Shown here in pieces: positions 1-64,000 of a stretch of DNA of 64,000 nt. The notes under the pieces were generated by a model. The model made no database searches and was not told where the DNA came from. It worked only from the letters and a program-made list of their open reading frames with translations. Position 1 is the stretch's first letter, and the number at the start of each line of letters is the position of its first letter. Source of the DNA: Pedobacter puniceum (lineage in GTDB: Bacteria > Bacteroidota > Bacteroidia > Sphingobacteriales > Sphingobacteriaceae); contig NZ_WKJI01000003.1 in assembly GCF_009674685.1 (NCBI RefSeq), positions 186,001 through 250,000 of the forward strand, written 5' to 3'. Position numbers and translations under genes: made by a program.

Positions 1-711
1 ATGATAAACTGCTTGTACATCATCATCATCTTCCAGTTTATCTAATAGTTTTAAAATATCAGCAGCTTGCTCTTCATTTACTTCTGTATGTGAAAGCGCA
101 ATACGCTCTAATTTGGCTTGCTTAACTTCTATGCCTTTTTCTTCTAAAGCTTTTTGCATCTTACCAAAATCTTCGAAAGCGGCATGCACTACAACCTCAT
201 CTTCGCCTTCCTCGTTGGCTTCAACAAATATTTCTTCTAAGCCAGCATCAATCAATTCAAACTCTAGTTCTTCTAAGTCTAAATCTCCAGGAGCAAATCT
301 AAAAGATGATACTCTTTTGAAAATGAAATCTAAAGAGCCAGTTTTTCCTAAAGCACCGTTACATTTATTAAAATAGCTACGTACGTTAGCTACAGTTCTG
401 TTGGTATTATCGGTAGCGGTTTCAACCAAAACGGCAACGCCATTTGGTCCGTAACCTTCATAAACAATCTCTTCGTAACCGGCAGTACTTTTATCAGAAG
501 CTCTTTTAATAGCTGCGTCTACACGGTCTTTAGGCATATTCACTGCCTTAGCATTTTGTATGGCAGTTCTTAATCTCGAGTTGGTTTCCGGACTTGGTCC
601 GCCTTCTTTAACGGCAATAACAATATCTTTACCTATACGGGTAAATTGTACCGCCATTTTAGCCCAACGCTTAAATTTTCTTTCTTTACGGAATTCAAAT
701 GCTCTTCCCAT
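1..711 (-). CDS. yebC: YebC/PmpR family transcriptional regulator (3' end off window)
   Basis: The reverse strand from 711 reads MGRAFEFRKERKFKRWAKMA and stays open to base 1, giving 237 codons. YebC proteins are about 240-250 residues, so only a few C-terminal residues are missing. Family hallmarks visible are the basic N-terminus, the GPSPETNSRLRTAI stretch with NMPKDRVDAAIKRA, the YEGYGPNGVAVLVE core, and the acidic C-terminal end. Members are cytosolic proteins that bind DNA or, as shown for some homologues, help ribosomes past polyproline stalls. Which applies here cannot be read from sequence. The start is well supported because the first residues match the conserved family N-terminus. 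The upstream 127 bases carry degenerate repeats. Confidence 0.94.
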   Translation of the reverse strand, partial: MGRAFEFRKERKFKRWAKMAVQFTRIGKDIVIAVKEGGPSPETNSRLRTAIQNAKAVNMPKDRVDAAIKRASDKSTAGYEEIVYEGYGPNGVAVLVETATDNTNRTVANVRSYFNKCNGALGKTGSLDFIFKRVSSFRFAPGDLDLEELEFELIDAGLEEIFVEANEEGEDEVVVHAAFEDFGKMQKALEEKGIEVKQAKLERIALSHTEVNEEQAADILKLLDKLEDDDDVQAVYH

Positions 712-732
712 TGTGTTTTTTTACAAAAGTCA

Positions 733-803
733 GAAGTCGGATGACCGAAGTCTGATGTTTTAATCTATTAACTATCTATCATTGACTATTGTCTATTAAC
801 TAT
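733..803. repeat. Short intergenic direct repeats between yebC and the threonine dehydrogenase
   Basis: Two nested direct repeats lie here. GAAGTCGGATG (733-743) recurs with one change as GAAGTCTGATG (747-757), a 14-base period. TCTATTAACTAT occurs exactly twice, at 764-775 and 792-803. They sit just upstream of the yebC start and downstream of the neighbouring stop codon. No open frame or strong hairpin explains them. They look like degraded copies of a short intergenic repeat family, which is inference. Confidence 0.6.
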
Positions 804-838
804 AGTCTAAAATCAATCCCAAAACTATAAAAAAATGC

Positions 839-1786
839 TTAACCCTTTCCCAGATTTCTCAGCATTTCGCTAGTTATTTTTTGAAGGTCAAATTTTGGCG
901 ACCAATTCCAGTCTTTTTCTGCATAGCTATCGTCAATAGATTTTGGCCAACTGTTAGCAATGGCTTGTCTGGGGTCGTTTTCGCTATAAGTTAAAGTAAA
1001 TTCAGGGATGTGTTTTCTAATTTCTGAGGCCAACTCTTCTGGGTTAAAGCTTACACCATCAAAATTATAGCTTGACCGGATGTTTATATTTTCTGCCGGA
1101 GCATCCATTAATTCAATAGTGCCGCGTATCGCATCATCCATATACATCATGGGTAAATCTGTTTCGGCAGAGAGGAAGCTTTGGTAAGTTTTCTTTTTTA
1201 GTGCATCATGAAAAATATGGATAGCATAATCTGTTGTTCCTCCGCCCGGCATGGCTTTCCAGCTGATGATACCTGGGTAGCGTATGCTTCTTACGTCTAA
1301 ACCAAATTTTTGAAAATAATATTCGCACCATCTTTCGCCAGCAAGTTTACTAATTCCGTAAACGGTATTTGGGTCCATAGTGCAAAATTGCGGTGTTTGG
1401 TTTTTTGGTGATGATGGCCCAAAAACGGCAATAGAACTTGGCCAATAAACTTTTTGTGTACCATACTCAATAGAGAAATCAAGTACATTAAGTAAGCCAT
1501 TCATGTTTAAATCCCAAGCTAATTTTGGGTTTTGCTCGCCAGTTGCCGATAGTAATGCGGCTAATAAATACACCTGTTTGGGTTTGTATTTTGTAAATAC
1601 AGCTTTTAGGTTTTCTTTATCTAAAACGTTTACAAACTCAAACGGACCAGCATTTTTAATGTCATAATCGGGTCTGCGGATATCGCAGGCTACCACTTTA
1701 TTAAAACCATAGGCTTTTCTGAGGGCGGTAACCAACTCTGTACCTATTTGCCCATTAGAACCTAAAACTAATATGTGTTCTGTCAT
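839..1786 (-). CDS. L-threonine 3-dehydrogenase, epimerase (SDR) type
   Basis: A 315-residue extended short-chain dehydrogenase. The NAD-binding motif GSNGQIG is at residues 9-15 and the catalytic set is S117/S118 with Y143-GIS-K147. The AALLSATGEQNP stretch (about 76-87) and the GGGTTDYA segment are typical of the epimerase-fold threonine dehydrogenases that oxidise L-threonine to 2-amino-3-oxobutyrate with NAD+. These differ from the zinc-dependent Tdh family. Conversion to glycine would then need a KBL-type ligase, which is not in this window. The start lies 2 bp after the stop of the upstream lamin-tail gene, so the two may be cotranscribed although functionally unrelated. Another nucleotide-sugar epimerase role is possible but less likely. 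Confidence 0.85.
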   Translation of the reverse strand: MTEHILVLGSNGQIGTELVTALRKAYGFNKVVACDIRRPDYDIKNAGPFEFVNVLDKENLKAVFTKYKPKQVYLLAALLSATGEQNPKLAWDLNMNGLLNVLDFSIEYGTQKVYWPSSIAVFGPSSPKNQTPQFCTMDPNTVYGISKLAGERWCEYYFQKFGLDVRSIRYPGIISWKAMPGGGTTDYAIHIFHDALKKKTYQSFLSAETDLPMMYMDDAIRGTIELMDAPAENINIRSSYNFDGVSFNPEELASEIRKHIPEFTLTYSENDPRQAIANSWPKSIDDSYAEKDWNWSPKFDLQKITSEMLRNLGKG

Positions 1787-1788
1787 TT

Positions 1789-4401
1789 TTAATTTAATTT
1801 TGAGGCTAAAGTCACGGCCTTTTTGAACTTTTTAATTTCAGACTTTAAGTCGAAAAACTCGGCATAAACAATATAAATACCTGTTTTTAAAAGGTTATTA
1901 TTTTCATTTAGTCCATCCCAAGTAAAACTACCTTCAGCAGAAACGTTTTGATTTTCAATCAGTTTTTTTACCAGTTGACCTTTATCATCAAAAATAGAAA
2001 TTTTAGCTACAAAACCGCTGTTGGGTAATTTATAGTTAATGGTTAAAATGTCTTCAAAGCCGTCATTATCAGGCGAAAAGCTTTTTCCTGATAGAGAAAG
2101 TTCTTCGTTTGTAACGATATTGTTTGGCATTTGAGAATTTTGATAAGCAGGTGTTGCATAACCTACTGTTGATGTGGCCGATTTGAAATTACCCGGTTTA
2201 TTAGTCTCCTCGTTTGCTGATACCCTTTCTAATGAAACGCCTTCAACATCTCTTAATAGTTCAAAGTGCATATCAGCATCATAATTAAACTGGTCTATGC
2301 GCTTGTTATTCTTATCTAACAATACAACAACACCTTCAGAATCATTATAAGCAGGCATACTAGTCATCTGCACAAAATGAGAAGGATTTAAAGTTTGATA
2401 AGCTGTTTTAATCTGATCTAGATTGGTGGTAAGCACCCAATAACTACCGGGTTCTGCTAATATGGTAGCTGTACTTACTGCTCTTATACTAATTAAAGAG
2501 TCTTTTTCTGTATTGAGGCTAGCAATGTTTAAATCTTTTAAATCTAAAATTTTATCAGAACGATTATATACTTCTACAAAATCTACTCCTCCAGGTTTAG
2601 GGTTAAATAAAACTTCATTAACAACAAAATCCTTAGTTTCTAATACGCCCGGATAGATAAATGAAAGCGCTTGGTTATTAATGGTACTTACACCACAATC
2701 TGCAATGTTAGAAAGCGTAAGTGTATAAGTTAAATTTCTACTTAGCGGAGCTGGATATTTTAGTTCTACTTGTGAAAAATCTGGAGCCAAAAGGCTAACA
2801 CTTTGCGGGTTTCCTAAGCCATTATTTAAGCTGTAATTTGTTCTGATAGATGCTTGCAAACTATCTAATCCACGGTTAAAAGTTACCAAAACGGTAACAC
2901 TATCTTTCATTGTTGCGTTATTTGCTGATAGCGGATTTACTGTTCTGTTACTTAAATAAATACTGTTTTGTGCGCCAGGTGTCCCGCCAATGGGGTTTAT
3001 ACTGGCCGAATAATTTTGTGATGGTTTGCAACTTGTTAAAGGGTCTATCATTTCTAATGTCCAGCCACCAGCTCTTTTTGTTGCATCTCTATACCAAGTA
3101 TCACTATAATTTACATGGTTGATTAATGTATTAACATCATTAAAAAAGCTTAATTGGTCTGACGTATTGTTTAACGATGGCCAAGGGGAAATCCCTAAAA
3201 CACGCCCAAACGGTTTTAATAAAGTAGTATCTGGCCGGGCACAAAGAATTAAATATTCATTAGCTTTTAGCGTGTCTCCTGTAAAATTGAAAGTTGTAGT
3301 AGCATCACTAAACTTATATCCATTTAATGGGATGTTTTCTGTAGTACGATTCCAGAGCTCAATAAACTCAACCGCAGGTAAGCCTATTTGTGGCGATGGG
3401 TCGGCAAATATTTCATTAATCACAACATCATTAACTCTAGCCCGATAAGGTCTTCTGTAATTGAAATTTCTGTTGATAGGGTTGGTGATGGCGTTACCGC
3501 TCAAATCTTTAATATTATTGATGCTAATGCTGTAACTATTAGTGTTTAAGCTGTTTGTTAAATTTAAGACTACTGTACTACCACTTACATTTACCGTTGC
3601 CGGGATGATATTCCCAGGATTTATCAGATAATTTAAACGATTACTGGCTTCTGTTGTTGCAATAGCTTCATTAAAGTTTAGAGTGATTTTATTTGAATCT
3701 GGTATAATGGTATTTAATACTGGCGGATTTACATCAACAACCAAATCTTGTACTATGATATTATCAAAAAAATGCTTTTGAAAAAATGTAGCTGTAGATT
3801 GCTGAATTAAAAAGCCAAACCAGTTAGTAGTAGTAAACGTATTATCAGTAACTGTTCCTTCAGAGCGGTAAGCATTTCCGGTTCCAGTACTATCTCTTTC
3901 TAAGTTAAATATTGCATTAGCCGTTCTACTTACTTTAATTTTGAAATTATTATTAGTTGAGCTTGATACCAGGCCATCTCTACCATCAATAATTTTAGTA
4001 CTTGTAGCAGTTGTACCACTTCTTCTATAAAGTGCAATTTCATCAGCAGTATTACCAATTCTTACAAAATAGCCATTAATATTTGTAGCTCTAAGGTCTG
4101 ATGTATTGCTAATGAGGTAAACATCAACATAATTAGCTCCAGATGTGGCAAATTGTAGCACACAATTAAACTCCCAAGTGCAGCCTAAAGCTTTGGTGTT
4201 TTCTGTAGCCAAAGAAAAGCTGGCATTAGCAGTAGTATTATTAGAGCGTAACTGCTCATTCACTACAATGAAGTTCAAATTAGCATCTTGTCCTATCCAA
4301 GTTGGGTTATTAGTAAAATTACCGTCAGAAAATAGATCATTTATTTGTGCAAAAGTGTTTTTGTAGAATATAATCAGAAAAAATAGTAAAATCTTTCTCA
4401 T
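1789..4401 (-). CDS. Secreted lamin-tail-domain protein with type IX-like C-terminal domain
   Basis: An 870-residue exported protein with a signal peptide ending near residue 19 (FYKNTFAQ). After an N-terminal beta-rich region (about 20-220) come a SbsA/Ig-like module (about 225-315), a lamin-tail domain (about 325-450, with VINEIFADP and VEFIELWNRT), a second Ig-like module (about 480-585) and a second lamin-tail domain (about 590-720, VVNEVLFNP and VDFVEVYNRS). The last 90 residues resemble the FlgD-like/gliding-associated C-terminal domain: SFSPDNDGFEDILTINYKLP, then WDGLNENNNLLKTGIYIVY. Such tails direct or accompany type IX secretion to the cell surface in Bacteroidota. The specific job is unknown; adhesion or a role as a surface scaffold is a guess. 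Confidence 0.85.
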   Translation of the reverse strand: MRKILLFFLIIFYKNTFAQINDLFSDGNFTNNPTWIGQDANLNFIVVNEQLRSNNTTANASFSLATENTKALGCTWEFNCVLQFATSGANYVDVYLISNTSDLRATNINGYFVRIGNTADEIALYRRSGTTATSTKIIDGRDGLVSSSTNNNFKIKVSRTANAIFNLERDSTGTGNAYRSEGTVTDNTFTTTNWFGFLIQQSTATFFQKHFFDNIIVQDLVVDVNPPVLNTIIPDSNKITLNFNEAIATTEASNRLNYLINPGNIIPATVNVSGSTVVLNLTNSLNTNSYSISINNIKDLSGNAITNPINRNFNYRRPYRARVNDVVINEIFADPSPQIGLPAVEFIELWNRTTENIPLNGYKFSDATTTFNFTGDTLKANEYLILCARPDTTLLKPFGRVLGISPWPSLNNTSDQLSFFNDVNTLINHVNYSDTWYRDATKRAGGWTLEMIDPLTSCKPSQNYSASINPIGGTPGAQNSIYLSNRTVNPLSANNATMKDSVTVLVTFNRGLDSLQASIRTNYSLNNGLGNPQSVSLLAPDFSQVELKYPAPLSRNLTYTLTLSNIADCGVSTINNQALSFIYPGVLETKDFVVNEVLFNPKPGGVDFVEVYNRSDKILDLKDLNIASLNTEKDSLISIRAVSTATILAEPGSYWVLTTNLDQIKTAYQTLNPSHFVQMTSMPAYNDSEGVVVLLDKNNKRIDQFNYDADMHFELLRDVEGVSLERVSANEETNKPGNFKSATSTVGYATPAYQNSQMPNNIVTNEELSLSGKSFSPDNDGFEDILTINYKLPNSGFVAKISIFDDKGQLVKKLIENQNVSAEGSFTWDGLNENNNLLKTGIYIVYAEFFDLKSEIKKFKKAVTLASKLN

Positions 4402-4467
4402 ATTTGGCGTTCAAAATTTTCACAAAATAGTTAAACAATAGAAAGTTAGTATTAAATTTTAAAAAAA

Positions 4468-5463
4468 ATGAAAGTTGCAGTTGTAGGCGCAACCGGCCTA
4501 GTAGGTACGGAGATGTTAAAAGTATTAGCAGAGCGCAATTTCCCAGTTACAGAATTAATTCCAGTTGCTTCAGAAAAAAGCAAGGGTAAGGAAATTGATT
4601 TTAAGGGAAAGAAGTACAAGGTTGTAACTGTTGATGAGGCTATTGCCATGCAGCCAGATGTTGCTTTATTCTCTGCCGGAGGTAGTACTTCTACAGAGCA
4701 AGCACCAAAATTTGCTGCTGTTGGTACTACAGTAATTGATAATTCATCTGCATGGAGGATGGATCCAACCAAGAAATTGGTTGTTCCTGAAGTTAATGCA
4801 TCTGTTTTAACTAAAGAAGATAAAATTATTGCAAATCCTAACTGCTCTACCATACAAATGGTTGTAGCCTTAAAGCCTTTGCATGATGAGTATAAAATAA
4901 AAAGAGTTGTAGTTTCTACATACCAATCTGTAACAGGAACTGGTGTTAAAGCTGTAGACCAATTAATGAACGAGCGTAAAGGCATTACTGATGGTCCTAT
5001 GGCTTATGCTTACCCAATTGATTTAAATGTTATCCCTCAGATTGATGTTTTCCAAGATAATGGATACACCAAAGAGGAGATGAAAATGATTAAAGAAACC
5101 AATAAAATTATGGGCGATGACAGTATTAAAGTTACTGCAACAACTGTAAGAATACCGGTTATGGGTGGCCACTCAGAGTCTATCAATATTGAGTTTGAAA
5201 GAGACTTCGATTTAGCTAAAGTTCGTGAGTTGCTAGCGGCTACAAGTGGTGTTATTGTTGTTGATGACCCTGCAAATGCTAAATATCCAATGCCAATGGA
5301 TGCACACGGTAAAGATGAAGTTTTAGTAGGACGTATCCGTAGAGATGAATCACAAGCAAATACCCTAAACATGTGGTGCGTTGCTGATAATTTAAGAAAA
5401 GGTGCTGCTACCAACGCAGTTCAAATTGCAGAATATCTTTATAGCCAAAAGTTAATAGGTTAA
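4468..5463 (+). CDS. asd: Aspartate-semialdehyde dehydrogenase
   Basis: A 331-residue enzyme that reduces aspartyl-4-phosphate to aspartate 4-semialdehyde with NADPH, feeding lysine/diaminopimelate, threonine and methionine synthesis. The nucleotide-binding GATGLVG is at residues 7-13. The catalytic cysteine is C126 in NPNCST and the acid/base histidine is H235 in MGGHSES. Length and motif order fit the bacterial family. It is transcribed alone, divergent from the lamin-tail gene, with a strong terminator 23 bp after the stop. Confidence 0.97.
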   Translation: MKVAVVGATGLVGTEMLKVLAERNFPVTELIPVASEKSKGKEIDFKGKKYKVVTVDEAIAMQPDVALFSAGGSTSTEQAPKFAAVGTTVIDNSSAWRMDPTKKLVVPEVNASVLTKEDKIIANPNCSTIQMVVALKPLHDEYKIKRVVVSTYQSVTGTGVKAVDQLMNERKGITDGPMAYAYPIDLNVIPQIDVFQDNGYTKEEMKMIKETNKIMGDDSIKVTATTVRIPVMGGHSESINIEFERDFDLAKVRELLAATSGVIVVDDPANAKYPMPMDAHGKDEVLVGRIRRDESQANTLNMWCVADNLRKGAATNAVQIAEYLYSQKLIG

Positions 5464-5485
5464 TTTTTTATATAGATACACTTAT

Positions 5486-5520
5486 AGGAGCGAACTTAAA
5501 AAGTTCGCTCCTTTTGTTTT
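5486..5520 (+). terminator. Intrinsic terminator of asd
   Basis: A perfect 12-bp stem (AGGAGCGAACTT at 5486-5497 with its complement at 5501-5512) around an AAA loop, followed by a T-rich run to 5520. It ends the asd transcript before dacB. Confidence 0.92.
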
Positions 5521-5566
5521 AGACCTTTTTCTATTTTAATGGATGATAATTTTTAATTTCACTGTG

Positions 5567-6943
5567 ATGAAAAATATCCTCCTTGCTTTAAGCATCTTTT
5601 TGTATTCAAATGTTTATAGCCAAACACTAAATCAAAGAATACAAGTAGCCTATCAAAAATTTATGGCTGATGAGCAATTGAAACACGCCTCAGTTTCTTT
5701 TTTTGTTGCTTCTACAACTCATAATACTTCTATTTTTTCTGCACAACCACAACTGGGGATGGTCCCAGGCTCCACATTAAAAGTTATTACGGCCGCAACT
5801 GCTTTAAGTATTTTGGGAGAAGATTATCGGTTTAGAACCGAAATTGGTTACAACGGTGTTGTAAATAATGGTGTTTTGCAAGGTAATATCATTATTAAAG
5901 GTAGTGGCGACCCTACTTTGGGTAGCGATAGGTATGCCTCAACAACCAAAACTGTTATTTATGCTAGAGTTTTAGATGCTCTTAAACAAGCGGGAATTAA
6001 GAAAATTACAGGAGAAATCATCGCTGATGATGCCATTTGGGATTCACAATCTTTACCAGATGGATGGATTTGGCAAGATATAGGCAATTATTACGGAGCT
6101 TCTACCAGTGCGGTTTGTTGGGGTGAAAACGAGTTTGATGTTAATTTCAGTCCATCAACAACTATAGGGAAGCCGGTTAGCATCATTAACGAAAAGCAGC
6201 TTTATCCTTTTTTACAATTGGTAAATGAAGTAAGTACTGGTGCTGTTGGCTCTGGCGATCAGGTTTATGGTTATTCATCGTCTTACAGCCAGTTTATTTA
6301 TTTAAGAGGTACTTATGCACAAAATCTTAAGAAAACCATCAGGTTTGCTTTGCCAGATGCTGCTTTAGCCATGGCTTATGATGTTTATGATTTTTTGAAC
6401 AAAAACGGTATTCAATCATCTGGCTACAATACCGGCAGGAGACTTCAATTACAGGCTGTTGCCGTAAAAGAGACAACAAAAATTTTGTTAAGCATAGAGT
6501 CTCCTAAGCTTTCTGATATTATTTATCAGTTTAACCAAAAAAGCTTAAACCTTTACGGTGAGCAGTTATTAAGGCTAATGTCTCCGGATAATAGCATAGC
6601 AAAAGGTATAACATTCATTAAAGACTTCTGGAAAAATAAAGGTATTGCTAGCGCAAGTTTAAACATATATGATGCTAGTGGTTTATCCCCAGCAAACCGG
6701 GTAACATCTAAAACTATGGTTGATGTTTTACTAGCGGCAAAAAAGGAAAAATGGTTTAATGCTTACCTTAACAGTTTTCCGGTTTATAACAATATGAAAA
6801 TGAAAAGTGGTACCATAGGCGATGTTTTATGCTATACAGGCTACCATGAAGACAAATGCTTTTCAATAATGGTAAATAATTATAACGGTTCAACATCAGC
6901 CATTAGGCAAAAGATTTTTACGCTTTTAAACTCACTTAAATAA
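5567..6943 (+). CDS. dacB: PBP4-type D-alanyl-D-alanine carboxypeptidase/endopeptidase
   Basis: A 458-residue exported peptidase of the S13 family that trims D-Ala or cleaves cross-links in peptidoglycan. I choose ATG 5567 over the in-frame ATG at 5543 because it yields a clean signal peptide (MKNILLALSIFLYSNVYSQ). The three penicillin-binding motifs are present: S69-TL-K72 in PGSTLKVI, SPAN within DASGLSPANR, and KSGTIGD near the C-terminus in place of the usual KTG. The long insertion between the first two motifs is normal for this family. Its last 8 bases overlap the convergent histidine kinase gene. Confidence 0.92.
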   Translation: MKNILLALSIFLYSNVYSQTLNQRIQVAYQKFMADEQLKHASVSFFVASTTHNTSIFSAQPQLGMVPGSTLKVITAATALSILGEDYRFRTEIGYNGVVNNGVLQGNIIIKGSGDPTLGSDRYASTTKTVIYARVLDALKQAGIKKITGEIIADDAIWDSQSLPDGWIWQDIGNYYGASTSAVCWGENEFDVNFSPSTTIGKPVSIINEKQLYPFLQLVNEVSTGAVGSGDQVYGYSSSYSQFIYLRGTYAQNLKKTIRFALPDAALAMAYDVYDFLNKNGIQSSGYNTGRRLQLQAVAVKETTKILLSIESPKLSDIIYQFNQKSLNLYGEQLLRLMSPDNSIAKGITFIKDFWKNKGIASASLNIYDASGLSPANRVTSKTMVDVLLAAKKEKWFNAYLNSFPVYNNMKMKSGTIGDVLCYTGYHEDKCFSIMVNNYNGSTSAIRQKIFTLLNSLK

Positions 6944-7970
6944 TCAAGCTAAAAGTTGCACCTTTGTTTTCACCATCGCTATGAGCTTTTAATTTACCAC
7001 CCATTTGTTCAATAGTTTTTTTACTCAGGTTTAACCCCAAACCCATAGTTGGCTCTCCGTTAGTTCCTCTTCTTCCTACAGATGCAGAATTTGTAAAGAG
7101 TTTTTTAGCTAAATCGGGTGTGAAACCAAGTCCATGATCTTTTACTTCTATTTTAAACTTGTTTTGATAAGGCTGTAATGCTACAATTACATTGCCTTTA
7201 GGGTATGAAAATTTTATGGCATTACTTAATAAATTTTGTATTACTAAGCCAAGCTTATGCTCGTTAGTGAGGTTTATAGCATCTTCAGCACAAAAGTGCT
7301 CTTCAATTTTAATATCTTTTTTAGATGCCTCTGCTTTTACCTCTTCTATAGTTTTTTTGACGAGTTTTTTTAAATCAACAGCTTTATTTTCTGTCTCATC
7401 ATCTATATGATGGTATTTTAAATTGAGTAACAGTTCATCAATATTTTTGAGTTGAGTACTAGTAATATCATCAATTTTATCTACAATATCTTTGTTCTCT
7501 GTTTTTTGTATTTCTAAAACGTTACATAAGCCTTTAATTTGCAAAAGTGGTGCTCTTAAATTGTGCGATAAAAGTGCTGTAATCTCTTGATTTTCTTTTA
7601 GTAAGCTATCCAATTGTAAGATGTTTTGTTGGATAAGTTGCATTAATACACCAACTTCATCTTTGTAGTGTGTGGGTAAATTAGGTAGTTTCTTCTCAGA
7701 AATATAATCTTGAAGCGCATTTTTTGAATATATAAGCGGTTTGATTAGGCTATTTAGAATAAAAAGCGTAGAGGCCGTTGCAACTAGTGTTAAAATTAAA
7801 GTGATGATGATAAGGGTGCTTTTTTCCAGTCCAGCATCGGTACTTAAAAGAAATATTATAATCCCTATTAAAGGAATATGTATCCCTATAAAAGAGATGA
7901 ACAGGAATTTAAGACTGTAGCTTTTCTTTAGAAATTTTACTGCGTGTAGTTTGTTGTATACTTTAGCCAT
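6936..7970 (-). CDS. Membrane sensor histidine kinase
   Basis: A 344-residue two-helix membrane kinase. Transmembrane segments lie at about 21-43 and 53-77, followed by a HAMP-like linker (about 77-130). The phospho-acceptor is H136 in LLSHNLRAPLLQIKG. ATP-binding boxes follow: NLLSNAIKFSYP (N box, about 240), DHGLGFTPD (G1) and MGLGLNLSKK (G2). There is hardly any periplasmic loop between the helices, so the stimulus is probably sensed in the membrane or cytoplasm. No response regulator is nearby, so this is an orphan kinase. The divergent neighbour is the carotenoid cluster, but a regulatory link is only a guess. Confidence 0.92.
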   Translation of the reverse strand: MAKVYNKLHAVKFLKKSYSLKFLFISFIGIHIPLIGIIIFLLSTDAGLEKSTLIIITLILTLVATASTLFILNSLIKPLIYSKNALQDYISEKKLPNLPTHYKDEVGVLMQLIQQNILQLDSLLKENQEITALLSHNLRAPLLQIKGLCNVLEIQKTENKDIVDKIDDITSTQLKNIDELLLNLKYHHIDDETENKAVDLKKLVKKTIEEVKAEASKKDIKIEEHFCAEDAINLTNEHKLGLVIQNLLSNAIKFSYPKGNVIVALQPYQNKFKIEVKDHGLGFTPDLAKKLFTNSASVGRRGTNGEPTMGLGLNLSKKTIEQMGGKLKAHSDGENKGATFSLII

Positions 7971-8090
7971 AGCATTGGGTATAATGTTTTTTTACGGAAG
8001 ATTTTAACTAAAAGTTATCTGTATATTAATAATATTTGTTTAAAAATCCACAGTTTTAAAACAATTTAAAAAATAAACAGTAATGATATC

Positions 8091-9560
8091 ATGTCTAAAG
8101 CAATAGTTATTGGTGCGGGTATAGCAGGTATTGCAAGTGCTGTAAGGTTAGCTTTGAAAGGTTATCAAGTTGATGTTTACGAGTCTAATGCCTATCCAGG
8201 AGGGAAATTATCAGAATTTGAACAAGATGGTTTTAGGTTTGATGCCGGACCTAGCTTGTTTACCATGCCGCAATATGTAGAAGAGCTTTTTAAATTGGCT
8301 GGTGAGTTGCCTCAAGATTATTTTCAGTACGAAAAACTAGACGAAGTGTGTCGTTATTTCTGGGATGATGGTACACATTTAACTGCTTGGGCAGATGTTG
8401 AGAAGTTTGCTGATGAAATAGCCGCTAAAACCACTTCTAAACGCGAAGAAATTTTTACTTTTTTAGCCAAAAGCAAACAGATTTACGAGATTACCAATCA
8501 TGTTTTTTTAGAGAAGTCTTTACATAAACTAGCTACTTTTTTAAATATCCCTACACTAAAATCTGTTTTAAGATTACCTAAAATAGATGCTTTTAGAAGT
8601 ATGGCTAAGGCAAATGAATCATTTTTTAGTGATAAAAAAATGATTCAATATGCAAACAGATATGCCACTTATAATGGTTCTAATCCTTACCAAGCACCGG
8701 CTACTTTAAATGTTATCCCTCATCTGGAGCAACATTTTGGAGCATATTTTCCAAAAAAGGGCATGTTTGATATTACCCTAAGTTTAGTAAATTTAGCAGA
8801 ACGACTAGGCGTAAAATTCCATTATAACAGCTATGTTGAACAAATTCTAGTAGAAAATAAGGAAACAAAAGGCATCATTATCAATGCAAAAAAGCATTTT
8901 GCAGATGTTGTTGTCTCTAATATGGATGTGTATTTTACTTATAAAAACCTGCTAAAAGACGAGAAGCAGCCACAGCAAATATTAAAGCAAGAGCGATCAA
9001 GCTCGGCACTTATTTTTTATTGGGGAGTTAAAAAGCAGTTTAAAGAGCTGGGATTACACAATATTTTCTTTAGCGATGATTATCAAAAAGAGTTTAATAC
9101 CATTTTTAAAGAAAAAGCTGTTGATGATGATCCAACTGTTTATATCAATATCACCTCAAAGCTTAAAGCTGATGATGCACCAGAAGGTTGCGAAAATTGG
9201 TTTACCATGATAAACGTACCCAATAACATTGGGCAAGATTGGGATACTTTAATCGCAAAAGCGAAATTAAACATCATTAAAAAACTTAATAAAAATTTAA
9301 AGATAAATTTAGATGAGTTGATTGTTACAGAAGCCATTTTAGACCCAAGAACTATAGAATCTAAAAGTTTTTCTTATCAAGGTTCTTTGTATGGTACAAG
9401 CTCTAATAACCAGTTTGCGGCATTTTTACGTCACGCCAATTTCTCATCAAAAATTAAGAACTTGTATTTTACAGGTGGAAGCGTACATCCCGGGGGTGGA
9501 ATTCCTTTGGCCTTGTTATCAGCCAAAATAGTTGGTGAAATGATACCGTCAACAAGCTGA
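8091..9560 (+). CDS. crtD: Carotenoid desaturase, probably 1-hydroxycarotenoid 3,4-desaturase (CrtD type)
   Basis: A 489-residue FAD-dependent CrtI/CrtD-family desaturase. The dinucleotide fold GAGIAG is at residues 8-13, with a FRFDAGPSLFTMP segment and the C-terminal FAD motif YFTGGSVHPGGGIP near 460-475. Phytoene desaturase (CrtI) and the 1'-hydroxy-gamma-carotene 3',4'-desaturase (CrtD) share this fold. I favour CrtD because a CruF hydratase, which makes its 1'-hydroxylated substrate, lies three genes downstream, and because no phytoene synthase is adjacent. It heads a same-strand run 8091-13574 and is divergent from the histidine kinase. Family membership is secure; the choice of CrtD over CrtI is inference. 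Confidence 0.85.
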   Translation: MSKAIVIGAGIAGIASAVRLALKGYQVDVYESNAYPGGKLSEFEQDGFRFDAGPSLFTMPQYVEELFKLAGELPQDYFQYEKLDEVCRYFWDDGTHLTAWADVEKFADEIAAKTTSKREEIFTFLAKSKQIYEITNHVFLEKSLHKLATFLNIPTLKSVLRLPKIDAFRSMAKANESFFSDKKMIQYANRYATYNGSNPYQAPATLNVIPHLEQHFGAYFPKKGMFDITLSLVNLAERLGVKFHYNSYVEQILVENKETKGIIINAKKHFADVVVSNMDVYFTYKNLLKDEKQPQQILKQERSSSALIFYWGVKKQFKELGLHNIFFSDDYQKEFNTIFKEKAVDDDPTVYINITSKLKADDAPEGCENWFTMINVPNNIGQDWDTLIAKAKLNIIKKLNKNLKINLDELIVTEAILDPRTIESKSFSYQGSLYGTSSNNQFAAFLRHANFSSKIKNLYFTGGSVHPGGGIPLALLSAKIVGEMIPSTS

Positions 9561-9595
9561 TATCAAGAAAATAAAACTAATTTTACAAGTAAGCT

Positions 9596-10219
9596 ATGGT
9601 AACACCAAAAGAAAACAGATTGATTCATAGATTTTTCTCCTGGTATATTCAATATATCATCAAGAAAGATTTTTCATCTGTTTCTTTTAACAAGATTGAT
9701 GTCGACAACGATAAGGCAATTTTATTACTAGCAAACCATTGTAGTTGGTGGGATGGGTTCTTACTTTTTTACCTCAATAAAATTTACCTTAAAAAGAAAT
9801 TCCATGTCATGATTATTGAGGATACAGCCAAAAAAGTTTGGTTTATGAAATATTTGGGTGCTTTTAGTGTTCAAAAACAGTCTAGAAGTGTGGTTAACTC
9901 GTTACAATATGCAGCCAAACTTTTAGAAAATCCAAATAATTTGGTATTGATATTCCCTCAAGGTCAGCTCTTTTCTAACCATGTGTCAAGTATAGGTTTC
10001 GAGAAAGGTTTGCTTCATATCATACAACATGCGAGTAAGAAATTTCAATACATTTTCGCAGTAAGTTTATTTGATTATTTTCAAAACAGAAAGCCCTCTG
10101 TTTCTATTTACTTAAAAGAATGGCAAGCTCAAGAATATACAAGTTTACAAGTTATCAAAAACGAGTTTAATAAGCATTACGATGATGCTAAAGGCCAGCA
10201 AAGTAAAATTGTAGTGTAA
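9596..10219 (+). CDS. PlsC-like acyltransferase of the carotenoid cluster
   Basis: A 207-residue member of the lysophospholipid acyltransferase superfamily. The catalytic HX4D motif is H48-CSWW-D53 in ANHCSWWDGF, and the second block FPQGQLFSNH (about 130) replaces the usual FPEGTRS. There is little membrane-spanning sequence. It lies between a carotenoid desaturase and a glycosyltransferase whose ATG begins directly after its stop. By analogy with staphyloxanthin synthesis, where a glycosyl and an acyl transferase finish the pigment, it may esterify a carotenoid glycoside. A phospholipid substrate cannot be excluded. Confidence 0.82.
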   Translation: MVTPKENRLIHRFFSWYIQYIIKKDFSSVSFNKIDVDNDKAILLLANHCSWWDGFLLFYLNKIYLKKKFHVMIIEDTAKKVWFMKYLGAFSVQKQSRSVVNSLQYAAKLLENPNNLVLIFPQGQLFSNHVSSIGFEKGLLHIIQHASKKFQYIFAVSLFDYFQNRKPSVSIYLKEWQAQEYTSLQVIKNEFNKHYDDAKGQQSKIVV

Positions 10220-11314
10220 ATGATGATCTTGTTTTATATCATATTTTTCTTTTTGATTTTGCGCTTTACGGTTACGCTATTTAATTTTATTTCTAATCCA
10301 AAATTAACGGCTAGTCCAAAGCATTATCAAGATTTGGTTTCGGTACTCATACCCGCCAGAAACGAGGCCGGAGATATTTTACCGCTTTTAGAATCACTTA
10401 AACAACAAGACTACAAGCACATAGAAGTTTATGTTTTAGATGATAATTCTGATGATAATACCTATGAGATTTGTGAAGCATTTGCCCAAACCGATGCTCG
10501 TTTTCATACCTTAAAAGGCGAGGTTTTAAAACAAGGTTGGTTGGGGAAAAACTTTGCTTGTCATCAATTAGCTAAACATGCTAAAGGCAAATATTTACTT
10601 TTTTTAGATGCTGATGAATTGGTGAAAGACGGTCTTATTAATAGCGCCATACATAGAATGCACATGAATAAGCTTGATTTATTAAGTTTATTTACCAACC
10701 AAACCATGAAAACCCGTGGCGAGCAGTTAGTTGTACCTATGATGCATTATATCCTACTTAACTTATTGCCGTTAAGGTTAGTTTTTCTATCAAAAAATCC
10801 TGCTTTTTCTGCTGCTAGTGGGCAATTTATGATGTTTAATGCTACAACTTACCACGAATATAAGTGGCATAAACAAGTGAAAGAGCAGGTAGTAGAGGAT
10901 GTTGAGATTATGAAGCGTGTTAAACAGGAAAAGCTTGTTGGTGAGGCTTTATTAGCAAATGGGTATATCTTTTGCCGTATGTATAAAGGTTATAATGATG
11001 CAATTAATGGTTTTTCTAAAAACATGTTATCTGGTTTTGGGAATTCTATACCGGGTTTGTTGGTTTATTTGTTTTTAGTGCTTTTAGGGCCGGTTTTAAT
11101 CTTGTTTTACTTGAATTCGCAGCTGTTTTTTTTCTGTTGTACACTCATCTTATTAAGTAGATTAATGATTTCCCTACTCTCTGGCCAATCACCAATCATC
11201 AATATTTTATTTCATCCCATCCAAATGTTATCATTGGGGTTAGTTTCATTTCAATCCATTAGAAAAAAAATCACAAATAAAGTAACCTGGAAAGGTCGTA
11301 AAGTAAGCATATGA
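10220..11314 (+). CDS. Family 2 glycosyltransferase, likely carotenoid glycosyltransferase
   Basis: A 364-residue GT2 enzyme anchored by an N-terminal helix (about 2-20) and C-terminal helices (about 270-345). The GT-A core shows SVLIPARNEAGD, the DDNSDDN motif, the metal-binding DADE in LFLDADELV, and an acceptor-site VEDVEIMKRV acid pair. The arrangement resembles the membrane-linked CrtQ/CruC-type carotenoid glycosyltransferases. It starts on the base after the acyltransferase stop and overlaps the cruF start by 4 bp (ATGA), so the three are translationally coupled. The sugar transferred is unknown. Confidence 0.82.
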   Translation: MMILFYIIFFFLILRFTVTLFNFISNPKLTASPKHYQDLVSVLIPARNEAGDILPLLESLKQQDYKHIEVYVLDDNSDDNTYEICEAFAQTDARFHTLKGEVLKQGWLGKNFACHQLAKHAKGKYLLFLDADELVKDGLINSAIHRMHMNKLDLLSLFTNQTMKTRGEQLVVPMMHYILLNLLPLRLVFLSKNPAFSAASGQFMMFNATTYHEYKWHKQVKEQVVEDVEIMKRVKQEKLVGEALLANGYIFCRMYKGYNDAINGFSKNMLSGFGNSIPGLLVYLFLVLLGPVLILFYLNSQLFFFCCTLILLSRLMISLLSGQSPIINILFHPIQMLSLGLVSFQSIRKKITNKVTWKGRKVSI

Positions 11315-11955
11315 ATTTTAGATTAGGTAAAAAGGAACTCTCTATTATCTTCATTATCGTTTTCCACATAGTGGGTTTAATAGGTTTTTTAGTTCCTGCT
11401 TTGTATGAGTTGTTTCTGTCTTTAGTGCCCTTTCATTTACTTTTAATGGCAGGTATTTTAATTATCAACCAAAAAGAATTTAGCTTAAACTTTTGGGTTA
11501 CTGCCTTAACAGTTGCAGTGGCAGGATATATAGTAGAGCTTATTGGTGTAAGTACCGGAAAAATATTTGGCGTATATAGCTATGGGAATACATTGGGTTT
11601 TAAACTGGCAGATATACCTTTAATGATAGGGGTAAATTGGTTTATCATGGTTTTTTCCATGGGTTCTTACTTAAAGAGAAAATTTAAACATCAACCCACC
11701 ATAAAATCTTTAGTTGGTGCAGTTTTTTTAGTTGCCACTGATATTTTAATAGAACCAGTTGCCATTCAGCATGATTACTGGAGCTGGGAAGGATACAATG
11801 TGCCTTTTCAAAATTATGTAGGTTGGTATATAGTTTCTTTCCTGTTGCTAAGATTTTACTATGCGGTAGATTTTAAGAAAACAAATCCGGTTGGTTTGGT
11901 ATTATTCATAAGTCAGTTTGTGTTTTTTGCCATATTAAATATTGCAGAGCTTTGA
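11311..11955 (+). CDS. cruF: CruF-family carotenoid 1,2-hydratase
   Basis: A 214-residue integral membrane protein with about six or seven hydrophobic helices. Family signatures are VELIGVSTGKIFGVYSYG, then IPLMIGVNWF, and the later DILIEPVAIQHDYWSW block. These define the DUF422/CruF family that adds water across the terminal double bond of the acyclic (psi) end of gamma-carotene or related carotenoids, giving a 1'-hydroxyl group. It sits in the plasma membrane. Overlap with the preceding glycosyltransferase supports an operon. The product would be the substrate for the CrtD-type desaturase upstream. Confidence 0.86.
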   Translation: MNFRLGKKELSIIFIIVFHIVGLIGFLVPALYELFLSLVPFHLLLMAGILIINQKEFSLNFWVTALTVAVAGYIVELIGVSTGKIFGVYSYGNTLGFKLADIPLMIGVNWFIMVFSMGSYLKRKFKHQPTIKSLVGAVFLVATDILIEPVAIQHDYWSWEGYNVPFQNYVGWYIVSFLLLRFYYAVDFKKTNPVGLVLFISQFVFFAILNIAEL

Positions 11956-12024
11956 TGTTTTTTTAAATTTTTTAAACAAGAATTTGCCTAATTTTACGGC
12001 ATAAAAGCTTGATTATCTTGCACC

Positions 12025-12873
12025 ATGAAATATAATTTACAAGTAACCATTGATAGCGATTCTGGATTTTGTTTTGGAGTAGTTTATGCCATAGATATGG
12101 CAGAAGAAATACTACAAGAAGATGGTTATTTATATTGTTTAGGAGATATTGTTCATAATGATGAAGAGGTAGAACGCTTAAAAGCTAAAGGCCTAAGAAT
12201 TATTGATAATGAGGATCTTAAAACACTTAAAAACGAAAAAGTTCTTATAAGAGCACATGGCGAGGCGCCTGAAACGTATAAGGTTGCACTAGAAAATAAT
12301 ATCACTTTAATAGATGCATCTTGCCCGGTGGTTTTAAAATTGCAAAATCGTATCAAAACCACACATGATGCTGATGAGAAAATCTTGATTTTTGGCAAAC
12401 ATGGTCATGCTGAGGTTATTGGTTTGCAAGGTCAAACCAATAATGAAGCTTTGGTTTTTCAAGATATAAAAGAATTGGAAGATGTAGAACTTCCGCAAAA
12501 ATTCACTTTATATAGCCAAACAACAAAGTCTACAGAGAAATTTTACCAAATTAAAGAAGAGCTTATTGCTAAAGGTTACGAGGTAAAGGCTAATGATACC
12601 ATTTGTAGACAAGTATCTAACCGCGATAAAGACTTACCAGATTTTGTTAAGAAGTTTGATAAAATTGTTTTTGTATCGGGTAAAAAATCTTCAAACGGAA
12701 AGGTTTTGTACGAAGTATGCCGCAAAAACAATCCAGCTACTTATTTCATCAGTAAGGCAGAAGATTTAGAAATTATGATGTTTAACCCTGGAGATAAAAT
12801 TGGTATTTGTGGTGCAACCTCTACCCCAATGTGGTTAATGGAGGACGTGAAGAAGGTTTTAGAGACATACTAA
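12025..12873 (+). CDS. ispH: 4-hydroxy-3-methylbut-2-enyl diphosphate reductase
   Basis: A 282-residue LytB/IspH enzyme that carries out the last step of the MEP pathway, reducing HMBPP to IPP and DMAPP with an iron-sulfur cluster. The three cluster cysteines are C16 (GFCFGV), C100 (DASCPVV) and C194 (DTICRQVSNR). Substrate histidines fit H44 (IVHN) and H78 (RAHGE). Its place inside the carotenoid run links precursor supply to pigment synthesis. It is probably the only copy and so essential, but that needs the whole genome. Confidence 0.96.
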   Translation: MKYNLQVTIDSDSGFCFGVVYAIDMAEEILQEDGYLYCLGDIVHNDEEVERLKAKGLRIIDNEDLKTLKNEKVLIRAHGEAPETYKVALENNITLIDASCPVVLKLQNRIKTTHDADEKILIFGKHGHAEVIGLQGQTNNEALVFQDIKELEDVELPQKFTLYSQTTKSTEKFYQIKEELIAKGYEVKANDTICRQVSNRDKDLPDFVKKFDKIVFVSGKKSSNGKVLYEVCRKNNPATYFISKAEDLEIMMFNPGDKIGICGATSTPMWLMEDVKKVLETY

Positions 12874-12884
12874 ATTTTTATATC

Positions 12885-13574
12885 GTGAATAAAAAATCTT
12901 ATAAAGGTTTGCTTATTGCTTTGCTTGTCATAGCCTTTTGGTTTTGTTCACTATCTTTTTTCTTAAATTTTGAGGTTAATTTCTCTAATCCTCTTATTTA
13001 TGTTTTTATCCTCATCCAAGCACACTTATATACGGGTTTATTTATTACCGCACATGATGCTATGCATGGTACAGTTTATAGCGCTAATAAGAGGGTAAAC
13101 AATGCCATTGGGCAAATATGTACCGCTCTATATGCAGCTTTTCCCTTTAAAGCTTTAAATGCCAAACATCATTTACATCACAGTCATGTACATTCTCATG
13201 ATGACCCTGATTACCATCATGGTAATTTCTTTCAGTGGTATTTTCATTTCATAACACAGTACATTACTTGGTGGCAAATAGTTATTATGGCTATTATTTT
13301 TAATGTTTTAAAACTTTGGTTTGACGAAGTAAACCTTGTTTTATTTTGGGTAATTCCATCTTTGTTAAGCACTTTACAACTTTTTTACTTCGGCACCTAT
13401 TTACCTCATAAAGGAGAACATGATAATAAACATCAATCAAGATCTCAAACAAGAAATCATTTTTTAGCTTTTATAAGTTGTTACTTTTTTGGTTATCACT
13501 ACGAGCATCACGACTCGCCGGGTACACCTTGGTGGCTATTATGGATTTTAAAAGATAAAGCAAATCATATATAA
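12885..13574 (+). CDS. crtW: Beta-carotene 4-ketolase, CrtW type
   Basis: A 229-residue di-iron membrane oxygenase of the fatty-acid-desaturase superfamily. Histidine clusters are HDAMH (57-61), KHHLHHSHVH (from 94) and HYEHH (205-209), and FGTYLPH is the usual CrtW signature. It adds a keto group at C4 of the beta-ionone ring. An ATG exists in frame at 12807, but it lies inside ispH and gives 26 residues of unrelated sequence. I take GTG 12885 (NKKSYKGLL follows), 11 bp after the ispH stop. Six bp separate its stop from hemH. Confidence 0.9.
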   Translation: MNKKSYKGLLIALLVIAFWFCSLSFFLNFEVNFSNPLIYVFILIQAHLYTGLFITAHDAMHGTVYSANKRVNNAIGQICTALYAAFPFKALNAKHHLHHSHVHSHDDPDYHHGNFFQWYFHFITQYITWWQIVIMAIIFNVLKLWFDEVNLVLFWVIPSLLSTLQLFYFGTYLPHKGEHDNKHQSRSQTRNHFLAFISCYFFGYHYEHHDSPGTPWWLLWILKDKANHI

Positions 13575-13580
13575 ACAGGA

Positions 13581-14600
13581 ATGGGAAAAAAGGGAATTTT
13601 ATTGGTTAATTTAGGAACACCAGATAGTCCTAAAACTGCTGATGTTAGAAAATATTTAGATGAGTTTTTAATGGATGGTAGGGTTATAGATATTAATCCT
13701 GTTTTAAGAACTTTATTAGTTAAAGGTATTATTGTACCGTTTAGAGGGCCTAAATCAGCCAAAATTTACAAAGAAATTTGGACCGAACAAGGTTCACCGC
13801 TTTTAATTTATGGTAATAATGTTAGAGACGCTATAGCCGATAGATTGGGCGAAGATTATCATGTAGAATTAGCTATGCGTTATCAATCTCCTTCTATTCC
13901 TGATGCTCTTGAGCGATTAAAACAAGCCAAAGTAGATAGCATTAAAGTTATTCCATTATTCCCTCAATATGCTTCGGCATCTACTGGTTCTGTTCATCAA
14001 TTGGTCATGGAAATTGTTAGCCAATGGCAAGCAATACCTTCTATAAGCTTTGTAAATAGCTATTATGATCATCCGGGTATGATTAAAGTGTTTGCAGACA
14101 ATACCAGAAAGTATTTAGATGAAGGTTGGGATCACATCTTATTTAGTTTCCACGGAGTGCCACAAAGACATATGCGTAAAGCCGATGTTTCTGGTGAACA
14201 TTGTTTAAAAGTAAAAGATTGTTGTAAGACCTTAACAGAGAATAATAAGTTTTGTTACTCGGCCCAATGCCACCAAACAGCTAAATTAATTGCAGAAGAG
14301 CTTAATTTATCAGATGATATGCACTCTTTATGCTTTCAATCTCGTTTAGGAAACGATCCTTGGATGCAACCTTATACCAGCGATGTTTTGAAAGAATTAG
14401 CCGGCAAAGGCGTAAAAAGAATTTTAGTTTTATGCCCTGCTTTTGTGGCAGATTGTTTAGAAACGCTATTTGAAATCTCAAATGAGTACCAAGAAGAGTT
14501 TGAAGAACTTGGTGGCGAGAAAGTACAATTAGTAGAAAGCTTAAACGATAATCCGGCCTGGATAGATGCTTTGGAAGATATCATACTTAACAAGAATTAA
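13581..14600 (+). CDS. hemH: Ferrochelatase
   Basis: A 339-residue ferrochelatase that inserts iron into the porphyrin ring at the end of heme synthesis. It begins KKGILLVNLGTPDSPKTADV, and the catalytic histidine is H191 in SFHGVPQRHM. The C-terminal acidic stretch FVADCLETLFEI carries the conserved glutamate that assists metal insertion. It follows crtW by 6 bp and may be read through from the carotenoid genes. No other heme gene is close. Confidence 0.96.
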   Translation: MGKKGILLVNLGTPDSPKTADVRKYLDEFLMDGRVIDINPVLRTLLVKGIIVPFRGPKSAKIYKEIWTEQGSPLLIYGNNVRDAIADRLGEDYHVELAMRYQSPSIPDALERLKQAKVDSIKVIPLFPQYASASTGSVHQLVMEIVSQWQAIPSISFVNSYYDHPGMIKVFADNTRKYLDEGWDHILFSFHGVPQRHMRKADVSGEHCLKVKDCCKTLTENNKFCYSAQCHQTAKLIAEELNLSDDMHSLCFQSRLGNDPWMQPYTSDVLKELAGKGVKRILVLCPAFVADCLETLFEISNEYQEEFEELGGEKVQLVESLNDNPAWIDALEDIILNKN

Positions 14601-14607
14601 TAATCAG

Positions 14608-14638
14608 GAAATTTTTCTTTGATAAAAAGAAAAATTTC
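14608..14638. promoter_or_regulatory. Perfect AT-rich 13-bp hairpin between hemH and the toxin-antitoxin pair
   Basis: GAAATTTTTCTTT (14608-14620) is followed by a 5-base loop and its exact complement (14626-14638). No T-run follows the right arm directly, so it is a poor intrinsic terminator. It lies 30 bases before the antitoxin start codon. It could be an operator for the autoregulating antitoxin, or an mRNA-end structure for hemH. Confidence 0.5.
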
Positions 14639-14668
14639 ATATATTAGATTATTCTTTTTGTTAAGCTT

Positions 14669-15148
14669 ATGAAAACAGTCAAAAAAAAGCCAAAAAATTA
14701 CAGCGTCAATCCTCATGATGATATAACCAACCAATTGGTTCAGGAAACTATTGCGGTGTATCAAAAAATGTCTGTTAATCCTATTGCTTTATTGCAAAAT
14801 TCTAAAGAGGGTTTAAGTGCAAATGCTGCGCTAGATTTTCTAAATATTTCTGGTTTTACTTATGATGAGTTTCAAAGCGCATTTAAAACCACCGTTAAAA
14901 CCATACAAAATCATGCTGTTCAAGGTTTAAAACTAGATGCTGCTTTAAGTGAAAAGCTCATCAAATCTTTTGCTCTTTTTAATAAAGGTATTGAGGTTTT
15001 TGGTTCTGTAGAGGCTTTTCATCAGTGGTTAAATTTACCGGCTTATGGTTTAGGAAACCAAACGCCTTTTCATCTTATGGATACCATTACTGGTATAAAC
15101 CTCATAGAAGAAGAGCTTATTCGTATAGCCTACGGTGATTTAGCCTAG
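14669..15148 (+). CDS. Xre/MbcA/ParS-type antitoxin of a RES toxin pair
   Basis: A 159-residue protein whose C-terminal half fits the Xre/MbcA/ParS toxin-binding domain: VFGSVEAFHQWLNLPAYGLG, then PFHLMDTITGINLIEEELIRI and a final YGDLA. The middle (about 45-95) is a short helical region where the DNA-binding domain of such antitoxins sits, although it is weakly Xre-like. These antitoxins block their RES partner by covering its active site and usually repress their own operon. The stop is 9 bp before the toxin start, the normal order for this system. Confidence 0.88.
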   Translation: MKTVKKKPKNYSVNPHDDITNQLVQETIAVYQKMSVNPIALLQNSKEGLSANAALDFLNISGFTYDEFQSAFKTTVKTIQNHAVQGLKLDAALSEKLIKSFALFNKGIEVFGSVEAFHQWLNLPAYGLGNQTPFHLMDTITGINLIEEELIRIAYGDLA

Positions 15149-15157
15149 TTAAAATCT

Positions 15158-15607
15158 ATGTTGGTCTACAGAATTGTTTTAGCGCCATTTGCAGATGCTT
15201 TACTTTCTTCTGGGAGGGCTGCCAGATGGAATAGTCATGATAGCCATGTTATTTATACGGCTTCATCTATCTCTTTGGCTTGTTTAGAAAACGTGGTACA
15301 TCGGAATAAACTTGGCTTAAACGCTTTATTTAAAGTTTTATATATAGATATTCCTGATGATTTGCCTCAAAAAGAAATTTCTAATGATGAGCTACCTAGC
15401 AAATGGCATCATTTTGAAAATATCCCAGTAACTCAACTTTTGGGCAACGAATGGTTGATAAACCAGCAAACAGCTATTTTAAAAGTGCCTTCATCAATAA
15501 TTCCTCAAGAATTTAATTACTTATTAAATCCAAAACATCCTGATTTTAAGGCAATAAAATTGTTAAAAGCAGCCCCCTTTATTTTTGATGAGCGAATTAA
15601 AGCTTAG
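15158..15607 (+). CDS. RES-domain toxin
   Basis: A 149-residue RES-domain protein, the usual full length. Conserved features are R5 (VYRI), RWNSHDSHVIYTASS with the invariant tyrosine and serine, E in CLENVVH, and the C-terminal VPSSIIPQEFNYLLNPKHPDF-like block. Characterised RES toxins deplete NAD+ in the cytosol and so stop growth. All the residues named for the family (R, E, S) can be seen, so it looks active. Its last 4 bases overlap the end of the convergent waaA. Confidence 0.9.
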   Translation: MLVYRIVLAPFADALLSSGRAARWNSHDSHVIYTASSISLACLENVVHRNKLGLNALFKVLYIDIPDDLPQKEISNDELPSKWHHFENIPVTQLLGNEWLINQQTAILKVPSSIIPQEFNYLLNPKHPDFKAIKLLKAAPFIFDERIKA

Positions 15608-16833
15608 CCAAAAACTTTTTTCATGATTAAAGCTGTAGCTCCAATATTCTCTTTTACATAAGCTTGTGCTTTCTTTCCACTGTTAGCACAGTAAATTTCG
15701 TCTTGCGTAAGTTTAGCTAGTACTGCATTCAACTCTTCTTGATTTTTGATACTAAAACCAGCTTCATGTTTAATAAGGTCTTTAGCTTCCTGAAACTTCT
15801 GGTAATTTGGTCCGAAAATAATGGGTAAGCCCCAAGTGGCAGCTTCTAAAGTGTTGTGTATACCAGCGCCAAAACCTCCACCTATGTAAGCAATCTCCCC
15901 GTAAGGGTAAAGAGAAGATAACATACCAATATTGTCTATTACGAGTATTTTATAATTCTTTAATGTGTCTAAATCAGCAATTTCGGAATGTTTAATCACC
16001 ATTCTATCATTAAATAATTGTTGTAGCGCTTTTATTTTTTCTGGTTTTATTTCATGAGGTGCAAACAGTATTTTCCAGTTGTCTTGTTGATTCATAAACC
16101 ATTGAGCCAAAAGTTTTTCATCATCAGGCCATGTGCTGCCAGCCACTAGTAATTTACTTTCATTTTTAAAAGCTTTAACAAAAGGAAGCTCTTTAACTTT
16201 TTGGGCTAAATTATTTACGCTATCAAATCTTGTATCGCCACATAAAGTAAAATTATGCAAACCTATACTTGAAAGTAAATCGCCAGATTCTTTATTCTGA
16301 GTAAAGAAATGCGTTACATAACTAAGTATTTGCTTATTAAAACCTCCATAAAATTTAAAGAAGATTTGTTGAGGCCTAAAAATAGCTGATGTTACATATA
16401 AAGGAATTTGATATTTATTTAAGGCTTTAAAAAAGTGATACCAATATTCGTATTTATTAAAAAACGCCATTGAGGGTTTAAAAATCCGAATAAATTCATG
16501 AGCATTTTTTGCTGTATCTAGTGGCAAATACAAGATATAATCTCCTAAAGGCGAGTTTTTTCTAATCTCATAGCCTGATGGAGAAAAAAATGTTATAACT
16601 ATTTTTTGCTGAGGATTTTGATTTCTAACAGCTTCTAAAAGCGGTTTACCTTGTTCAAACTCGCCTAATGAAGCAAAATGAAACCAAATTGATGAAGTAA
16701 TCTCAGAATTTTTAAACTTTTCTTTCCAGTCTTTTCTTCCATCAATCCACTTCTTTGCCTTATCGTTAAAAAAAGATGCAAAAAGTATGAATAAATAATA
16801 AAATTTTATTCCAATGTTATATATTGAGGGCAT
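15604..16833 (-). CDS. waaA: 3-deoxy-D-manno-octulosonic acid (Kdo) transferase
   Basis: A 409-residue GT30-family enzyme that adds Kdo to lipid A precursor at the inner face of the cytoplasmic membrane. An N-terminal membrane anchor (about 6-22) is followed by FHFASLGEFEQGKPLLEAV, containing the conserved catalytic-site glutamate. The C-terminal nucleotide domain shows GEIAYIGGGFGAGIHNTLEAA and IIFGPNY. Length and motif order are normal. It is convergent with the toxin gene and divergent from ugd. Confidence 0.93.
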   Translation of the reverse strand: MPSIYNIGIKFYYLFILFASFFNDKAKKWIDGRKDWKEKFKNSEITSSIWFHFASLGEFEQGKPLLEAVRNQNPQQKIVITFFSPSGYEIRKNSPLGDYILYLPLDTAKNAHEFIRIFKPSMAFFNKYEYWYHFFKALNKYQIPLYVTSAIFRPQQIFFKFYGGFNKQILSYVTHFFTQNKESGDLLSSIGLHNFTLCGDTRFDSVNNLAQKVKELPFVKAFKNESKLLVAGSTWPDDEKLLAQWFMNQQDNWKILFAPHEIKPEKIKALQQLFNDRMVIKHSEIADLDTLKNYKILVIDNIGMLSSLYPYGEIAYIGGGFGAGIHNTLEAATWGLPIIFGPNYQKFQEAKDLIKHEAGFSIKNQEELNAVLAKLTQDEIYCANSGKKAQAYVKENIGATALIMKKVFG

Positions 16834-16896
16834 TTAATTTTGTATTGATTAACTTCGCCTGAAGTTTGATTTAAAGGTAATAATTTCCGCCATAAT

Positions 16897-18210
16897 ATGA
16901 AGATAGCCGTAATAGGTACCGGGTATGTAGGTTTAGTAACCGGAACTTGTCTTGCAGAGACAGGAAATAATGTAACATGTGTAGACATTGTAGAAGAAAA
17001 GGTTCAAAAAATGAAAGAAGGTGTTATGCCTATTTATGAACCTGGTCTAGATATTTTGTTTCATAGAAATATAGAACAAGGTCGTTTAAAATTCACAACT
17101 AACCTTGCAGAAGCCATTAAAGATGCAGTTATTATATTTTTAGCATTACCAACGCCACCAGGTGGAGATGGTAAAGCCGATTTAAGCTTTGTACTTGGAG
17201 CAGCTAAGGATATTGCAGGTATTATAGATAATTATAAAGTTATCGTAACAAAATCTACGGTTCCAGTTGGTACGGCAGATAAGGTGAAAGCAGTATTTAA
17301 AGAACATACTTCTATAGAGGTTGATGTTGTTTCTAACCCAGAATTTTTAAGAGAAGGCGTTGCTGTAGATGATTTTATGAAACCAGATAGGGTGGTAGTT
17401 GGTACATCAAGTGAAAAAGCTAAAGCATTGATGGAAGAACTTTATGCGCCATATGTAAGGTCTGGTAATCCTATCATTTTTATGGATGAGCGTTCTTCAG
17501 AGCTTACTAAATATGCAGCAAACTCTTTCTTAGCTACCAAAATTACTTTCATGAATGAGGTTGCTAATTTATGCGAATTAGTTGGTGCCGATGTTGATAT
17601 GGTAAGAAAAGGTGTAGGTTCTGATGCTCGTATAGGTAAGAGATTCTTATTTCCAGGAATAGGTTACGGAGGTAGCTGCTTCCCTAAAGATGTGCAAGCC
17701 TTAGCTCTTTCGGCAGAAGAATATAATTATGATTTCAAGATTTTAAAATCTGTAATGGACGTAAATCAGGTACAGAAGATTAAAATCATTGAAAAAATGA
17801 AGAGCTATTACAAAGGGGATTTAAAAGGAAAGAAATTTGCTTTATGGGGCCTAGCTTTTAAACCAGAGACTGATGATATCAGAGAAGCTCCAGCCTTGTA
17901 TATTATTGATGAGTTACTAAAAGCTGGTGCTGAAGTTGTGGCTTATGACCCAGAAGCGATGGATAATGTAGAGCGTTTGTTAGGAAATAAAATCAGTTTT
18001 GCTGAAAATCCTTATGATGCTTTACTAGACGCTGATGCTTTAGTTATAGCAACAGAATGGCAACTTTTCCGCAACCCTGATTATGAGTTGATGGAGAAAA
18101 ACTTAAAGTCTAAAGTGATATTTGACGGTAGAAATCTTTATGATTTACAAAAAATGATAGACTTAGGTTATTATTACAACAGTATTGGAAGAAAAATTAT
18201 TGAAGCATAA
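16897..18210 (+). CDS. ugd: UDP-glucose 6-dehydrogenase
   Basis: A 437-residue UDP-glucose dehydrogenase making UDP-glucuronate with two NAD+. The NAD motif GTGYVG is at 7-12. The catalytic cysteine is C261 in [11 protein letters not shown], and the [15 protein letters not shown] loop is typical of the family. It is the first gene of a five-gene same-strand run for nucleotide sugars; 2 bp separate it from the decarboxylase that uses its product. Confidence 0.96.
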
Positions 18211-18212
18211 GT

Positions 18213-19208
18213 ATGGCAACTAGAAAAAGAGTATTAATTACCGGAGCGGCAGGATTTCTAGGCTCGCACTTATGTGATAGATTTATCAAAGAAGATTATC
18301 ATGTTATCGGGATGGATAACCTGATAACCGGAGATTTATCAAACATAGAACATCTGTTTAAGTTAGAAAACTTCGAGTTTTATAACCATGATGTTTCTAA
18401 GTTTGTGCATGTTCCTGGAGATTTAGATTATATCTTACACTTTGCATCTCCGGCCAGCCCTATTGATTATTTAAAAATCCCAATCCAAACTTTAAAAGTT
18501 GGTTCTTTAGGTATTCATAATTTATTAGGTTTAGCAAGAGTAAAAAAAGCTCGTATTATAATTGCTTCTACTTCAGAAGTTTATGGTGATCCTTCAGTGA
18601 ATCCACAGCCAGAAGAATACTGGGGTAATGTAAATCCGGTTGGGCCAAGAGGCGTTTATGATGAAGCTAAGCGTTTTCAAGAAGCAATGACGATGGCTTA
18701 CCACACTTTCCATGGCGTAGAAACCAGAATTGTAAGAATATTTAATACTTATGGTCCAAGAATGCGTTTAAATGATGGTAGAGTATTGCCAGCATTTATA
18801 GGACAAGCTTTAAGAGGAGAAGATTTAACTGTTTTTGGTGATGGTACACAAACTCGTTCATTTTGTTATGTAGATGATTTGGTAGAAGGTATTTACAGAT
18901 TGTTGATGTCTGATTACGCTCATCCAGTAAACATCGGAAATCCAGATGAAATTACGATTGGTCAGTTTGCAGAGGAAATTATTAAACTAACAGGTACACA
19001 GCAAAAGGTAATTTATAAACCATTGCCACAGGATGATCCTAAGCAACGTAGACCAGATATTACGAAGGCAAAAGAACTGTTAAAATGGGAACCTAAAGTG
19101 AATAGGACAGAAGGTTTAAAAATAACATACGAATATTTTAAATCGCTATCAAAAGAGGCTTTAGAAAAAATAGACCACAAAGATTTTACTACTTTCAATA
19201 AAAAATAA
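18213..19208 (+). CDS. UDP-glucuronate decarboxylase (UDP-xylose synthase)
   Basis: A 331-residue extended [13 protein letters not shown] (11-20) binds NAD. The catalytic residues are in [10 protein letters not shown] (T120/S121/E122) and Y149-DEA-K153. The segment [16 protein letters not shown] and the conserved [10 protein letters not shown] mark UDP-xylose synthases, which decarboxylate UDP-glucuronate to UDP-xylose. It directly follows ugd, the enzyme that makes its substrate, and its stop abuts galE. It lacks the ArnA formyltransferase domain. Confidence 0.92.
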
Positions 19209-20237
19209 ATGGCAAATAAAATTCTTGTAACCGGTGGTACCGGATTTATAGGCTCACATACCGTAGTAGAACTGCATCATGCAGGTTATACTCCGGTTAT
19301 TGTAGATAACCTTTCTAATTCATCTATCAAAATATTAGACCAATTAGAAAAAATCATCGGTTATAAACCAGAATTTCATGAATTTGATTTATGTGATGAA
19401 GCTAAAACTAAAGCTTTCTTAGCAGAAAATCCAGATATCACAGGTATCATACACTTTGCAGCCTATAAAGCTGTTGGAGAATCTGTTCAGAAGCCTTTAG
19501 ATTATTATAAAAATAACTTTGTTTCGCTTATCAATTTGCTTGATGCTTATAGAGATAAGGCTATCAATTTTGTTTTTTCATCTAGCTGTACAGTTTACGG
19601 TCAGCCTGATGTTTTACCTGTTACAGAGGCAGCGCCAGTTAAAAAAGCAGAATCTCCTTACGGGAATACCAAGCAAGTAGCAGAAGAAATTTTAAAAGAT
19701 ACAGCATCAGTAAATAAAAATTATAACATTGTTGCTTTAAGATATTTTAATCCGGTTGGTGCACATGAATCTGCACTTATTGGCGAGTTACCTATTGGGG
19801 TTCCTCAAAATTTAGTTCCTTTTATTACGCAATCTGCAATAGGTAAAAGAGGTAAAATAACCGTTTTTGGTAATGATTATAATACTGTTGATGGTAGCTG
19901 TATAAGAGATTACATCCATGTAGTAGATTTGGCAAAAGCACACGTTGCAGCTATACAAAGAATGGAGTCTGGTAAATCTGCTGATAATTACGAGGTTTAT
20001 AATATTGGTACAGGTAAAGGAACATCGGTACTAGAAATTATCCATGCTTTTGAGAAATCAACAGGAGAAAAATTAGATTATCAGATAGGCCCAAGAAGAG
20101 AAGGTGATGTAGAACAAGTTTATGGCGATGTTACAAAATCTACTCAAGAACTTGGCTGGAAAGCAGACTTAGGGATTGAAGAGATGATGAAATCTGCTTG
20201 GGAATGGGAGAAATACATAAAGAATAATCCGTTTTAA
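19209..20237 (+). CDS. galE: UDP-glucose 4-epimerase
   Basis: A 342-residue GalE-type epimerase interconverting UDP-glucose and UDP-galactose. GGTGFIG (9-15) binds NAD. The active site is SSSCTVYG (124-131) with Y151-GNT-K155. The GSCIRDYIHVVDLA block is diagnostic of GalE. The ATG starts on the base after the stop of the preceding gene. Some homologues also act on GlcNAc or UDP-xylose; given its neighbour, epimerisation of UDP-xylose to UDP-arabinose is a testable alternative. Confidence 0.93.
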   Translation: MANKILVTGGTGFIGSHTVVELHHAGYTPVIVDNLSNSSIKILDQLEKIIGYKPEFHEFDLCDEAKTKAFLAENPDITGIIHFAAYKAVGESVQKPLDYYKNNFVSLINLLDAYRDKAINFVFSSSCTVYGQPDVLPVTEAAPVKKAESPYGNTKQVAEEILKDTASVNKNYNIVALRYFNPVGAHESALIGELPIGVPQNLVPFITQSAIGKRGKITVFGNDYNTVDGSCIRDYIHVVDLAKAHVAAIQRMESGKSADNYEVYNIGTGKGTSVLEIIHAFEKSTGEKLDYQIGPRREGDVEQVYGDVTKSTQELGWKADLGIEEMMKSAWEWEKYIKNNPF

Positions 20238-20286
20238 ATAAGTTTGTTAGGTATGGGTATTTAGGTTGTTAGAAAAACATCCTAAC

Positions 20287-20307
20287 CAACTAACAACTAA
20301 CAACTAA
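20287..20307 (+). repeat. Three tandem CAACTAA heptamers next to the rmlB start
   Basis: CAACTAA occurs three times without interruption at 20287-20293, 20294-20300 and 20301-20307, and the rmlB ATG begins at 20311. A related CCTAAC precedes it, and the 73-bp spacer also holds partly complementary TTGTTAG segments that could pair with the repeats. The position is where ribosome binding happens, so copy-number change could alter rmlB translation. Confidence 0.75.
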
Positions 20308-20310
20308 AGA

Positions 20311-21366
20311 ATGAAAAAAATATTAATTACAGGTGGTGCTGGTTTTATCGGCTCACATGTGGTAAGACGTTTTGTAAATACTTATCCAAACTATCAAATT
20401 GTTAATTTAGATAAATTAACTTATGCTGGTAATCTAGAGAATTTGAGAGACGTTGAACAATCGCCTAATTACAAATTTGTAAAGGGAGATATTGTTGATG
20501 CTGAGTTTATCAATAACTTATTTACTAATGAAAATTTTGATGCTGTTATCCATTTAGCGGCCGAATCTCATGTTGATAGGTCTATTGCCAACCCCATAGA
20601 GTTTGTGATGACTAATGTGGTTGGTACTGTAAACTTGTTAAATGCTGCTAGAAATAGCTGGAAAGGCGCTTATAATACCAAGCGTTTTTACCATGTTTCT
20701 ACAGATGAAGTTTATGGAACTTTAGGCGAAGGCACAGAAATGTTTACAGAGCAAACAGCTTACGATCCGCATTCACCATACTCTGCTTCTAAAGCAAGCT
20801 CAGACCATTTTGTAAGAGCTTATCATGATACTTATGGTATGGATTGTGTAATCTCTAACTGCTCAAACAATTATGGTTCTTTCCATTTTCCAGAGAAGTT
20901 AATTCCGCTTTCTATCAATAACATCAAAAACAATAAACCTATTCCAATTTATGGTAAAGGCGAAAATATTAGAGATTGGTTATGGGTAGAAGACCATGCC
21001 AGAGCTATTGATGTAATTTTCCATAAAGCCAAAACAGGTTCTACTTACAATATTGGTGGACATAACGAATGGACAAATATTGATTTAATAAGAACCTTAT
21101 GTAAGGTAATGGATAAGAAGTTGGGCAGACCAGAAGGTACCTCGGCTCAACTGATTACATTTGTTACTGATAGAGCCGGACATGATTTACGTTATGCGAT
21201 AGACGCTACAAAACTAAAGAATGATTTAGGCTGGGAGCCAAGCTTGCAGTTTGAGGAAGGTTTAGAAAAAACTGTTGATTGGTATTTGGCTAATGAAGAA
21301 TGGCTAAATAATGTAACTTCGGGTAACTATCAGCATTACTATGAAGACCAATATCAAAACCGTTAA
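20311..21366 (+). CDS. rfbB: dTDP-glucose 4,6-dehydratase
   Basis: A 351-residue RmlB/RfbB dehydratase converting dTDP-glucose to dTDP-4-keto-6-deoxyglucose. GGAGFIG (8-14) binds NAD. The STDEVYG motif (130-136) carries the T-D-E catalytic triad and Y157-SAS-K161 completes the site. RENIRDWL-like dimer residues follow. The rhamnose partners rmlA, rmlC and rmlD are not beside it, so the 6-deoxysugar made here is open. It overlaps the next gene by one base (TAATG). Confidence 0.95.
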   Translation: MKKILITGGAGFIGSHVVRRFVNTYPNYQIVNLDKLTYAGNLENLRDVEQSPNYKFVKGDIVDAEFINNLFTNENFDAVIHLAAESHVDRSIANPIEFVMTNVVGTVNLLNAARNSWKGAYNTKRFYHVSTDEVYGTLGEGTEMFTEQTAYDPHSPYSASKASSDHFVRAYHDTYGMDCVISNCSNNYGSFHFPEKLIPLSINNIKNNKPIPIYGKGENIRDWLWVEDHARAIDVIFHKAKTGSTYNIGGHNEWTNIDLIRTLCKVMDKKLGRPEGTSAQLITFVTDRAGHDLRYAIDATKLKNDLGWEPSLQFEEGLEKTVDWYLANEEWLNNVTSGNYQHYYEDQYQNR

Positions 21367-22106
21367 TGTTTTCGTTTTTTAAAAAGAAGAAAGAAGCAAA
21401 ATATAATTTTAATCGTATTCAGGTGGATATGCACTCGCATATCCTACCTGGTATAGATGATGGTGCACCAACAGTAAAAGAATCTATCATGTTGGTTAGA
21501 AGGTTAATGGATTTGGGTTTTACCAAATTAATAGCAACGCCACATATCATGGCAGATTATTATAGGAATACGCCTGATACCATCCGTAAAGCTCTTGATG
21601 AGCTTAAAGAAGAGCTAGAAAAGGAAAATATCCAAATACCTGTTGAAGCTGCTGCTGAATACTATCTTGACGAAACTTTTGAAAGGAAACTAGATGCCGG
21701 AAATTTACTCACTCTAGGAGATAATTACCTCTTATTTGAACTTTCTTACATCAATTACCCAAATAACCTTAAAGATGTTATTCAAAAAATGAATGATAAA
21801 GGTTATAAACCCATTCTAGCGCATCCAGAGCGTTATCCTTATCTATATGCTTCTTTAGAAAGCTATCAGCAAGTAAAAGAATACGGTTGCTATTTTCAGT
21901 TAAATACCATTTCTTTAAGTAATCATTATGGCAAGCAAGCCCAAAAGGTTGCAGAAAATTTAGTTGAAAATATGATGATTGATTTTTTAGGCTCGGATAT
22001 GCACCATTTAAGGCATGCCGATTCTTTACAAAAATCTCTTTTTACACCAACTGTAGAACAATTACTTTCTGATGATTACAGTTTATACAACGAGTTGCTG
22101 AAGTAA
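21366..22106 (+). CDS. PHP-domain tyrosine-protein phosphatase, CpsB/YwqE type
   Basis: A 246-residue metal-dependent phosphatase of the PHP superfamily. Metal ligands lie in DMHSHILPGIDDGAP (21-35), ATPHIM, LAHPERYPYL and GSDMHHLRHAD. CpsB/YwqE enzymes dephosphorylate tyrosines on BY-kinases that control capsule export. Its one-base overlap with rmlB ties it to polysaccharide sugar supply. The matching Wzc-type kinase is not in the window. The gene ends 21 bp before the convergent permease gene. Confidence 0.9.
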   Translation: MFSFFKKKKEAKYNFNRIQVDMHSHILPGIDDGAPTVKESIMLVRRLMDLGFTKLIATPHIMADYYRNTPDTIRKALDELKEELEKENIQIPVEAAAEYYLDETFERKLDAGNLLTLGDNYLLFELSYINYPNNLKDVIQKMNDKGYKPILAHPERYPYLYASLESYQQVKEYGCYFQLNTISLSNHYGKQAQKVAENLVENMMIDFLGSDMHHLRHADSLQKSLFTPTVEQLLSDDYSLYNELLK

Positions 22107-22127
22107 TATCTCTTTCTGAAAATGTTA

Positions 22128-23357
22128 TTATTCGTACCTCAATGCCTCTACAGGGTCTAGCTTTGCAGCTTTAGAAGCTGGGATAAAACCAGAAACTAGC
22201 CCCGTTCCTACGCAAGCAGAAAGCCCGAGTAGTATCCAAGCCCAAGGAATAAGAAAGGAAGCTCCCATGGCGATGGCTAATAAATTACCCATGATGATGC
22301 CTAAGAAAATACCAAACATTCCGCCCATCATACAAATCACAATGGCCTCGTATAAAAATTGTTTTCTAATAACTTGTGGTGTGGCTCCAATAGCTTTTCT
22401 TATGCCTATTTCTCTTGTTCTTTCCGTTACAGAAACCATCATGATATTCATTAACGCAATGGCAGCACCTATTAAGGTAATTAAACCTATGGCTACACCA
22501 GCAATCTGCACTATTTTAAGATTTTCTATCAGTGTTTCTGCAATAGCATCACTTTTAGTGATTTCGAAATTATTGTCGTTTTGTGTTTCTAGGCCTCTTA
22601 TTCTTCTCATCAAAGCTGTAGCTTCGCCAATCATATAATCCATTTTGGTAGGGTCATTAGCCATTACAGAAATGGTATAAGTAGGGTTGGGGTTACTCAT
22701 AATTTGCCTGCCTTTAACAATTGGCACCACACAAACTTTATCGCCACCAAAACCAACACTAGAACCTTTAGGTTCAAAAACCCCAATTATTTTAAATTTA
22801 TTACTTCCTATGGTGATGATTTTATCAACCGCAGAGCCTTGTTTAAAAAACTTTTGCTTTATCTCATCACCAATAATCACAACGCTAGCACCAAATTCTG
22901 TTTCGTTAGCAGAGAAATTTCTTCCTTCTGCTATTTTGTATCCACCAGTGAAAACGTAAGATTCATCAGCGCCAAGCACAGATATATTTGGGTTTGTTTT
23001 TTCATTACCATACTTTGCTGTAGCGGCAAAAGAAGCAAAAGTATTTACAGAAACTGTAGCAGGTAAATTAAAATCATTTTTAAAGGCCATTGCTTCGCGG
23101 TAGGTAATCACAGGCCAAATTTTTCTAGCACCATTACCACCAATTCTTATGCCTGTACCTCTATTCCTTATAGTGAAAGAGTTTGCCCCCATACTGGCAA
23201 AAGTATTGTTAAGAGAGCCTTTAATAGCATCTATAGAAGTTAGAATGCCAACCAAAGCCATCAAACCTATAGCAATAATAAGTGCGGTAAGAAATGTTCG
23301 CAATTTATTACTCTTAATAGATTGTAAAGCAACTTTGATATTCTCTCTCGTATTCAT
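22128..23357 (-). CDS. MacB/FtsX-type ABC transporter permease
   Basis: A 409-residue permease with the MacB topology: one N-terminal helix (about 21-41), a large periplasmic domain (about 45-280) and three C-terminal helices. The core [26 protein letters not shown] is the usual FtsX/MacB signature and the end is [19 protein letters not shown]. Such permeases work by mechanotransmission with an ATPase and periplasmic adaptor, exporting lipoproteins, peptides or drugs. No ATPase or adaptor is adjacent, so the substrate cannot be inferred. Confidence 0.92.
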
Positions 23358-23442
23358 TTTTGATGGGAGCTATTGATACGAAGATAAGACAACTTAAATA
23401 GATTTTTGTTACAACATGTAAACTGAATTGTGGATGATAAAA

Positions 23443-23468
23443 AAAGCTGCCTTTTTGGGGGCAGCTTT
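23443..23468 (-). terminator. Intrinsic terminator after the 350-residue lipoprotein gene
   Basis: AAAGCTGCC (23443-23451) pairs with 23460-23468 around an 8-base loop. On the reverse strand the stem is followed by a run of seven T. It lies 8 bp beyond the stop at 23477 and upstream of the permease gene, so the two are separate transcripts. Confidence 0.88.
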
Positions 23469-23476
23469 GATTTTTC

Positions 23477-24529
23477 TTACTGATATTGAATATAAATCGG
23501 TTTAGGAGAAAGTTTTAATAACTCTTCCGGAGTCATTAACCTATTTGGTGCTTTCTTTAAATCGTTTTTATAGAATAATTTAAAACCTGTGAATTGTACG
23601 GGTTGTTCTCTTATCCAATGGCGATAAGTGCCTTTTTTAAGTTCAGGCTCGCCCCATCCATCCATATGCATCACAATTTGAACTTCTGGTCTTAATTTAA
23701 TGTTTTTATAATTGGTAACCATGCCTTTGGTGAAACGATGTACAACCAACATTTTAGCAGGTAAGTTATGCTCTTTAACAAGTTTAGCTAAGTAATTAGA
23801 GCAGTAGTTTATATCTTCTGCATCGTACGTTCCTATTTTTGCACCTGGTTTATGTCCGGTTTTCATAGAAAACTCTGGGTCTATCCCTAAATGAACATGG
23901 GGTAATTTTAGGTATTTTTCTAGTAAAGGAAGTTCTTGTTGAATGGTACTTAAAGATACTTGTATGTCTAGAAAAACTATACCATCATGCATTTTAGCAA
24001 TTTTTAAAGCAGAATCTATTTGCTTATCAGGCATTCTAAAACGATATTTTCCATCTTTACCGCCATCGCCTTGGGCAACTACAGCAATATAATGTATCCC
24101 TGCTTGTACTGGTGTTTTAGGGTCTGCTTTTTCCCATCTTTTAACCTCAGCATTTAATCTTCTCCACATTTCTTTAGGAGCATACTCGCCTAAAGCACCC
24201 ATTTTTTTCGAGTATAAATTACCATAATAAACCACCACTCTTTTAAAGGGTAAAATAGCTCCCGGAGAAGGTACAGGTTGGTTTTTAACCGGCCATAAAC
24301 CTGTGGTATCTCCATTTGCCAATTCTTTGTGTAAGGCAAAATATTTGGCAGAGTCTATAGGTTGGTATGGGTTTGCTACTTTTTCTTCTGTAACAGTATT
24401 TGTTTTAGAAGAATCAGCTGTAGGTGTTGAGTTTTTACCAGTTTTACTGTTTGCACCATCACAAGAGGCTAAAACAGAAACCAACCCTAAGGAAAAAATG
24501 CTTGTTAAAAATGTGTTTTTAGATAACAT
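23477..24529 (-). CDS. Lipoprotein of unknown function
   Basis: A 350-residue exported lipoprotein. The signal peptide ends in the lipobox LASC (cysteine near residue 23), followed by a Ser/Thr/Lys-rich linker to about 50. I do not recognise the family by name. The rest alternates hydrophobic strands and helices: RVVVYYGNLY, GIHYIAVVAQGDGG, GIVFLDIQVS, HVHLGIDPEFSM, MLVVHRFTKGMV, VQIVMHMDGWG. This, with acidic residues at strand ends, resembles a TIM-barrel hydrolase, but no known catalytic pair can be assigned. It stands alone with its own terminator. Confidence 0.75.
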   Translation of the reverse strand: MLSKNTFLTSIFSLGLVSVLASCDGANSKTGKNSTPTADSSKTNTVTEEKVANPYQPIDSAKYFALHKELANGDTTGLWPVKNQPVPSPGAILPFKRVVVYYGNLYSKKMGALGEYAPKEMWRRLNAEVKRWEKADPKTPVQAGIHYIAVVAQGDGGKDGKYRFRMPDKQIDSALKIAKMHDGIVFLDIQVSLSTIQQELPLLEKYLKLPHVHLGIDPEFSMKTGHKPGAKIGTYDAEDINYCSNYLAKLVKEHNLPAKMLVVHRFTKGMVTNYKNIKLRPEVQIVMHMDGWGEPELKKGTYRHWIREQPVQFTGFKLFYKNDLKKAPNRLMTPEELLKLSPKPIYIQYQ

Positions 24530-24590
24530 GAGTTAAATTTTCTTGAAAATAGGTATATGTATTGGATGTTTAAAAAAAAGATATTCACAA

Positions 24591-25484
24591 TTAAACAGAA
24601 CGGAATTTACCAAATACACCAAGCGGTAAATTAATACCAGAGCTTGCTTCTAAATACAATTCGCCAATCTCTAAATTTTTAACTTGAGGATAAGCTCCTG
24701 TGATTAGGTTTTCTACAATGATAGAAGAAAAACCAAGCGAATAGGTGTTTAAAATAAGGAAATGCTCTTGTGGATCGAGTAGTTTAACAACATCAGTCAT
24801 CATTTCTCTAATTTGGTCTTCTAGCTTCCATTTTTCACCTTTTGGGCCATGGCCATAGGCCGGAGGGTCTAGAATAATACCGTTATAAGTTTTGCCTCTT
24901 TTAATTTCTCTTTGAACAAATTTTAAGGCATCCTCAACCACCCATCTAATATCTTTTAGATTAGAGATTTCTTGATTTTCATTAGCCCAGGTAACTACCT
25001 GTTTTATGGAGTCAACATGGGTAGTATCTGCGCCAGCAGCTTTAGCAATTAAAGAAGCTCCGCCGGTATAGGCAAATAAGTTTAATACCTTTGGACTTTT
25101 GGTTTTAAATTTTTTAATGGTTGATGAGATATAATCCCAATTTACGGCCTGCTCAGGAAAAATACCTACATGCTTAAATGAGGTTAAAGCCAATCTAAAT
25201 TTGATTTCAACATCAGGGTTCTTATAGGTTATATGCCAGCGGTCAGAAACATTTCCAGATTTTCTTACCCACTCGCCACTGGTGGCAGACCGACCTTTAA
25301 ATTTTATATGATGCCTTTTTTGCCATTCAGCATCGCTTAAACCTTTTGCCCATACAGCTTGTGGCTCTGGCCTAATGAGGATTAAATCTCCAAACCGTTC
25401 TAGTTTTTCAAAATCGCCACAATCAATCAATTCGTAGTCTTTCCAGTAAGTAGGGGTGAGTGCTTGTATAGCAGGTTTGGGCAT
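24591..25484 (-). CDS. Class I SAM-dependent methyltransferase, RlmI-like
   Basis: A 297-residue methyltransferase related to the RlmI/COG1092 rRNA m5C group. The SAM site is KVLNLFAYTGGASLIAKAAGA (about 135-155). The acidic motif is THVDSIKQVV, and the motif-IV equivalent is ILDPPAYGHGPKGEKW. The N-terminal PUA domain of true RlmI is absent, and the N-terminal 100 residues instead form a small beta domain. The target is therefore not certain; rRNA is likeliest. It starts 5 bp after mlaF and is probably cotranscribed with mlaE and mlaF. Confidence 0.85.
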   Translation of the reverse strand: MPKPAIQALTPTYWKDYELIDCGDFEKLERFGDLILIRPEPQAVWAKGLSDAEWQKRHHIKFKGRSATSGEWVRKSGNVSDRWHITYKNPDVEIKFRLALTSFKHVGIFPEQAVNWDYISSTIKKFKTKSPKVLNLFAYTGGASLIAKAAGADTTHVDSIKQVVTWANENQEISNLKDIRWVVEDALKFVQREIKRGKTYNGIILDPPAYGHGPKGEKWKLEDQIREMMTDVVKLLDPQEHFLILNTYSLGFSSIIVENLITGAYPQVKNLEIGELYLEASSGINLPLGVFGKFRSV

Positions 25485-25489
25485 TATAT

Positions 25490-26239
25490 TTATTTTTTGA
25501 GTAAAGTTTCCATCAATTTTGTAGCAAATACAAAATCATTTAATTCTTGGTTATTGGTAGAAGTAATCTCTTCTTTAGAGCCTTCCCACCATTTTTGACC
25601 TTGATGCAAAAATAGGATGTATTCTCCAATTCCCATTACCGAGTTCATATCGTGTGTGACGATAATGGTAGTAATATCATATTCCTCGGTAATTTCTTGA
25701 ATAAGTTCATCTATTAAAATAGAGGTTTTAGGGTCTAAGCCCGAGTTTGGTTCATCGCAAAATAAATACTTAGGGTTCATGGCAATAGCCCTTGCTATAC
25801 CAACCCTTTTCATCATCCCGCCTGAAAGTTCTGATGGGTACAATTTATTTTTACCAGCCAGATTTACCCTTTCCAGAACAAAATTTACACGTTCTAATTT
25901 TTCTTTCTTAGCTTGCTCTGTAAACATGTTTAGAGGAAACATGATATTTTCTTCAACCGTCATAGAATCAAACAAAGCAGAGCTTTGAAATAGCATACCA
26001 ATTTCTTTTCTGATAGCGATACGCTCATCAAAACTCATGGCAGTAAAGTTTCTATCGTTATAAGATACAATACCTTCGGTAGGTTCGTGTAAACCAACCA
26101 TGCATTTTAGTAAGGTAGTTTTACCAGAGCCTGAGCCACCAATAATCAAGCTAGTGGTGCCAGGTTTAAACTCGGCACTAATACCTTTTAAAACTTGGTT
26201 GTCTCCAAAACTTTTATGAATATTTTCTACTGTTATCAT
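25490..26239 (-). CDS. mlaF: ABC transporter ATP-binding protein, MlaF type
   Basis: A 249-residue ATPase of the Mla lipid-transport system. Walker A GGSGSGKTT is at 34-42. The Q-loop is in MLFQSSALFDS, the signature motif is LSGGMMKRVGIARA and Walker B is YLFCDEPNSGLD. I place the start at ATG 26239 (MITVENIHKSF). It overlaps the stop of the permease gene in an ATGA, while the longer frame to 26287 would overlap mlaE by 52 bp. MlaF powers movement of phospholipids between the inner and outer membrane with MlaE and an MCE-domain protein, which is not adjacent. Confidence 0.93.
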   Translation of the reverse strand: MITVENIHKSFGDNQVLKGISAEFKPGTTSLIIGGSGSGKTTLLKCMVGLHEPTEGIVSYNDRNFTAMSFDERIAIRKEIGMLFQSSALFDSMTVEENIMFPLNMFTEQAKKEKLERVNFVLERVNLAGKNKLYPSELSGGMMKRVGIARAIAMNPKYLFCDEPNSGLDPKTSILIDELIQEITEEYDITTIIVTHDMNSVMGIGEYILFLHQGQKWWEGSKEEITSTNNQELNDFVFATKLMETLLKK

Positions 26240-26970
26240 AGTAAGAGTTGTGCTATTATATAATCTGCTACCAAGATTGAAATACATGAAATTACCACCG
26301 CTTTGGTACTAGATTGCCCAACTTCAAGTGCGCCTCCATCTGTATAAAAACCTTGATAAGAAGAAACTGTGGTTATAATAAAAGCAAATATGACAGCTTT
26401 TACCATTGCCACGGTAACGGTGAAAGGAATAAAATCCGTTGTTAAACCTTGTATATATTCTGCTGCGGTTACAGCACCAGAGGCTACACCAGCAAAATAT
26501 CCTCCGGTAATACTTAAAAATATGGCGATAATTACCAATAAAGGAATCATCATAACACCAGCCAATAATTTTGGTAAGATTAAATAACCCGGAGCGTTTA
26601 TGCCCATAATTTCTAAAGCATCAATTTGCTCGGTTACTCGCATCGTTCCAATTTGTGATGCTATACTAGAACCAATTTTACCCGCCAAAACCAAAGAACA
26701 AATGGTGGGGCTTAACTCTAATATGGTAGAATCTCTGGTAATAGAACCAATGATAGATTTCGGAATTAAATCACTAACCAATTGAAAAGCCGTTTGTACA
26801 GTTGTAACAGCGCCAATAAAAATAGAAATGATACTGATGATACCTAAAGAGCCCAGTCCAATATCAACCATCTCTTTAAAAATCTCTCTTTTATAAATAG
26901 AAGCTTTTTCGGGGCGTCTGAAAACAGATTTCAGTAATAAAATGTATTTTCCAAAATGGTAAAATATCAT
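26236..26970 (-). CDS. mlaE: ABC transporter permease, MlaE type
   Basis: A 244-residue MlaE/YrbE permease. It has an N-terminal amphipathic region and about five membrane helices. The family signatures include TRDSTILELSPTICSLVLAGKIGSSIASQIG and MRVTEQIDALEIMGINAPGY. It forms the inner-membrane core that, with MlaF, moves phospholipids to maintain outer-membrane asymmetry. It is first in the operon mlaE-mlaF-methyltransferase and is divergent from the SDR gene. The MCE protein MlaD must be encoded elsewhere. Confidence 0.94.
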   Translation of the reverse strand: MIFYHFGKYILLLKSVFRRPEKASIYKREIFKEMVDIGLGSLGIISIISIFIGAVTTVQTAFQLVSDLIPKSIIGSITRDSTILELSPTICSLVLAGKIGSSIASQIGTMRVTEQIDALEIMGINAPGYLILPKLLAGVMMIPLLVIIAIFLSITGGYFAGVASGAVTAAEYIQGLTTDFIPFTVTVAMVKAVIFAFIITTVSSYQGFYTDGGALEVGQSSTKAVVISCISILVADYIIAQLLL

Positions 26971-27053
26971 AAAATTTATTTTTTGTAAAAATAAGCTTTT
27001 TTATCAATTGCAATTATTAATCCTAAATTGACATATTTAGCCAAAATTTCAAG

Positions 27054-27755
27054 ATGAATATACTCATAACAGGCGCAACCAAAGGAATAGGCAAAGCTAT
27101 AGCCATAAAAATGGCACAAGAAGGTCACCATTTGGCTTTATGCGCAAGAAACGAAACTGAACTCACATCCTTAAAAGAAGAAATACAAAAGCTTTATCCA
27201 TCTGTTAAAGTATACACTCAGGCGGTTGATTGCAGTTTAAAAGCAGAAGTAAATGCTTTTGCGGCACAATCTTTACAGTGTTTTGGTTTTATTGATGTTT
27301 TAATTAATAACGTTGGTTTTTTTGAGCCTGCTGCCATTTTAGATGAAACTGATGATTTACTAGAAAAACACTTTTTAGTAAATGTAAATTGTGCTTATCT
27401 ATTGTATAAAAAAATAGGTTTAAGTATGCGAGAAGCCAGAAAAGGTCATATTTTTAATATTTGTTCTGTAGCTAGCATCCATAATATTGTAAATGCTGGT
27501 TCTTATTGTGTAACAAAAGCAGCGATGCTGAGTCTTAACAATATCATGAGAGCAGAATTAATACATCACCAAGTAAAAGTAACAGCTGTTTTGCCTGGTT
27601 CAACATTAACAAGCTCTTGGGAGGGTACAACCGTAGCTGCAGATAAATTTATACAGCCAGAAGATGTTGCCCTGATGATTAACCAGACTTTAAACCTAAG
27701 TGTGGGGGCTAATGTAGATCAATTGATAGTTACCCCAACAGGTGGCCAAGTTTAA
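27054..27755 (+). CDS. Short-chain dehydrogenase/reductase
   Basis: A 233-residue classical SDR. The cofactor motif GATKGIG is at 7-13 and NNVG at 85-88. The catalytic triad is S138, Y151 and K155. The arginine after the second strand (CARNE, residue 32) suggests NADP(H). The sequence resembles sepiapterin-reductase or 3-ketoacyl-reductase-like SDRs without a clear substrate signature. It is divergent from mlaE and followed by the pspC gene 37 bp after its stop. Confidence 0.9.
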   Translation: MNILITGATKGIGKAIAIKMAQEGHHLALCARNETELTSLKEEIQKLYPSVKVYTQAVDCSLKAEVNAFAAQSLQCFGFIDVLINNVGFFEPAAILDETDDLLEKHFLVNVNCAYLLYKKIGLSMREARKGHIFNICSVASIHNIVNAGSYCVTKAAMLSLNNIMRAELIHHQVKVTAVLPGSTLTSSWEGTTVAADKFIQPEDVALMINQTLNLSVGANVDQLIVTPTGGQV

Positions 27756-27792
27756 GAAAGAAAAGAAGAGTAAGGATTGTAAAAACAAGATT

Positions 27793-28320
27793 ATGTCTAA
27801 AAAATTAACAAGAAACATGAGCGACAAGATGGTTGCTGGTGTTGCCTCAGGATTAGCAGATTACTTTCAGTTAGATGTTACCTGGGTAAGAATCGCATTT
27901 GCTTTAGCAGTATTTTTTGGTGGCGGTGGCTTCCTTATTTATATTATTTTATGGATTGCTTTGCCAGAACAATATAGTGCTATATATGGTGGTTACAACA
28001 AAGGTTATCAGCCACCAATGCCAGATTATGCTTCCTATAAAGCATCAAAAAAGAAAGAGAAAAATTCTAACATAAGCACTGTTGGTGGTTTAATACTTAT
28101 TGTTCTAGGTTCGTATTTCTTAATGGAAGAATTTGATTTAATACCAGATTGGTTTAGCATCAGCAAATTATGGCCTTTAGTTTTTGTTGTATTAGGTTTA
28201 ACGATGTTGATGAAAACTAGAAAAGAAAAAGAAGTGCTAACAGAAACTAAAGAGGAAGAACCTGTAGAAGAAGCAACAGCACAAGAAGTAACTGAAGATA
28301 AAACCAACGAAAATATATAG
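27793..28320 (+). CDS. PspC-domain membrane protein
   Basis: A 175-residue protein. I choose ATG 27793 (MSKKLTRNMSDKMVAGVASG) because the longer frame begins inside the SDR gene. The PspC domain (about 3-62) has the conserved GVASGLADYFQLDVTWVR and a membrane helix with GGGGFLIYIILWIALP. A second hydrophobic pair near 100-145 (VGGLILIVLGSYFLMEEF, then LWPLVFVVLGLTMLM) has LiaI/LiaF-like character. The C-terminus is acidic. PspC proteins respond to envelope stress. The next gene starts 2 bp later and shares the second membrane module. Confidence 0.88.
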   Translation: MSKKLTRNMSDKMVAGVASGLADYFQLDVTWVRIAFALAVFFGGGGFLIYIILWIALPEQYSAIYGGYNKGYQPPMPDYASYKASKKKEKNSNISTVGGLILIVLGSYFLMEEFDLIPDWFSISKLWPLVFVVLGLTMLMKTRKEKEVLTETKEEEPVEEATAQEVTEDKTNENI

Positions 28321-28322
28321 TT

Positions 28323-29252
28323 ATGAAAACAGATAGAATTTTTTGGGGAATCATATTGGTTTATATAGGAGGAATTATCCTACTAGAGAATTTTAATATG
28401 ATTGATTTTAGCTGGCGATATATCTGGCGCTTTTGGCCCCTGGTTTTAATTGTTACGGGTATCAATATCTTATTTGCTAAAAGAAAAACAGTTTTAGCTA
28501 CAACCTTAATAGCAGGTGTAACTATTATAAGTTTAGGTTTTATCACTTATAAAGGTTTAAATAACGATTCTAATACAGGAATTACTTGGTCTAATGATGA
28601 TGAAACAGAGGTAGAAAAAGAATCTAAAGAGTTAAATGCTTATACCGAAACGTATGATCCAAGGTTTAAAATTGTTAAGCTTGAAGTTTCTGGAGGTGCA
28701 AGTTCTTTTGTTATTGATGAATACACAGATAACTTATTTGAGGCCAATATAAAAGGCGCTAAGGCCAGATATATTTTAAAGAAAACCGAGCAAGATAGCA
28801 TCGTAAATTTAGATTTTACAACTAATAACAATAAAGATTTCAACTTTAAAGATGAAGAATATAGTAAAGTTAAACTGTATCTAAATACAACTCCAATTTG
28901 GGATATCAGCTTAAAGATGGGAGCTGGTAAAGCAACCTTTAATTTAGAAGATTATAAAGTAAGAACTTTAGATTTAGAAGGTGGCGCAGCAAAATTTGAT
29001 ATTAAACTGGGTAGCTTGCAAGATAGTGTAAGTCTTAATGCAGAAACTGGTGTTGCCAAAGTGGTGATTAAAATTCCTGAAAATTCTGGATGCTTAATAG
29101 AAAACACCAGCGAGCTTTCATCACGTAAGTTTGATGGTTTTAAAGAAAATGAGGTAGGTGATTACGAAACGCCAAATTTTAAAACCGCTAAACACAAAAT
29201 ATATATCAACTTTAAAGGCGGTTTAAGTGATTTTGAAGTAAGAAGATATTGA
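28323..29252 (+). CDS. LiaF-like membrane protein
   Basis: A 309-residue protein with a LiaI/LiaF-type membrane module (about 5-75: FWGIILVYIGGIILLENFN, then FWPLVLIVTGINILF) and a long beta-rich extracytoplasmic domain (about 100-309) with repeats such as LEVSGGASSFVI, LKMGAGKATFNL and LEGGAAKFDI. That repeat pattern resembles the beta-solenoid of LiaF/DUF4097-type envelope stress proteins. With the PspC-domain gene 2 bp upstream it forms a likely envelope-stress pair. The transcript ends at a strong bidirectional terminator. Confidence 0.82.
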   Translation: MKTDRIFWGIILVYIGGIILLENFNMIDFSWRYIWRFWPLVLIVTGINILFAKRKTVLATTLIAGVTIISLGFITYKGLNNDSNTGITWSNDDETEVEKESKELNAYTETYDPRFKIVKLEVSGGASSFVIDEYTDNLFEANIKGAKARYILKKTEQDSIVNLDFTTNNNKDFNFKDEEYSKVKLYLNTTPIWDISLKMGAGKATFNLEDYKVRTLDLEGGAAKFDIKLGSLQDSVSLNAETGVAKVVIKIPENSGCLIENTSELSSRKFDGFKENEVGDYETPNFKTAKHKIYINFKGGLSDFEVRRY

Positions 29253-29270
29253 TTGACCTTAACATATATC

Positions 29271-29304
29271 ATAAAGCCTCGTTTTTAATTAACCGAGGCT
29301 TTAT
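29271..29304. terminator. Bidirectional terminator between the LiaF-like gene and rdgB
   Basis: ATAAAGCCTCG (29271-29281) pairs perfectly with 29294-29304 around a 12-base AT loop. It lies between two convergent genes, 3 bp from the rdgB stop, and can serve both. Confidence 0.85.
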
Positions 29305-29307
29305 CAT

Positions 29308-29880
29308 TTACAAACTATTCAGGTAATTGATAAGCTTTTCTACCGCCAAACCACGGTGGCTAATGTTATTTTTACTTTCCATATCCATCTCAGCAAAAGT
29401 AATATGGTAACCATCGGGTTCAAAAATAGCATCGTAACCAAAGCCGCCTGTACCAGCTCTTTCTTTACGGATATTCCCATTTACAATTCCTTCTAGTAAA
29501 ATCTCTTCGCCATTTAATATTAAAGAAATCACAGTTCTAAAGCGGGCTTTACGGTTGCTCTCGTTTTCAAGTTTCTCTAAAACTAAATCGATATTTTTTT
29601 CAGAATCTCTACTTCCGCTGTACCGGGCAGAGAATACGCCGGGTTCTTGGTTAAGGGCTTCAATTTCTAAACCAGTATCATCAGCAAAGCAATTTATTTG
29701 ATAAGCATCATAAATATACCTGCTTTTTATAGATGCATTTTCTTCTAAGGTTAAGCCAGTTTCGGCAATATCCTCAAAACAACCAATATCCGCTAGGCTT
29801 AAAACCTTTATTTGTTGGTTTATTTTTGATTGTACTTCTGCTACTTTGTGTGGGTTATTTGTGGCAAATACCAATTGCAT
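29308..29880 (-). CDS. rdgB: Non-canonical purine NTP pyrophosphatase (RdgB/HAM1)
   Basis: A 190-residue nucleotide-pool cleaner that hydrolyses ITP, dITP and XTP to monophosphates. It starts MQLVFATNNPHKVAEV with the substrate-binding TNNPHK. It has FADDTGLEIEALNQEPGVFSAR, the GTGGFGYDAIFEPDG block and a SHRGLA end, all conserved in the family. The neighbour upstream on the same strand, 12 bp away, is the possible HolD-like gene, so the pair may share a role in DNA replication fidelity. Confidence 0.95.
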   Translation of the reverse strand: MQLVFATNNPHKVAEVQSKINQQIKVLSLADIGCFEDIAETGLTLEENASIKSRYIYDAYQINCFADDTGLEIEALNQEPGVFSARYSGSRDSEKNIDLVLEKLENESNRKARFRTVISLILNGEEILLEGIVNGNIRKERAGTGGFGYDAIFEPDGYHITFAEMDMESKNNISHRGLAVEKLINYLNSL

Positions 29881-29892
29881 AATTTAATGGTT

Positions 29893-30495
29893 TTAAAAGT
29901 TTTTCAACTCATTCCAGTAAATGGTCTTCTTCTTTACGTCATTGTCTAATAGTGGTAAAGCCCATGTACCTAATATTTTTACACGCTCAAATTCTCCTGC
30001 TTTATTAGCCGTGATGCCTTGTATTTGAAGTGATTTTGGATCTATCCCAAAAGTTAAAATCTTATTACAAGCAAAATAATCTTTTAAATCTTTAAAGGTT
30101 AAATCTGTATAATTATTGGTGTTTAAGATGGCAATATCATGCAAATCAAGTTTTTTAGCTGCCAGAATTTTTAAAAGAAAAGCTAGGTCTTTATCGTTTA
30201 TAAACTGATGCGTTTTATCGTTTACAATAATCAGCAGATATTTGTTGTTATCGCCCAAATAATTAAAAGTTGGTTTGCTAGCAACAGCTTGTGGTTTTGC
30301 TACTTCTGGCGTTTCTATTGGCGTATTTTGCAAAACTGGTATAACAATTTTATTTTCTACAGCTGCTTTAGGTTCTTCTTTTGGAACTGTGGTAATTTCT
30401 ACGTTTTGCATGGTTTCTACAGGTTCAATAACATATAAATCTTCATTTAAAAGAATGCTTAATGCTAAAGGGTGGGCTGTATTTAAAGAATCCAT
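29893..30495 (-). CDS. Unknown protein, possibly a divergent DNA polymerase III psi (HolD-like) subunit
   Basis: A 200-residue cytosolic protein. A Pro/Val/Glu-rich linker covers about 25-85; the folded part (about 86-200) reads KYLLIIVND, FLLKILAAKKLDLHDIAILN, ILTFGIDPKSLQI, TWALPLLDNDVKKKTIYWNEL. I do not know the family by name. The order (a hydrophobic strand ending in ND, a helix with an LAA-like motif, FGIDP, then a C-terminal L..L..D...K..lW..L) resembles the psi subunit of the DNA polymerase III clamp loader. That assignment is weak and rests on pattern only. The N-terminal linker would be unusual for HolD. Confidence 0.5.
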   Translation of the reverse strand: MDSLNTAHPLALSILLNEDLYVIEPVETMQNVEITTVPKEEPKAAVENKIVIPVLQNTPIETPEVAKPQAVASKPTFNYLGDNNKYLLIIVNDKTHQFINDKDLAFLLKILAAKKLDLHDIAILNTNNYTDLTFKDLKDYFACNKILTFGIDPKSLQIQGITANKAGEFERVKILGTWALPLLDNDVKKKTIYWNELKNF

Positions 30496-30580
30496 AAGGG
30501 CAAATTTAGGGTTAAATATTGTTAAAAATTTTAAAATGCTTCATGTTTTACATAAAAAGACTTTACATTCGTTTAAATTC

Positions 30581-31438
30581 ATGAATAACTATATATTTCG
30601 TATTTTTTGTTTAGCTATTTCAGTTGCCTTTGCCTCTTGTGGTAAGTTTACAAGCGATGAAGAACAGCCTATAGCAAGAGCTTTTGATAAATATCTTTAC
30701 GCAAAAGATATAGCAGGTATAGTACCTCCAAATATTCATGGTAATGATAGTATAGCCATTGTAAGAGGTTTTATAGACCAATGGCAGCATGATATGGTTT
30801 TGCAACATCAAGCAGAAGAGAATATCCAAGTTGATGAAAAATATATCCAAGAACAGCTTGATAATTACCGTAAATCTCTCATCCGTTTCCAGTACGAGCA
30901 AGAATTAATTAACCAGAAGTTGGATACTACTGTTACTGAAGAAGAAATTGCGAAATATTATGAAGAGAATAAGAAGAATTTTCAGCTAAAAAAACCGATA
31001 TTAAAGGTCTCTTATATCAAATTAAGTAATAAGGCTCCTAAAATAGACATGGTAAAGAAGCTTTTTACTTCTAAAGATGTAAGGGATAGAGATTTACTTG
31101 AAAAATATTGTTTTAAGTATTCGCCAGCATTTTCTTTAATGGATACCAGCTGGCATTATATAGATGAATTAGAGAAAACGCTACCTATATCAAAAATTGG
31201 AGAGTATAATTACGAAACATTAAACCGTATTTTTCAGATTTCTGAAAATAATACATTATATCTCCTAATTTTGCGAGGCTCTAAATTTCGCGATAGCTTA
31301 TCGCCTTTAGCGTTTGAAAAAGAGAATATTAAAAATTTAATACTAAATCAGCGTAAGCTGAAGTTAATAAGCCAAATGGAAAGAGAAGTTTTTCAAGAGG
31401 CCCAAAAAAATAACGAATTAGAAGTGTACAAGAAATGA
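30581..31438 (+). CDS. SurA-N-like lipoprotein of the outer-membrane chaperone operon
   Basis: A 285-residue lipoprotein. ATG 30581 is chosen because it gives a signal peptide with lipobox FASC (cysteine near residue 20); longer in-frame extensions reach upstream without a signal. Beyond the lipidation site are charged helices (about 60-130), including DEKYIQEQLDNYRKSL and ITEEEIAKYYEENKKNF-like segments, the pattern of the SurA/PpiD N-terminal chaperone domain. No clear parvulin domain follows. Its stop overlaps the start of the SurA-like isomerase gene by ATGA, so the two likely act together on outer-membrane proteins. Confidence 0.82.
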   Translation: MNNYIFRIFCLAISVAFASCGKFTSDEEQPIARAFDKYLYAKDIAGIVPPNIHGNDSIAIVRGFIDQWQHDMVLQHQAEENIQVDEKYIQEQLDNYRKSLIRFQYEQELINQKLDTTVTEEEIAKYYEENKKNFQLKKPILKVSYIKLSNKAPKIDMVKKLFTSKDVRDRDLLEKYCFKYSPAFSLMDTSWHYIDELEKTLPISKIGEYNYETLNRIFQISENNTLYLLILRGSKFRDSLSPLAFEKENIKNLILNQRKLKLISQMEREVFQEAQKNNELEVYKK

Positions 31439-32793
31439 AGAAGTATTTAATAATTGCGCTACTTTTTGTAAGTAACAGCCTTCTGGCACAAAAGAAGGTG
31501 ATAGACAAAGTAGTGGCTGTGGTGGGTGATAACGTGATTTTACAATCTGAGGTTGACCAACAATATGCCCAATACTTAGTGCAAGGAACTAAACCAGACC
31601 CAGGTATTAAGTGCTATATTTTACAAAATATGTTAAGCCAGAAACTACTATCGCAACAAGCTGTCATAGACTCCATTACTGTTAATGATGATGAGGTAGA
31701 TGAGGAAATTGATAGAAGAATGCGTAGGTCTATAGCCAATGCAGGTGGGCAAGAGAGGTTAGAAGAATTCTTAGGTCGTTCTGTTTTGCAGTATAAAGAT
31801 GAAATCAGACCAGATATTAGAGAGCAATTGGTTGCGCAAAAAATGCAAGCTAAAATCACCGAAAAGGTAGAGGTAACACCTTTAGATGTGAGGAGATTTT
31901 TTAACGAGATACCTAAAGACTCGCTCCCAACCTTTAATACCGAAGTTGAAGTTGGTGAATTAGTGGTTTACCCCGAGCTAACTAAAAAAGAGAAAGAATT
32001 TTATAAAGACAAAGCAGAAGCTTTACGTTTAAGAGTTAAAAGCGGTGATAACTTTGGAACCTTAGCGAGGTTATATTCTCAAGACCCTGGTTCTGCGGCG
32101 GATGGTGGTGAGCTGCCTTTTTTTGACAGGCAAACCATGGCGAAAGAGTTTACAGCTTGGGCTTTTAAACTCAAAGAGAAAGAAATGTCTCCTGTTTTTG
32201 AAACCGAATTTGGTTTCCACTTTTTAGAGGTTCTTGAAAGAAAAGGCGAGCAAGTAAGAGCAAGACATATTTTAATTATCCCAGAAACAACCCCAGCATC
32301 TTTAGACAGGGCTAAAGTTGAAATAGACTCTATTTATAAAAAGGTTATGGATAAAAAAATGGATTTCTCTACCGCTGCATCTTTATATTCTGATAATAAC
32401 GATACCAAGTACAATGGTGGGATGATTTTAAATTACGACAGTTCTAACAGAACTACATTTATCCCTACTGATAAATTAGATCCTGCTATATTTTTAGTTG
32501 TAGATACCATGAAGGTTGGAACTTATTCTAAACCAGAAGTTTTTACTGATGCTAGAGGAAAAAAAGGCTATCGTTTCTTGTATTTAAGATCTAAAACTCC
32601 ACCTCATAAAGCTAATTTAGAGCAAGATTTACCTAAATTAAAAGATGCTGCTTATGAAACTAAAGTTAATAAAGTGGTAAGCGAGTGGTTTGAGAAAAGA
32701 AGAAAAGCAAGCTATATTAAAATAGATAAAGAATTTCAATCTTGTGATGTTTTGCAAGAATGGATAACTAAACCCGTAACAGCTAAAGAATGA
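31435..32793 (+). CDS. SurA-like periplasmic peptidyl-prolyl isomerase
   Basis: A 452-residue exported chaperone. The signal peptide ends SNSLLAQ (about 19). The SurA N-domain begins KKVIDKVVAVVGDNVILQSEVDQQ and runs to about 165. Two parvulin (rotamase) domains follow: about 170-270 (LARLYSQDPGSAADGGELPFF, FETEFGFHFLEV) and about 275-385 (RARHILIIPE, FSTAASLYSDNN, NGGMILNY). It folds outer-membrane proteins in the periplasm. The ATGA overlap upstream and downstream (moxR) indicates translational coupling in a three-gene operon. Confidence 0.92.
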   Translation: MKKYLIIALLFVSNSLLAQKKVIDKVVAVVGDNVILQSEVDQQYAQYLVQGTKPDPGIKCYILQNMLSQKLLSQQAVIDSITVNDDEVDEEIDRRMRRSIANAGGQERLEEFLGRSVLQYKDEIRPDIREQLVAQKMQAKITEKVEVTPLDVRRFFNEIPKDSLPTFNTEVEVGELVVYPELTKKEKEFYKDKAEALRLRVKSGDNFGTLARLYSQDPGSAADGGELPFFDRQTMAKEFTAWAFKLKEKEMSPVFETEFGFHFLEVLERKGEQVRARHILIIPETTPASLDRAKVEIDSIYKKVMDKKMDFSTAASLYSDNNDTKYNGGMILNYDSSNRTTFIPTDKLDPAIFLVVDTMKVGTYSKPEVFTDARGKKGYRFLYLRSKTPPHKANLEQDLPKLKDAAYETKVNKVVSEWFEKRRKASYIKIDKEFQSCDVLQEWITKPVTAKE

Positions 32794-33755
32794 GTAAGTT
32801 TCAATCAGAAGTAGAGGCTATTGATGCATTATGTTTGTCCTATAAAGAAATCAGGAAAGAGATTTCTAAGGTGATAGTAGGGCAAGATGATGTTGTAAAA
32901 GCAGTATTGATATCTGTTTTTAGCAATGGCCATTGCTTATTGGTTGGTGTACCAGGTTTAGCTAAAACCCTATTGGTACAAACCATTTCTAGGGTACTAG
33001 ATTTATCTTTTAACAGGATACAATTTACACCAGATTTAATGCCTTCTGATATTATAGGAAGTGAAATTTTAGGCGAGGAAAGAGTTTTTAAATTCATCAA
33101 AGGACCTGTTTTTGCTAATATTATTCTAGCCGATGAAATTAATAGGACTCCACCTAAAACTCAGGCTGCTTTATTAGAGGCCATGCAAGAAAAAGCTGTT
33201 ACTGCCGCTGGTGTTACACATGCTTTACCAAAACCTTTCTTTGTGTTGGCAACTCAAAACCCTATAGAACAAGAGGGTACATATCCCTTACCAGAGGCCC
33301 AGCTAGATAGGTTTATGTTTAACGTAAGCTTAGATTATCCTTCTTTCGAGGATGAAATTGCTATCGTAAAAAATACTACGGGTACTAAAGTTCAGGATTT
33401 GAGAAAAATTATCAATGCCGAGCAGATTAGCTATTTCCAACAATTGGTAAGAAATATTCCGGTAACAGATCATGTGGTAGAATATGCAGTTTCTCTGGTT
33501 GCTAAAACCAGACCTCAAGGTGCTATGGCTACTGATATTGTGAAGAAATACATCACTTGGGGTGCAGGGCCTAGGGCTTCTCAGTTTTTAGTTGTAGGCG
33601 CTAAATGCCATGCTGCTATTCATGGTAAGTATTCTCCGGATATTGAAGATGTACAAGCCGTAGCCACTGCAATTTTAAGACACCGTATGGTGAGAAATTA
33701 CAAAGCCGAAGCAGAAGGAATAAGTATAGAAGATATTATTACGGGTTTGTTCTAG
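32790..33755 (+). CDS. MoxR-family AAA+ ATPase
   Basis: A 321-residue MoxR ATPase. Walker A GVPGLAKT is at 53-60 and Walker B ILADEINR at 112-119. QAALLEAMQEKAVT carries the sensor loop and FVLATQNPIEQEGTYPLPEAQLDRF is the usual MoxR block. These ATPases act as chaperones that mature or activate partners, often with VWA or DUF58 proteins encoded next to them. None is here; instead it overlaps the SurA-like gene by 4 bp, which hints at a link to envelope assembly. Confidence 0.95.
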   Translation: MSKFQSEVEAIDALCLSYKEIRKEISKVIVGQDDVVKAVLISVFSNGHCLLVGVPGLAKTLLVQTISRVLDLSFNRIQFTPDLMPSDIIGSEILGEERVFKFIKGPVFANIILADEINRTPPKTQAALLEAMQEKAVTAAGVTHALPKPFFVLATQNPIEQEGTYPLPEAQLDRFMFNVSLDYPSFEDEIAIVKNTTGTKVQDLRKIINAEQISYFQQLVRNIPVTDHVVEYAVSLVAKTRPQGAMATDIVKKYITWGAGPRASQFLVVGAKCHAAIHGKYSPDIEDVQAVATAILRHRMVRNYKAEAEGISIEDIITGLF

Positions 33756-33757
33756 TA

Positions 33758-34600
33758 TTATTTAGAATAAACATCTAAAATAATATTCCACTTCATATCA
33801 TCATCTAATTTCCAAACCCTAACGTAATGGTAATTTTCTTGATTGATACTTGCATCACCATAGGTGAAGGCTAAATCTCCACTTATTGCCCTTTCAGCGG
33901 TAATTGGGGTAGAGATAATGTTTAACTCCTTTTTCTCAATAAAATCTAAAGCTTTTAATCTTCCGATGACGGGTAAATACTCAGGGAAATATAATCTTAC
34001 TTTTGGATCGTAAAATTCTTTAAAATTTTTACTCCCCGATAACTTTAGTGCTTTACCCAGAAGAATATCCGTATTAAATACAATATCCTCTCGCATCTGA
34101 ATTTTTTGCGGACCTAATAATTTTGGATATTTATAATTAGAAGGGTCATAATACTCGTACTTTAAAACCGTAGGGGGCTTAGCATGGGTAATGCCTACAT
34201 CTAACCATAATTTCCATTTGCTATGGTCGTTTTTCCAGATAGATAGGTAATGGCCATAAGTGGTATCTTGAGCAGAAACTAATTCATAAGGCCCTGTTGT
34301 AAAAGCTAAATCACCCTCTTTAGATATTCTGGCGTATTCTGGTTTCCAACTGATTTGATATTCTGATTCGCTATTTTTAGTATAATACTTTCTCATATCT
34401 ACCGGGCCAGGTCTAAAAACGATACCCTTAGCATCAGCAAATTTTAGAAAGCCTTTCTGAATACCTTCTCTTTTTACCAAAAGGTTAAAAAAATCTTCGG
34501 TATTAATTAGAGAGCGGATAGTTCCATCTGCCTTTTGTGCAAAAGCAGGAATACTAAAACATAAAGCAAGAGCAAAGTAGATTGTTCTTTTAATCATCAA
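33758..34600 (-). CDS. Exported protein with NTF2-like repeats
   Basis: A 280-residue exported protein with a signal peptide ending PAFAQ (about 22). The body has two similar halves, each with the pattern of a SnoaL/DUF4440 NTF2-like domain. In the first, residues about 25-145 show GDLAFTTGPYEL and HYLSIWKNDHSKWKLWLDVG. In the second, residues about 165-280 show GDLAFTYGDASI and HYVRVWKLDDDMKWNIILDVY. The matching GDLAFT/W segments make the duplication clear. Function is unknown. It lies 9 bp downstream of cysS on the same strand. An ATG one codon later is an equally possible start. Confidence 0.8.
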   Translation of the reverse strand: MMIKRTIYFALALCFSIPAFAQKADGTIRSLINTEDFFNLLVKREGIQKGFLKFADAKGIVFRPGPVDMRKYYTKNSESEYQISWKPEYARISKEGDLAFTTGPYELVSAQDTTYGHYLSIWKNDHSKWKLWLDVGITHAKPPTVLKYEYYDPSNYKYPKLLGPQKIQMREDIVFNTDILLGKALKLSGSKNFKEFYDPKVRLYFPEYLPVIGRLKALDFIEKKELNIISTPITAERAISGDLAFTYGDASINQENYHYVRVWKLDDDMKWNIILDVYSK

Positions 34601-34609
34601 GTTAGAACG

Positions 34610-36067
34610 CTAAATTTTAGACCATGTTGTACCTTCTTTACTATCCTTTAACTGGTAACCAATCTCCTGTAAACCTATTCTTATTTTATCAGAAGTAACA
34701 TAATCTTTGTTTTCTTTAGCTTCTTTACGGATATTAATCAGGAAATTTATCAAAGGCTCTATATCATGTGCCTGATTTTCATCTTGTAAGCCTAAAATAT
34801 CAAACACATAAGTTTGGATGAGATTTTTTAAAGCAGTTAAATCATCAGCAGATATGGCTGTTTTTCCATCGTAAATAGAATTGATAATTCTAACGGCATC
34901 AAAAAGTTCTGCAATGAGAATTGGCGAGTTAAAATCATCATTCATGGCCTTAGCAAACTTTTCTTCTAAAGCTTTAACATCAACTTCAGACTGTGCAGAT
35001 GTTTTAACCTTATCTAAGAGGGCTAATGCAGCCATTAATCTTTTAAAGCCTTTTTCGCTGGCATCTAGGGCTTCGTTAGAGAAATCTAAAGTACTTCTGT
35101 AATGCGCTTGCAGCATAAAAAACTTAACCACCATTGGGCTATAGCCTTTTTGCAGTAAGGGATGGTCGCCAGAGAAAAGTTCATGTGGTAAAAAGCTATT
35201 TCCTAAAGATTTAGACATTTTTTGTCCGTTCACGGTTAGCATATTGGTGTGTATCCAATAATTAGCCGGATGCTTACCACAAGAAGCTACATTTTGGGCA
35301 ATTTCATTAGTATGGTGTGTAGGGGCTAAATCCATACCACCACCGTGTATGTCAAATTGCTCTCCTAAGTATTTATTACTCATGGCAGAGCATTCTAGGT
35401 GCCAGCCAGGGAAACCCATTCCCCATGGCGATGGCCATTGCATCAAGTGCTCTGGCTTAGCTTTTATCCAAAGGGCAAAATCAAGTTTACCTTTTTTCTC
35501 ATCTTGTCCGCCTAAATCTCTGGTATTATTTAATAAATCTTCAAGCTTACGATTATTTAAAATACCGTAATCTTGTGTTTGGTTATATTTCTCAACATCA
35601 AAATAAACCGAGCCATTAATTTCATAAGCAAAGCCTTTTTCTAAAATGGTTTTAACCATTTCTATCTGCTCAATAATATGCCCAGTAGCTGTTGGCTCTA
35701 TGCTAGGCGGAGAAACATTAAAAACCGCCATCATGTTATGGAAACCATTGGTATATTGTTGTACAATTTCCATAGGCTCTAAAGATGCCAGTTTTGCTTT
35801 TTTAGAGATTTTATCTTCCCCGCTATCGCCATCACCTTCTAAGTGGCCAGCATCAGTAATATTTCTTACATATCTTACTGTATAACCTAAATGTTTAAGG
35901 TATCTATAAATCAAATCAAAAGAAATAAAAGTGCGGCAATTTCCTAAATGTACATCACTGTAAACGGTTGGTCCGCAAACGTACATTCCTACATAAGGTG
36001 GGTTTAAAGCCTTAAATTCTTCTTTCTTTCTGGATATGGTATTATAAATAGTAAGATTGTTGTGCAT
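34610..36067 (-). CDS. cysS: Cysteinyl-tRNA synthetase
   Basis: A 485-residue class I synthetase that charges tRNA-Cys. The HIGH-type motif is H40-LGN in [11 protein letters not shown] and C31 is the first zinc ligand. KMSKSLGN in the second half is the KMSKS loop. [22 protein letters not shown] is the usual active-site block. The length is normal. It is followed by the NTF2-like gene and preceded, on the same strand, by the EEP hydrolase. Confidence 0.97.
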
Positions 36068-36101
36068 GTCGCAAAATACGAATTTTGATGATTGTATTAT
36101 A

Positions 36102-37220
36102 TTAATCTGCCAAAGTTACATTACATCTAACAGGATAATGGTCTGAAAAAGTTTTTTTTATGATTTTATAGGTTTTAAAATCAAATTCTTTTGAAGCCAA
36201 GATGTAATCTATTTGAAAATTAGGAAAATCGCCATTATAGGTAATGCCTAAGCCGCTACCTTTCTCCTCGAAACCATTTTTAATATTCTTTTTTAAGGAG
36301 TGTAAAGTATAAGAAACTGGGGTGTCGTTAAAATCGCCCATGATGATATATGGCGTTTTGCAAGAATCTATATAAGCTTGTAAATATTTTACCTGCATAC
36401 TTCGTTTGATAAAAGCATTTTTTAGCCTTTTGATGATTCTTTTACCAGAGTTTAAATCTTCTTCTGTATTTAAATCTTGTTTTAACTTATTGAGGTAGCT
36501 ATAATCCTCTGGCTGGAAAGATATAGATGCTAAATGCACTATAAAAACCCTGAAAGTTTTATTGTTTTTTTCAATATCAACCCAAATACCTTGATTGCCT
36601 CTTGTTTCATCTTTTAAATCTATATTGCCTTTAGCTTTTATTGGTAATTTGCTAAATACCGCAATACCAGATGATTCATAATTATTATCTACAGAAGGAT
36701 TGTAGTAATAGTATTTAGTATCTAATATTTTAAAAACAGAGTCTTTGATGTTGTATTTGCCTTTATTTCTGGTGAAAAACTCTTGAAAACCGATAATATC
36801 TGGTTGCTCATTTCTGAGGAGATTAAAAATGCCAGATCTGGTATGGGTATCAAGCTCTAAACCAAACTTCTTAAAATAATGAACATTATAGGTCATCAAT
36901 TTTAGTGTGTTACTATCAGTAACAAAGCTACTTTCTGTTTTTCCTCTAAAACCTATAGTAGATGTAAGCGCATTATATCCTAATGCAATTGCAATGATAG
37001 AAATTAAGGCAAACCATTTTTTTCTGATGAGCCAATAAATAATTATCAGAAAATTGATGAAAAGAATAATAGGATAAGAAAGACCAAAAAACGCAATATA
37101 CCAATAGTCTGCCGGGTTGGTATATTTTGCCAAATAGCTTAAAAATAAACCAATAACAGCTAGTATATTAACAAATAGAATAAACTTACTAACCAGACTT
37201 ATTTTTTTATTTTTCCTCAT
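36102..37220 (-). CDS. Membrane-anchored endonuclease/exonuclease/phosphatase-fold hydrolase
   Basis: A 372-residue protein with three N-terminal membrane helices (about 10-32, 42-63 and 68-90) followed by an EEP catalytic domain from about 105. Catalytic motifs are [16 protein letters not shown] (metal-binding glutamate), IMGDFNDTP and the final [10 protein letters not shown] (aspartate-histidine). The family cleaves phosphodiesters in nucleic acids, lipids or inositol phosphates. The membrane anchor argues for an envelope substrate. Its start overlaps the rhomboid gene end by 14 bp. Confidence 0.88.
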
Positions 37221-38079
37221 TGCTTTTGCTGGCTCTAAATAAAATTTCTTTCTCTCTTTTGGTTAGCTTATCATAGCCCGATTGCGATATTTTATCTAAA
37301 ATTTCATCAATAGTTTTTTGGTCTGGATGTATATTTTCTTGATATGGTTTGTTATAATTTTTTGAAACAACTTTGAGCTTTTTATGCGGTTTAAATAGGT
37401 TGATAAAAGGTTTGCTCCAATCTCTGCCGTTTTGTAAAGATTTGATATACAAAAAACCAAAAATAGCACCTCCTAAATGTGCCATGTGCCCTCCTGCATT
37501 AGCACCTGCTAAGCTTATAATGTCTAAAACAATATAAATTAAAGCAATCCATTTTAGTTTAACAGGCCCAAATAGTAGTAAAGAAATGGTGTAATCTGGC
37601 AATAAGGTTGCAGTAGCTACAATAATTGCAGTAACAGCAGCAGAAGCCCCCACAGCTGTTGCAAATATCACTTGGTTAGAAAATGCAGGCAGAAAATTAT
37701 AGCTGACGATGAATAAAAAGGCTCCTGCCAAGCCTCCGGCTAAATAAACAAAAGTTAGCTTTTTTGAGTTTAAAAATTCTTCAAAAATTCTTCCCATCCA
37801 AAACAACCAAAGCATATTAAACAGAATATGAAACACGCCATTATGTAAAAACATATAGGTAAAAGGTGTCCAAAATTTAAATAAGAGCTCTTTGGTATAA
37901 GTTGGTACAGCTAAATAATCAATAATGGTTTCGTAAACGGTGGTTTGTCTGGTAAATAGCCATTGTACAACCCTTATCAGGTTAAAAGCAAGAAATACAA
38001 TCACATTTATCCCAATAAAAAGATTTACCCTACTGCCCGAGTTAAAAATTTTATATCGTAATTCTTGGATGGTATTCAT
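37207..38079 (-). CDS. Rhomboid-family membrane protein with a GASA active-site variant
   Basis: A 290-residue rhomboid. Six or more helices are visible, with the conserved TYMFLHNGVFHILFNMLWL stretch (about 74-92). The serine motif reads G-A-S146-A rather than the usual GxSG, and the histidine is H201 in HLGGAIFG. Serine and histidine are both kept, so activity is plausible although the last glycine is replaced. The cytosolic tail (about 215-290) is basic. It is the second of two adjacent rhomboids between mutL and the EEP gene. Substrates are unknown. Confidence 0.88.
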   Translation of the reverse strand: MNTIQELRYKIFNSGSRVNLFIGINVIVFLAFNLIRVVQWLFTRQTTVYETIIDYLAVPTYTKELLFKFWTPFTYMFLHNGVFHILFNMLWLFWMGRIFEEFLNSKKLTFVYLAGGLAGAFLFIVSYNFLPAFSNQVIFATAVGASAAVTAIIVATATLLPDYTISLLLFGPVKLKWIALIYIVLDIISLAGANAGGHMAHLGGAIFGFLYIKSLQNGRDWSKPFINLFKPHKKLKVVSKNYNKPYQENIHPDQKTIDEILDKISQSGYDKLTKREKEILFRASKSNEEK

Positions 38080-38111
38080 AGTGCTAATTTAATTAATCAA
38101 ATTGATGATGT

Positions 38112-38942
38112 TTAGTAATAAAAATCGCCAGGTCTTCTCACTCGCCATAGTTTTATCAAAATAAAACCGATAAGCATGCCCCCCAAATGGGCAAAATGAG
38201 CTACGTTATCTCCCGGATTATTGGCTACACCGCTATAAAGTTCAAATAAACCATAAAAAAATACAAAGTATTTAGCCTTTAACGGGAAAAAGAAATACAA
38301 GTATATAACCGCATTTGGAAATAACATCCCAAAAGCTAATAGTAAACCAAAAACAGCACCAGAAGCACCAACTGTAGGGATATTAGTTTTAATATCTGTA
38401 AGTTGTTTAACCAGCTCAACCGAGTTATTTTTAGCATTTAAACTTGTGGGGTCTGCTTGCCAGAAATTATACAAACTATTAAAATCTCTCTGATAAGCCT
38501 CGGGTACTGTGTTTTCTATAAACTGTCCAAAGCGCCCTAAAGTTGGGTTGGCTATATAATCTCTAGAGTTTTCTATAAAAGATGAAAGTTCAATATACTG
38601 CACTCCGGTATGCAAAAGAGCAGCACCAAGTCCGGTTAAAATATAATATTGTAAGAATTTTTTAGAGCCAAAGAAATTTTCTAATACAGCGCCAAACATC
38701 CATAAAGCCAACATATTAGAGAAAATATGCATGAAATCTCCATGCATAAACAAATGCGTTACAAATTGCCATATCCTAAAATTGGGAGACTCGTAATAGA
38801 AAAGCGCAAAATGCTCATACATATCAAAGCCTAAGCTATCTTTGAAAACGTTGGTTGCCAAAAAAATAATACCATTGATAATCAATAGGTTTTTTACAAC
38901 TGGCGGAAATATAGTGTTGCCTAATGGCCTAAATTCTCTCAT
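38112..38942 (-). CDS. Rhomboid intramembrane serine protease
   Basis: A 276-residue rhomboid with the intact motif G-A-S194-G in TVGASGAVFG and H252 in AHFAHLGG. The L1-loop WQFVTHLFMHGDFMHIFSNM (about 58-77) is conserved. Between helix 3 and the serine helix is an unusually long soluble stretch (about 115-188), rich in charged and polar residues. It cleaves transmembrane substrates within the membrane; the targets are unknown. It lies 4 bp downstream of mutL and 32 bp upstream of the second rhomboid. Confidence 0.92.
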   Translation of the reverse strand: MREFRPLGNTIFPPVVKNLLIINGIIFLATNVFKDSLGFDMYEHFALFYYESPNFRIWQFVTHLFMHGDFMHIFSNMLALWMFGAVLENFFGSKKFLQYYILTGLGAALLHTGVQYIELSSFIENSRDYIANPTLGRFGQFIENTVPEAYQRDFNSLYNFWQADPTSLNAKNNSVELVKQLTDIKTNIPTVGASGAVFGLLLAFGMLFPNAVIYLYFFFPLKAKYFVFFYGLFELYSGVANNPGDNVAHFAHLGGMLIGFILIKLWRVRRPGDFYY

Positions 38943-38946
38943 ACTA

Positions 38947-40818
38947 CTAGCCTTTATTAAAGCGTTCTGCTAATTCTTCTAAGCTTATTTTTACTATAAT
39001 TTGTTTGCCATTAATGGCGATGCCTGGCATTTGACAAGCAAATAGCTGGTCTATTAAATCAACCATCTCCTCTTCGCTTAATTTAACCCCACTTTTGATA
39101 GCTGTATTTTTAGCAAGTGTTCTGGCTAAATTATCTCTCTTATCAAGCTTTAAAACGGTATGATTGTTTTTAAAACCTTCAATTAATTCTTCCATCATGG
39201 TAGCCAAATTGTTGTTTTCAGGAATATCTGCCGGTACACCTTCTATGACTAATGTGTTTTTACCAAACTCTCTAATCTGGAAACCTAATGCCTGAAAAGC
39301 AGGAAGCAATTCGGTTACCAAAGCGTAATCTGTGGTGTTTAAAGTTATGGTTTGCGGAAATAAACTTTGCTGACTTAAACCTTTATGATTTTCTAATTGT
39401 GATAAAAAGCGTTCATATAAAATGCGCTCATGCGCCGCTTGTTGGTCAATCAGCATAAAGCCAGACTTTATCGAAGAAATAATATATTTCTGGTGTAGCT
39501 GAAAAACCTGTCTGCTTAAAGTTTTGGTTTCTGTAGCCCCGTTTACTGCCGAAGAAATGGTATTTGATGATGAATCTAAATCAAAAAAAGTTTGAACAGA
39601 CTTTTGTTCTTTGTTAATCTCATATAAAGTATCCCAATTTTGAGGAATGGCCTTTTTCTCTCCTAAATCTCTTAAAAAAGGTATTTCTCTGTCTTTTTTC
39701 TTTTCATCCGAAAAGGGATTAAAATTAGGATTAAATTGTATGGCTGGTGGCGTTATATCTTCCCACGCTTTCTGTGATATCATTCTCTCAAAACCAGTTT
39801 CCTGATTAAAATCTAAAGTAGGCGTAATGTTATACCTCCCTAAAGAACGCTTTACAGCAGACCTAATGATAGCATAAATGGCTTTTTCATCCTGATATTT
39901 AATTTCTGTTTTAGTAGGATGAACATTAATGTCGATTTTAGATGGGTCTATCTCAATAAATAACACATATAACGGGAAACAGTCGTCGGGCAGTAAATCC
40001 TCGTAAGCGGTCATCACTGCATGGTTTAAATAAGGGTCTTTAATAAAACGCTTATTTACAAAAAAGAACTGATCGCCTCGTGTTTTCTTAGCAAAAGATG
40101 GCTTCCCAATAAAACCTTTTACCTCAATAATACTGGTTTCCTCGTCTAAAGGGACAAGCCTTTCATTGTAATTATTCCCTAAAAGATGAATGATACGTTG
40201 TTTTAGCTGCGTTTGCGGCAAATGGTAAACCTCTTGCCCATCGTGGTGAAGGGTAAAATGTATTTCTGGATGTGCTAATGCTACCCGTTGAAATTCATCA
40301 ATAATATGACGCATTTCTACTGGGTTACTTTTTAAAAAATTTCTCCTAGCGGGGATATTATAAAAAAGGTTTTTAACCGATATAGATGTGCCAGCCGTTG
40401 TAGCACAAGGTTCCTGACTTAAAACTTCAGAGCCTTCTATTACCAGTTTTGTGCCTAATTCGTCTTCGTGTTTTCTGGTCTTAAGTTCAACCTGAGCAAC
40501 TGCGGCAATAGAAGCCATAGCTTCGCCTCTAAAGCCCATGGTTTTAATGGCAAATAAATCCTCAGCTTTCCTGATTTTTGATGTTGCATGTCGCTCAAAG
40601 CACATTCTTGCATCTGTAGCGCTCATCCCACAACCGTTATCAATAATTTGGATAAGGGTTTTACCAGCATCTTTTACAATCAGTTGGATTTTATCGGCAC
40701 CTGCATCTATCGCATTTTCTATGAGTTCTTTTACAGCAGAAGCGGGTCTTTGTACTACCTCACCGGCAGCAATTTGGTTAGCAACCGAGTCTGGTAAAAG
40801 TTGTATTATATCTGGCAT
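38947..40818 (-). CDS. mutL: DNA mismatch repair protein MutL
   Basis: A 623-residue MutL. The GHKL ATPase domain begins IIQLLPDSVANQIAAGEVVQRP and has ELIENAIDAGA, DNGCGM and GFRGEAMASI. In the dimerisation domain the endonuclease motif DQxAxxExxxxE is present as DQQAAHERILYE (about residue 450). The C-terminal zinc-site motif CPHGRP is replaced by AINGKQ. Nicking activity is therefore uncertain. MutL couples MutS mismatch recognition to strand removal. It is first in the run mutL-rhomboid-rhomboid-EEP. Confidence 0.97.
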   Translation of the reverse strand: MPDIIQLLPDSVANQIAAGEVVQRPASAVKELIENAIDAGADKIQLIVKDAGKTLIQIIDNGCGMSATDARMCFERHATSKIRKAEDLFAIKTMGFRGEAMASIAAVAQVELKTRKHEDELGTKLVIEGSEVLSQEPCATTAGTSISVKNLFYNIPARRNFLKSNPVEMRHIIDEFQRVALAHPEIHFTLHHDGQEVYHLPQTQLKQRIIHLLGNNYNERLVPLDEETSIIEVKGFIGKPSFAKKTRGDQFFFVNKRFIKDPYLNHAVMTAYEDLLPDDCFPLYVLFIEIDPSKIDINVHPTKTEIKYQDEKAIYAIIRSAVKRSLGRYNITPTLDFNQETGFERMISQKAWEDITPPAIQFNPNFNPFSDEKKKDREIPFLRDLGEKKAIPQNWDTLYEINKEQKSVQTFFDLDSSSNTISSAVNGATETKTLSRQVFQLHQKYIISSIKSGFMLIDQQAAHERILYERFLSQLENHKGLSQQSLFPQTITLNTTDYALVTELLPAFQALGFQIREFGKNTLVIEGVPADIPENNNLATMMEELIEGFKNNHTVLKLDKRDNLARTLAKNTAIKSGVKLSEEEMVDLIDQLFACQMPGIAINGKQIIVKISLEELAERFNKG

Positions 40819-40978
40819 ATCTTATATGCTGCTAATTTATCAAAATTTTAAGGCTCTTTAATCAGTACTATCCCATTTTTTAAATTTTATATAAGATAAG
40901 TACCTATATAATATTTAATTTACCACTTATTTTAAAATACTGTATCCAACAAAATAAAAAGCTGGTCGTTAAATTATC

Positions 40979-42775
40979 ATGAAACAAGTCTTAAGTGTAA
41001 TAGCTTTAATAATTTTTATAGCCGTACAAGCTTGTGGTCAAGCTCAACAAAATCAAAGGTTTAGCTCAGAACAAATACAAGAAGCCAAGAATAATTTGGT
41101 ACTTCTAAATAATCAGGAGCAAATTATTCCTTTAAAATCATTACAGGATTTAAAAATTGCTAGTGTAACTTTTGATTTTCAAGAAGTTGCGCTTTTAGAT
41201 AGCATATTGGCTAAATACCATAGCATACATAGAGAAAATGGGAATGCTTTTTTGAATGATTTAAACGGATTAGAAGACGATTTAAAGTTTTACAATCTCA
41301 TCATCATCACTTTAACCAACAAAAGCTTAAGCCAGCCTCAGCTACTTAATTTTATAACAGATTTAGCTACTAAGAAAACTTTAATTATTAATTTTTTAGG
41401 AGATGGAGCTTTACTTTCTAAACTTGATAGTATTAAACAACCTATTTTGTGGAGTAATCAAGTTAATGCGGCAACGGCTTTTGTAGCTGCTCAAGCTATA
41501 TTTGGTGGTTTGTCAATCTCAGCAAAATTAAAAGAAAACTATGGCAACCAATTTAAATTAAATGATGGTTTTGAAACACAAGCTATAAGATTAGGCTTTG
41601 CATTGCCAGAAGAGTTAGGTTTACAAACTAAAGATTTTGAAAATATAGATGCCATAGCGGAAGAAGCCATACAAAAAAAGGCTGCGCCTGGTGCAGTAGT
41701 GCTTGTAGCTAAAAATGGTAAAATTATTTACAACAAAGCTTACGGAAAACATACTTATCAATCAGAAACTTTAATGGGTGTTGATGATATTTTTGATTTA
41801 GCATCTATCACTAAAATTGCCGCAACAACGGTAGCTGCAATGAAATTACAAGAAGAAGGTAAGCTCAATCTTGATGCTCCGTTGGCTAATTACATAGCCA
41901 GAACACGTAGAACAAATAAGGCTAACATTAAGGTGAAAGATGTGATGCTGCATCAGGCTGGTTTTGTGCCATTTATTCCTTTTTATAAGGATATAGAGAA
42001 AAATGCGTTTAGTAGAATCGCAGATGAAAATTATACGGTTAAAGTAGCTGATAGTTTTTACCTCAATACCAATTATTACCGAGATGTTATGTGGAAACAA
42101 ATGTTGGCAAGTCCACTAAAAACACCTGGTAAATACGTGTATAGCGATTTAAGTATGTATTTCATGAAAGAAATTATAGAAAATATTACACAACAGCCTA
42201 TTCCTAATTATGTAAGCCAGAACTTTTATAATAAATTAGGTTTAGAAACTATGGTTTTTAACCCTAGAGATAAGTTTAAAAAAGGTCAAATTGTACCTAC
42301 CGAAATAGATAATTATTTCAGAAAAACACTGCTTTGGGGTTATGTACATGATCAAGGTGCAGCTATGGCTGGAGGTGTTGCAGGGCATGCAGGTTTGTTT
42401 TCTAATGCTACAGATTTAGCTATATTGATGCAAATGCTTTTAAATAAAGGAAGCTATGGCGGCGAACAGTTTTTAAAACCAGAGACAGTTGAACTTTTTA
42501 CCCAGCAGCAATCGCCATTAAGTAGGAGAGGTTTAGGTTTTGATAGAAAAGACCCAGATTTATCAAAAAAATATCCATCGGCTTTAGCTTCTCAAGAAAC
42601 TTTTGGTCATACTGGTTATACAGGCACTTGTGTATGGGTAGATCCTGCTAATCAGCTCATTTACATATTTTTATCAAATAGGGTTCATCCACAAGTCAAT
42701 AATAAATTGATTGATTTAAATATCCGTTCTCGGATTCATGACGAAATTTATAAAGCTATTTCTAAAACCAAATAA
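40979..42775 (+). CDS. Lipoprotein: GH3 C-terminal-like domain fused to a serine beta-lactamase-fold hydrolase
   Basis: A 598-residue lipoprotein (lipobox VQAC, C19). Residues about 28-215 look like the C-terminal domain of a GH3 glycosidase: AKNNLVLLNNQEQIIPL, then AQAIFGGLSISAKL, then IRLGFALPEELGL. The catalytic GH3 TIM barrel is absent. Residues about 220-595 are a class C beta-lactamase/DD-peptidase fold with S276-IT-K279, YSD in place of the YxN motif, and HTG in FGHTGYTGT. Longer Bacteroidota homologues carry a full GH3 domain plus this hydrolase. Likely substrates are cell-wall fragments. Confidence 0.85.
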   Translation: MKQVLSVIALIIFIAVQACGQAQQNQRFSSEQIQEAKNNLVLLNNQEQIIPLKSLQDLKIASVTFDFQEVALLDSILAKYHSIHRENGNAFLNDLNGLEDDLKFYNLIIITLTNKSLSQPQLLNFITDLATKKTLIINFLGDGALLSKLDSIKQPILWSNQVNAATAFVAAQAIFGGLSISAKLKENYGNQFKLNDGFETQAIRLGFALPEELGLQTKDFENIDAIAEEAIQKKAAPGAVVLVAKNGKIIYNKAYGKHTYQSETLMGVDDIFDLASITKIAATTVAAMKLQEEGKLNLDAPLANYIARTRRTNKANIKVKDVMLHQAGFVPFIPFYKDIEKNAFSRIADENYTVKVADSFYLNTNYYRDVMWKQMLASPLKTPGKYVYSDLSMYFMKEIIENITQQPIPNYVSQNFYNKLGLETMVFNPRDKFKKGQIVPTEIDNYFRKTLLWGYVHDQGAAMAGGVAGHAGLFSNATDLAILMQMLLNKGSYGGEQFLKPETVELFTQQQSPLSRRGLGFDRKDPDLSKKYPSALASQETFGHTGYTGTCVWVDPANQLIYIFLSNRVHPQVNNKLIDLNIRSRIHDEIYKAISKTK

Positions 42776-42835
42776 AACATTCTGAACCAAAAGACCTTTT
42801 ATTACGTAGATTACGACAATAAACATCAAATAACT

Positions 42836-43306
42836 ATGATTAAAAGAATAGCTTTTATAACGGGGGCAAGTGTTTTATTAGCGGCCTGCTCACCAAAAAC
42901 AACTAATCCTGATATTTTAAAATTAGAGAAACAGGAACAAGTTTTAAGTTTAACATCAAAAGTTAATAGTTTAAAATTAGATTTAGAAAAAGAGTTGGTT
43001 AAAATTCAAGAATTATCCAAACAAGTAGAAACTGTTAATGAGGATGTATCAAAATCTTCAAAAGAAGCAAAATCTATCTCAGATGATTTAAGTAATAACC
43101 CTGGAGACACTAAATTATCTTCTAAAGCAGATAGAGCGGCCAAAGCAGCTGCAAGAGATGCAAAAAAGGCCCGTAAACTAAATGATGCTTTAAATAAGTC
43201 AAATAAAAAGGTAGAGAGCTTACAGAAAGAGATTGAAAAGACACAGCAAGAACTTAATACTTTAGACCAGAAAGTAGATTTTGTGCCTACACAAGAAGCT
43301 AAGTAA
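42836..43306 (+). CDS. Coiled-coil lipoprotein
   Basis: A 156-residue lipoprotein, lipobox LLAAC (cysteine near residue 18). The rest is almost entirely charged helix with heptads of Leu, Val and Ile (KLEKQEQVLSLTSKVNSLKL, VKIQELSKQVETVNEDV, KVESLQKEIEKTQQELNTL), so a coiled coil is very likely. The middle has an Ala/Lys-rich stretch (KADRAAKAAARDAKKARK). I recognise no family. It might act as a periplasmic spacer or cell-wall tether, like Lpp, but this is inference. A terminator lies directly after the stop. Confidence 0.8.
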   Translation: MIKRIAFITGASVLLAACSPKTTNPDILKLEKQEQVLSLTSKVNSLKLDLEKELVKIQELSKQVETVNEDVSKSSKEAKSISDDLSNNPGDTKLSSKADRAAKAAARDAKKARKLNDALNKSNKKVESLQKEIEKTQQELNTLDQKVDFVPTQEAK

Positions 43307-43307
43307 A

Positions 43308-43340
43308 AAACAAGCGCTTATTTTAAGCGCTTGTTTTTTT
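43308..43340 (+). terminator. Intrinsic terminator after the coiled-coil lipoprotein gene
   Basis: ACAAGCGCTTA (43310-43320) and its complement (43324-43334) form a perfect stem with a 3-base loop; flanking A and T runs extend it. A T-run reaches 43340. Confidence 0.9.
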
Positions 43341-43434
43341 GTTTATTCCCTTTATTAATTGTTACAAAAGGCTAACACAACAATTCTAATTAAATTACTT
43401 AATTTGCTGTACATTTAAGAAGGATGATTATAAA

Positions 43435-44574
43435 ATGAGAATAGGTATTGTTTGTTATCCCACGTTTGGCGGAAGCGGTGTTGTAGCTACAGAATTAGGC
43501 AAGGCACTTGCTGATAATGGCCATCAGGTTCATTTTATAACCTACAGTCAGCCTGCTCGTTTAGATTTCTTTTCAGAAAATTTATTCTATCATGAAGTTT
43601 CTGTTTCAAATTATCCACTTTTTGATTACGCCCCATATGAGTTAGCTTTATCTAGTAAGATGGTTGATGTTGCCAGATTCGAAAAACTCGATATTTTACA
43701 TGTTCATTATGCTATTCCACATGCATCGGCAGCGTTTATGGCGAAGCAAATTTTAGCAACTTATGGTATACACATCCCCGTAGTTACTACGCTGCATGGT
43801 ACAGATATTACTTTGGTAGGGAAAGATTTAACCTACAAACCTGTTGTTACTTTTTCCATCAACCAATCAGACGGGGTTACAGCCGTTTCTGAGGATTTGA
43901 AAAAAGCTACCTATGACCATTTTGATATCCAAAGAGAAATACGTGTAATACCCAATTTTATAGATTTACAAAGATTTAACTTAAAAGCTAAAGATCATTT
44001 TAAAAAGGCCATAGCACCATTTGGAGAAAGAATTTTAGTACATACGTCAAACTTTAGAAAAGTTAAGCGTACACAAGATGTTGTACATATTTTTAAGCAA
44101 ATCTTAACTAAAGTGCCAGCTAAACTTTTAATGGTAGGCGATGGTCCAGAGCGTGTAAATTGTGAGGCTTTATGTCGTGAGTTAGAAGTTTGCGAACATG
44201 TACGTTTCTTGGGTAAGCAAGATGCGGTAGAAGAGATTCTATCAGTATCTGATTTGTTTTTGATGCCTTCAGAGTCTGAAAGTTTCGGATTAGCGGCACT
44301 TGAAGCCATGGCTTGTAAAGTGCCAGTAATATCATCAAATACTGGAGGCTTACCAGAGCTTAATGTAAACGGTGTTACCGGATTCTTGAATAATGTTGGC
44401 GACGTAGATGGTATGGCTAATAACGCTATCTATATTTTACAAGACAACCAAATTCTTCAAAAGTTTAAAGAAAATGCCATCAATAGGGCTAAAGAGTTTG
44501 ACTTAAGCCTTATACTACCCGTTTATGAGAAATATTACGAAGAAGTAATAGAAAAGAGTAAAACAACTATTTAA
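43435..44574 (+). CDS. bshA: N-acetyl-alpha-D-glucosaminyl L-malate synthase
   Basis: A 379-residue GT4 glycosyltransferase that joins GlcNAc from UDP-GlcNAc to L-malate, the first step of bacillithiol synthesis. The family start is RIGIVCYPTFGGSGVVATEL. HVHYAIPHASAA, TTLHGTDITLVG, then the donor-site SESFGLAALEAMACKVPVI with the E-x7-E pair follow. Length matches BshA (about 375-385). BshB and BshC are not in the window, but the YtxJ bacilliredoxin gene at 57.2 kb supports use of bacillithiol in this organism. Confidence 0.93.
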   Translation: MRIGIVCYPTFGGSGVVATELGKALADNGHQVHFITYSQPARLDFFSENLFYHEVSVSNYPLFDYAPYELALSSKMVDVARFEKLDILHVHYAIPHASAAFMAKQILATYGIHIPVVTTLHGTDITLVGKDLTYKPVVTFSINQSDGVTAVSEDLKKATYDHFDIQREIRVIPNFIDLQRFNLKAKDHFKKAIAPFGERILVHTSNFRKVKRTQDVVHIFKQILTKVPAKLLMVGDGPERVNCEALCRELEVCEHVRFLGKQDAVEEILSVSDLFLMPSESESFGLAALEAMACKVPVISSNTGGLPELNVNGVTGFLNNVGDVDGMANNAIYILQDNQILQKFKENAINRAKEFDLSLILPVYEKYYEEVIEKSKTTI

Positions 44575-44617
44575 TTTTTTATTGATTCCTTAATAAGCCA
44601 AAAATAATAATCTAATT

Positions 44618-44664
44618 TTTGTTGCAACAAAATTGCATTTACATATATTTGCAACATTGTTTCA
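44618..44664 (+). promoter_or_regulatory. Promoter with two 15-bp palindromic operators (probable Zur site)
   Basis: A Bacteroidota-type promoter has TTTG at 44618-44621 and TATATTTG at 44644-44651. Two 15-bp sites of 7-1-7 form overlap it: TGCAACA-A-AATTGCA at 44623-44637 and TGCAACA-T-TGTTTCA at 44650-44664. The left halves are identical and 27 bp apart. Site 1 fills the spacer and site 2 covers the -7 end and the transcription start, ideal for repression. The 15-bp form is that of Fur-family regulators. The zinc-binding gene downstream points to Zur; that step is inference. Confidence 0.72.
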
Positions 44665-44679
44665 CTTATAAAAATAATT

Positions 44680-45879
44680 ATGTCAACAAAAATTAAATTC
44701 TACTTATTTATTTTTCTAATCACTGCTTTTGCTGCTTGTAAGAAAGATAATGCAACAGATCCTCAAAAAATTGAAGAAAACAGATTTGTAAGGTTATTAG
44801 TTGCAGATGCTCAGGATAAAACCCTTACTTTAATTAATCCATTAACAAATCAGCAATCTACTTTTCAAGCCCAATTTGCAGTTAACAATATCTATCCAAC
44901 AGCAAGTAAACGTTTTGCTGGGATTATAAATGCTACTAATAATCATGTAAGTTTTTTTGATTCTGGTGTTGAGGCTCATGGAGACCATGCACATTTAAAA
45001 GGCATACCTAAATGGGCTTTAACCACTTCTTTAGCAGTTAAACCAACTCATTTTTATTCTTTGGGTAATGAGATAGCTATTTTTAATGATGGAGATGCAT
45101 CTTTAAGCTTAATTACAGAAGATAAATTGCATACACAAGCACAAACCAACCATGTTGTGGTAGATAGGGCTCATCATGGTGCAGTGGTTATATTTAACAA
45201 TGGTAGTTACGCTGTAACAGAAAAGGATAATAGCATTAGCGGAGCTTTGCCTGAAAGAGTTAAGATTGTTAATGCTACTGGTCAAGTACTATATACTTCT
45301 ACTGTTGCTACAAAAGGTATACACGGCGAGGCAGGAAATGGAAGTACTGCTATTTTTGGTTCAGTTGGTGGCATGTTAGTTGTAAAAAGTGATGGAACAC
45401 AAAATCTTATAACTTGGCCATCAGAGATAGGTGAGGCTAATTGGCTTTCTACCATACATTACGGTAAGGCATCAAATAAATTCTTAGGTTTCAAATCAAA
45501 ATTTGGGGCATATATATTAAATCCAGTTAATGATAGCTTTACCAAAGTAGTAACGGAAAATAATATTAGAAGTGCTGTATTTGATGCCGAGGGGAAAGAT
45601 ATATTGGTTTTGTTAGAAGATGGTACTGTACAATTATACAGTGGTTCTTCTTTAGCTAAATTACAAGAAGTTAAGTTGAATATTACTTTCGGTACTGGAG
45701 CTTTAGTACCTAATATTACCGCTACAAAGCATTTTGTGTATGTAACTAACCCAAATGGTGGAGAAATTATTCGGTTAGAACGTGATAACTTTTCTATACA
45801 AAATAAAATTCCTGTAGTTGGTAAACCAGCTAAAATAATCATGCTAGGAGCTGATTTTGATGATGAAGGAAATCATTAA
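44680..45879 (+). CDS. AztD-like zinc-binding lipoprotein (beta-propeller metallochaperone)
   Basis: A 399-residue lipoprotein (lipobox AFAAC, C20). The body is a run of short beta strands with turns (LLVADAQDKTLTLINP and similar), like a WD-type propeller. Histidines cluster in H100-GDHAH-105 (SGVEAHGDHAHLKG), H124 (PTHFY), H165-H166 (RAHHGAVV) and H215 (GIHGEAG). The same order of SG..xHGDHA, HF, HHG and HGEA occurs in the periplasmic zinc chaperone AztD, which hands zinc to an ABC transporter. No AztABC transporter is adjacent. Similarity is from memory of the family and should be confirmed. Expression is probably zinc-controlled by the operators just upstream. Confidence 0.8.
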   Translation: MSTKIKFYLFIFLITAFAACKKDNATDPQKIEENRFVRLLVADAQDKTLTLINPLTNQQSTFQAQFAVNNIYPTASKRFAGIINATNNHVSFFDSGVEAHGDHAHLKGIPKWALTTSLAVKPTHFYSLGNEIAIFNDGDASLSLITEDKLHTQAQTNHVVVDRAHHGAVVIFNNGSYAVTEKDNSISGALPERVKIVNATGQVLYTSTVATKGIHGEAGNGSTAIFGSVGGMLVVKSDGTQNLITWPSEIGEANWLSTIHYGKASNKFLGFKSKFGAYILNPVNDSFTKVVTENNIRSAVFDAEGKDILVLLEDGTVQLYSGSSLAKLQEVKLNITFGTGALVPNITATKHFVYVTNPNGGEIIRLERDNFSIQNKIPVVGKPAKIIMLGADFDDEGNH

Positions 45880-45908
45880 GAAATACGAATAAATAGGTGT
45901 GTTAGTGA

Positions 45909-45942
45909 AAAAGGCAGCTCATTCATGTAATGGCTGCCTTTT
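45909..45942. terminator. Bidirectional terminator between the AztD-like gene and the pseudouridine synthase
   Basis: AAAAGGCAGC (45909-45918) pairs with 45933-45942; an inner CATT/AATG pair lengthens the stem past a one-base bulge. A and T runs flank both sides. It lies between two convergent stop codons. Confidence 0.88.
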
Positions 45943-45944
45943 GT

Positions 45945-47342
45945 TTATTTAATGAGGTGTTTAAGGTTGATAATTTCCTGTTCAGATAAATATCTCCATT
46001 TCCCTCTTGGTAAATCTTTTTTGCTTAAACCAGCGTAAATTACACGGTCTAATTTTACTACTTCATAGCCCAAGCTCTCAAAAATTCTTCTTACGATTCT
46101 GTTTTTACCGCTATGAATTTGTATACCAATTTCATTTCTAGCTCCACCTGTAACATAACTCACCGCGTCAGGTTTAATAAAACCATCTTCCAATTCTAAA
46201 CCGAATGCAATTTTATTAAAGTCGCCTTGCGTTAGGTTTCTATCTAACTCAACGTTATAAATTTTAACAATGTTATTTCTTGGGTGAGATAGCTTTTCGG
46301 CTAAATCCCCATCATTAGTCATTAAAAGTAAACCTGTGGTGTTTCTATCTAACCTACCAACCGGATAAATACGTTCTTTGCTAGCTTTATCAACCAATTC
46401 CATCACGGTTTTGCGCTCTTGTGGGTCGTCTGTAGTGGTAATAAAGTCTTTTGGCTTATTGAGTAAAACGTAAACCATTTTTTCACGTTTTAATAACTCT
46501 CCATTATATCGTATTTGGTCTATAGCTGGGTTTACTTTAGCTCCAAGTTCTGATACTACAACACCATTAACACTAACTACACCCGCTGCAATTAATTCAT
46601 CCGCTTTTCTTCTAGAGCAAATTCCAGAATTGGCAATGTATCTGTTTAACCTAATGGTTTCGTCTTCTTTTTTAGTGTTGACTTTAGTTTGTCTAGATCT
46701 TAATCTTACTTGCTCATCTTTTACTTCAGAAAATTCTCCTTGAGGTTCTCTTTTTCTGTACTGACGTGGTTGTTCTCTATCATTTATACGCTCTCTTCTC
46801 TCTCCACCAAAACCGCCTTCTTTTCTATCGCCAAAAGGCTTTCTATCTCCGTAAGATTTTCTCTCTCCACCAAAACCGCCTTCTTTTCTATCGCCAAAAG
46901 GCTTTCTATCTCCGTAAGATTTTCTCTCGCCGCCAAAACCGCCTTCTTTTCTATCGCCAAAAGGCTTTCTATCTCCGTAAGATTTTCTCTCGCCGCCAAA
47001 ACCGCCTTCTTTTCTATCGCCAAAAGGCTTTCTATCTCCATAAGATTTTCTCTCGCCACCAAAACCACCTTCTTTTCTATCGCCAAAAGGCTTTCTATCT
47101 CCGTAAGATTTTCTCTCGCCACCAAAACCGCCTTCTTTTCTATCTCCAAAAGGCTTTCTCTCGCCGTAAGATTTTCTCTCGCCGTTTGAGTTGTCTTTTC
47201 TATCTCCGTAAGGTTTATCTTTTCTGTTTGATGAGCTTTCGCCTGATTGTGGCCTTCTATTTGATGATGAAGATCTGGAAGGTTTATTGCTGTCTCTTCC
47301 GGACTTGTCGTCACGACTGTTCCTGTTTTTGTTGAATGACAT
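45945..47342 (-). CDS. RluB/RsuA-family pseudouridine synthase with a repetitive basic N-terminal tail
   Basis: A 465-residue rRNA pseudouridine synthase. The catalytic part (about 225-465) has an S4 RNA-binding domain (IRLNRYIANSGICSRRKADE) and the synthase core with the catalytic aspartate in VGRLDRNTTGLLLMTNDGD. Residues 1-54 are Ser/Arg/Asn-rich and 55-180 are six copies of a 21-residue unit rich in Gly, Arg, Lys and Asp, certainly disordered. Such RG-rich tails bind RNA non-specifically. The likely target is 23S or 16S rRNA; the exact site is not decidable here. It is divergent from the lytic transglycosylase gene. Confidence 0.92.
   Translation of the reverse strand: MSFNKNRNSRDDKSGRDSNKPSRSSSSNRRPQSGESSSNRKDKPYGDRKDNSNGERKSYGERKPFGDRKEGGFGGERKSYGDRKPFGDRKEGGFGGERKSYGDRKPFGDRKEGGFGGERKSYGDRKPFGDRKEGGFGGERKSYGDRKPFGDRKEGGFGGERKSYGDRKPFGDRKEGGFGGERRERINDREQPRQYRKREPQGEFSEVKDEQVRLRSRQTKVNTKKEDETIRLNRYIANSGICSRRKADELIAAGVVSVNGVVVSELGAKVNPAIDQIRYNGELLKREKMVYVLLNKPKDFITTTDDPQERKTVMELVDKASKERIYPVGRLDRNTTGLLLMTNDGDLAEKLSHPRNNIVKIYNVELDRNLTQGDFNKIAFGLELEDGFIKPDAVSYVTGGARNEIGIQIHSGKNRIVRRIFESLGYEVVKLDRVIYAGLSKKDLPRGKWRYLSEQEIINLKHLIK
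46803..47180. repeat. Six tandem 63-bp repeats inside the pseudouridine synthase gene
   Basis: The repeat codes for residues 55-180, six copies of a 21-residue unit containing KSYGDRKPFGDRKEGGFGG. The inner five copies differ by only a few synonymous bases; the first copy has Glu in place of Asp at one position. Because 63 is a multiple of three, copy-number changes keep the frame. The unit lacks stop codons in several other frames on both strands, which creates long spurious open frames across it. Confidence 0.95.
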
Positions 47343-47488
47343 GTTATCGTTTTTATCCTCTTTTGAGGGCTACAAATGTACTAAAATTATGCAATTTTTC
47401 ATGTTAAAAAACAACGGTATTCTGTATAGAAAACAAGTCAGCTAAAGTGTCTAAAGGAGGTCCCTAAAAACGGTGGTTTTTGTAAGTG

Positions 47489-47520
47489 TTTGATAATGTG
47501 ATTTATATGTTGTATATTTG
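47489..47520 (+). promoter_or_regulatory. Bacteroidota-type promoter of the lytic transglycosylase gene
   Basis: TTTG at 47489-47492, a 20-base spacer and TATATTTG at 47513-47520 match the -33/-7 consensus exactly. It lies 40 bases before the chosen start codon, giving a leader of roughly 33 bases. Confidence 0.75.
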
Positions 47521-47559
47521 CAGCCTTTTAAAAGTTGAGTGGTAATTAAAACAAGATTT

Positions 47560-48321
47560 ATGAAGCGTAAAAGCGTAATAACTTGTAGCTTGATGTTGGT
47601 TGTTTGCTTAATTGCAAAAATGTTTGGTTACAGCTATTCCACCGGGTTTAACAAGATAAATAATCCGCTAAATATTGAGACAATAGAAGATAAAATAACA
47701 AAAGAAAGGTCTCAAGAATTATTAAGTTTTGCCGATGAAATGATCCCTTTAGGGGATGAAAAAATCGACTACAAAATGAAAAGAGCCTTAAAGGCAAACT
47801 CATTTCGTCAGATGCAAACTTTAAAATTACACCAAAGAGCAGAAAGATGGTTTCCAGTGATAGAGCCAGTGCTTAAAGCCTACGGTATTCCAGAAGATTT
47901 TAAGTATATCCCTTTGGTAGAAACCGGTATGGCTCGTGGAAAAGTTTCACCTAAAGGAGCAGCAGGTTTATGGCAATTTATGCCCCAAACAGCCAGAAGC
48001 TACGGTTTAAAAGTGAATAGTAAGGTTGATGAGCGTACAAACGTTTATCTTTCTACAGTTGCAGCAGCAAAATACTTAAGAGATTTATACAAAGTTTTTA
48101 ACAGTTGGACTTTAGTTGCTGCAGCTTACAATGTAGGCGAAGGAAGCTTACAAAGACAAATTAACAGGCAAGGAGAAGATAACTATTTCAGGTTAAAACT
48201 AAACCGCGAAACGGGTAGGTATGTGTACAGCCTTATTTCTATGAAAGAAGTTATAGAAAAACCGGAAAAGTATGGTTATCAAATTAACAATCCTAGGAAG
48301 TTATTGGCTTATCAACCTTAA
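47560..48321 (+). CDS. Lytic transglycosylase, MltD/SLT type
   Basis: A 253-residue exported enzyme. ATG 47560 is chosen over the in-frame GTG at 47539 since it opens directly with a signal/anchor sequence (KRKSVITCSLMLVVCLIAKM). The catalytic glutamate is E121 in PLVETGMARG. SPKGAAGLWQFMPQTARSYG and AAYNVGEGSLQRQI are the standard GH23 blocks. It cuts the MurNAc-GlcNAc bond in peptidoglycan with formation of a 1,6-anhydro end. No LysM domains are attached, unlike full-length MltD. It has its own promoter and terminator. Confidence 0.92.
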   Translation: MKRKSVITCSLMLVVCLIAKMFGYSYSTGFNKINNPLNIETIEDKITKERSQELLSFADEMIPLGDEKIDYKMKRALKANSFRQMQTLKLHQRAERWFPVIEPVLKAYGIPEDFKYIPLVETGMARGKVSPKGAAGLWQFMPQTARSYGLKVNSKVDERTNVYLSTVAAAKYLRDLYKVFNSWTLVAAAYNVGEGSLQRQINRQGEDNYFRLKLNRETGRYVYSLISMKEVIEKPEKYGYQINNPRKLLAYQP

Positions 48322-48344
48322 GAATTAAAATGACAATGAAATAG

Positions 48345-48376
48345 AAAGGTTGGGCCCTGTGGTCCAGCCTTTTTTT
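48345..48376 (+). terminator. Intrinsic terminator after the lytic transglycosylase gene
   Basis: A 12-bp stem (48345-48356 with 48361-48372, two G-U pairs) and a 4-base loop, followed by a T-run to 48376. A TATTTTTG element that could be the uvrA -7 box starts at 48379 directly after it. Confidence 0.9.
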
Positions 48377-48459
48377 GTTATTTTTGCTGCCGAGAAAATC
48401 CTCGCAAATAACAAACAAAAGCATAAATAAAATCTTTATTTAGAGCAGGAAGCTTTTTT

Positions 48460-51297
48460 ATGAGTAAGAAACCTATTGACCTTGGCGAACAAACAGAAGT
48501 AGAAGTTTATGGTGCCAGGGTTCATAATTTAAAGAATATAGATATATCTTTTCCACGTAACCAACTGGTTGTTATTACTGGTTTAAGTGGTTCAGGGAAA
48601 TCTTCTTTAGCATTTGATACCATTTATGCCGAAGGGCAAAGACGTTATATGGAGACTTTCTCTGCCTATTCTCGTCAGTTTATGGGTGGTATGGAGCGCC
48701 CTGATGTAGATAAAATATCAGGCTTAAGCCCCGTTATTGCTATAGAGCAAAAAACTACTTCTAAAAACCCTCGTTCTACGGTAGGTACTATTACAGAGAT
48801 TTATGATTTTATGCGTCTCTTGTTTGCTCGTGTTGGCGATGCATATTCTTATAATACGGGAGAGAAAATGGTTAAAATGTCTGAAGATCAAATTTTAAAT
48901 CAGATTTTAACCCAATTTGATGGCAAGCCTATTAACATTCTAGCACCTGTTGTTAAAGGTAGAAAAGGACATTATCGCGAATTATTTGAGCAGATAAGAA
49001 AGCAAGGTTTTCTAAAAGTGAGGGTAGATGGGGAGATTATGGATGTAACACCTAAAATGCAGGTAGATCGTTATAAAATCCACGATATAGAAACTGTTGT
49101 TGATAGGTTAATTGTTTCTCAAGATGATAAAAAGCGACTGTATGCTTCTATACAGCAAGCTCTAAAAATAGCCAAAGGCATCATCAAAATAGCAGATAAA
49201 GAAAATAATGTGTATCATTTTTCTAAATATTTGATGTGCCCAACTACGGGTATTTCTTATGACGAACCGCAACCTAATACATTTTCCTTTAATTCTCCTT
49301 ACGGGGCTTGTCCGGAGTGTGATGGTTTAGGTTATGTTTTTGATATTGATGAAGAATCGGTTATACCTAATAAGAAATTAAGCATTCTTAATGGTGCTTT
49401 AGCTCCTTTGGGCGAGTACCGCGAAACTTGGATATTTCAAGTGATTAAAGCTTTAGGTAAAAAATACGGTTTCTCTTTATCGCAGCCTATAGAAAAATTA
49501 AGTGATGAGGCTATTCGTATTCTACTACACGGAACTGACGAGTTGGTTACAGTACCTGTAGAGTACAACAAATGGAATGTTGAGAATTACCAGATAGAGT
49601 TTGATGGTATCATCAAAATGCTGGAAGAACAAAACGAGAAAAAAGGAGATGCTGCAACAGATTTAGAAGGTTATCGTATTCTTAAAACCTGTCCTGAGTG
49701 TGATGGTGCTCGTTTAAAGAAAGAATCACTCCATTTTAAGGTTGATGAAAAGAATATCTTCGAGTTAGCCTCTATGGATATCAAAAACCTAAAGCAATGG
49801 TTTGATGGTATTGAAGAAAGACTTTCAGATAGGCAAAATGTAATCGCCAAAGAAATTTTGAAAGAAATAAGAGCCAGAATAGGTTTCTTATTAGATGTAG
49901 GCTTAGAATATCTTACATTGGATAGAACTGCTCGTACACTTTCTGGTGGTGAAGCGCAACGTATTAGACTGGCAACGCAAATAGGTTCTCAGCTTATGAA
50001 TGTGATGTACATTTTAGACGAACCTTCTATCGGGCTACACCAAAGAGATAATGATCGTTTGATAAAAGCTCTAAAAGATCTTAGAGACTTAAGCAATACT
50101 GTTTTGGTGGTAGAGCATGATAAGGATATGATTTTGGAGGCCGATTATGTTATTGATATGGGCCCATCTGCCGGGGTACATGGTGGTGAAGTGGTGGCAC
50201 AAGGCACACCTCAACAACTTTTAAAAACACATACGCTTACAGCTTCCTACCTTAACGGAGAAAAAGGTATTCATATCCCAACAGAAAGAAGGGCTGGAAA
50301 CGGACATGTTTTATCGCTTAAAAAAGCATCAGGTAATAACCTAAAAAATGTAAGTGTTGATTTTCCTCTAGGGAAGTTGATATGTGTTACGGGTGTTTCT
50401 GGAAGTGGAAAATCTACCCTGATAGGAGAAACGCTTTATCCTATTTTAAATAAACATTTCTTTAGGGCTAAAAAACACCCAATGCCCTACAAGGAAATTA
50501 AAGGATTGGAGCATATAGATAAGGTTATAGAAATAGACCAAACCCCTATTGGGCGTACACCACGCTCAAATCCATCAACTTATACAGGTGTTTTTTCTGA
50601 TATTAGAAATCTGTTTGTGGCTTTACCAGAGGCTCAAATTAGAGGTTATAAGCCTGGGCGTTTCTCTTTTAATGTCAAAGGTGGCAGGTGTGAGGCTTGC
50701 CAAGGTGGCGGTATGAAGGTTATTGAAATGAATTTCTTACCTGATGTGCAAGTACCTTGTGAGGAATGTGGAGGAAAGCGCTACAACCGTGAAACATTAG
50801 AAGTACGCTATCGTGGTAAATCCATCTCCGATGTGCTAGATATGAGTATTGAAGATGCTGTTGATTTCTTTGAAAATATCCCTTCCATATATAGAAAAAT
50901 AAAAACTTTGAAAGATGTGGGCTTAGGGTATATCACCTTAGGACAGTCTTCTACCACACTTTCTGGTGGCGAGGCACAAAGGGTTAAATTAGCTACAGAA
51001 CTTTCTAAAAAAGATACAGGTAACACTTTTTATATTCTAGATGAGCCTACAACCGGACTACATTTTGAAGATATTAATGTTTTACTAGGTGTTTTGCAAC
51101 TTTTGGTTGATAAGGGAAATACCGTTTTAGTGATAGAACATAATTTAGATGTAGTAAAAGTTGCTGATTATGTTGTTGATTTAGGTCCAGAAGGTGGCTC
51201 TGGCGGAGGAAATATCGTTTTTGCAGGTACACCAGAAGGATTAGCAAACTGTAAAGACAGCTTTACAGGAAAATTCTTGCAAAAGGAAATGGTTTAA
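48460..51297 (+). CDS. uvrA: Excinuclease ABC subunit A
   Basis: A 945-residue UvrA, the damage-recognition ATPase of nucleotide excision repair. Two ABC modules each carry a Walker A site (GLSGSGKSS at 41-49; GVSGSGKST in the second half) and LSGGEAQR signatures. Zinc modules are seen as CPECDGLGYV and, later, CEACQGGGM with CEECGG. Length is normal. UvrB is not nearby. A TATTTTTG element at 48379-48386 may be its -7 box. Confidence 0.98.
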   Translation: MSKKPIDLGEQTEVEVYGARVHNLKNIDISFPRNQLVVITGLSGSGKSSLAFDTIYAEGQRRYMETFSAYSRQFMGGMERPDVDKISGLSPVIAIEQKTTSKNPRSTVGTITEIYDFMRLLFARVGDAYSYNTGEKMVKMSEDQILNQILTQFDGKPINILAPVVKGRKGHYRELFEQIRKQGFLKVRVDGEIMDVTPKMQVDRYKIHDIETVVDRLIVSQDDKKRLYASIQQALKIAKGIIKIADKENNVYHFSKYLMCPTTGISYDEPQPNTFSFNSPYGACPECDGLGYVFDIDEESVIPNKKLSILNGALAPLGEYRETWIFQVIKALGKKYGFSLSQPIEKLSDEAIRILLHGTDELVTVPVEYNKWNVENYQIEFDGIIKMLEEQNEKKGDAATDLEGYRILKTCPECDGARLKKESLHFKVDEKNIFELASMDIKNLKQWFDGIEERLSDRQNVIAKEILKEIRARIGFLLDVGLEYLTLDRTARTLSGGEAQRIRLATQIGSQLMNVMYILDEPSIGLHQRDNDRLIKALKDLRDLSNTVLVVEHDKDMILEADYVIDMGPSAGVHGGEVVAQGTPQQLLKTHTLTASYLNGEKGIHIPTERRAGNGHVLSLKKASGNNLKNVSVDFPLGKLICVTGVSGSGKSTLIGETLYPILNKHFFRAKKHPMPYKEIKGLEHIDKVIEIDQTPIGRTPRSNPSTYTGVFSDIRNLFVALPEAQIRGYKPGRFSFNVKGGRCEACQGGGMKVIEMNFLPDVQVPCEECGGKRYNRETLEVRYRGKSISDVLDMSIEDAVDFFENIPSIYRKIKTLKDVGLGYITLGQSSTTLSGGEAQRVKLATELSKKDTGNTFYILDEPTTGLHFEDINVLLGVLQLLVDKGNTVLVIEHNLDVVKVADYVVDLGPEGGSGGGNIVFAGTPEGLANCKDSFTGKFLQKEMV

Positions 51298-51343
51298 TGC
51301 CGCGTTTTTATTATTTTTATAAGAAAGATTAACAACGCTTTGT

Positions 51344-51538
51344 ATGGGAAAAAGCAAAAAAATGATTAAACAACCCACAGCTGATTTTGAAAAGAGTGAA
51401 ATTGATTTATTAAAGAATGCCTTAAAAAAGTCTTATACTGAAAGATTCTTCATCATGACTTCTTTGATGAAGCTAGATAGTATGTTTAGAAATGCTAAGA
51501 TTACTCATCAGCCAGATGTCAAGACAAATAAAGGCTAA
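51344..51538 (+). CDS. Small basic protein paired with a nucleotidyltransferase
   Basis: A 64-residue protein, Lys-rich at its N-terminus, with an amphipathic middle (SEIDLLKNALKKSYTERFF, then IMTSLMKLDSMFRNAKI). I recognise no domain. Its stop and the ATG of the next gene share a base (TAATG), so the two proteins are made together. Small partners of this sort occur in front of nucleotidyltransferase genes, where they may act as antitoxins or adaptors. That role is inference only. Confidence 0.65.
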   Translation: MGKSKKMIKQPTADFEKSEIDLLKNALKKSYTERFFIMTSLMKLDSMFRNAKITHQPDVKTNKG

Positions 51539-52017
51539 TGGATATTTATGACGAAACCTTTCTAGATTTTTGGAAGTCTGCCAATAAATTTAATCTTCGA
51601 TTTATCATGATTGGAGGTGTAGCAACCAATCTACATGGTTATTTCAGAACTACCGCTGATATCGATTTATGGATTGAGGATACACCAGATAATCGTAAAG
51701 CTCTTTATCATGTCTTTAATGATATAGGAATGGGTGATTTAGAATCTTTATTAACTATAACTTTTGTTCCAGGTTGGACTGATTTTTACCTAAGAAATGG
51801 AATTAGATTAGATTTGATGACATCTGTTAAAGGTTTAGAAGAATATACCTTTAACGAAGCCTATAAACTAGCATCAATTGCTAATATTATGGATGCAAAG
51901 GTTCCATTTTTACACATCAACCATTTAATTCAAGCAAAAAAAGCAGTCAATCGTCCTAAAGATCAAATTGATATTACAGCTTTAGAGCAAATCAAAAAAT
52001 TAAGAGGCTTGAGCTAA
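51538..52017 (+). CDS. Nucleotidyltransferase-fold protein
   Basis: A 159-residue protein of the Pol-beta-type nucleotidyltransferase superfamily. The signature GG-x(n)-DxD is G26-G27 with D41-I-D43 in RTTADIDLWIED; the third acidic residue is probably D92 (IRLDLM). It resembles the AbiEii/MNT-like and DUF6036 families, several of which are toxins or antitoxins that modify tRNA or partner proteins. The one-base overlap with a 64-residue partner suggests a two-gene module. No HEPN partner is present. Cytosolic. Confidence 0.8.
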   Translation: MDIYDETFLDFWKSANKFNLRFIMIGGVATNLHGYFRTTADIDLWIEDTPDNRKALYHVFNDIGMGDLESLLTITFVPGWTDFYLRNGIRLDLMTSVKGLEEYTFNEAYKLASIANIMDAKVPFLHINHLIQAKKAVNRPKDQIDITALEQIKKLRGLS

Positions 52018-52133
52018 TTTTTAGTAGTATATCATAACTCTAAAATTATAATCTCAAACAATTTAAAAAGAGATAGCGTTTTAAGAATAAAATCTTTAAC
52101 TTGATTAAAGGATTTTATAAATACTATACTCTC

Positions 52134-53621
52134 ATGCTAAAACTCTTAAATGCCATTCAAATACGAGAGGCAGATAAATATACCATAGAGAACGAGCCTA
52201 TTAGCTCCCTCGACTTAATGGAAAGAGCTGCTCAAGCCTTTGTAAGAGTTTTTACAGAACGTTTTACAGATAAGAAAATTAATATCGCCTTATTTTGTGG
52301 AAAGGGTAATAATGGTGGAGATGGTTTGGCTATAGCCAGGATGTTGCTGAATGAAAATTACACTTCTATACAAGTTTGTATTGCAGATTTTACAGAGAAA
52401 TCAACCCCTGATTTTAAATATAACCTAGAGAGTTTACAGCAATTAGATGCTCAAATTTTTTATTTAAGTCAGGCCGCAGAACTTGAGATACAAACTACAG
52501 ATGTTATTATCGATGCTTTGTTTGGTATAGGTTTAAACAGACCTTTAGAAGATGAATGGTACAAGTTAATCAAGAAAATCAATCAGTTTCCTGGCTTTAA
52601 AGTAAGTGTTGATATTCCATCTGGTTTACCGGCCGAAGGACAAGTTGTTGGTGATGCTATTTTTAAATCAGATTGGGTCATTACTTTTCAAAGACCTAAA
52701 CTTAATTTCTTATTGCCACATTCAAGTCCTTATGTTAAAGAATGGAAAGTGGTAAATATTGGCTTAGATGAAAATTTTATAGAAAGTTCATCATCTCCTT
52801 ATTATTGGTTTTGGAAAAAAGACGTTCAGAAATTTATCAAACCCAGACAAGCTTTTGAGCATAAAGGGTTGTTAGGCAGCGCACTTATTATAGCTGGTGA
52901 AGATGAAACTATGGGTGCAGCTTTATTATGTGCCGAAGCTTGCCATAAAGCGGGTACAGGTTTAACAACAGCCTTGATACCTAAAAGTGGTTTAGCGGCT
53001 TTAAATGCCCGCGTTCCAGAGGTTATGTATTGTAATAGAAGTAAGCTTGCAGATTTAAACTGGGAAAAATATAATGTTATAGGTATTGGTCCGGGTTTAG
53101 GTACATCTACCGAAGCAGAAGAACTTTTAACACAAACGCTCAATCATTTTAAAAAAACTATAGTTCTTGATGCTGATGCTTTAAACATCTTGGCTAATAG
53201 GCCAGAATTATGGAAAAATATTCCTGTAAACTCTGTTATAACGCCTCATATGAAAGAGTTTGATAGGTTGTTTAAAATACATCAAAATTGGTGGGATAGA
53301 ATTATAACAGCTTTTGAGGAAGCTGTAAACAAAAAAATATTTATTGTGTTAAAAAATAGGTATACAATGATATTTAGCCCCCAAGGGATGTGCTATTTTA
53401 ACTCCTCAGGTTCGCCAGCTATGGCAAGTGGTGGTATGGGAGATGTTTTAACCGGTATGATAACTAGTATGATAGCACAAGGCTACTCGGTAGATAAGGC
53501 TGTTTTATTAGCAGTTTTTACACATGGCTATGCCGGAGAACAGTTAGCTCAAAATATGTATGTAGTACCAGCAACCAGTTTAATTAAGAAAATACCAACT
53601 GTTTTAAGAGAATTGATGTAA
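52134..53621 (+). CDS. nnr: Bifunctional NAD(P)H-hydrate epimerase/dehydratase
   Basis: A 495-residue fusion that repairs damaged NAD(P)H. ATG 52134 (MLKLLNAIQIREADKYTI) is chosen because the family starts this way; the frame can be extended to 52101 only with an alternative TTG start. The N-terminal YjeF_N epimerase domain (about 1-215) has CGKGNNGGDGLAIARML. The C-terminal ADP-dependent hydrate dehydratase (about 225-490) has GIGPGLGTSTEAEELL, LDADALNIL and SGSPAMASGGMGDVLTGMI-type kinase-fold motifs. The length is usual for the fused form. Confidence 0.95.
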   Translation: MLKLLNAIQIREADKYTIENEPISSLDLMERAAQAFVRVFTERFTDKKINIALFCGKGNNGGDGLAIARMLLNENYTSIQVCIADFTEKSTPDFKYNLESLQQLDAQIFYLSQAAELEIQTTDVIIDALFGIGLNRPLEDEWYKLIKKINQFPGFKVSVDIPSGLPAEGQVVGDAIFKSDWVITFQRPKLNFLLPHSSPYVKEWKVVNIGLDENFIESSSSPYYWFWKKDVQKFIKPRQAFEHKGLLGSALIIAGEDETMGAALLCAEACHKAGTGLTTALIPKSGLAALNARVPEVMYCNRSKLADLNWEKYNVIGIGPGLGTSTEAEELLTQTLNHFKKTIVLDADALNILANRPELWKNIPVNSVITPHMKEFDRLFKIHQNWWDRIITAFEEAVNKKIFIVLKNRYTMIFSPQGMCYFNSSGSPAMASGGMGDVLTGMITSMIAQGYSVDKAVLLAVFTHGYAGEQLAQNMYVVPATSLIKKIPTVLRELM

Positions 53622-53629
53622 TCTAAAAT

Positions 53630-54256
53630 ATGTTTGATCAAGCCGATACAGATTTATTTTTAAAAATCGAGTTAAACCAAATTATTCCAGATATATTAAA
53701 ACGATTAGATGATGCTACCAAATCTTCTAAAGCTGCTTTTCATGAAGGTTATGTAGCAACTATTCATGATGGTATACCTGAAATTAGAACTGTTGTTTTA
53801 AGAAAGGTACTTTTTAATGAAGAAGCCTTAGTTTTTCATACGGATATGCGTTCACCTAAGGTTCATCAAATCAAAAACAACCCTCAGTTAAGCTGGTTAT
53901 TTTATGATGCTGCTTTAAGAATTCAAGTTAGATTTAAAGCCATTGCCGAAATTCATCATCAAAATGAGCTAACACAAAAGCAGTGGGAGGGTTCAAGATT
54001 AGAAAGTAGAAAATGTTATTTAGTTGAGCCTGCACCTTCCACACAAATTCAAAAAGTTTGGGAAGGTATTCCAAATATCGCACATCAAGATTTAACAGCG
54101 CAACTGGTAAGCAATGGTTATCATAATTTTGCTGTTATTAAAACAAAACTTATTTCTTGTGATTGGCTCTTTTTAAATAGAAGAGGACATAAAAGAGCTA
54201 TTTTTACTAAAAATATAATAGCAAATACTTGGGAAGGTAAATGGGTGCAGCCTTAA
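53630..54256 (+). CDS. Pyridoxamine 5'-phosphate oxidase-like flavin protein
   Basis: A 208-residue split-barrel FMN-binding protein. Family features are PEIRTVVLRKV, the FHTDMRSPKVHQIKNNPQLSWLFYD block and a C-terminal WLFLNRRGHKRA. It resembles the FMN-binding Alr4036-type group more than true PdxH, whose C-terminal dimerisation block with RxxRVER-like residues is missing. An oxidoreductase or flavin-reductase-like role is likely; B6 synthesis is less so. It begins 8 bp after nnr and ends on bases shared with the convergent anti-sigma gene. Confidence 0.82.
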   Translation: MFDQADTDLFLKIELNQIIPDILKRLDDATKSSKAAFHEGYVATIHDGIPEIRTVVLRKVLFNEEALVFHTDMRSPKVHQIKNNPQLSWLFYDAALRIQVRFKAIAEIHHQNELTQKQWEGSRLESRKCYLVEPAPSTQIQKVWEGIPNIAHQDLTAQLVSNGYHNFAVIKTKLISCDWLFLNRRGHKRAIFTKNIIANTWEGKWVQP

Positions 54257-55128
54257 ATAGCGCCCATTACCATCATTTTTTCTAATGTAGGATTTATACT
54301 GCCACCTTTAGGCTCTAAAGTAACTGCAAAAGCTTGAGCTTTGTCTATTGCTTTCATCTTTTTCATAACAGTTTCTGTGCTAACGCCATCAAAAACCCCT
54401 AAATCAACAGGCTTACCATCAACTAGCGCCCATAATTGATATTGATGATTTTCATCATGAGCAGGCATAGACATATTTTTCATGTCTATCATAACCTTTT
54501 GTTCCTTCGGATTAAAAGCTACCAACATTTTAGATTCAGGAGAATTTGCAGTACCCTTCAATTCTACCATTTTATAATCAGGATTAGTATAAACACTTAA
54601 TATCTCGTTAGTGCTTTCTACTTTTTTATCTAAATAATTTACCTGATTTGCATAATCTTGATTGCTACTTTGTAATACAGCTAATTGCTCTTTAGATTCT
54701 TGCAAATTATTATAAAGTACAAATAAAGCAGCTACACTTATGATAAGAAGTGCAAAGCAAGCGGCGAAAGAGTATTTATAAAAGTTAAGTTTAGCGTTAT
54801 TTAAAGGAATAATGTTATCCTTAGTATTTGTATTAGCTAAAGTGTTTTGTTGGTCATTTTCTATAAAAGGTACAGAAGCAAGAGTATTGTTTTCTTCATC
54901 GTTGAAACTTAATTTACTTAAGAAATTGTCTCTTAAATTTTCAGAAGGCTCAATAGCGTAAGAATCTGCCAACTCTCCTAACGTTTTCTCTATTTCGGCA
55001 AGCTCAACTTTAACCTCTGGGTAAAGCGAAGCCATCTCTTCAACCTTAAGTCTTTCTTCAGGTGTAAGATCTCCTAGAACATAAAGTTCTAGAACGCCAG
55101 ATTCTATATATGTTTTAATATCTTCCAA
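54253..55128 (-). CDS. Membrane anti-sigma factor, RskA type
   Basis: A 291-residue anti-sigma factor with one membrane helix (about 117-139). The N-terminal cytosolic part begins EDIKTYIESGVLELYVLGDL with the zinc-free anti-sigma fold. The extracytoplasmic RskA domain (about 170-291) shows YKMVELKGTANSPESKMLVA, HQYQLWALVDGKPVDLGVFD and FAVTLEPKGGS. The start codon is TTG at 55128, on the base after the sigma gene stop, and no in-frame ATG fits. It should hold the ECF sigma factor inactive until an envelope signal releases it. Confidence 0.9.
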   Translation of the reverse strand: MEDIKTYIESGVLELYVLGDLTPEERLKVEEMASLYPEVKVELAEIEKTLGELADSYAIEPSENLRDNFLSKLSFNDEENNTLASVPFIENDQQNTLANTNTKDNIIPLNNAKLNFYKYSFAACFALLIISVAALFVLYNNLQESKEQLAVLQSSNQDYANQVNYLDKKVESTNEILSVYTNPDYKMVELKGTANSPESKMLVAFNPKEQKVMIDMKNMSMPAHDENHQYQLWALVDGKPVDLGVFDGVSTETVMKKMKAIDKAQAFAVTLEPKGGSINPTLEKMMVMGAI

Positions 55129-55680
55129 TTATTTAAAATATTTTCTAAGCTCCATAATACCCATTCTAAGTCGGGTTTTAACGGTACCCAAAGGAATTTC
55201 TAATTCATTTGAAACTTCTACGTGAGTATATCCCTGGAAGTAAACTAATTCAACAATCTTTTTTTGTTCTGGCTTAAGTTTCTCTACCAAATCTTTCACA
55301 CCTAATAGCTCGGGCCTGTATGTTGTATTCCTTTGCTCGTCTATAGCATTTACGTGGTTTTCAATATCTTGGTTTTTAGAATGATTTCTAAAATCTTTAG
55401 ATCTTAGTTTATCAATAGCTAAATTCCTAGCAACATTTACCATCCATGTAAATAATCGGCCTTTAGTGGCATCATATTGGTGAATAGAATTCCAGATTTT
55501 TACTAAAGTTTCTTGTAAAACATCCTCGGCAATTTCTCTATCGGCAACTATTTTAAATATAACACCAAGCAAAGAAGCAGAGTACATATCATACAAGGCT
55601 TCTGCACCTATTGCTTTGCGTTGCTGTAGGGCTTCTATCAATACTGGTTCTTCCAGAGTTATTTTTTTAGTCTTAATCAA
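55129..55680 (-). CDS. ECF RNA polymerase sigma factor, SigK-like
   Basis: A 183-residue ECF sigma factor. Region 2 contains LYDMYSASLLGVIFKIV, then DREIAEDVLQETLVKIWNSI and FTWMVNVARNLAIDKLRS. Region 4 contains LKPEQKKIVELVYFQGYTHVEVSNELEIPLGTVKTRLRMG. The best start is TTG 55680; a stop codon lies in frame upstream and the next ATG would remove region 2. The partner anti-sigma gene begins on the next base. The pair follows lipA by 24 bp on the same strand. Confidence 0.93.
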   Translation of the reverse strand: MIKTKKITLEEPVLIEALQQRKAIGAEALYDMYSASLLGVIFKIVADREIAEDVLQETLVKIWNSIHQYDATKGRLFTWMVNVARNLAIDKLRSKDFRNHSKNQDIENHVNAIDEQRNTTYRPELLGVKDLVEKLKPEQKKIVELVYFQGYTHVEVSNELEIPLGTVKTRLRMGIMELRKYFK

Positions 55681-55704
55681 TTTACCTAAGGTAGCGATGA
55701 ATTT

Positions 55705-56583
55705 TTACAAATCAAACAAGTGTTTTTCTGCATGGTAAGATGATCTTACCAATGGTCCACTTTCAACATATTTAAAACCCATCTCCATACCAATTTGTTT
55801 GTATTTTAGGAATTGATCTGGATGAATCCAATCTACAACCGGATGATGATTTTTGGTAGGCTGTAAGTATTGCCCTATTGTAACTACATGTACACCATTA
55901 GCTTTTAAATCGCTCAATGTCTCAATTACATCTTCTTCTTTCTCTCCCAAACCAAGCATAATGCCTGATTTAGTTCTTAAACCAAAATCAGAGATACGTT
56001 TTAAGCACTCCATACTACGGTCGTACTTAGCTTGTATTCTTACTTCTTTGGTTAGCCTTCTTACGGTTTCTATGTTATGAGAAATGATTTCAGGTTTTTC
56101 TTCGCAAACTCTGTAAAGATTATCCCAAATACCTTTAAAATCTGGAATTAAGGTTTCCATAGTTGTTTGCGGACTTTCTCTTCTGATAGCCTTAATGGTT
56201 TCTGCCCAAATAATAGAGCCTCCATCTTTTAAATCATCTCTATCAACAGAAGTGATAACGGCATGCTTAACGTTCATCAGTTTAATAGAGTTGGCTACGC
56301 GGTTAGGTTCATCTGTATCAACAGCTAAAGGTCTTCCTGTTGCAACTGCACAAAAAGAACAAGAACGGGTACAAATGTTACCTAAAATCATGAAAGTAGC
56401 AGTACCAGCACCCCAACACTCGCCCATATTTGGACAGTTACCACTTTCGCAAATGGTGTGTAGTTTATGCTCGTCTACTAAGCCTCTCACATGAGCATAC
56501 TCTTTTCCAACAGGAAGCTTCACTCTTAACCAATCTGGTTTTCGTTGTACTTGATTTGCAGGTATTACTGGTAACTCTATCAT
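55705..56583 (-). CDS. lipA: Lipoyl synthase
   Basis: A 292-residue radical SAM enzyme that inserts two sulfurs into octanoyl chains to make lipoyl groups on 2-oxoacid dehydrogenases and the glycine cleavage H protein. The auxiliary cluster cysteines are in [12 protein letters not shown] and the radical SAM cysteines in CTRSCSFC. The C-terminal [11 protein letters not shown] carries the conserved serine ligand. LipB is not adjacent. It is upstream of the sigma gene and divergent from osmC. Confidence 0.97.
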
Positions 56584-56745
56584 AACAACAAAAATACATA
56601 TAGTTTAATTAAAAGTTGTGTTGATATTCTGTAATTTATTTAAAGAAACGGTGCTAAAATTGTAAAATAATCATAGTAAAAAACAGTATTATTGTTTTTA
56701 AAGCGCCTAGTCGCTTTTATATTAAAATGATATTAAATTTTATTT

Positions 56746-57153
56746 ATGGCAACCACAAAAATTATTTATAACGGTTCTTTAAGAACTACATCAATACACT
56801 TACAATCAGGTAAAGAAATTATAACGGATGCACCTGTAGATAATAATGGTAAAGGAGAGGCTTTTTCTCCAACAGATTTGCTAGCTACTTCTTTTGGTAA
56901 TTGTATGATGACGATTATGGGAATAGCAGCAAATATCCATGGCATTGATTTAACAGGCTTAAGCGCCGAGGTTACCAAAGTAATGGCTGCAGAGCCAAGA
57001 AGAGTTTCAGAAATTCATGTGAATTTTGATTTTCCTTTAAAAAATCTATATAGTGATAAAGATAAAAAGATATTAGAACATGTAGCTTTAACTTGTCCGG
57101 TGCATTATAGCTTACACCCTGATATTAAAAGGGAAGTTAAATTTAATTGGTAA
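56746..57153 (+). CDS. OsmC-family protein
   Basis: A 135-residue OsmC/Ohr-fold protein. FSPTDLLATSFGNCMMTIMG (about 45-64) holds the first reactive cysteine (C58) and CPVHYSLHPD (about 119-128) holds the second. Such thiol peroxidases reduce organic hydroperoxides. The family includes YhfA-like members that lack peroxidase activity, so the substrate is open. It stands alone between lipA and the YtxJ gene and ends at a strong terminator. Confidence 0.9.
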   Translation: MATTKIIYNGSLRTTSIHLQSGKEIITDAPVDNNGKGEAFSPTDLLATSFGNCMMTIMGIAANIHGIDLTGLSAEVTKVMAAEPRRVSEIHVNFDFPLKNLYSDKDKKILEHVALTCPVHYSLHPDIKREVKFNW

Positions 57154-57165
57154 GAGAGGGCTAAG

Positions 57166-57198
57166 CAAAAGAGGAATACTTTCAGTATTCCTCTTTTG
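57166..57198. terminator. Bidirectional terminator between osmC and the ytxJ gene
   Basis: A perfect 15-bp stem (57166-57180 with 57184-57198) with a 3-base loop lies exactly between two convergent stop codons; the right arm abuts the ytxJ stop. Outer A and T runs serve both directions. Confidence 0.92.
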
Positions 57199-57525
57199 TT
57201 ATATCATTTCAATAACTTCTTCCAAGTTGATTTCTCCATGAGATTGATCTAAAATACATTCTCCGTTTTGGATAAGTAGTAATTGAGGAGACTCATGATG
57301 AACTTGAAATAAATCTGCAATTTGGTTAGAGATAATTCTGTAGTTTAAAAGATCAAGATAGTAGCAAGATAAGTTTTCCGGAACAATATCTCCATCCATA
57401 TCTAGTCTTTTTTTAGCCATCATACTGATGGAGCATCTGGTACTATGCTTGAAAATAATGCTATTTCCTTGTTTATTTTTAATATCGTTTAATTGTTCTT
57501 CGCTCTCTAAATTAATCCAGTTCAT
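57199..57525 (-). CDS. ytxJ: YtxJ-type bacillithiol redox protein (monothiol bacilliredoxin)
   Basis: A 108-residue thioredoxin-fold protein. The reactive cysteine is in HSTRCSISMMA, the TCPIS-type motif of the YtxJ/BrxC family with Arg in place of Thr before the cysteine. ESPQLLLIQNGECI and the cis-proline (SPQ) follow. Such proteins remove bacillithiol from mixed disulfides. bshA at 43.4 kb would make that thiol. It overlaps the LolA-like gene by 4 bp (ATGA). Confidence 0.87.
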   Translation of the reverse strand: MNWINLESEEQLNDIKNKQGNSIIFKHSTRCSISMMAKKRLDMDGDIVPENLSCYYLDLLNYRIISNQIADLFQVHHESPQLLLIQNGECILDQSHGEINLEEVIEMI

Positions 57526-58253
57526 GGTTTTGTAAATATATGTTTATCAACTTTCTGCAAAACTTTTGTGTTTGGAAAAGAAATAGTTGAAGTATTGTTA
57601 CTGTTTGTTTTACTGGTAGATAATTTAACTCCGTTACCAATTTCTACATAAGGAGACCAATTAGAAATACTAAAGTTTTTTTGATTCTGTAATAAATACT
57701 TCCACTTTTTTATTTCCCCGTTTGCAGGGTTAATATAAAGCCAATATTGGTCGCCTGGCGTTAAACCTACCTTATCAAAGTTTAAATTTAATACCTGGTA
57801 TTCTTTGCCATCTATAGTTTCATTTGCCACTAGAGTGGTATTTACACCAGGGTCTTCAACTTTAAACGGTACCAATAGCCAATAAGTATCATTGATATAA
57901 GAAGCATAAGCTTTTTTTACTGCAACTTCATTTAAAGAGTCGCTTAGAGGTATGTCATTTTCGTAAGCTTTGCCTTTTTTGGTATTAACATTAAATAGGG
58001 TTACTAGCTTTTTACTATTAGTAGTTTGTTCAAACCTATAGTTGCCAGTGTATCGGTCCCATAAATGGTTTCTCGATGTTGCGATTTTATCATTTCGTTT
58101 AACTTCAAAAGTAAATTGGATATATCTACTCTTCTCAAAGTTCTGTTTACCGCCAACGGCAGTCCAAATTTTATCAATCACGGCATTTTTATCTTGTGCT
58201 ATGGCAGTTAAGCACAAGGCAATAAATAGACATGAAAAAAATAATTTTTTCAT
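57522..58253 (-). CDS. Exported LolA-like/DUF6503-type protein of unknown function
   Basis: A 243-residue exported protein with signal peptide MKKLFFSCLFIALCLTAIAQ. The body is beta-rich and resembles the outer-membrane lipoprotein-sorting fold: AVGGKQNFEKSRYIQFTFEV, HLWDRYTGNYRFEQTT, YQVLNLNFDKVGLTPGDQYWLYINPANGEIKKWKY. There is no lipobox. Lipid or lipoprotein binding in the periplasm is possible, but this is inference from fold. The next gene on the strand, ytxJ, overlaps by ATGA; a 39-residue lipoprotein gene lies upstream. Confidence 0.75.
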   Translation of the reverse strand: MKKLFFSCLFIALCLTAIAQDKNAVIDKIWTAVGGKQNFEKSRYIQFTFEVKRNDKIATSRNHLWDRYTGNYRFEQTTNSKKLVTLFNVNTKKGKAYENDIPLSDSLNEVAVKKAYASYINDTYWLLVPFKVEDPGVNTTLVANETIDGKEYQVLNLNFDKVGLTPGDQYWLYINPANGEIKKWKYLLQNQKNFSISNWSPYVEIGNGVKLSTSKTNSNNTSTISFPNTKVLQKVDKHIFTKP

Positions 58254-58276
58254 ATAAAATTTTAAAGGATTAAAGA

Positions 58277-58396
58277 TTATCTTCTTCCTCTAGCTTGAGG
58301 ATAAGAACTATAAGCTGGGCAAAGTTTAGAAGAGCAAGACTCTAAAATGGTCATACTTGCAATTAAAACTAATGCTATAAAGATTAATTTCTTCAT
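58277..58396 (-). CDS. Short lipoprotein of 39 residues
   Basis: ATG 58396 opens a 39-residue frame ending at TAA 58277. It reads MKKLIFIALVLIASMTILES and then a lipobox cysteine (LESC, C21), followed by SSKLCPAYSSYPQARGRR. The charged start, hydrophobic core and lipobox make a real short lipoprotein likely. The tail has one more cysteine and an arginine-rich end. It sits in the 186-bp gap between ribH and the LolA-like gene, which is otherwise empty. Function unknown. Confidence 0.7.
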   Translation of the reverse strand: MKKLIFIALVLIASMTILESCSSKLCPAYSSYPQARGRR

Positions 58397-58439
58397 TGAT
58401 AAATCTATAAGTATATAAATTTGTGTAAAGCTAATATAT

Positions 58440-58931
58440 TTATTTTAAACTATTTGCCATATCTGCAATTTTTATTGCCGTGATAGCGGCCTCATCGCCT
58501 TTGTTGCCATGTTTGCCTCCGGCTCTATCTAATGCTTGTTCTTGATTATCTGTTGTTAAAACGCCAAAAATAACGGGTTTTGTGTGTTTGATACCTACTT
58601 GTGCAATTCCATTAGCCACGGCATTACAAATAAAATCAAAATGGCGTGTCTCTCCTTGTATCACACATCCCAAACAAATTACTGCGTCTAATTGCTGTTT
58701 ACTTAGTAAAATATCTGCTCCAGCTATAAGTTCGTAACTTCCTGCAACTTCTACAGATATAATATTATCTTCTTCTGCACCATATTTAATTAAAGAGTCA
58801 TAAGCTCCTTGATATAATTTTCCTGTTACCTCTGCATTCCATGCTGCTACTACGATACCGAAACGAAAAGGTTTTGCAGATGGTACTGTTGTATGCGAAA
58901 AATCTGATAAATTTTTTAAGTTAGTTGCCAT
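58440..58931 (-). CDS. ribH: 6,7-dimethyl-8-ribityllumazine synthase
   Basis: A 163-residue RibH that condenses 5-amino-6-ribitylaminouracil with 3,4-dihydroxybutanone 4-phosphate in riboflavin synthesis. I choose ATG 58931 (MATNLKNLSDF) over the in-frame TTG at 58940. AAWNAEVTGKLYQGAYDSL, GCVIQGETRHFDFICNAV and the catalytic histidine within GETRHFDF are as in the family, as are GVLTTDNQEQALDRAGG and NKGDEAA. It is a cytosolic oligomer. The upstream TPR gene ends in a terminator 23 bp before it. Confidence 0.95.
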   Translation of the reverse strand: MATNLKNLSDFSHTTVPSAKPFRFGIVVAAWNAEVTGKLYQGAYDSLIKYGAEEDNIISVEVAGSYELIAGADILLSKQQLDAVICLGCVIQGETRHFDFICNAVANGIAQVGIKHTKPVIFGVLTTDNQEQALDRAGGKHGNKGDEAAITAIKIADMANSLK

Positions 58932-58940
58932 AATGTCCAA

Positions 58941-58968
58941 AAAAAAAGGTTAGCCTTTTAGCTAACCT
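58941..58968 (-). terminator. Intrinsic terminator after the TPR gene
   Basis: AGGTTAGC (58947-58954) pairs with 58961-58968 around a 6-base loop, and the reverse strand continues with a T-run (forward A-run 58941-58947). It lies 22 bp beyond the TPR stop, just ahead of ribH. Confidence 0.88.
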
Positions 58969-58990
58969 GATAAAAGTTTCTTTTATAAAA

Positions 58991-59662
58991 TTATTTTCCT
59001 TCAACTCTAGCTATGTACATGTCAATGTTAAACGCTACAGTACTCTCAGGGAAATCGGTTTTAATTTTAGTGTATGTTTCAAAAGCAGATTTATAATCTT
59101 TTTGCTCCTCATAAACTAAACCTAACTTTTTAAGGTAGATTGGAGCAGCAAATTGGTTATTACCTTTAGAAATTGCTTTATTATAATAAGTAATTGCTTT
59201 GTCGTATTGCTTTAGTTCTACAAAAGCATCAGCAGCGCCACCTAATGCTAAAGGAGCAATAACTTCATCAGAGCCGCTATAGTTTGTTAAGTTATCTGCC
59301 GCTTTCTGAAACTCACCCTTATTTAGATACGCTATTCCTAAATAGTAATAAGCTAAGTTAGCTGATTTTGTATTATCGTAATCTTCTATGATTTTTTCAA
59401 AGCCAGGGAAATTTCCGTCGCCTTTTATAGCCTTATCCCAGTCTTTTTGTTCCCAATACTGCTGTGCTTTGTACATTTGGTTTAAAGCATCAGTTTCTCT
59501 TGGAGCCAAATAAAACTTTTGATAAGCAAAAAATAATAATATTAATCCTACTACGGCACCACCTATAATAAGGAGACTTTTACGGTTTTCTTGAATGAAG
59601 CTTCCTGTTTTACCTAAAGAACCTACTACTTCTGGTGTACTATCAATCTGTGTGTTCGACAT
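58991..59662 (-). CDS. Tetratricopeptide-repeat membrane protein
   Basis: A 223-residue protein. ATG 59662 (MSNTQIDSTPE) is preferred; the frame extends 17 codons upstream, but only into the promoter. A single membrane helix (about 29-47, SLLIIGGAVVGLILLFFAY) follows a short cytosolic tail. Residues about 65-220 are helical TPR-like repeats (SANLAYYYLGIAYLNKGEFQ, LGGAADAFVELKQYDKAITYYNKAI, KLGLVYEEQKDYKSAFETY). This architecture is that of YfgM-like proteins linked to the Sec translocon and periplasmic chaperones, so a role in protein export is likely. Confidence 0.88.
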   Translation of the reverse strand: MSNTQIDSTPEVVGSLGKTGSFIQENRKSLLIIGGAVVGLILLFFAYQKFYLAPRETDALNQMYKAQQYWEQKDWDKAIKGDGNFPGFEKIIEDYDNTKSANLAYYYLGIAYLNKGEFQKAADNLTNYSGSDEVIAPLALGGAADAFVELKQYDKAITYYNKAISKGNNQFAAPIYLKKLGLVYEEQKDYKSAFETYTKIKTDFPESTVAFNIDMYIARVEGK

Positions 59663-59683
59663 TTTGGGTTTTATTAAAGATTG

Positions 59684-59713
59684 CAAAAATAGTGTTTTCG
59701 TTAAAAACAACAA
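59684..59713 (-). promoter_or_regulatory. Probable promoter of the TPR gene
   Basis: On the reverse strand TATTTTTG (59691 to 59684) fits the -7 element and TTGTTG (59713 to 59708) supplies a -33 TTG with 16-19 bases between. It is 22 bases before the chosen ATG. Confidence 0.5.
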
Positions 59714-59841
59714 CTCTTATATTTAAATAATTACGATATAATTTACTAATATTCAATTACTATACTTTAAATGGAATTTTTGCCGATAAATAATTTGGTA
59801 AGAATACAGTTAAGAAGCCTTAGAAAGTTAACTTTGTTAAT

Positions 59842-60951
59842 ATGTATTTGAAAAATCTTTCACTTGTAAATTTTAAAAACTATGACGAAGCAGAGCTAGT
59901 TTTCTCTGATGGGGCAAACGCTTTTACTGGTGATAATGGTGCAGGTAAAACAAATTTATTAGATGCAATACATTATTTGTCTTTATGTAAAAGTTATTTT
60001 AACCCAATTGATAGTCAGCAAATTAAACAAGATAGAGACTTGTTTATGATACAAGGAAAATTTGACAAGGATAATCAAGAGGAGTTTATTGCTTGTGGTG
60101 TAAAGAAAAATCAAAAAAAGCAGTTTAAAAGAAATAAAAAGGAATATACAAGGTTGGCAGACCATATTGGTTTGTTTCCTTTGGTGATGATTTCTCCAAA
60201 TGATATTAGTTTAATTTTAGATGGGAGTGAGGAGCGTAGGAAATTTATAGATAATGTCATATCTCAAACAGATAATCATTATTTAGATGAACTTATTATT
60301 TATAATAAAAGCTTATTAAACAGAAATGCTTTACTAAAAAGAATTGCAGAAACAGGAAGGTATGATCCAACTTTGCTAGAAATTTTTGATGAGCAGTTGG
60401 TAAATTCTGGAATGAAGATTTTTGAGAAAAGAAAGCAGTTCATGGAGTCTTTTACCAGCATTTTTAATGAACATTATCAATATTTAAGTGATGATGCTGA
60501 ACAAGTAACATTAACTTACGACTCTATGTTGTTAAATGGCGATTTTGATGCTTTATTAAAGAGTGCAGCAGAAAAGGATAAAATCTTACAAAGAACTACT
60601 GTAGGTATCCATAAAGACGAACTGCAATTTGCTATACACGGTATGCCACTTAAGAAATTTGGTTCACAAGGGCAACAAAAATCTTTCTTGATAGCATTAA
60701 AATTGGCGAAATATAGTTTCCTTAATCAGCAAAAAGGTTATAAGCCCTTATTATTATTGGATGATATTTTTGATAAGTTAGACGATAAGAGAATAACCAA
60801 ATTAATGAAAATGGTTTCTGAAGACGATTTTGGACAAATTTTTATTACCGATACTAATCCCGAAAGGTTAAAAGCTATTTTCAATGCGATAAATGTTAAG
60901 CTTAATTTATTTACGATAGAAAATCAAATCATCCGTAATGAGCAGAACTAA
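59842..60951 (+). CDS. recF: DNA replication and repair protein RecF
   Basis: A 369-residue RecF, an SMC-like ATPase that loads RecA at gaps with RecO and RecR. Walker A is GDNGAGKTN (30-38), the signature is FGSQGQQKSFLIALKLAKY, and Walker B is PLLLLDDIFDKLDDKR. Length is normal. Its 3' end overlaps the dciA-like gene by 14 bp, the usual arrangement in this phylum. A TAACTTTG box at 59829-59836 may be its -7 element. Confidence 0.96.
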   Translation: MYLKNLSLVNFKNYDEAELVFSDGANAFTGDNGAGKTNLLDAIHYLSLCKSYFNPIDSQQIKQDRDLFMIQGKFDKDNQEEFIACGVKKNQKKQFKRNKKEYTRLADHIGLFPLVMISPNDISLILDGSEERRKFIDNVISQTDNHYLDELIIYNKSLLNRNALLKRIAETGRYDPTLLEIFDEQLVNSGMKIFEKRKQFMESFTSIFNEHYQYLSDDAEQVTLTYDSMLLNGDFDALLKSAAEKDKILQRTTVGIHKDELQFAIHGMPLKKFGSQGQQKSFLIALKLAKYSFLNQQKGYKPLLLLDDIFDKLDDKRITKLMKMVSEDDFGQIFITDTNPERLKAIFNAINVKLNLFTIENQIIRNEQN

Positions 60952-61228
60952 TGATAAAACATTAAAAGAGGCATTAGAACAAATGCTTAAAGCTTATCGC
61001 TTAAAAGGTAAATATGATGAAACTTTTGCTGTTTCTTCTTGGGAAGCGGTAGTAGGTAAGGCTGTAGCTAATAGAACTAAGGAAATTTATATCAGAGATA
61101 GGAAGCTTTTTGTTAGGATCGAGTCATCCGTTGTAAAGAATGAGTTGGTGATGATGCGCTCAAAAATTTTGGAGGGCCTTAATGAAAAAACAGGGGCTGA
61201 AGTGGTTACAGATATTGTTTTTTTATAA
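60938..61228 (+). CDS. DciA-like protein (DUF721)
   Basis: A 96-residue DUF721 protein related to DciA, which loads the replicative helicase in bacteria lacking DnaC. The conserved pattern is LKEALEQMLKAYRLKGKYDE, SSWEAVVGKAVANRTKEIYI and LFVRIESSVVKNELVMMRSKIL. It has the short form without the long C-terminal tail. It overlaps the recF end by 14 bp, so both are made from the same mRNA. Cytosolic, acting at replication initiation by family knowledge. Confidence 0.9.
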   Translation: MSRTNDKTLKEALEQMLKAYRLKGKYDETFAVSSWEAVVGKAVANRTKEIYIRDRKLFVRIESSVVKNELVMMRSKILEGLNEKTGAEVVTDIVFL

Positions 61229-61229
61229 G

Positions 61230-61403
61230 TTATCTTCTTTTATTGATAAAGAAAAATATCAAAGTGCTTAAAGAAGCAGTGAAAAGAGCTCTAGCTACAA
61301 ATACACTATTTAACTCCTCTTCAAATAATAGCATCCCTATTAAAGGCGAAACTATGAAGACTACAAAAAAGAATATGATGTATTTCTTTTCTAAAATTTG
61401 CAT
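61230..61403 (-). CDS. Small two-helix membrane protein
   Basis: A 57-residue frame beginning MQILEKKYIIFFFVVFIVSP with two probable membrane helices (about 8-27 and 31-52) and ending FFINKRR. I choose ATG 61403 rather than ATG 61436, because the latter overlaps the rplY terminator. It lies on the same strand as rplY, downstream of that terminator, and ends 1 bp from the dciA stop. No domain is recognised. It could be a real short membrane protein or chance hydrophobic sequence. Confidence 0.45.
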   Translation of the reverse strand: MQILEKKYIIFFFVVFIVSPLIGMLLFEEELNSVFVARALFTASLSTLIFFFINKRR

Positions 61404-61434
61404 ACTTAAAAGTCTATATATTTTCGCTATAAAC

Positions 61435-61462
61435 AAAAAAAGACTGCCAAATGACAGTCTTT
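61435..61462 (-). terminator. Intrinsic terminator after rplY
   Basis: AAAGACTG (61439-61446) pairs with 61455-61462 around an 8-base loop; on the reverse strand a T7 run follows (forward A-run 61435-61441). It is 21 bp beyond the rplY stop. Confidence 0.88.
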
Positions 61463-61482
61463 CTTTAATTCTTTAAAGCTAA

Positions 61483-62061
61483 TTATTTTTTGTTAGCCTC
61501 TTGCTCTGCTTGTCTTAAAGCTCTAGACATAATTACAGAAACGATAGTATCTTCACCAACATTGGTAATGGTATATCCTTCTGGTTTTAAATCACGAACA
61601 CGAGTAGATTTACCTACTTCTAAAGGCTCTAAAGAAACTTCAACGTATTGAGGCATATCTTTAGGTAAAGCATTAACTTTTAATTTACGTAACTTTTGAA
61701 CTAATTTACCACCCATTTTAACACCTGGAGAAGTACCAGTTAATTTAACAGGGATTTCCATAGTTACTTTTTTATCATCAAATAACTGTAAGAAATCTAC
61801 GTGTAAGATTTGTTCTGTTAATGGATGAAACTGAATTTCTTTTAAAATAGCTTTGATTTTTTTACCAGCAATTTCTAACTCAGCAAAGTTTACGTCTGGA
61901 GTGTAAACTAAATCTCTTAATGATGGTGCTTCAACAGCAAAGTGAATTTGCTCTTTTCCGCCGTATAATACAGCTGGCACTTTACCCGAGTAACGAAGCT
62001 CCTTAGCGTCGCGTTTCCCTACGTTCTCTCTTGGAGAACCGCTAATTGCGATTGATTTCAT
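61483..62061 (-). CDS. rplY: Ribosomal protein L25, Ctc (long) form
   Basis: A 192-residue L25/Ctc protein that binds 5S rRNA in the large subunit. The L25 domain (about 1-92) starts with GSPRENVGKRDAKELRYSG and VPAVLYGG. The C-terminal TL5/Ctc domain runs to about 180, with the GTSPGVKMGGKLVQKLRKL and VRDLKPEGYTI segments. The C-terminal tail is charged. It is 12 bp downstream of prs on the same strand, so the two form an operon, as is common. Confidence 0.96.
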   Translation of the reverse strand: MKSIAISGSPRENVGKRDAKELRYSGKVPAVLYGGKEQIHFAVEAPSLRDLVYTPDVNFAELEIAGKKIKAILKEIQFHPLTEQILHVDFLQLFDDKKVTMEIPVKLTGTSPGVKMGGKLVQKLRKLKVNALPKDMPQYVEVSLEPLEVGKSTRVRDLKPEGYTITNVGEDTIVSVIMSRALRQAEQEANKK

Positions 62062-62073
62062 GTTTGTTATATA

Positions 62074-63009
62074 TTAAATTTTAAAAAGTTCACTAATTGA
62101 TGCATGCTCATTTACGTTGGTGATAGCCTTCGCAAATAAGTCTGCAGTTGATAATACCTTAATTTTACTGCTCTCTTTTTTAACAGGGATAGTGTCTGTA
62201 ACAATAATTTCTGTTAAAGCCGAGTTTTCTATAGTTTCATATGCATTGCCAGATAATACAGCATGTGTACAAACGGCTCTTACACTTTTAGCGCCCTTTT
62301 CCATAATTAAAGCTGCTGCTTTAGATAAGGTACCGGCAGTGTCGCAAATGTCGTCAATTAAAACGATATCTTGGCCAGTTACATCGCCAATGATAGACAT
62401 TGATTCTATTTCGTTTGCTCTTTTTCTTCTCTTATCACAAATTACAACCTCAGCATTAAAGAATTTAGCAAATAAACGAGCTCTGTAGGAACCACCCATA
62501 TCTGGTGATGCAATGGTTAAATTCTCTAATCCTAAGCTTTTGATGTATGGAACAAAAATAACAGCTGCATCTAAGTGGTCTACCGGGATATCAAAAAATG
62601 CTTGTATTTGTGCTGCGTGTAAATCCATAGTCATTACACGGTGTGCGCCAGCAGCAGTTAATAAGTTGGCAACTAACTTAGCGCCTATAGCAACTCTGGG
62701 CTTATCTTTTCTATCTTGACGAGCGTAGCCAAAATAAGGGATAATCACGTTGATATAATGTGCTGATGCTCTTTTAGCAGCATCTATCATCATCAATAAT
62801 TCAAAAAGATTATCGTTAGGTTGGCAGGTAGATTGTACTAAGAAAACATCACAACCTCTAATAGATTCATCGAATGATGGTTGAATTTCACCATCTGAAA
62901 AACGAGATAGCTTAATATCTCCGAGTTCTTTTCCGTATGACTTAGCAATTTTATCAGCAAGAGTTCTTGTTGCAGATCCTGAGAAGAGTTTTACTGGATT
63001 AGAAGGCAT
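62074..63009 (-). CDS. prs: Ribose-phosphate pyrophosphokinase
   Basis: A 311-residue PRPP synthetase making PRPP from ribose 5-phosphate and ATP for nucleotide, histidine and NAD synthesis. FGYARQDRKDKPR binds ATP, VMTMDLHAAQIQAFFDIP holds the catalytic histidine, and DIVLIDDICDTAGTL is the PRPP-binding loop. Length and motif order are normal. It leads the prs-rplY operon and lies downstream of the tRNA-Gln terminator. Confidence 0.97.
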   Translation of the reverse strand: MPSNPVKLFSGSATRTLADKIAKSYGKELGDIKLSRFSDGEIQPSFDESIRGCDVFLVQSTCQPNDNLFELLMMIDAAKRASAHYINVIIPYFGYARQDRKDKPRVAIGAKLVANLLTAAGAHRVMTMDLHAAQIQAFFDIPVDHLDAAVIFVPYIKSLGLENLTIASPDMGGSYRARLFAKFFNAEVVICDKRRKRANEIESMSIIGDVTGQDIVLIDDICDTAGTLSKAAALIMEKGAKSVRAVCTHAVLSGNAYETIENSALTEIIVTDTIPVKKESSKIKVLSTADLFAKAITNVNEHASISELFKI

Positions 63010-63028
63010 GAGCTTTCGATTCGATTTT

Positions 63029-63065
63029 AAAAAAAATCAGATTGTGGCTTTCACAATCTGATTTT
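63029..63065 (-). terminator. Intrinsic terminator downstream of tRNA-Gln
   Basis: A perfect 14-bp stem (63033-63046 with 63052-63065) has a 5-base loop, and on the reverse strand it continues into a T-run (forward A-run 63029-63036). It ends the tRNA transcript 10 bases after the tRNA and before prs. Confidence 0.93.
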
Positions 63066-63074
63066 AATTTCTAG

Positions 63075-63145
63075 TTGCCCGACCAGGATTCGAACCTAGA
63101 CAAACGGTACCAAAAACCGTCGTACTACCATTATACTATCAGGCA
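63075..63145 (-). tRNA. tRNA-Gln, anticodon TTG
   Basis: The reverse strand folds into a 71-base tRNA. The 7-bp acceptor stem pairs TGCCTGA with TCGGGCA, with A as the discriminator base. The T-arm has GGTTCGAATCC. The anticodon stem ACGGT/ACCGT encloses TTTTGGT, placing TTG in the anticodon position, which reads CAA and CAG. CCA is not encoded. A promoter lies directly upstream and a terminator directly downstream, so it is a single-gene transcript. Confidence 0.97.
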
Positions 63146-63179
63146 ATCTCCAATTTCAAGTATTTCCCGAAATGGAATG

Positions 63180-63211
63180 CAAATATAGCCTCATTAGAGA
63201 AAGCATGCAAA
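63180..63211 (-). promoter_or_regulatory. Promoter of tRNA-Gln
   Basis: On the reverse strand TTTG (63211 to 63208), a 20-base spacer and TATATTTG (63187 to 63180) match the Bacteroidota consensus exactly. The tRNA 5' end is 35 bases downstream. The rest of the 248-bp gap up to 63393 shows AT-rich sequence only. Confidence 0.75.
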
Positions 63212-63393
63212 TTTTTTTTAAAAATTTTTAAAGATGATTTAGCTATTGGAATCTCGAAAAGTGTAACTGCTTGTTTTATAGCGGTAATTTAGAATGAAAT
63301 AAACTTTAATAGCTGGTTAATATTTGTTAAAGTCCTGTTTTATTCATTTCAAATAGTTATTTTCGGCCAATGAAGAATCAATTTAAATAGAAA

Positions 63394-64000
63394 ATGGCCT
63401 ATAAGAAGATTAATAATTTACTGGGTTGGTTTAGCTTTTTAGTAGCTGCGGTGGTTTATACCTTAACATTAGAACCAACTTCAAGTTATTGGGATTGTGG
63501 AGAGTTTATCTCTGCAGCGTATAGATTGCAAGTGGTACACCAGCCTGGTGCTCCTTTGTTTTTAATGATAGGAAGAATCTTCAGCCTTTTTGCTGGTAGC
63601 CAGGATAAGGTAGCTTTTTGGGTTAATATGAGTTCTGCTTTGTCTAGTGCGGCAACAATTTTATTCCTCTTTTGGACAATAACAGCTTTAGCAAAGAAAG
63701 TTGTAGCATCTGGTAAGCAGGAACCTACATTAGCACAGCTTATCAGCATTATGGGGGCGGGTTTAGTAGGAGCTTTAGCTTATACTTTTTCTGATACCTT
63801 CTGGTTTTCTGCAGTTGAGGCAGAAGTTTATGCCATGTCATCACTTTCTACAGCAGTAGTTTTTTGGGCAATTTTAAAATGGGATGCTCATGCAGATGAA
63901 CCACAAGCCGATAAATGGCTATTATTTATAGCCTACATTATGGGTTTGTCTATTGGTATTCACTTACTAAATCTACTAGTGATACCTGCTATGGCTGTTA
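63394..64000 (+). CDS. DUF2723 (GT117-like) membrane protein, 3' end off window
   Basis: The frame starts ATG 63394 (MAYKKINNLLGWFSFLVAAV) and is open for 202 codons to the window end. The conserved DUF2723 start is present: TLTLEPTSSYWDCGEFI, then YRLQVVHQPGAPLFLMIGR, and later FWFSAVEAEVYAMSSL. Several hydrophobic helices follow. The family has a GT-C-like fold with an essential aspartate in the first loop (WDCGEF) and is known as GT117 in some members. It is probably a membrane mannosyl- or other glycosyltransferase acting at the periplasmic face. Full length is about 1,000 residues. Confidence 0.9.
   Translation, partial: MAYKKINNLLGWFSFLVAAVVYTLTLEPTSSYWDCGEFISAAYRLQVVHQPGAPLFLMIGRIFSLFAGSQDKVAFWVNMSSALSSAATILFLFWTITALAKKVVASGKQEPTLAQLISIMGAGLVGALAYTFSDTFWFSAVEAEVYAMSSLSTAVVFWAILKWDAHADEPQADKWLLFIAYIMGLSIGIHLLNLLVIPAMAV

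Follow-up and report, generated by a model that had tools for sequence, protein, structure and literature searches.

The locus considered here raises two linked questions: what controls the gene behind an unusual promoter at positions 44618–44664 of the window (the whole 64,000-nucleotide stretch of Pedobacter puniceum DNA that was analysed), and what the product of that gene does. The promoter comprises TTTG, a likely −33 element by its sequence (44618–44621, on the forward strand like all window features below), and TATATTTG, a likely −7 element (44644–44651), separated by 22 bases, a form usual in Bacteroidota, with the ATG of the next gene at 44680. Two 15-bp palindromes of 7-1-7 form, both predicted boxes for Zur (zinc uptake repressor), overlie these elements. 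Operator 1 (TGCAACA-A-AATTGCA, 44623–44637) reads TGCAACAAAATTGCA and lies in the promoter spacer, and operator 2 (TGCAACA-T-TGTTTCA, 44650–44664) reads TGCAACATTGTTTCA and covers the probable transcription start, its first two bases being the last two of the −7 element. A sequence-only reading had proposed two such palindromes, of the form used by the Fur family, over this promoter, and both are present.

Matches to TGCAACANTGTTGCA with up to three mismatches number seven in the window against a chance mean of 3.58, and because seven are reached in 6 of 100 shuffles, the window count alone is weak, with operators 1 and 2 as the only window sites at one or two mismatches. The same count speaks for reading both palindromes as accidental matches within an AT-rich promoter, as does the behavior of the looser pattern TGHAAYWNWRTTDCA in this genome (9 sites versus 7 in the control). 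Since that pattern hardly exceeds its control, specificity rests on the TGCAACA core, and TGHAAYWNWRTTDCA was dropped as a search pattern over the genus as too unspecific. Against chance, three congeners (G013, G009, and G011) retain both operators, and in two of them (G009 and G011) the DNA upstream of both is unlike that of the window. Conservation thus refutes the chance reading in practice, and further evidence given below leaves it highly improbable. An overlapping 12-bp perfect palindrome, TTGTTGCAACAA (44619–44630), was also considered as the unit. It occurs in G013 and is lost in G009 and G011, where the 7-1-7 form is kept, and was rejected for that reason. An Rfam scan of positions 40000–50000 returned nothing at the gathering threshold, hence no known riboswitch in that range. 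Directly upstream lies the gene for BshA of bacillithiol synthesis (43435–44574, forward strand; NCBIfam 572.9 bits versus a cut-off of 273.7). Bacillithiol is a zinc buffer in Bacillus, and a link between BshA and zinc may here be accidental, because G009 and G011 have other DNA upstream.

The next gene (44680–45879) encodes an AztD-family lipoprotein of 399 amino acids with a signal peptide, a lipobox cysteine (Cys20), and a β-propeller. The likeness to AztD first noticed in the bare sequence was borne out: NCBIfam AztD (NF038015) aligns residues 41–388 to positions 1–353 of 356 (E 1.7e-19), PDB AztD is matched at E 1.9e-18, and a profile search gave E 8.6e-30. An AlphaFold model from a 23-row alignment (pLDDT 84.1, with low confidence at residues 397–399) has AztD as its top Foldseek match, with nine AztD chains at TM 0.77–0.80 on the query, and VIA-align gave Z scores of 40.8, 40.5, and 39.9 for AztD versus 26.2 for the next family. 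The best of these alignments (Z 40.8) covers 355 residues at an rmsd of 2.6, and identity in the structural alignments with AztD is 21–24%. BtuG and XusB are absent among the 50 best matches listed by Foldseek and VIA-align, an observation without weight either way. As the curated NCBIfam cut-off is missed (69.8 bits versus 400), the protein is a distant member of the AztD family and not an AztD in the NCBIfam naming.

Zinc-ligand positions were located by comparing the alignments by eye with the ligands of Paracoccus denitrificans AztD as named in the accessible text of PMC6689063. Site 2 would be formed by H100, H103, and H105 of the motif H-G-D-H-A-H (codons 100–105, 44977–44994) together with the C-terminal H399 (45874–45876), which is taken as the counterpart of H408 from its C-terminal place. 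The site-1 positions are H124 (45049–45051; H124 in P. denitrificans), H166 (45175–45177; H167), and H215 (45322–45324; H218). The alignment with AztD that had been proposed as a check thus came out with all seven of the ligand positions named there kept, one of them as His for Asp, and binding is predicted. Of the 23 aligned proteins, 20 have Asp at position 105 and the remaining three, those of the window clade, have His, and H399 is invariant (23/23); this alignment (A2), with its 23 rows, does not cover all loci and excludes L024, whose frame holds a stop. Cys20 is the only cysteine of the window protein, so the conserved AztD disulfide (Cys214–Cys231) is missing. Judged by ligands and modeled fold, the propeller lipoprotein would bind zinc at both of the sites conserved in AztD. 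Further downstream in the window, at 46709–47340, lies a pseudouridine synthase gene whose N-terminal portion is a long series of repeated GERKSYGDRKPFGDRKEGGF units; this repeat gives rise to long overlapping frames on either strand.

In the 3.9-Mb genome, 11 sites have at most two mismatches to TGCAACANTGTTGCA, versus 3 for the reversed pattern; by the ORF tables, 7 fall within ORFs and the other 4 are promoter sites. The promoter sites outside the window are at C5:6324 and C1:764011. The former, TGCAACAATGTTTCA, precedes an operon for a small His-rich exported protein, a TonB receptor (766 amino acids), and a lipoprotein of 186 amino acids (G000:C5, L080). The latter, TGCAATTATGTTGCA, precedes a COG0523 GTPase gene (G000:C1:764071) whose product matches ZigA (NCBIfam E 1.1e-167, 557.9 bits versus a cut-off of 600). 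Similar sites had been expected near other zinc genes of the same genome, and they were found there, before a ZnuD-like receptor operon and a ZigA-type GTPase gene, the gene set being split across three box-bearing loci. The receptor operon carries the same box in G013, G011, and G009, and zigA carries it in both congeners examined, G013 and G011; G009 was left out of the latter count, and no site in its TGHAAYWNWRTTDCA listing is assignable to zigA. Counted by eye, the distance from the single box to TATATTTG is 33 bp for zigA and 32 bp for the TonB operon, which is the register that the upstream box has in the 38-bp pairs described below. One gene away from the boxed zigA lies a gene for a protein that is Cas9-like by eye from its start (L081:1–3183, G000:C1:758000–761182).

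One contig scan with two short peptide patterns yielded 38 AztD loci, from Pedobacter, Flavobacterium, Hymenobacter, Algoriphagus, Siphonobacter, and other genera. A ZnuD-like TonB receptor gene (at least 100 bits) lies within 8 kb of AztD in 27 of them, and the earlier notion of a stand-alone use of AztD had to be revised for this reason. Such a receptor is missing within 8 kb in the other 11 loci, which include the near relatives of the window (L022 and L023) and one locus that ends at a contig edge (L044); in the window genome itself, the TonB-receptor link is by the shared box. A Zur-like Fur gene is present in 9 of the 38 loci and ZigA in 5, and some loci also carry a small His-rich protein and DUF4625 lipoproteins (an assignment from three neighbor lipoproteins tested), which suggests a zinc function for both. 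The order in Flavobacterium sp. UMI-01 (L049) is Zur (divergent), His-rich protein, TonB receptor, lipoprotein, AztD, and ZigA.

The distribution of AztD-like genes is patchy. They were found in at least 11 of 395 genomes of the phylum, with four candidates scored per genome and the own genome included, 8 of the 11 belonging to one genus, and in 8 of 100 relatives (again including the own genome), one of them as a 51-residue piece. In the congener G017, a piece of this length (L089:8006–8222) follows a TonB-receptor operon with an intact box, TGCAACATAGTTGCA, ahead of it on the coding strand, and is probably a decayed AztD-like copy beside the receptor. In Hymenobacter fodinae (L024:7938–9212), an in-frame stop splits the AztD-like frame into parts of 154 and 250 amino acids, with a box match at the start of both. 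Bacteroidetes bacterium UKL13-3 has its Zur/AztD/ZigA locus twice on one chromosome, ∼1.1 Mb apart (L047 and L048), with identical gene coordinates and near-equal scores. A LolD/FtsX-type ABC pair and a small exported protein are encoded near AztD at L028:9402–12394 and L056:11122–13417, boxed in L028; we take this cluster to resemble the PA4063–4066/Zrg zinc cluster.

We built a matrix on seven sites of the own genus and scanned 34 of the loci with it (555,224 bases, with L047 and L048 as two copies from one genome), excluding L022 and L023 as the source of training sites and L026 and L046 as loci known to come from the own genus; 15 matrices with permuted columns and symmetry kept served as the control. 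At 16 bits or more, 42 matches were found in 26 of the 34 loci versus a permuted mean of 1.07 (maximum 3), which argues against chance, and 8 loci had none. The corresponding figures were 50 matches in 28 loci versus 3.5 (maximum 10) at 14 bits and 29 matches in 19 loci versus 0.27 (maximum 2) at 18 bits. Over all 38 loci, 50 of the 55 matches of at least 14 bits fall outside called ORFs. Four of the five genic ones are in L038, L049, and L056, three loci with a small ORF whose calling or start position is in doubt; the fifth (L042:8918), inside an AztD gene, is probably a chance match. The boxes precede Zur, the His-rich gene, AztD, a MerC-type gene, the LolD/FtsX-type ABC pair, and TonB genes. 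A perfect box in Flavobacterium flevense (L045:2598–2612), between a gene that is Nramp-type by eye and one for a thioredoxin-reductase-like FAD protein, possibly marks a further regulon member.

The paired arrangement recurs as well. Two boxes stand before AztD, 38 and 36 bp apart, in L101 and L102, two genomes of other families that came from the separate search of 395 genomes and thus speak further against chance. Spacing within the pair is 38 bp in 11 of the 38 loci (two of these being the copies in one genome) and 27 bp in the window clade, a difference of 11 bp or about one helical turn; spacings of 39 and 40 bp occur once each, and wider ones in L028 (62 bp) and L056 (84 bp). In all 13 paired promoters tested, TAnnTTTG overlaps the downstream box, its last two bases being the first two of that box, a fixed register not expected of chance palindromes; L022, L023, L045, L048, and the wide pairs of L028 and L056 are outside this set. 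The same fusion of box and −7 element is seen by eye in L102, as TATGTTTG. Since the second operator shares bases with the −7 element, a repressor bound there would have to cover that element. Eight loci of one genus, in which AztD lies behind a same-strand neighbor, have no box of at least 12 bits in 1.5 kb. The 7-1-7 motif is not a product of chance.

Which protein binds the boxes is a separate matter, as two Fur-family proteins were found in the genome, one Zur-like (140 amino acids, near G000:C1:162047) and one Fur/PerR-like (G000:C1:419284). Were the latter the binder, the gene would answer to iron, manganese, or peroxide, and a 7-1-7 box cannot be assigned to either protein by its letters. 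The company the boxes keep makes this improbable: all nine Fur-family genes that neighbor AztD encode proteins closer to the Zur-like protein of the window genome than to the Fur/PerR-like one, and the co-regulated genes (ZigA, ZnuD-like receptor, and AztD) are of zinc types. The three ZnuA-family genes inspected, from Algoriphagus and two other Bacteroidota, differ in that all follow a gene that we take by eye to be MntR-like and have no box, which suggests a role in manganese uptake. Neither the region of the genome's Zur-like gene nor that of its ZIP gene (5 kb around ZIP) has a box of at least 13 bits. The Zur-like protein is the predicted binder of both boxes.

ZnuD is under Zur control, and the co-regulated receptor is related to it at some distance: the match to NCBIfam ZnuD has E 1.5e-31 and 109.8 bits versus a cut-off of 950, with two heme-receptor families scoring better, and its best solved relative is ZnuD 4RDR (E 4.1e-13). 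With this receptor as the query, each of 24 AztD genomes gave at least 1–3 receptors at E 1e-20, from 16–99 first-look candidates per genome of which 44 at most were scored. By coordinate arithmetic, the AztD-linked receptor is among these in 13 of the 24 genomes. In the other 11, the best receptor is boxed (at least 13 bits, at most 1.5 kb upstream) in 7, four of which are the window clade, so that AztD and receptor are neighbors, or the receptor is itself boxed, in 20 of the 24. Counted by receptor loci, 13 of 30 are boxed and 17 have no box of at least 13 bits in the 1.5 kb upstream.

The AztD gene had been described as lacking a neighboring ABC transporter, and this holds; moreover, the genome as a whole yielded neither a ZnuA nor an ABC-3 homologue. 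Searches with PF01297 and PF00950 gave no match in the genome, which is 99.99% complete, while controls were detected in 11 of 14 and 13 of 14, respectively. PF01297 was also without a match in 23 of the 24 AztD genomes searched, the exception being Algoriphagus. In the phylum, PF01297 is found in 174 of 395 genomes, and the matches listed include 2 of the 11 AztD genomes (G269 and G425), on contigs other than that of AztD; we make no claim that AztD and ZnuA exclude each other. Nor is an AztD without an ABC neighbor new in itself, for according to the accessible text of PMC6689063 a ZnuA-family gene lies close to just under half of 577 AztD sequences, which leaves the rest without one. The window genome encodes a ZIP protein, weakly ZupT-like, and since no ZnuA-type ABC importer was found, zinc would enter the cytoplasm through it.

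Building on the computed sites, their conservation, the shared boxes, the AztD family, gene linkage, and the lack of a ZnuA/ABC-3 match, we consider it likely that a Zur regulon is at work in which the AztD-family lipoprotein captures zinc at the outer membrane and exchanges it with a ZnuD-like receptor, with entry by ZIP. The window would carry one of three operons of this predicted regulon. When zinc is replete, Zur-like dimers on both boxes, over the spacer and the −7/start site, would block transcription. In zinc starvation, Zur would leave, and the AztD-family lipoprotein, the His-rich protein, receptor, and lipoprotein of the C5 operon, and the ZigA-type zinc-chaperone GTPase would be made. 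This zinc response applies what is known of the family to the conserved sites. The lipoprotein, whose capture of zinc is suggested by its conserved ligands and fold, would hand the metal to the TonB receptor or take it from it, a partnership to which linkage and shared boxes point. Following passage through the ZIP transporter, ZigA would allocate the zinc.

On which side of the membrane the lipoprotein acts can be read in two ways. By analogy, it may be a periplasmic zinc buffer or chaperone of the same Zur regulon, passing zinc from the receptor via the lipoprotein to ZIP or to exported zinc enzymes, a reading of real weight that falls somewhat short of probable; it overlaps the favored explanation, which leaves the side open, and their odds do not sum to one. 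AztD homologues of Gram-negatives are predominantly periplasmic and AztD donates to AztC, as the accessible text of PMC6689063 has it, and the N terminus of the window protein, C-K-K-D-N, misses the strict K-(D/E)2 export signal. However, the AztC family (ZnuA), the recipient in that system, was found neither in this genome nor in those 23 AztD genomes, and the Flavobacterium relatives start with C-S-N-D-D-D or alike, as do neighbor lipoproteins, near the surface signals SDDFE and SDDDD given in the accessible part of PMC5080379, which CKKDN of the window protein resembles in part. Acidic residues at +2 to +6 do not separate 23 AztD-like N termini from 60 other lipobox proteins, controls that come from the same loci and include many genes of the same operons. 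More tentatively, and again by analogy, the protein could be a surface zinc catcher that forms a lid on the ZnuD-like TonB receptor, a formerly periplasmic donor to an ABC transporter placed under a Zur double box with one box fused to the −7 element, with ZIP and no high-affinity ABC importer behind it. It would then be the zinc equivalent of BtuBG and XusAB.

With either placement, the regulon as predicted, an AztD-like lipoprotein with a zinc-type receptor in place of the usual ABC transporter, points to a little-known route of zinc scavenging. Because box, regulon, and named genes are now given, zinc control and a role of AztD without an ABC transporter are directly testable. A literature search, with most subscription papers outside it, found, among the papers listed, no account of an AztD/receptor Zur system or of a zinc/Zur/TonB/lipoprotein system in Flavobacterium and no mention of AztD together with Bacteroidetes, and DUF4625 was not named. 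In their accessible text, a 2018 review of Zur regulons (PMC6103462) contains neither Bacteroidetes, Bacteroides, Flavobacter-, nor AztD, and the main text of PMC6689063 mentions neither Bacteroidetes nor TonB. The nearest zinc work in Bacteroidota to come up, as far as its accessible text goes, is on ZntR in Riemerella (PMC11960050).

Among known systems, the closest in protein family is AztD of AztABCD (P. denitrificans and Citrobacter koseri; PDB 6CK1, 6CMK, and 6N01), with which the window protein shares a full-length match, the same modeled propeller, and His or Asp at all seven zinc-ligand positions named in the accessible text of PMC6689063. In that text, AztD donates zinc to the binding protein of an ABC transporter, and AztD genes elsewhere are described as often near Fur-family and CobW genes. 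Unlike AztABCD, the system here has a lipoprotein without the disulfide pair, is mostly linked to TonB receptors, and comes with no ZnuA/ABC-3 protein that could be found. ZnuD of Neisseria (PDB 4RDR), a zinc TonB receptor by the titles of the papers on it, is the best solved relative of the co-regulated receptor, which in contrast is far below the curated cut-off and paired with an AztD-like lipoprotein. The Zur regulons of Proteobacteria, for example that of Caulobacter with its TonB receptors (PMC4176598, accessible text), likewise place outer-membrane receptor genes under Zur, whereas the boxes described here follow TGCAACA-N-TGTTGCA and the genome searches gave no ZnuA. Within the same phylum, the Bacteroides systems BtuBG and XusAB also unite a propeller lipoprotein with a TonB transporter, and their ligands, B12 and ferric siderophores according to the accessible text of PMC10404256 and PMC13142918, set them apart. 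The likeness to BtuBG and XusAB is one of working principle, an analogy and not membership.
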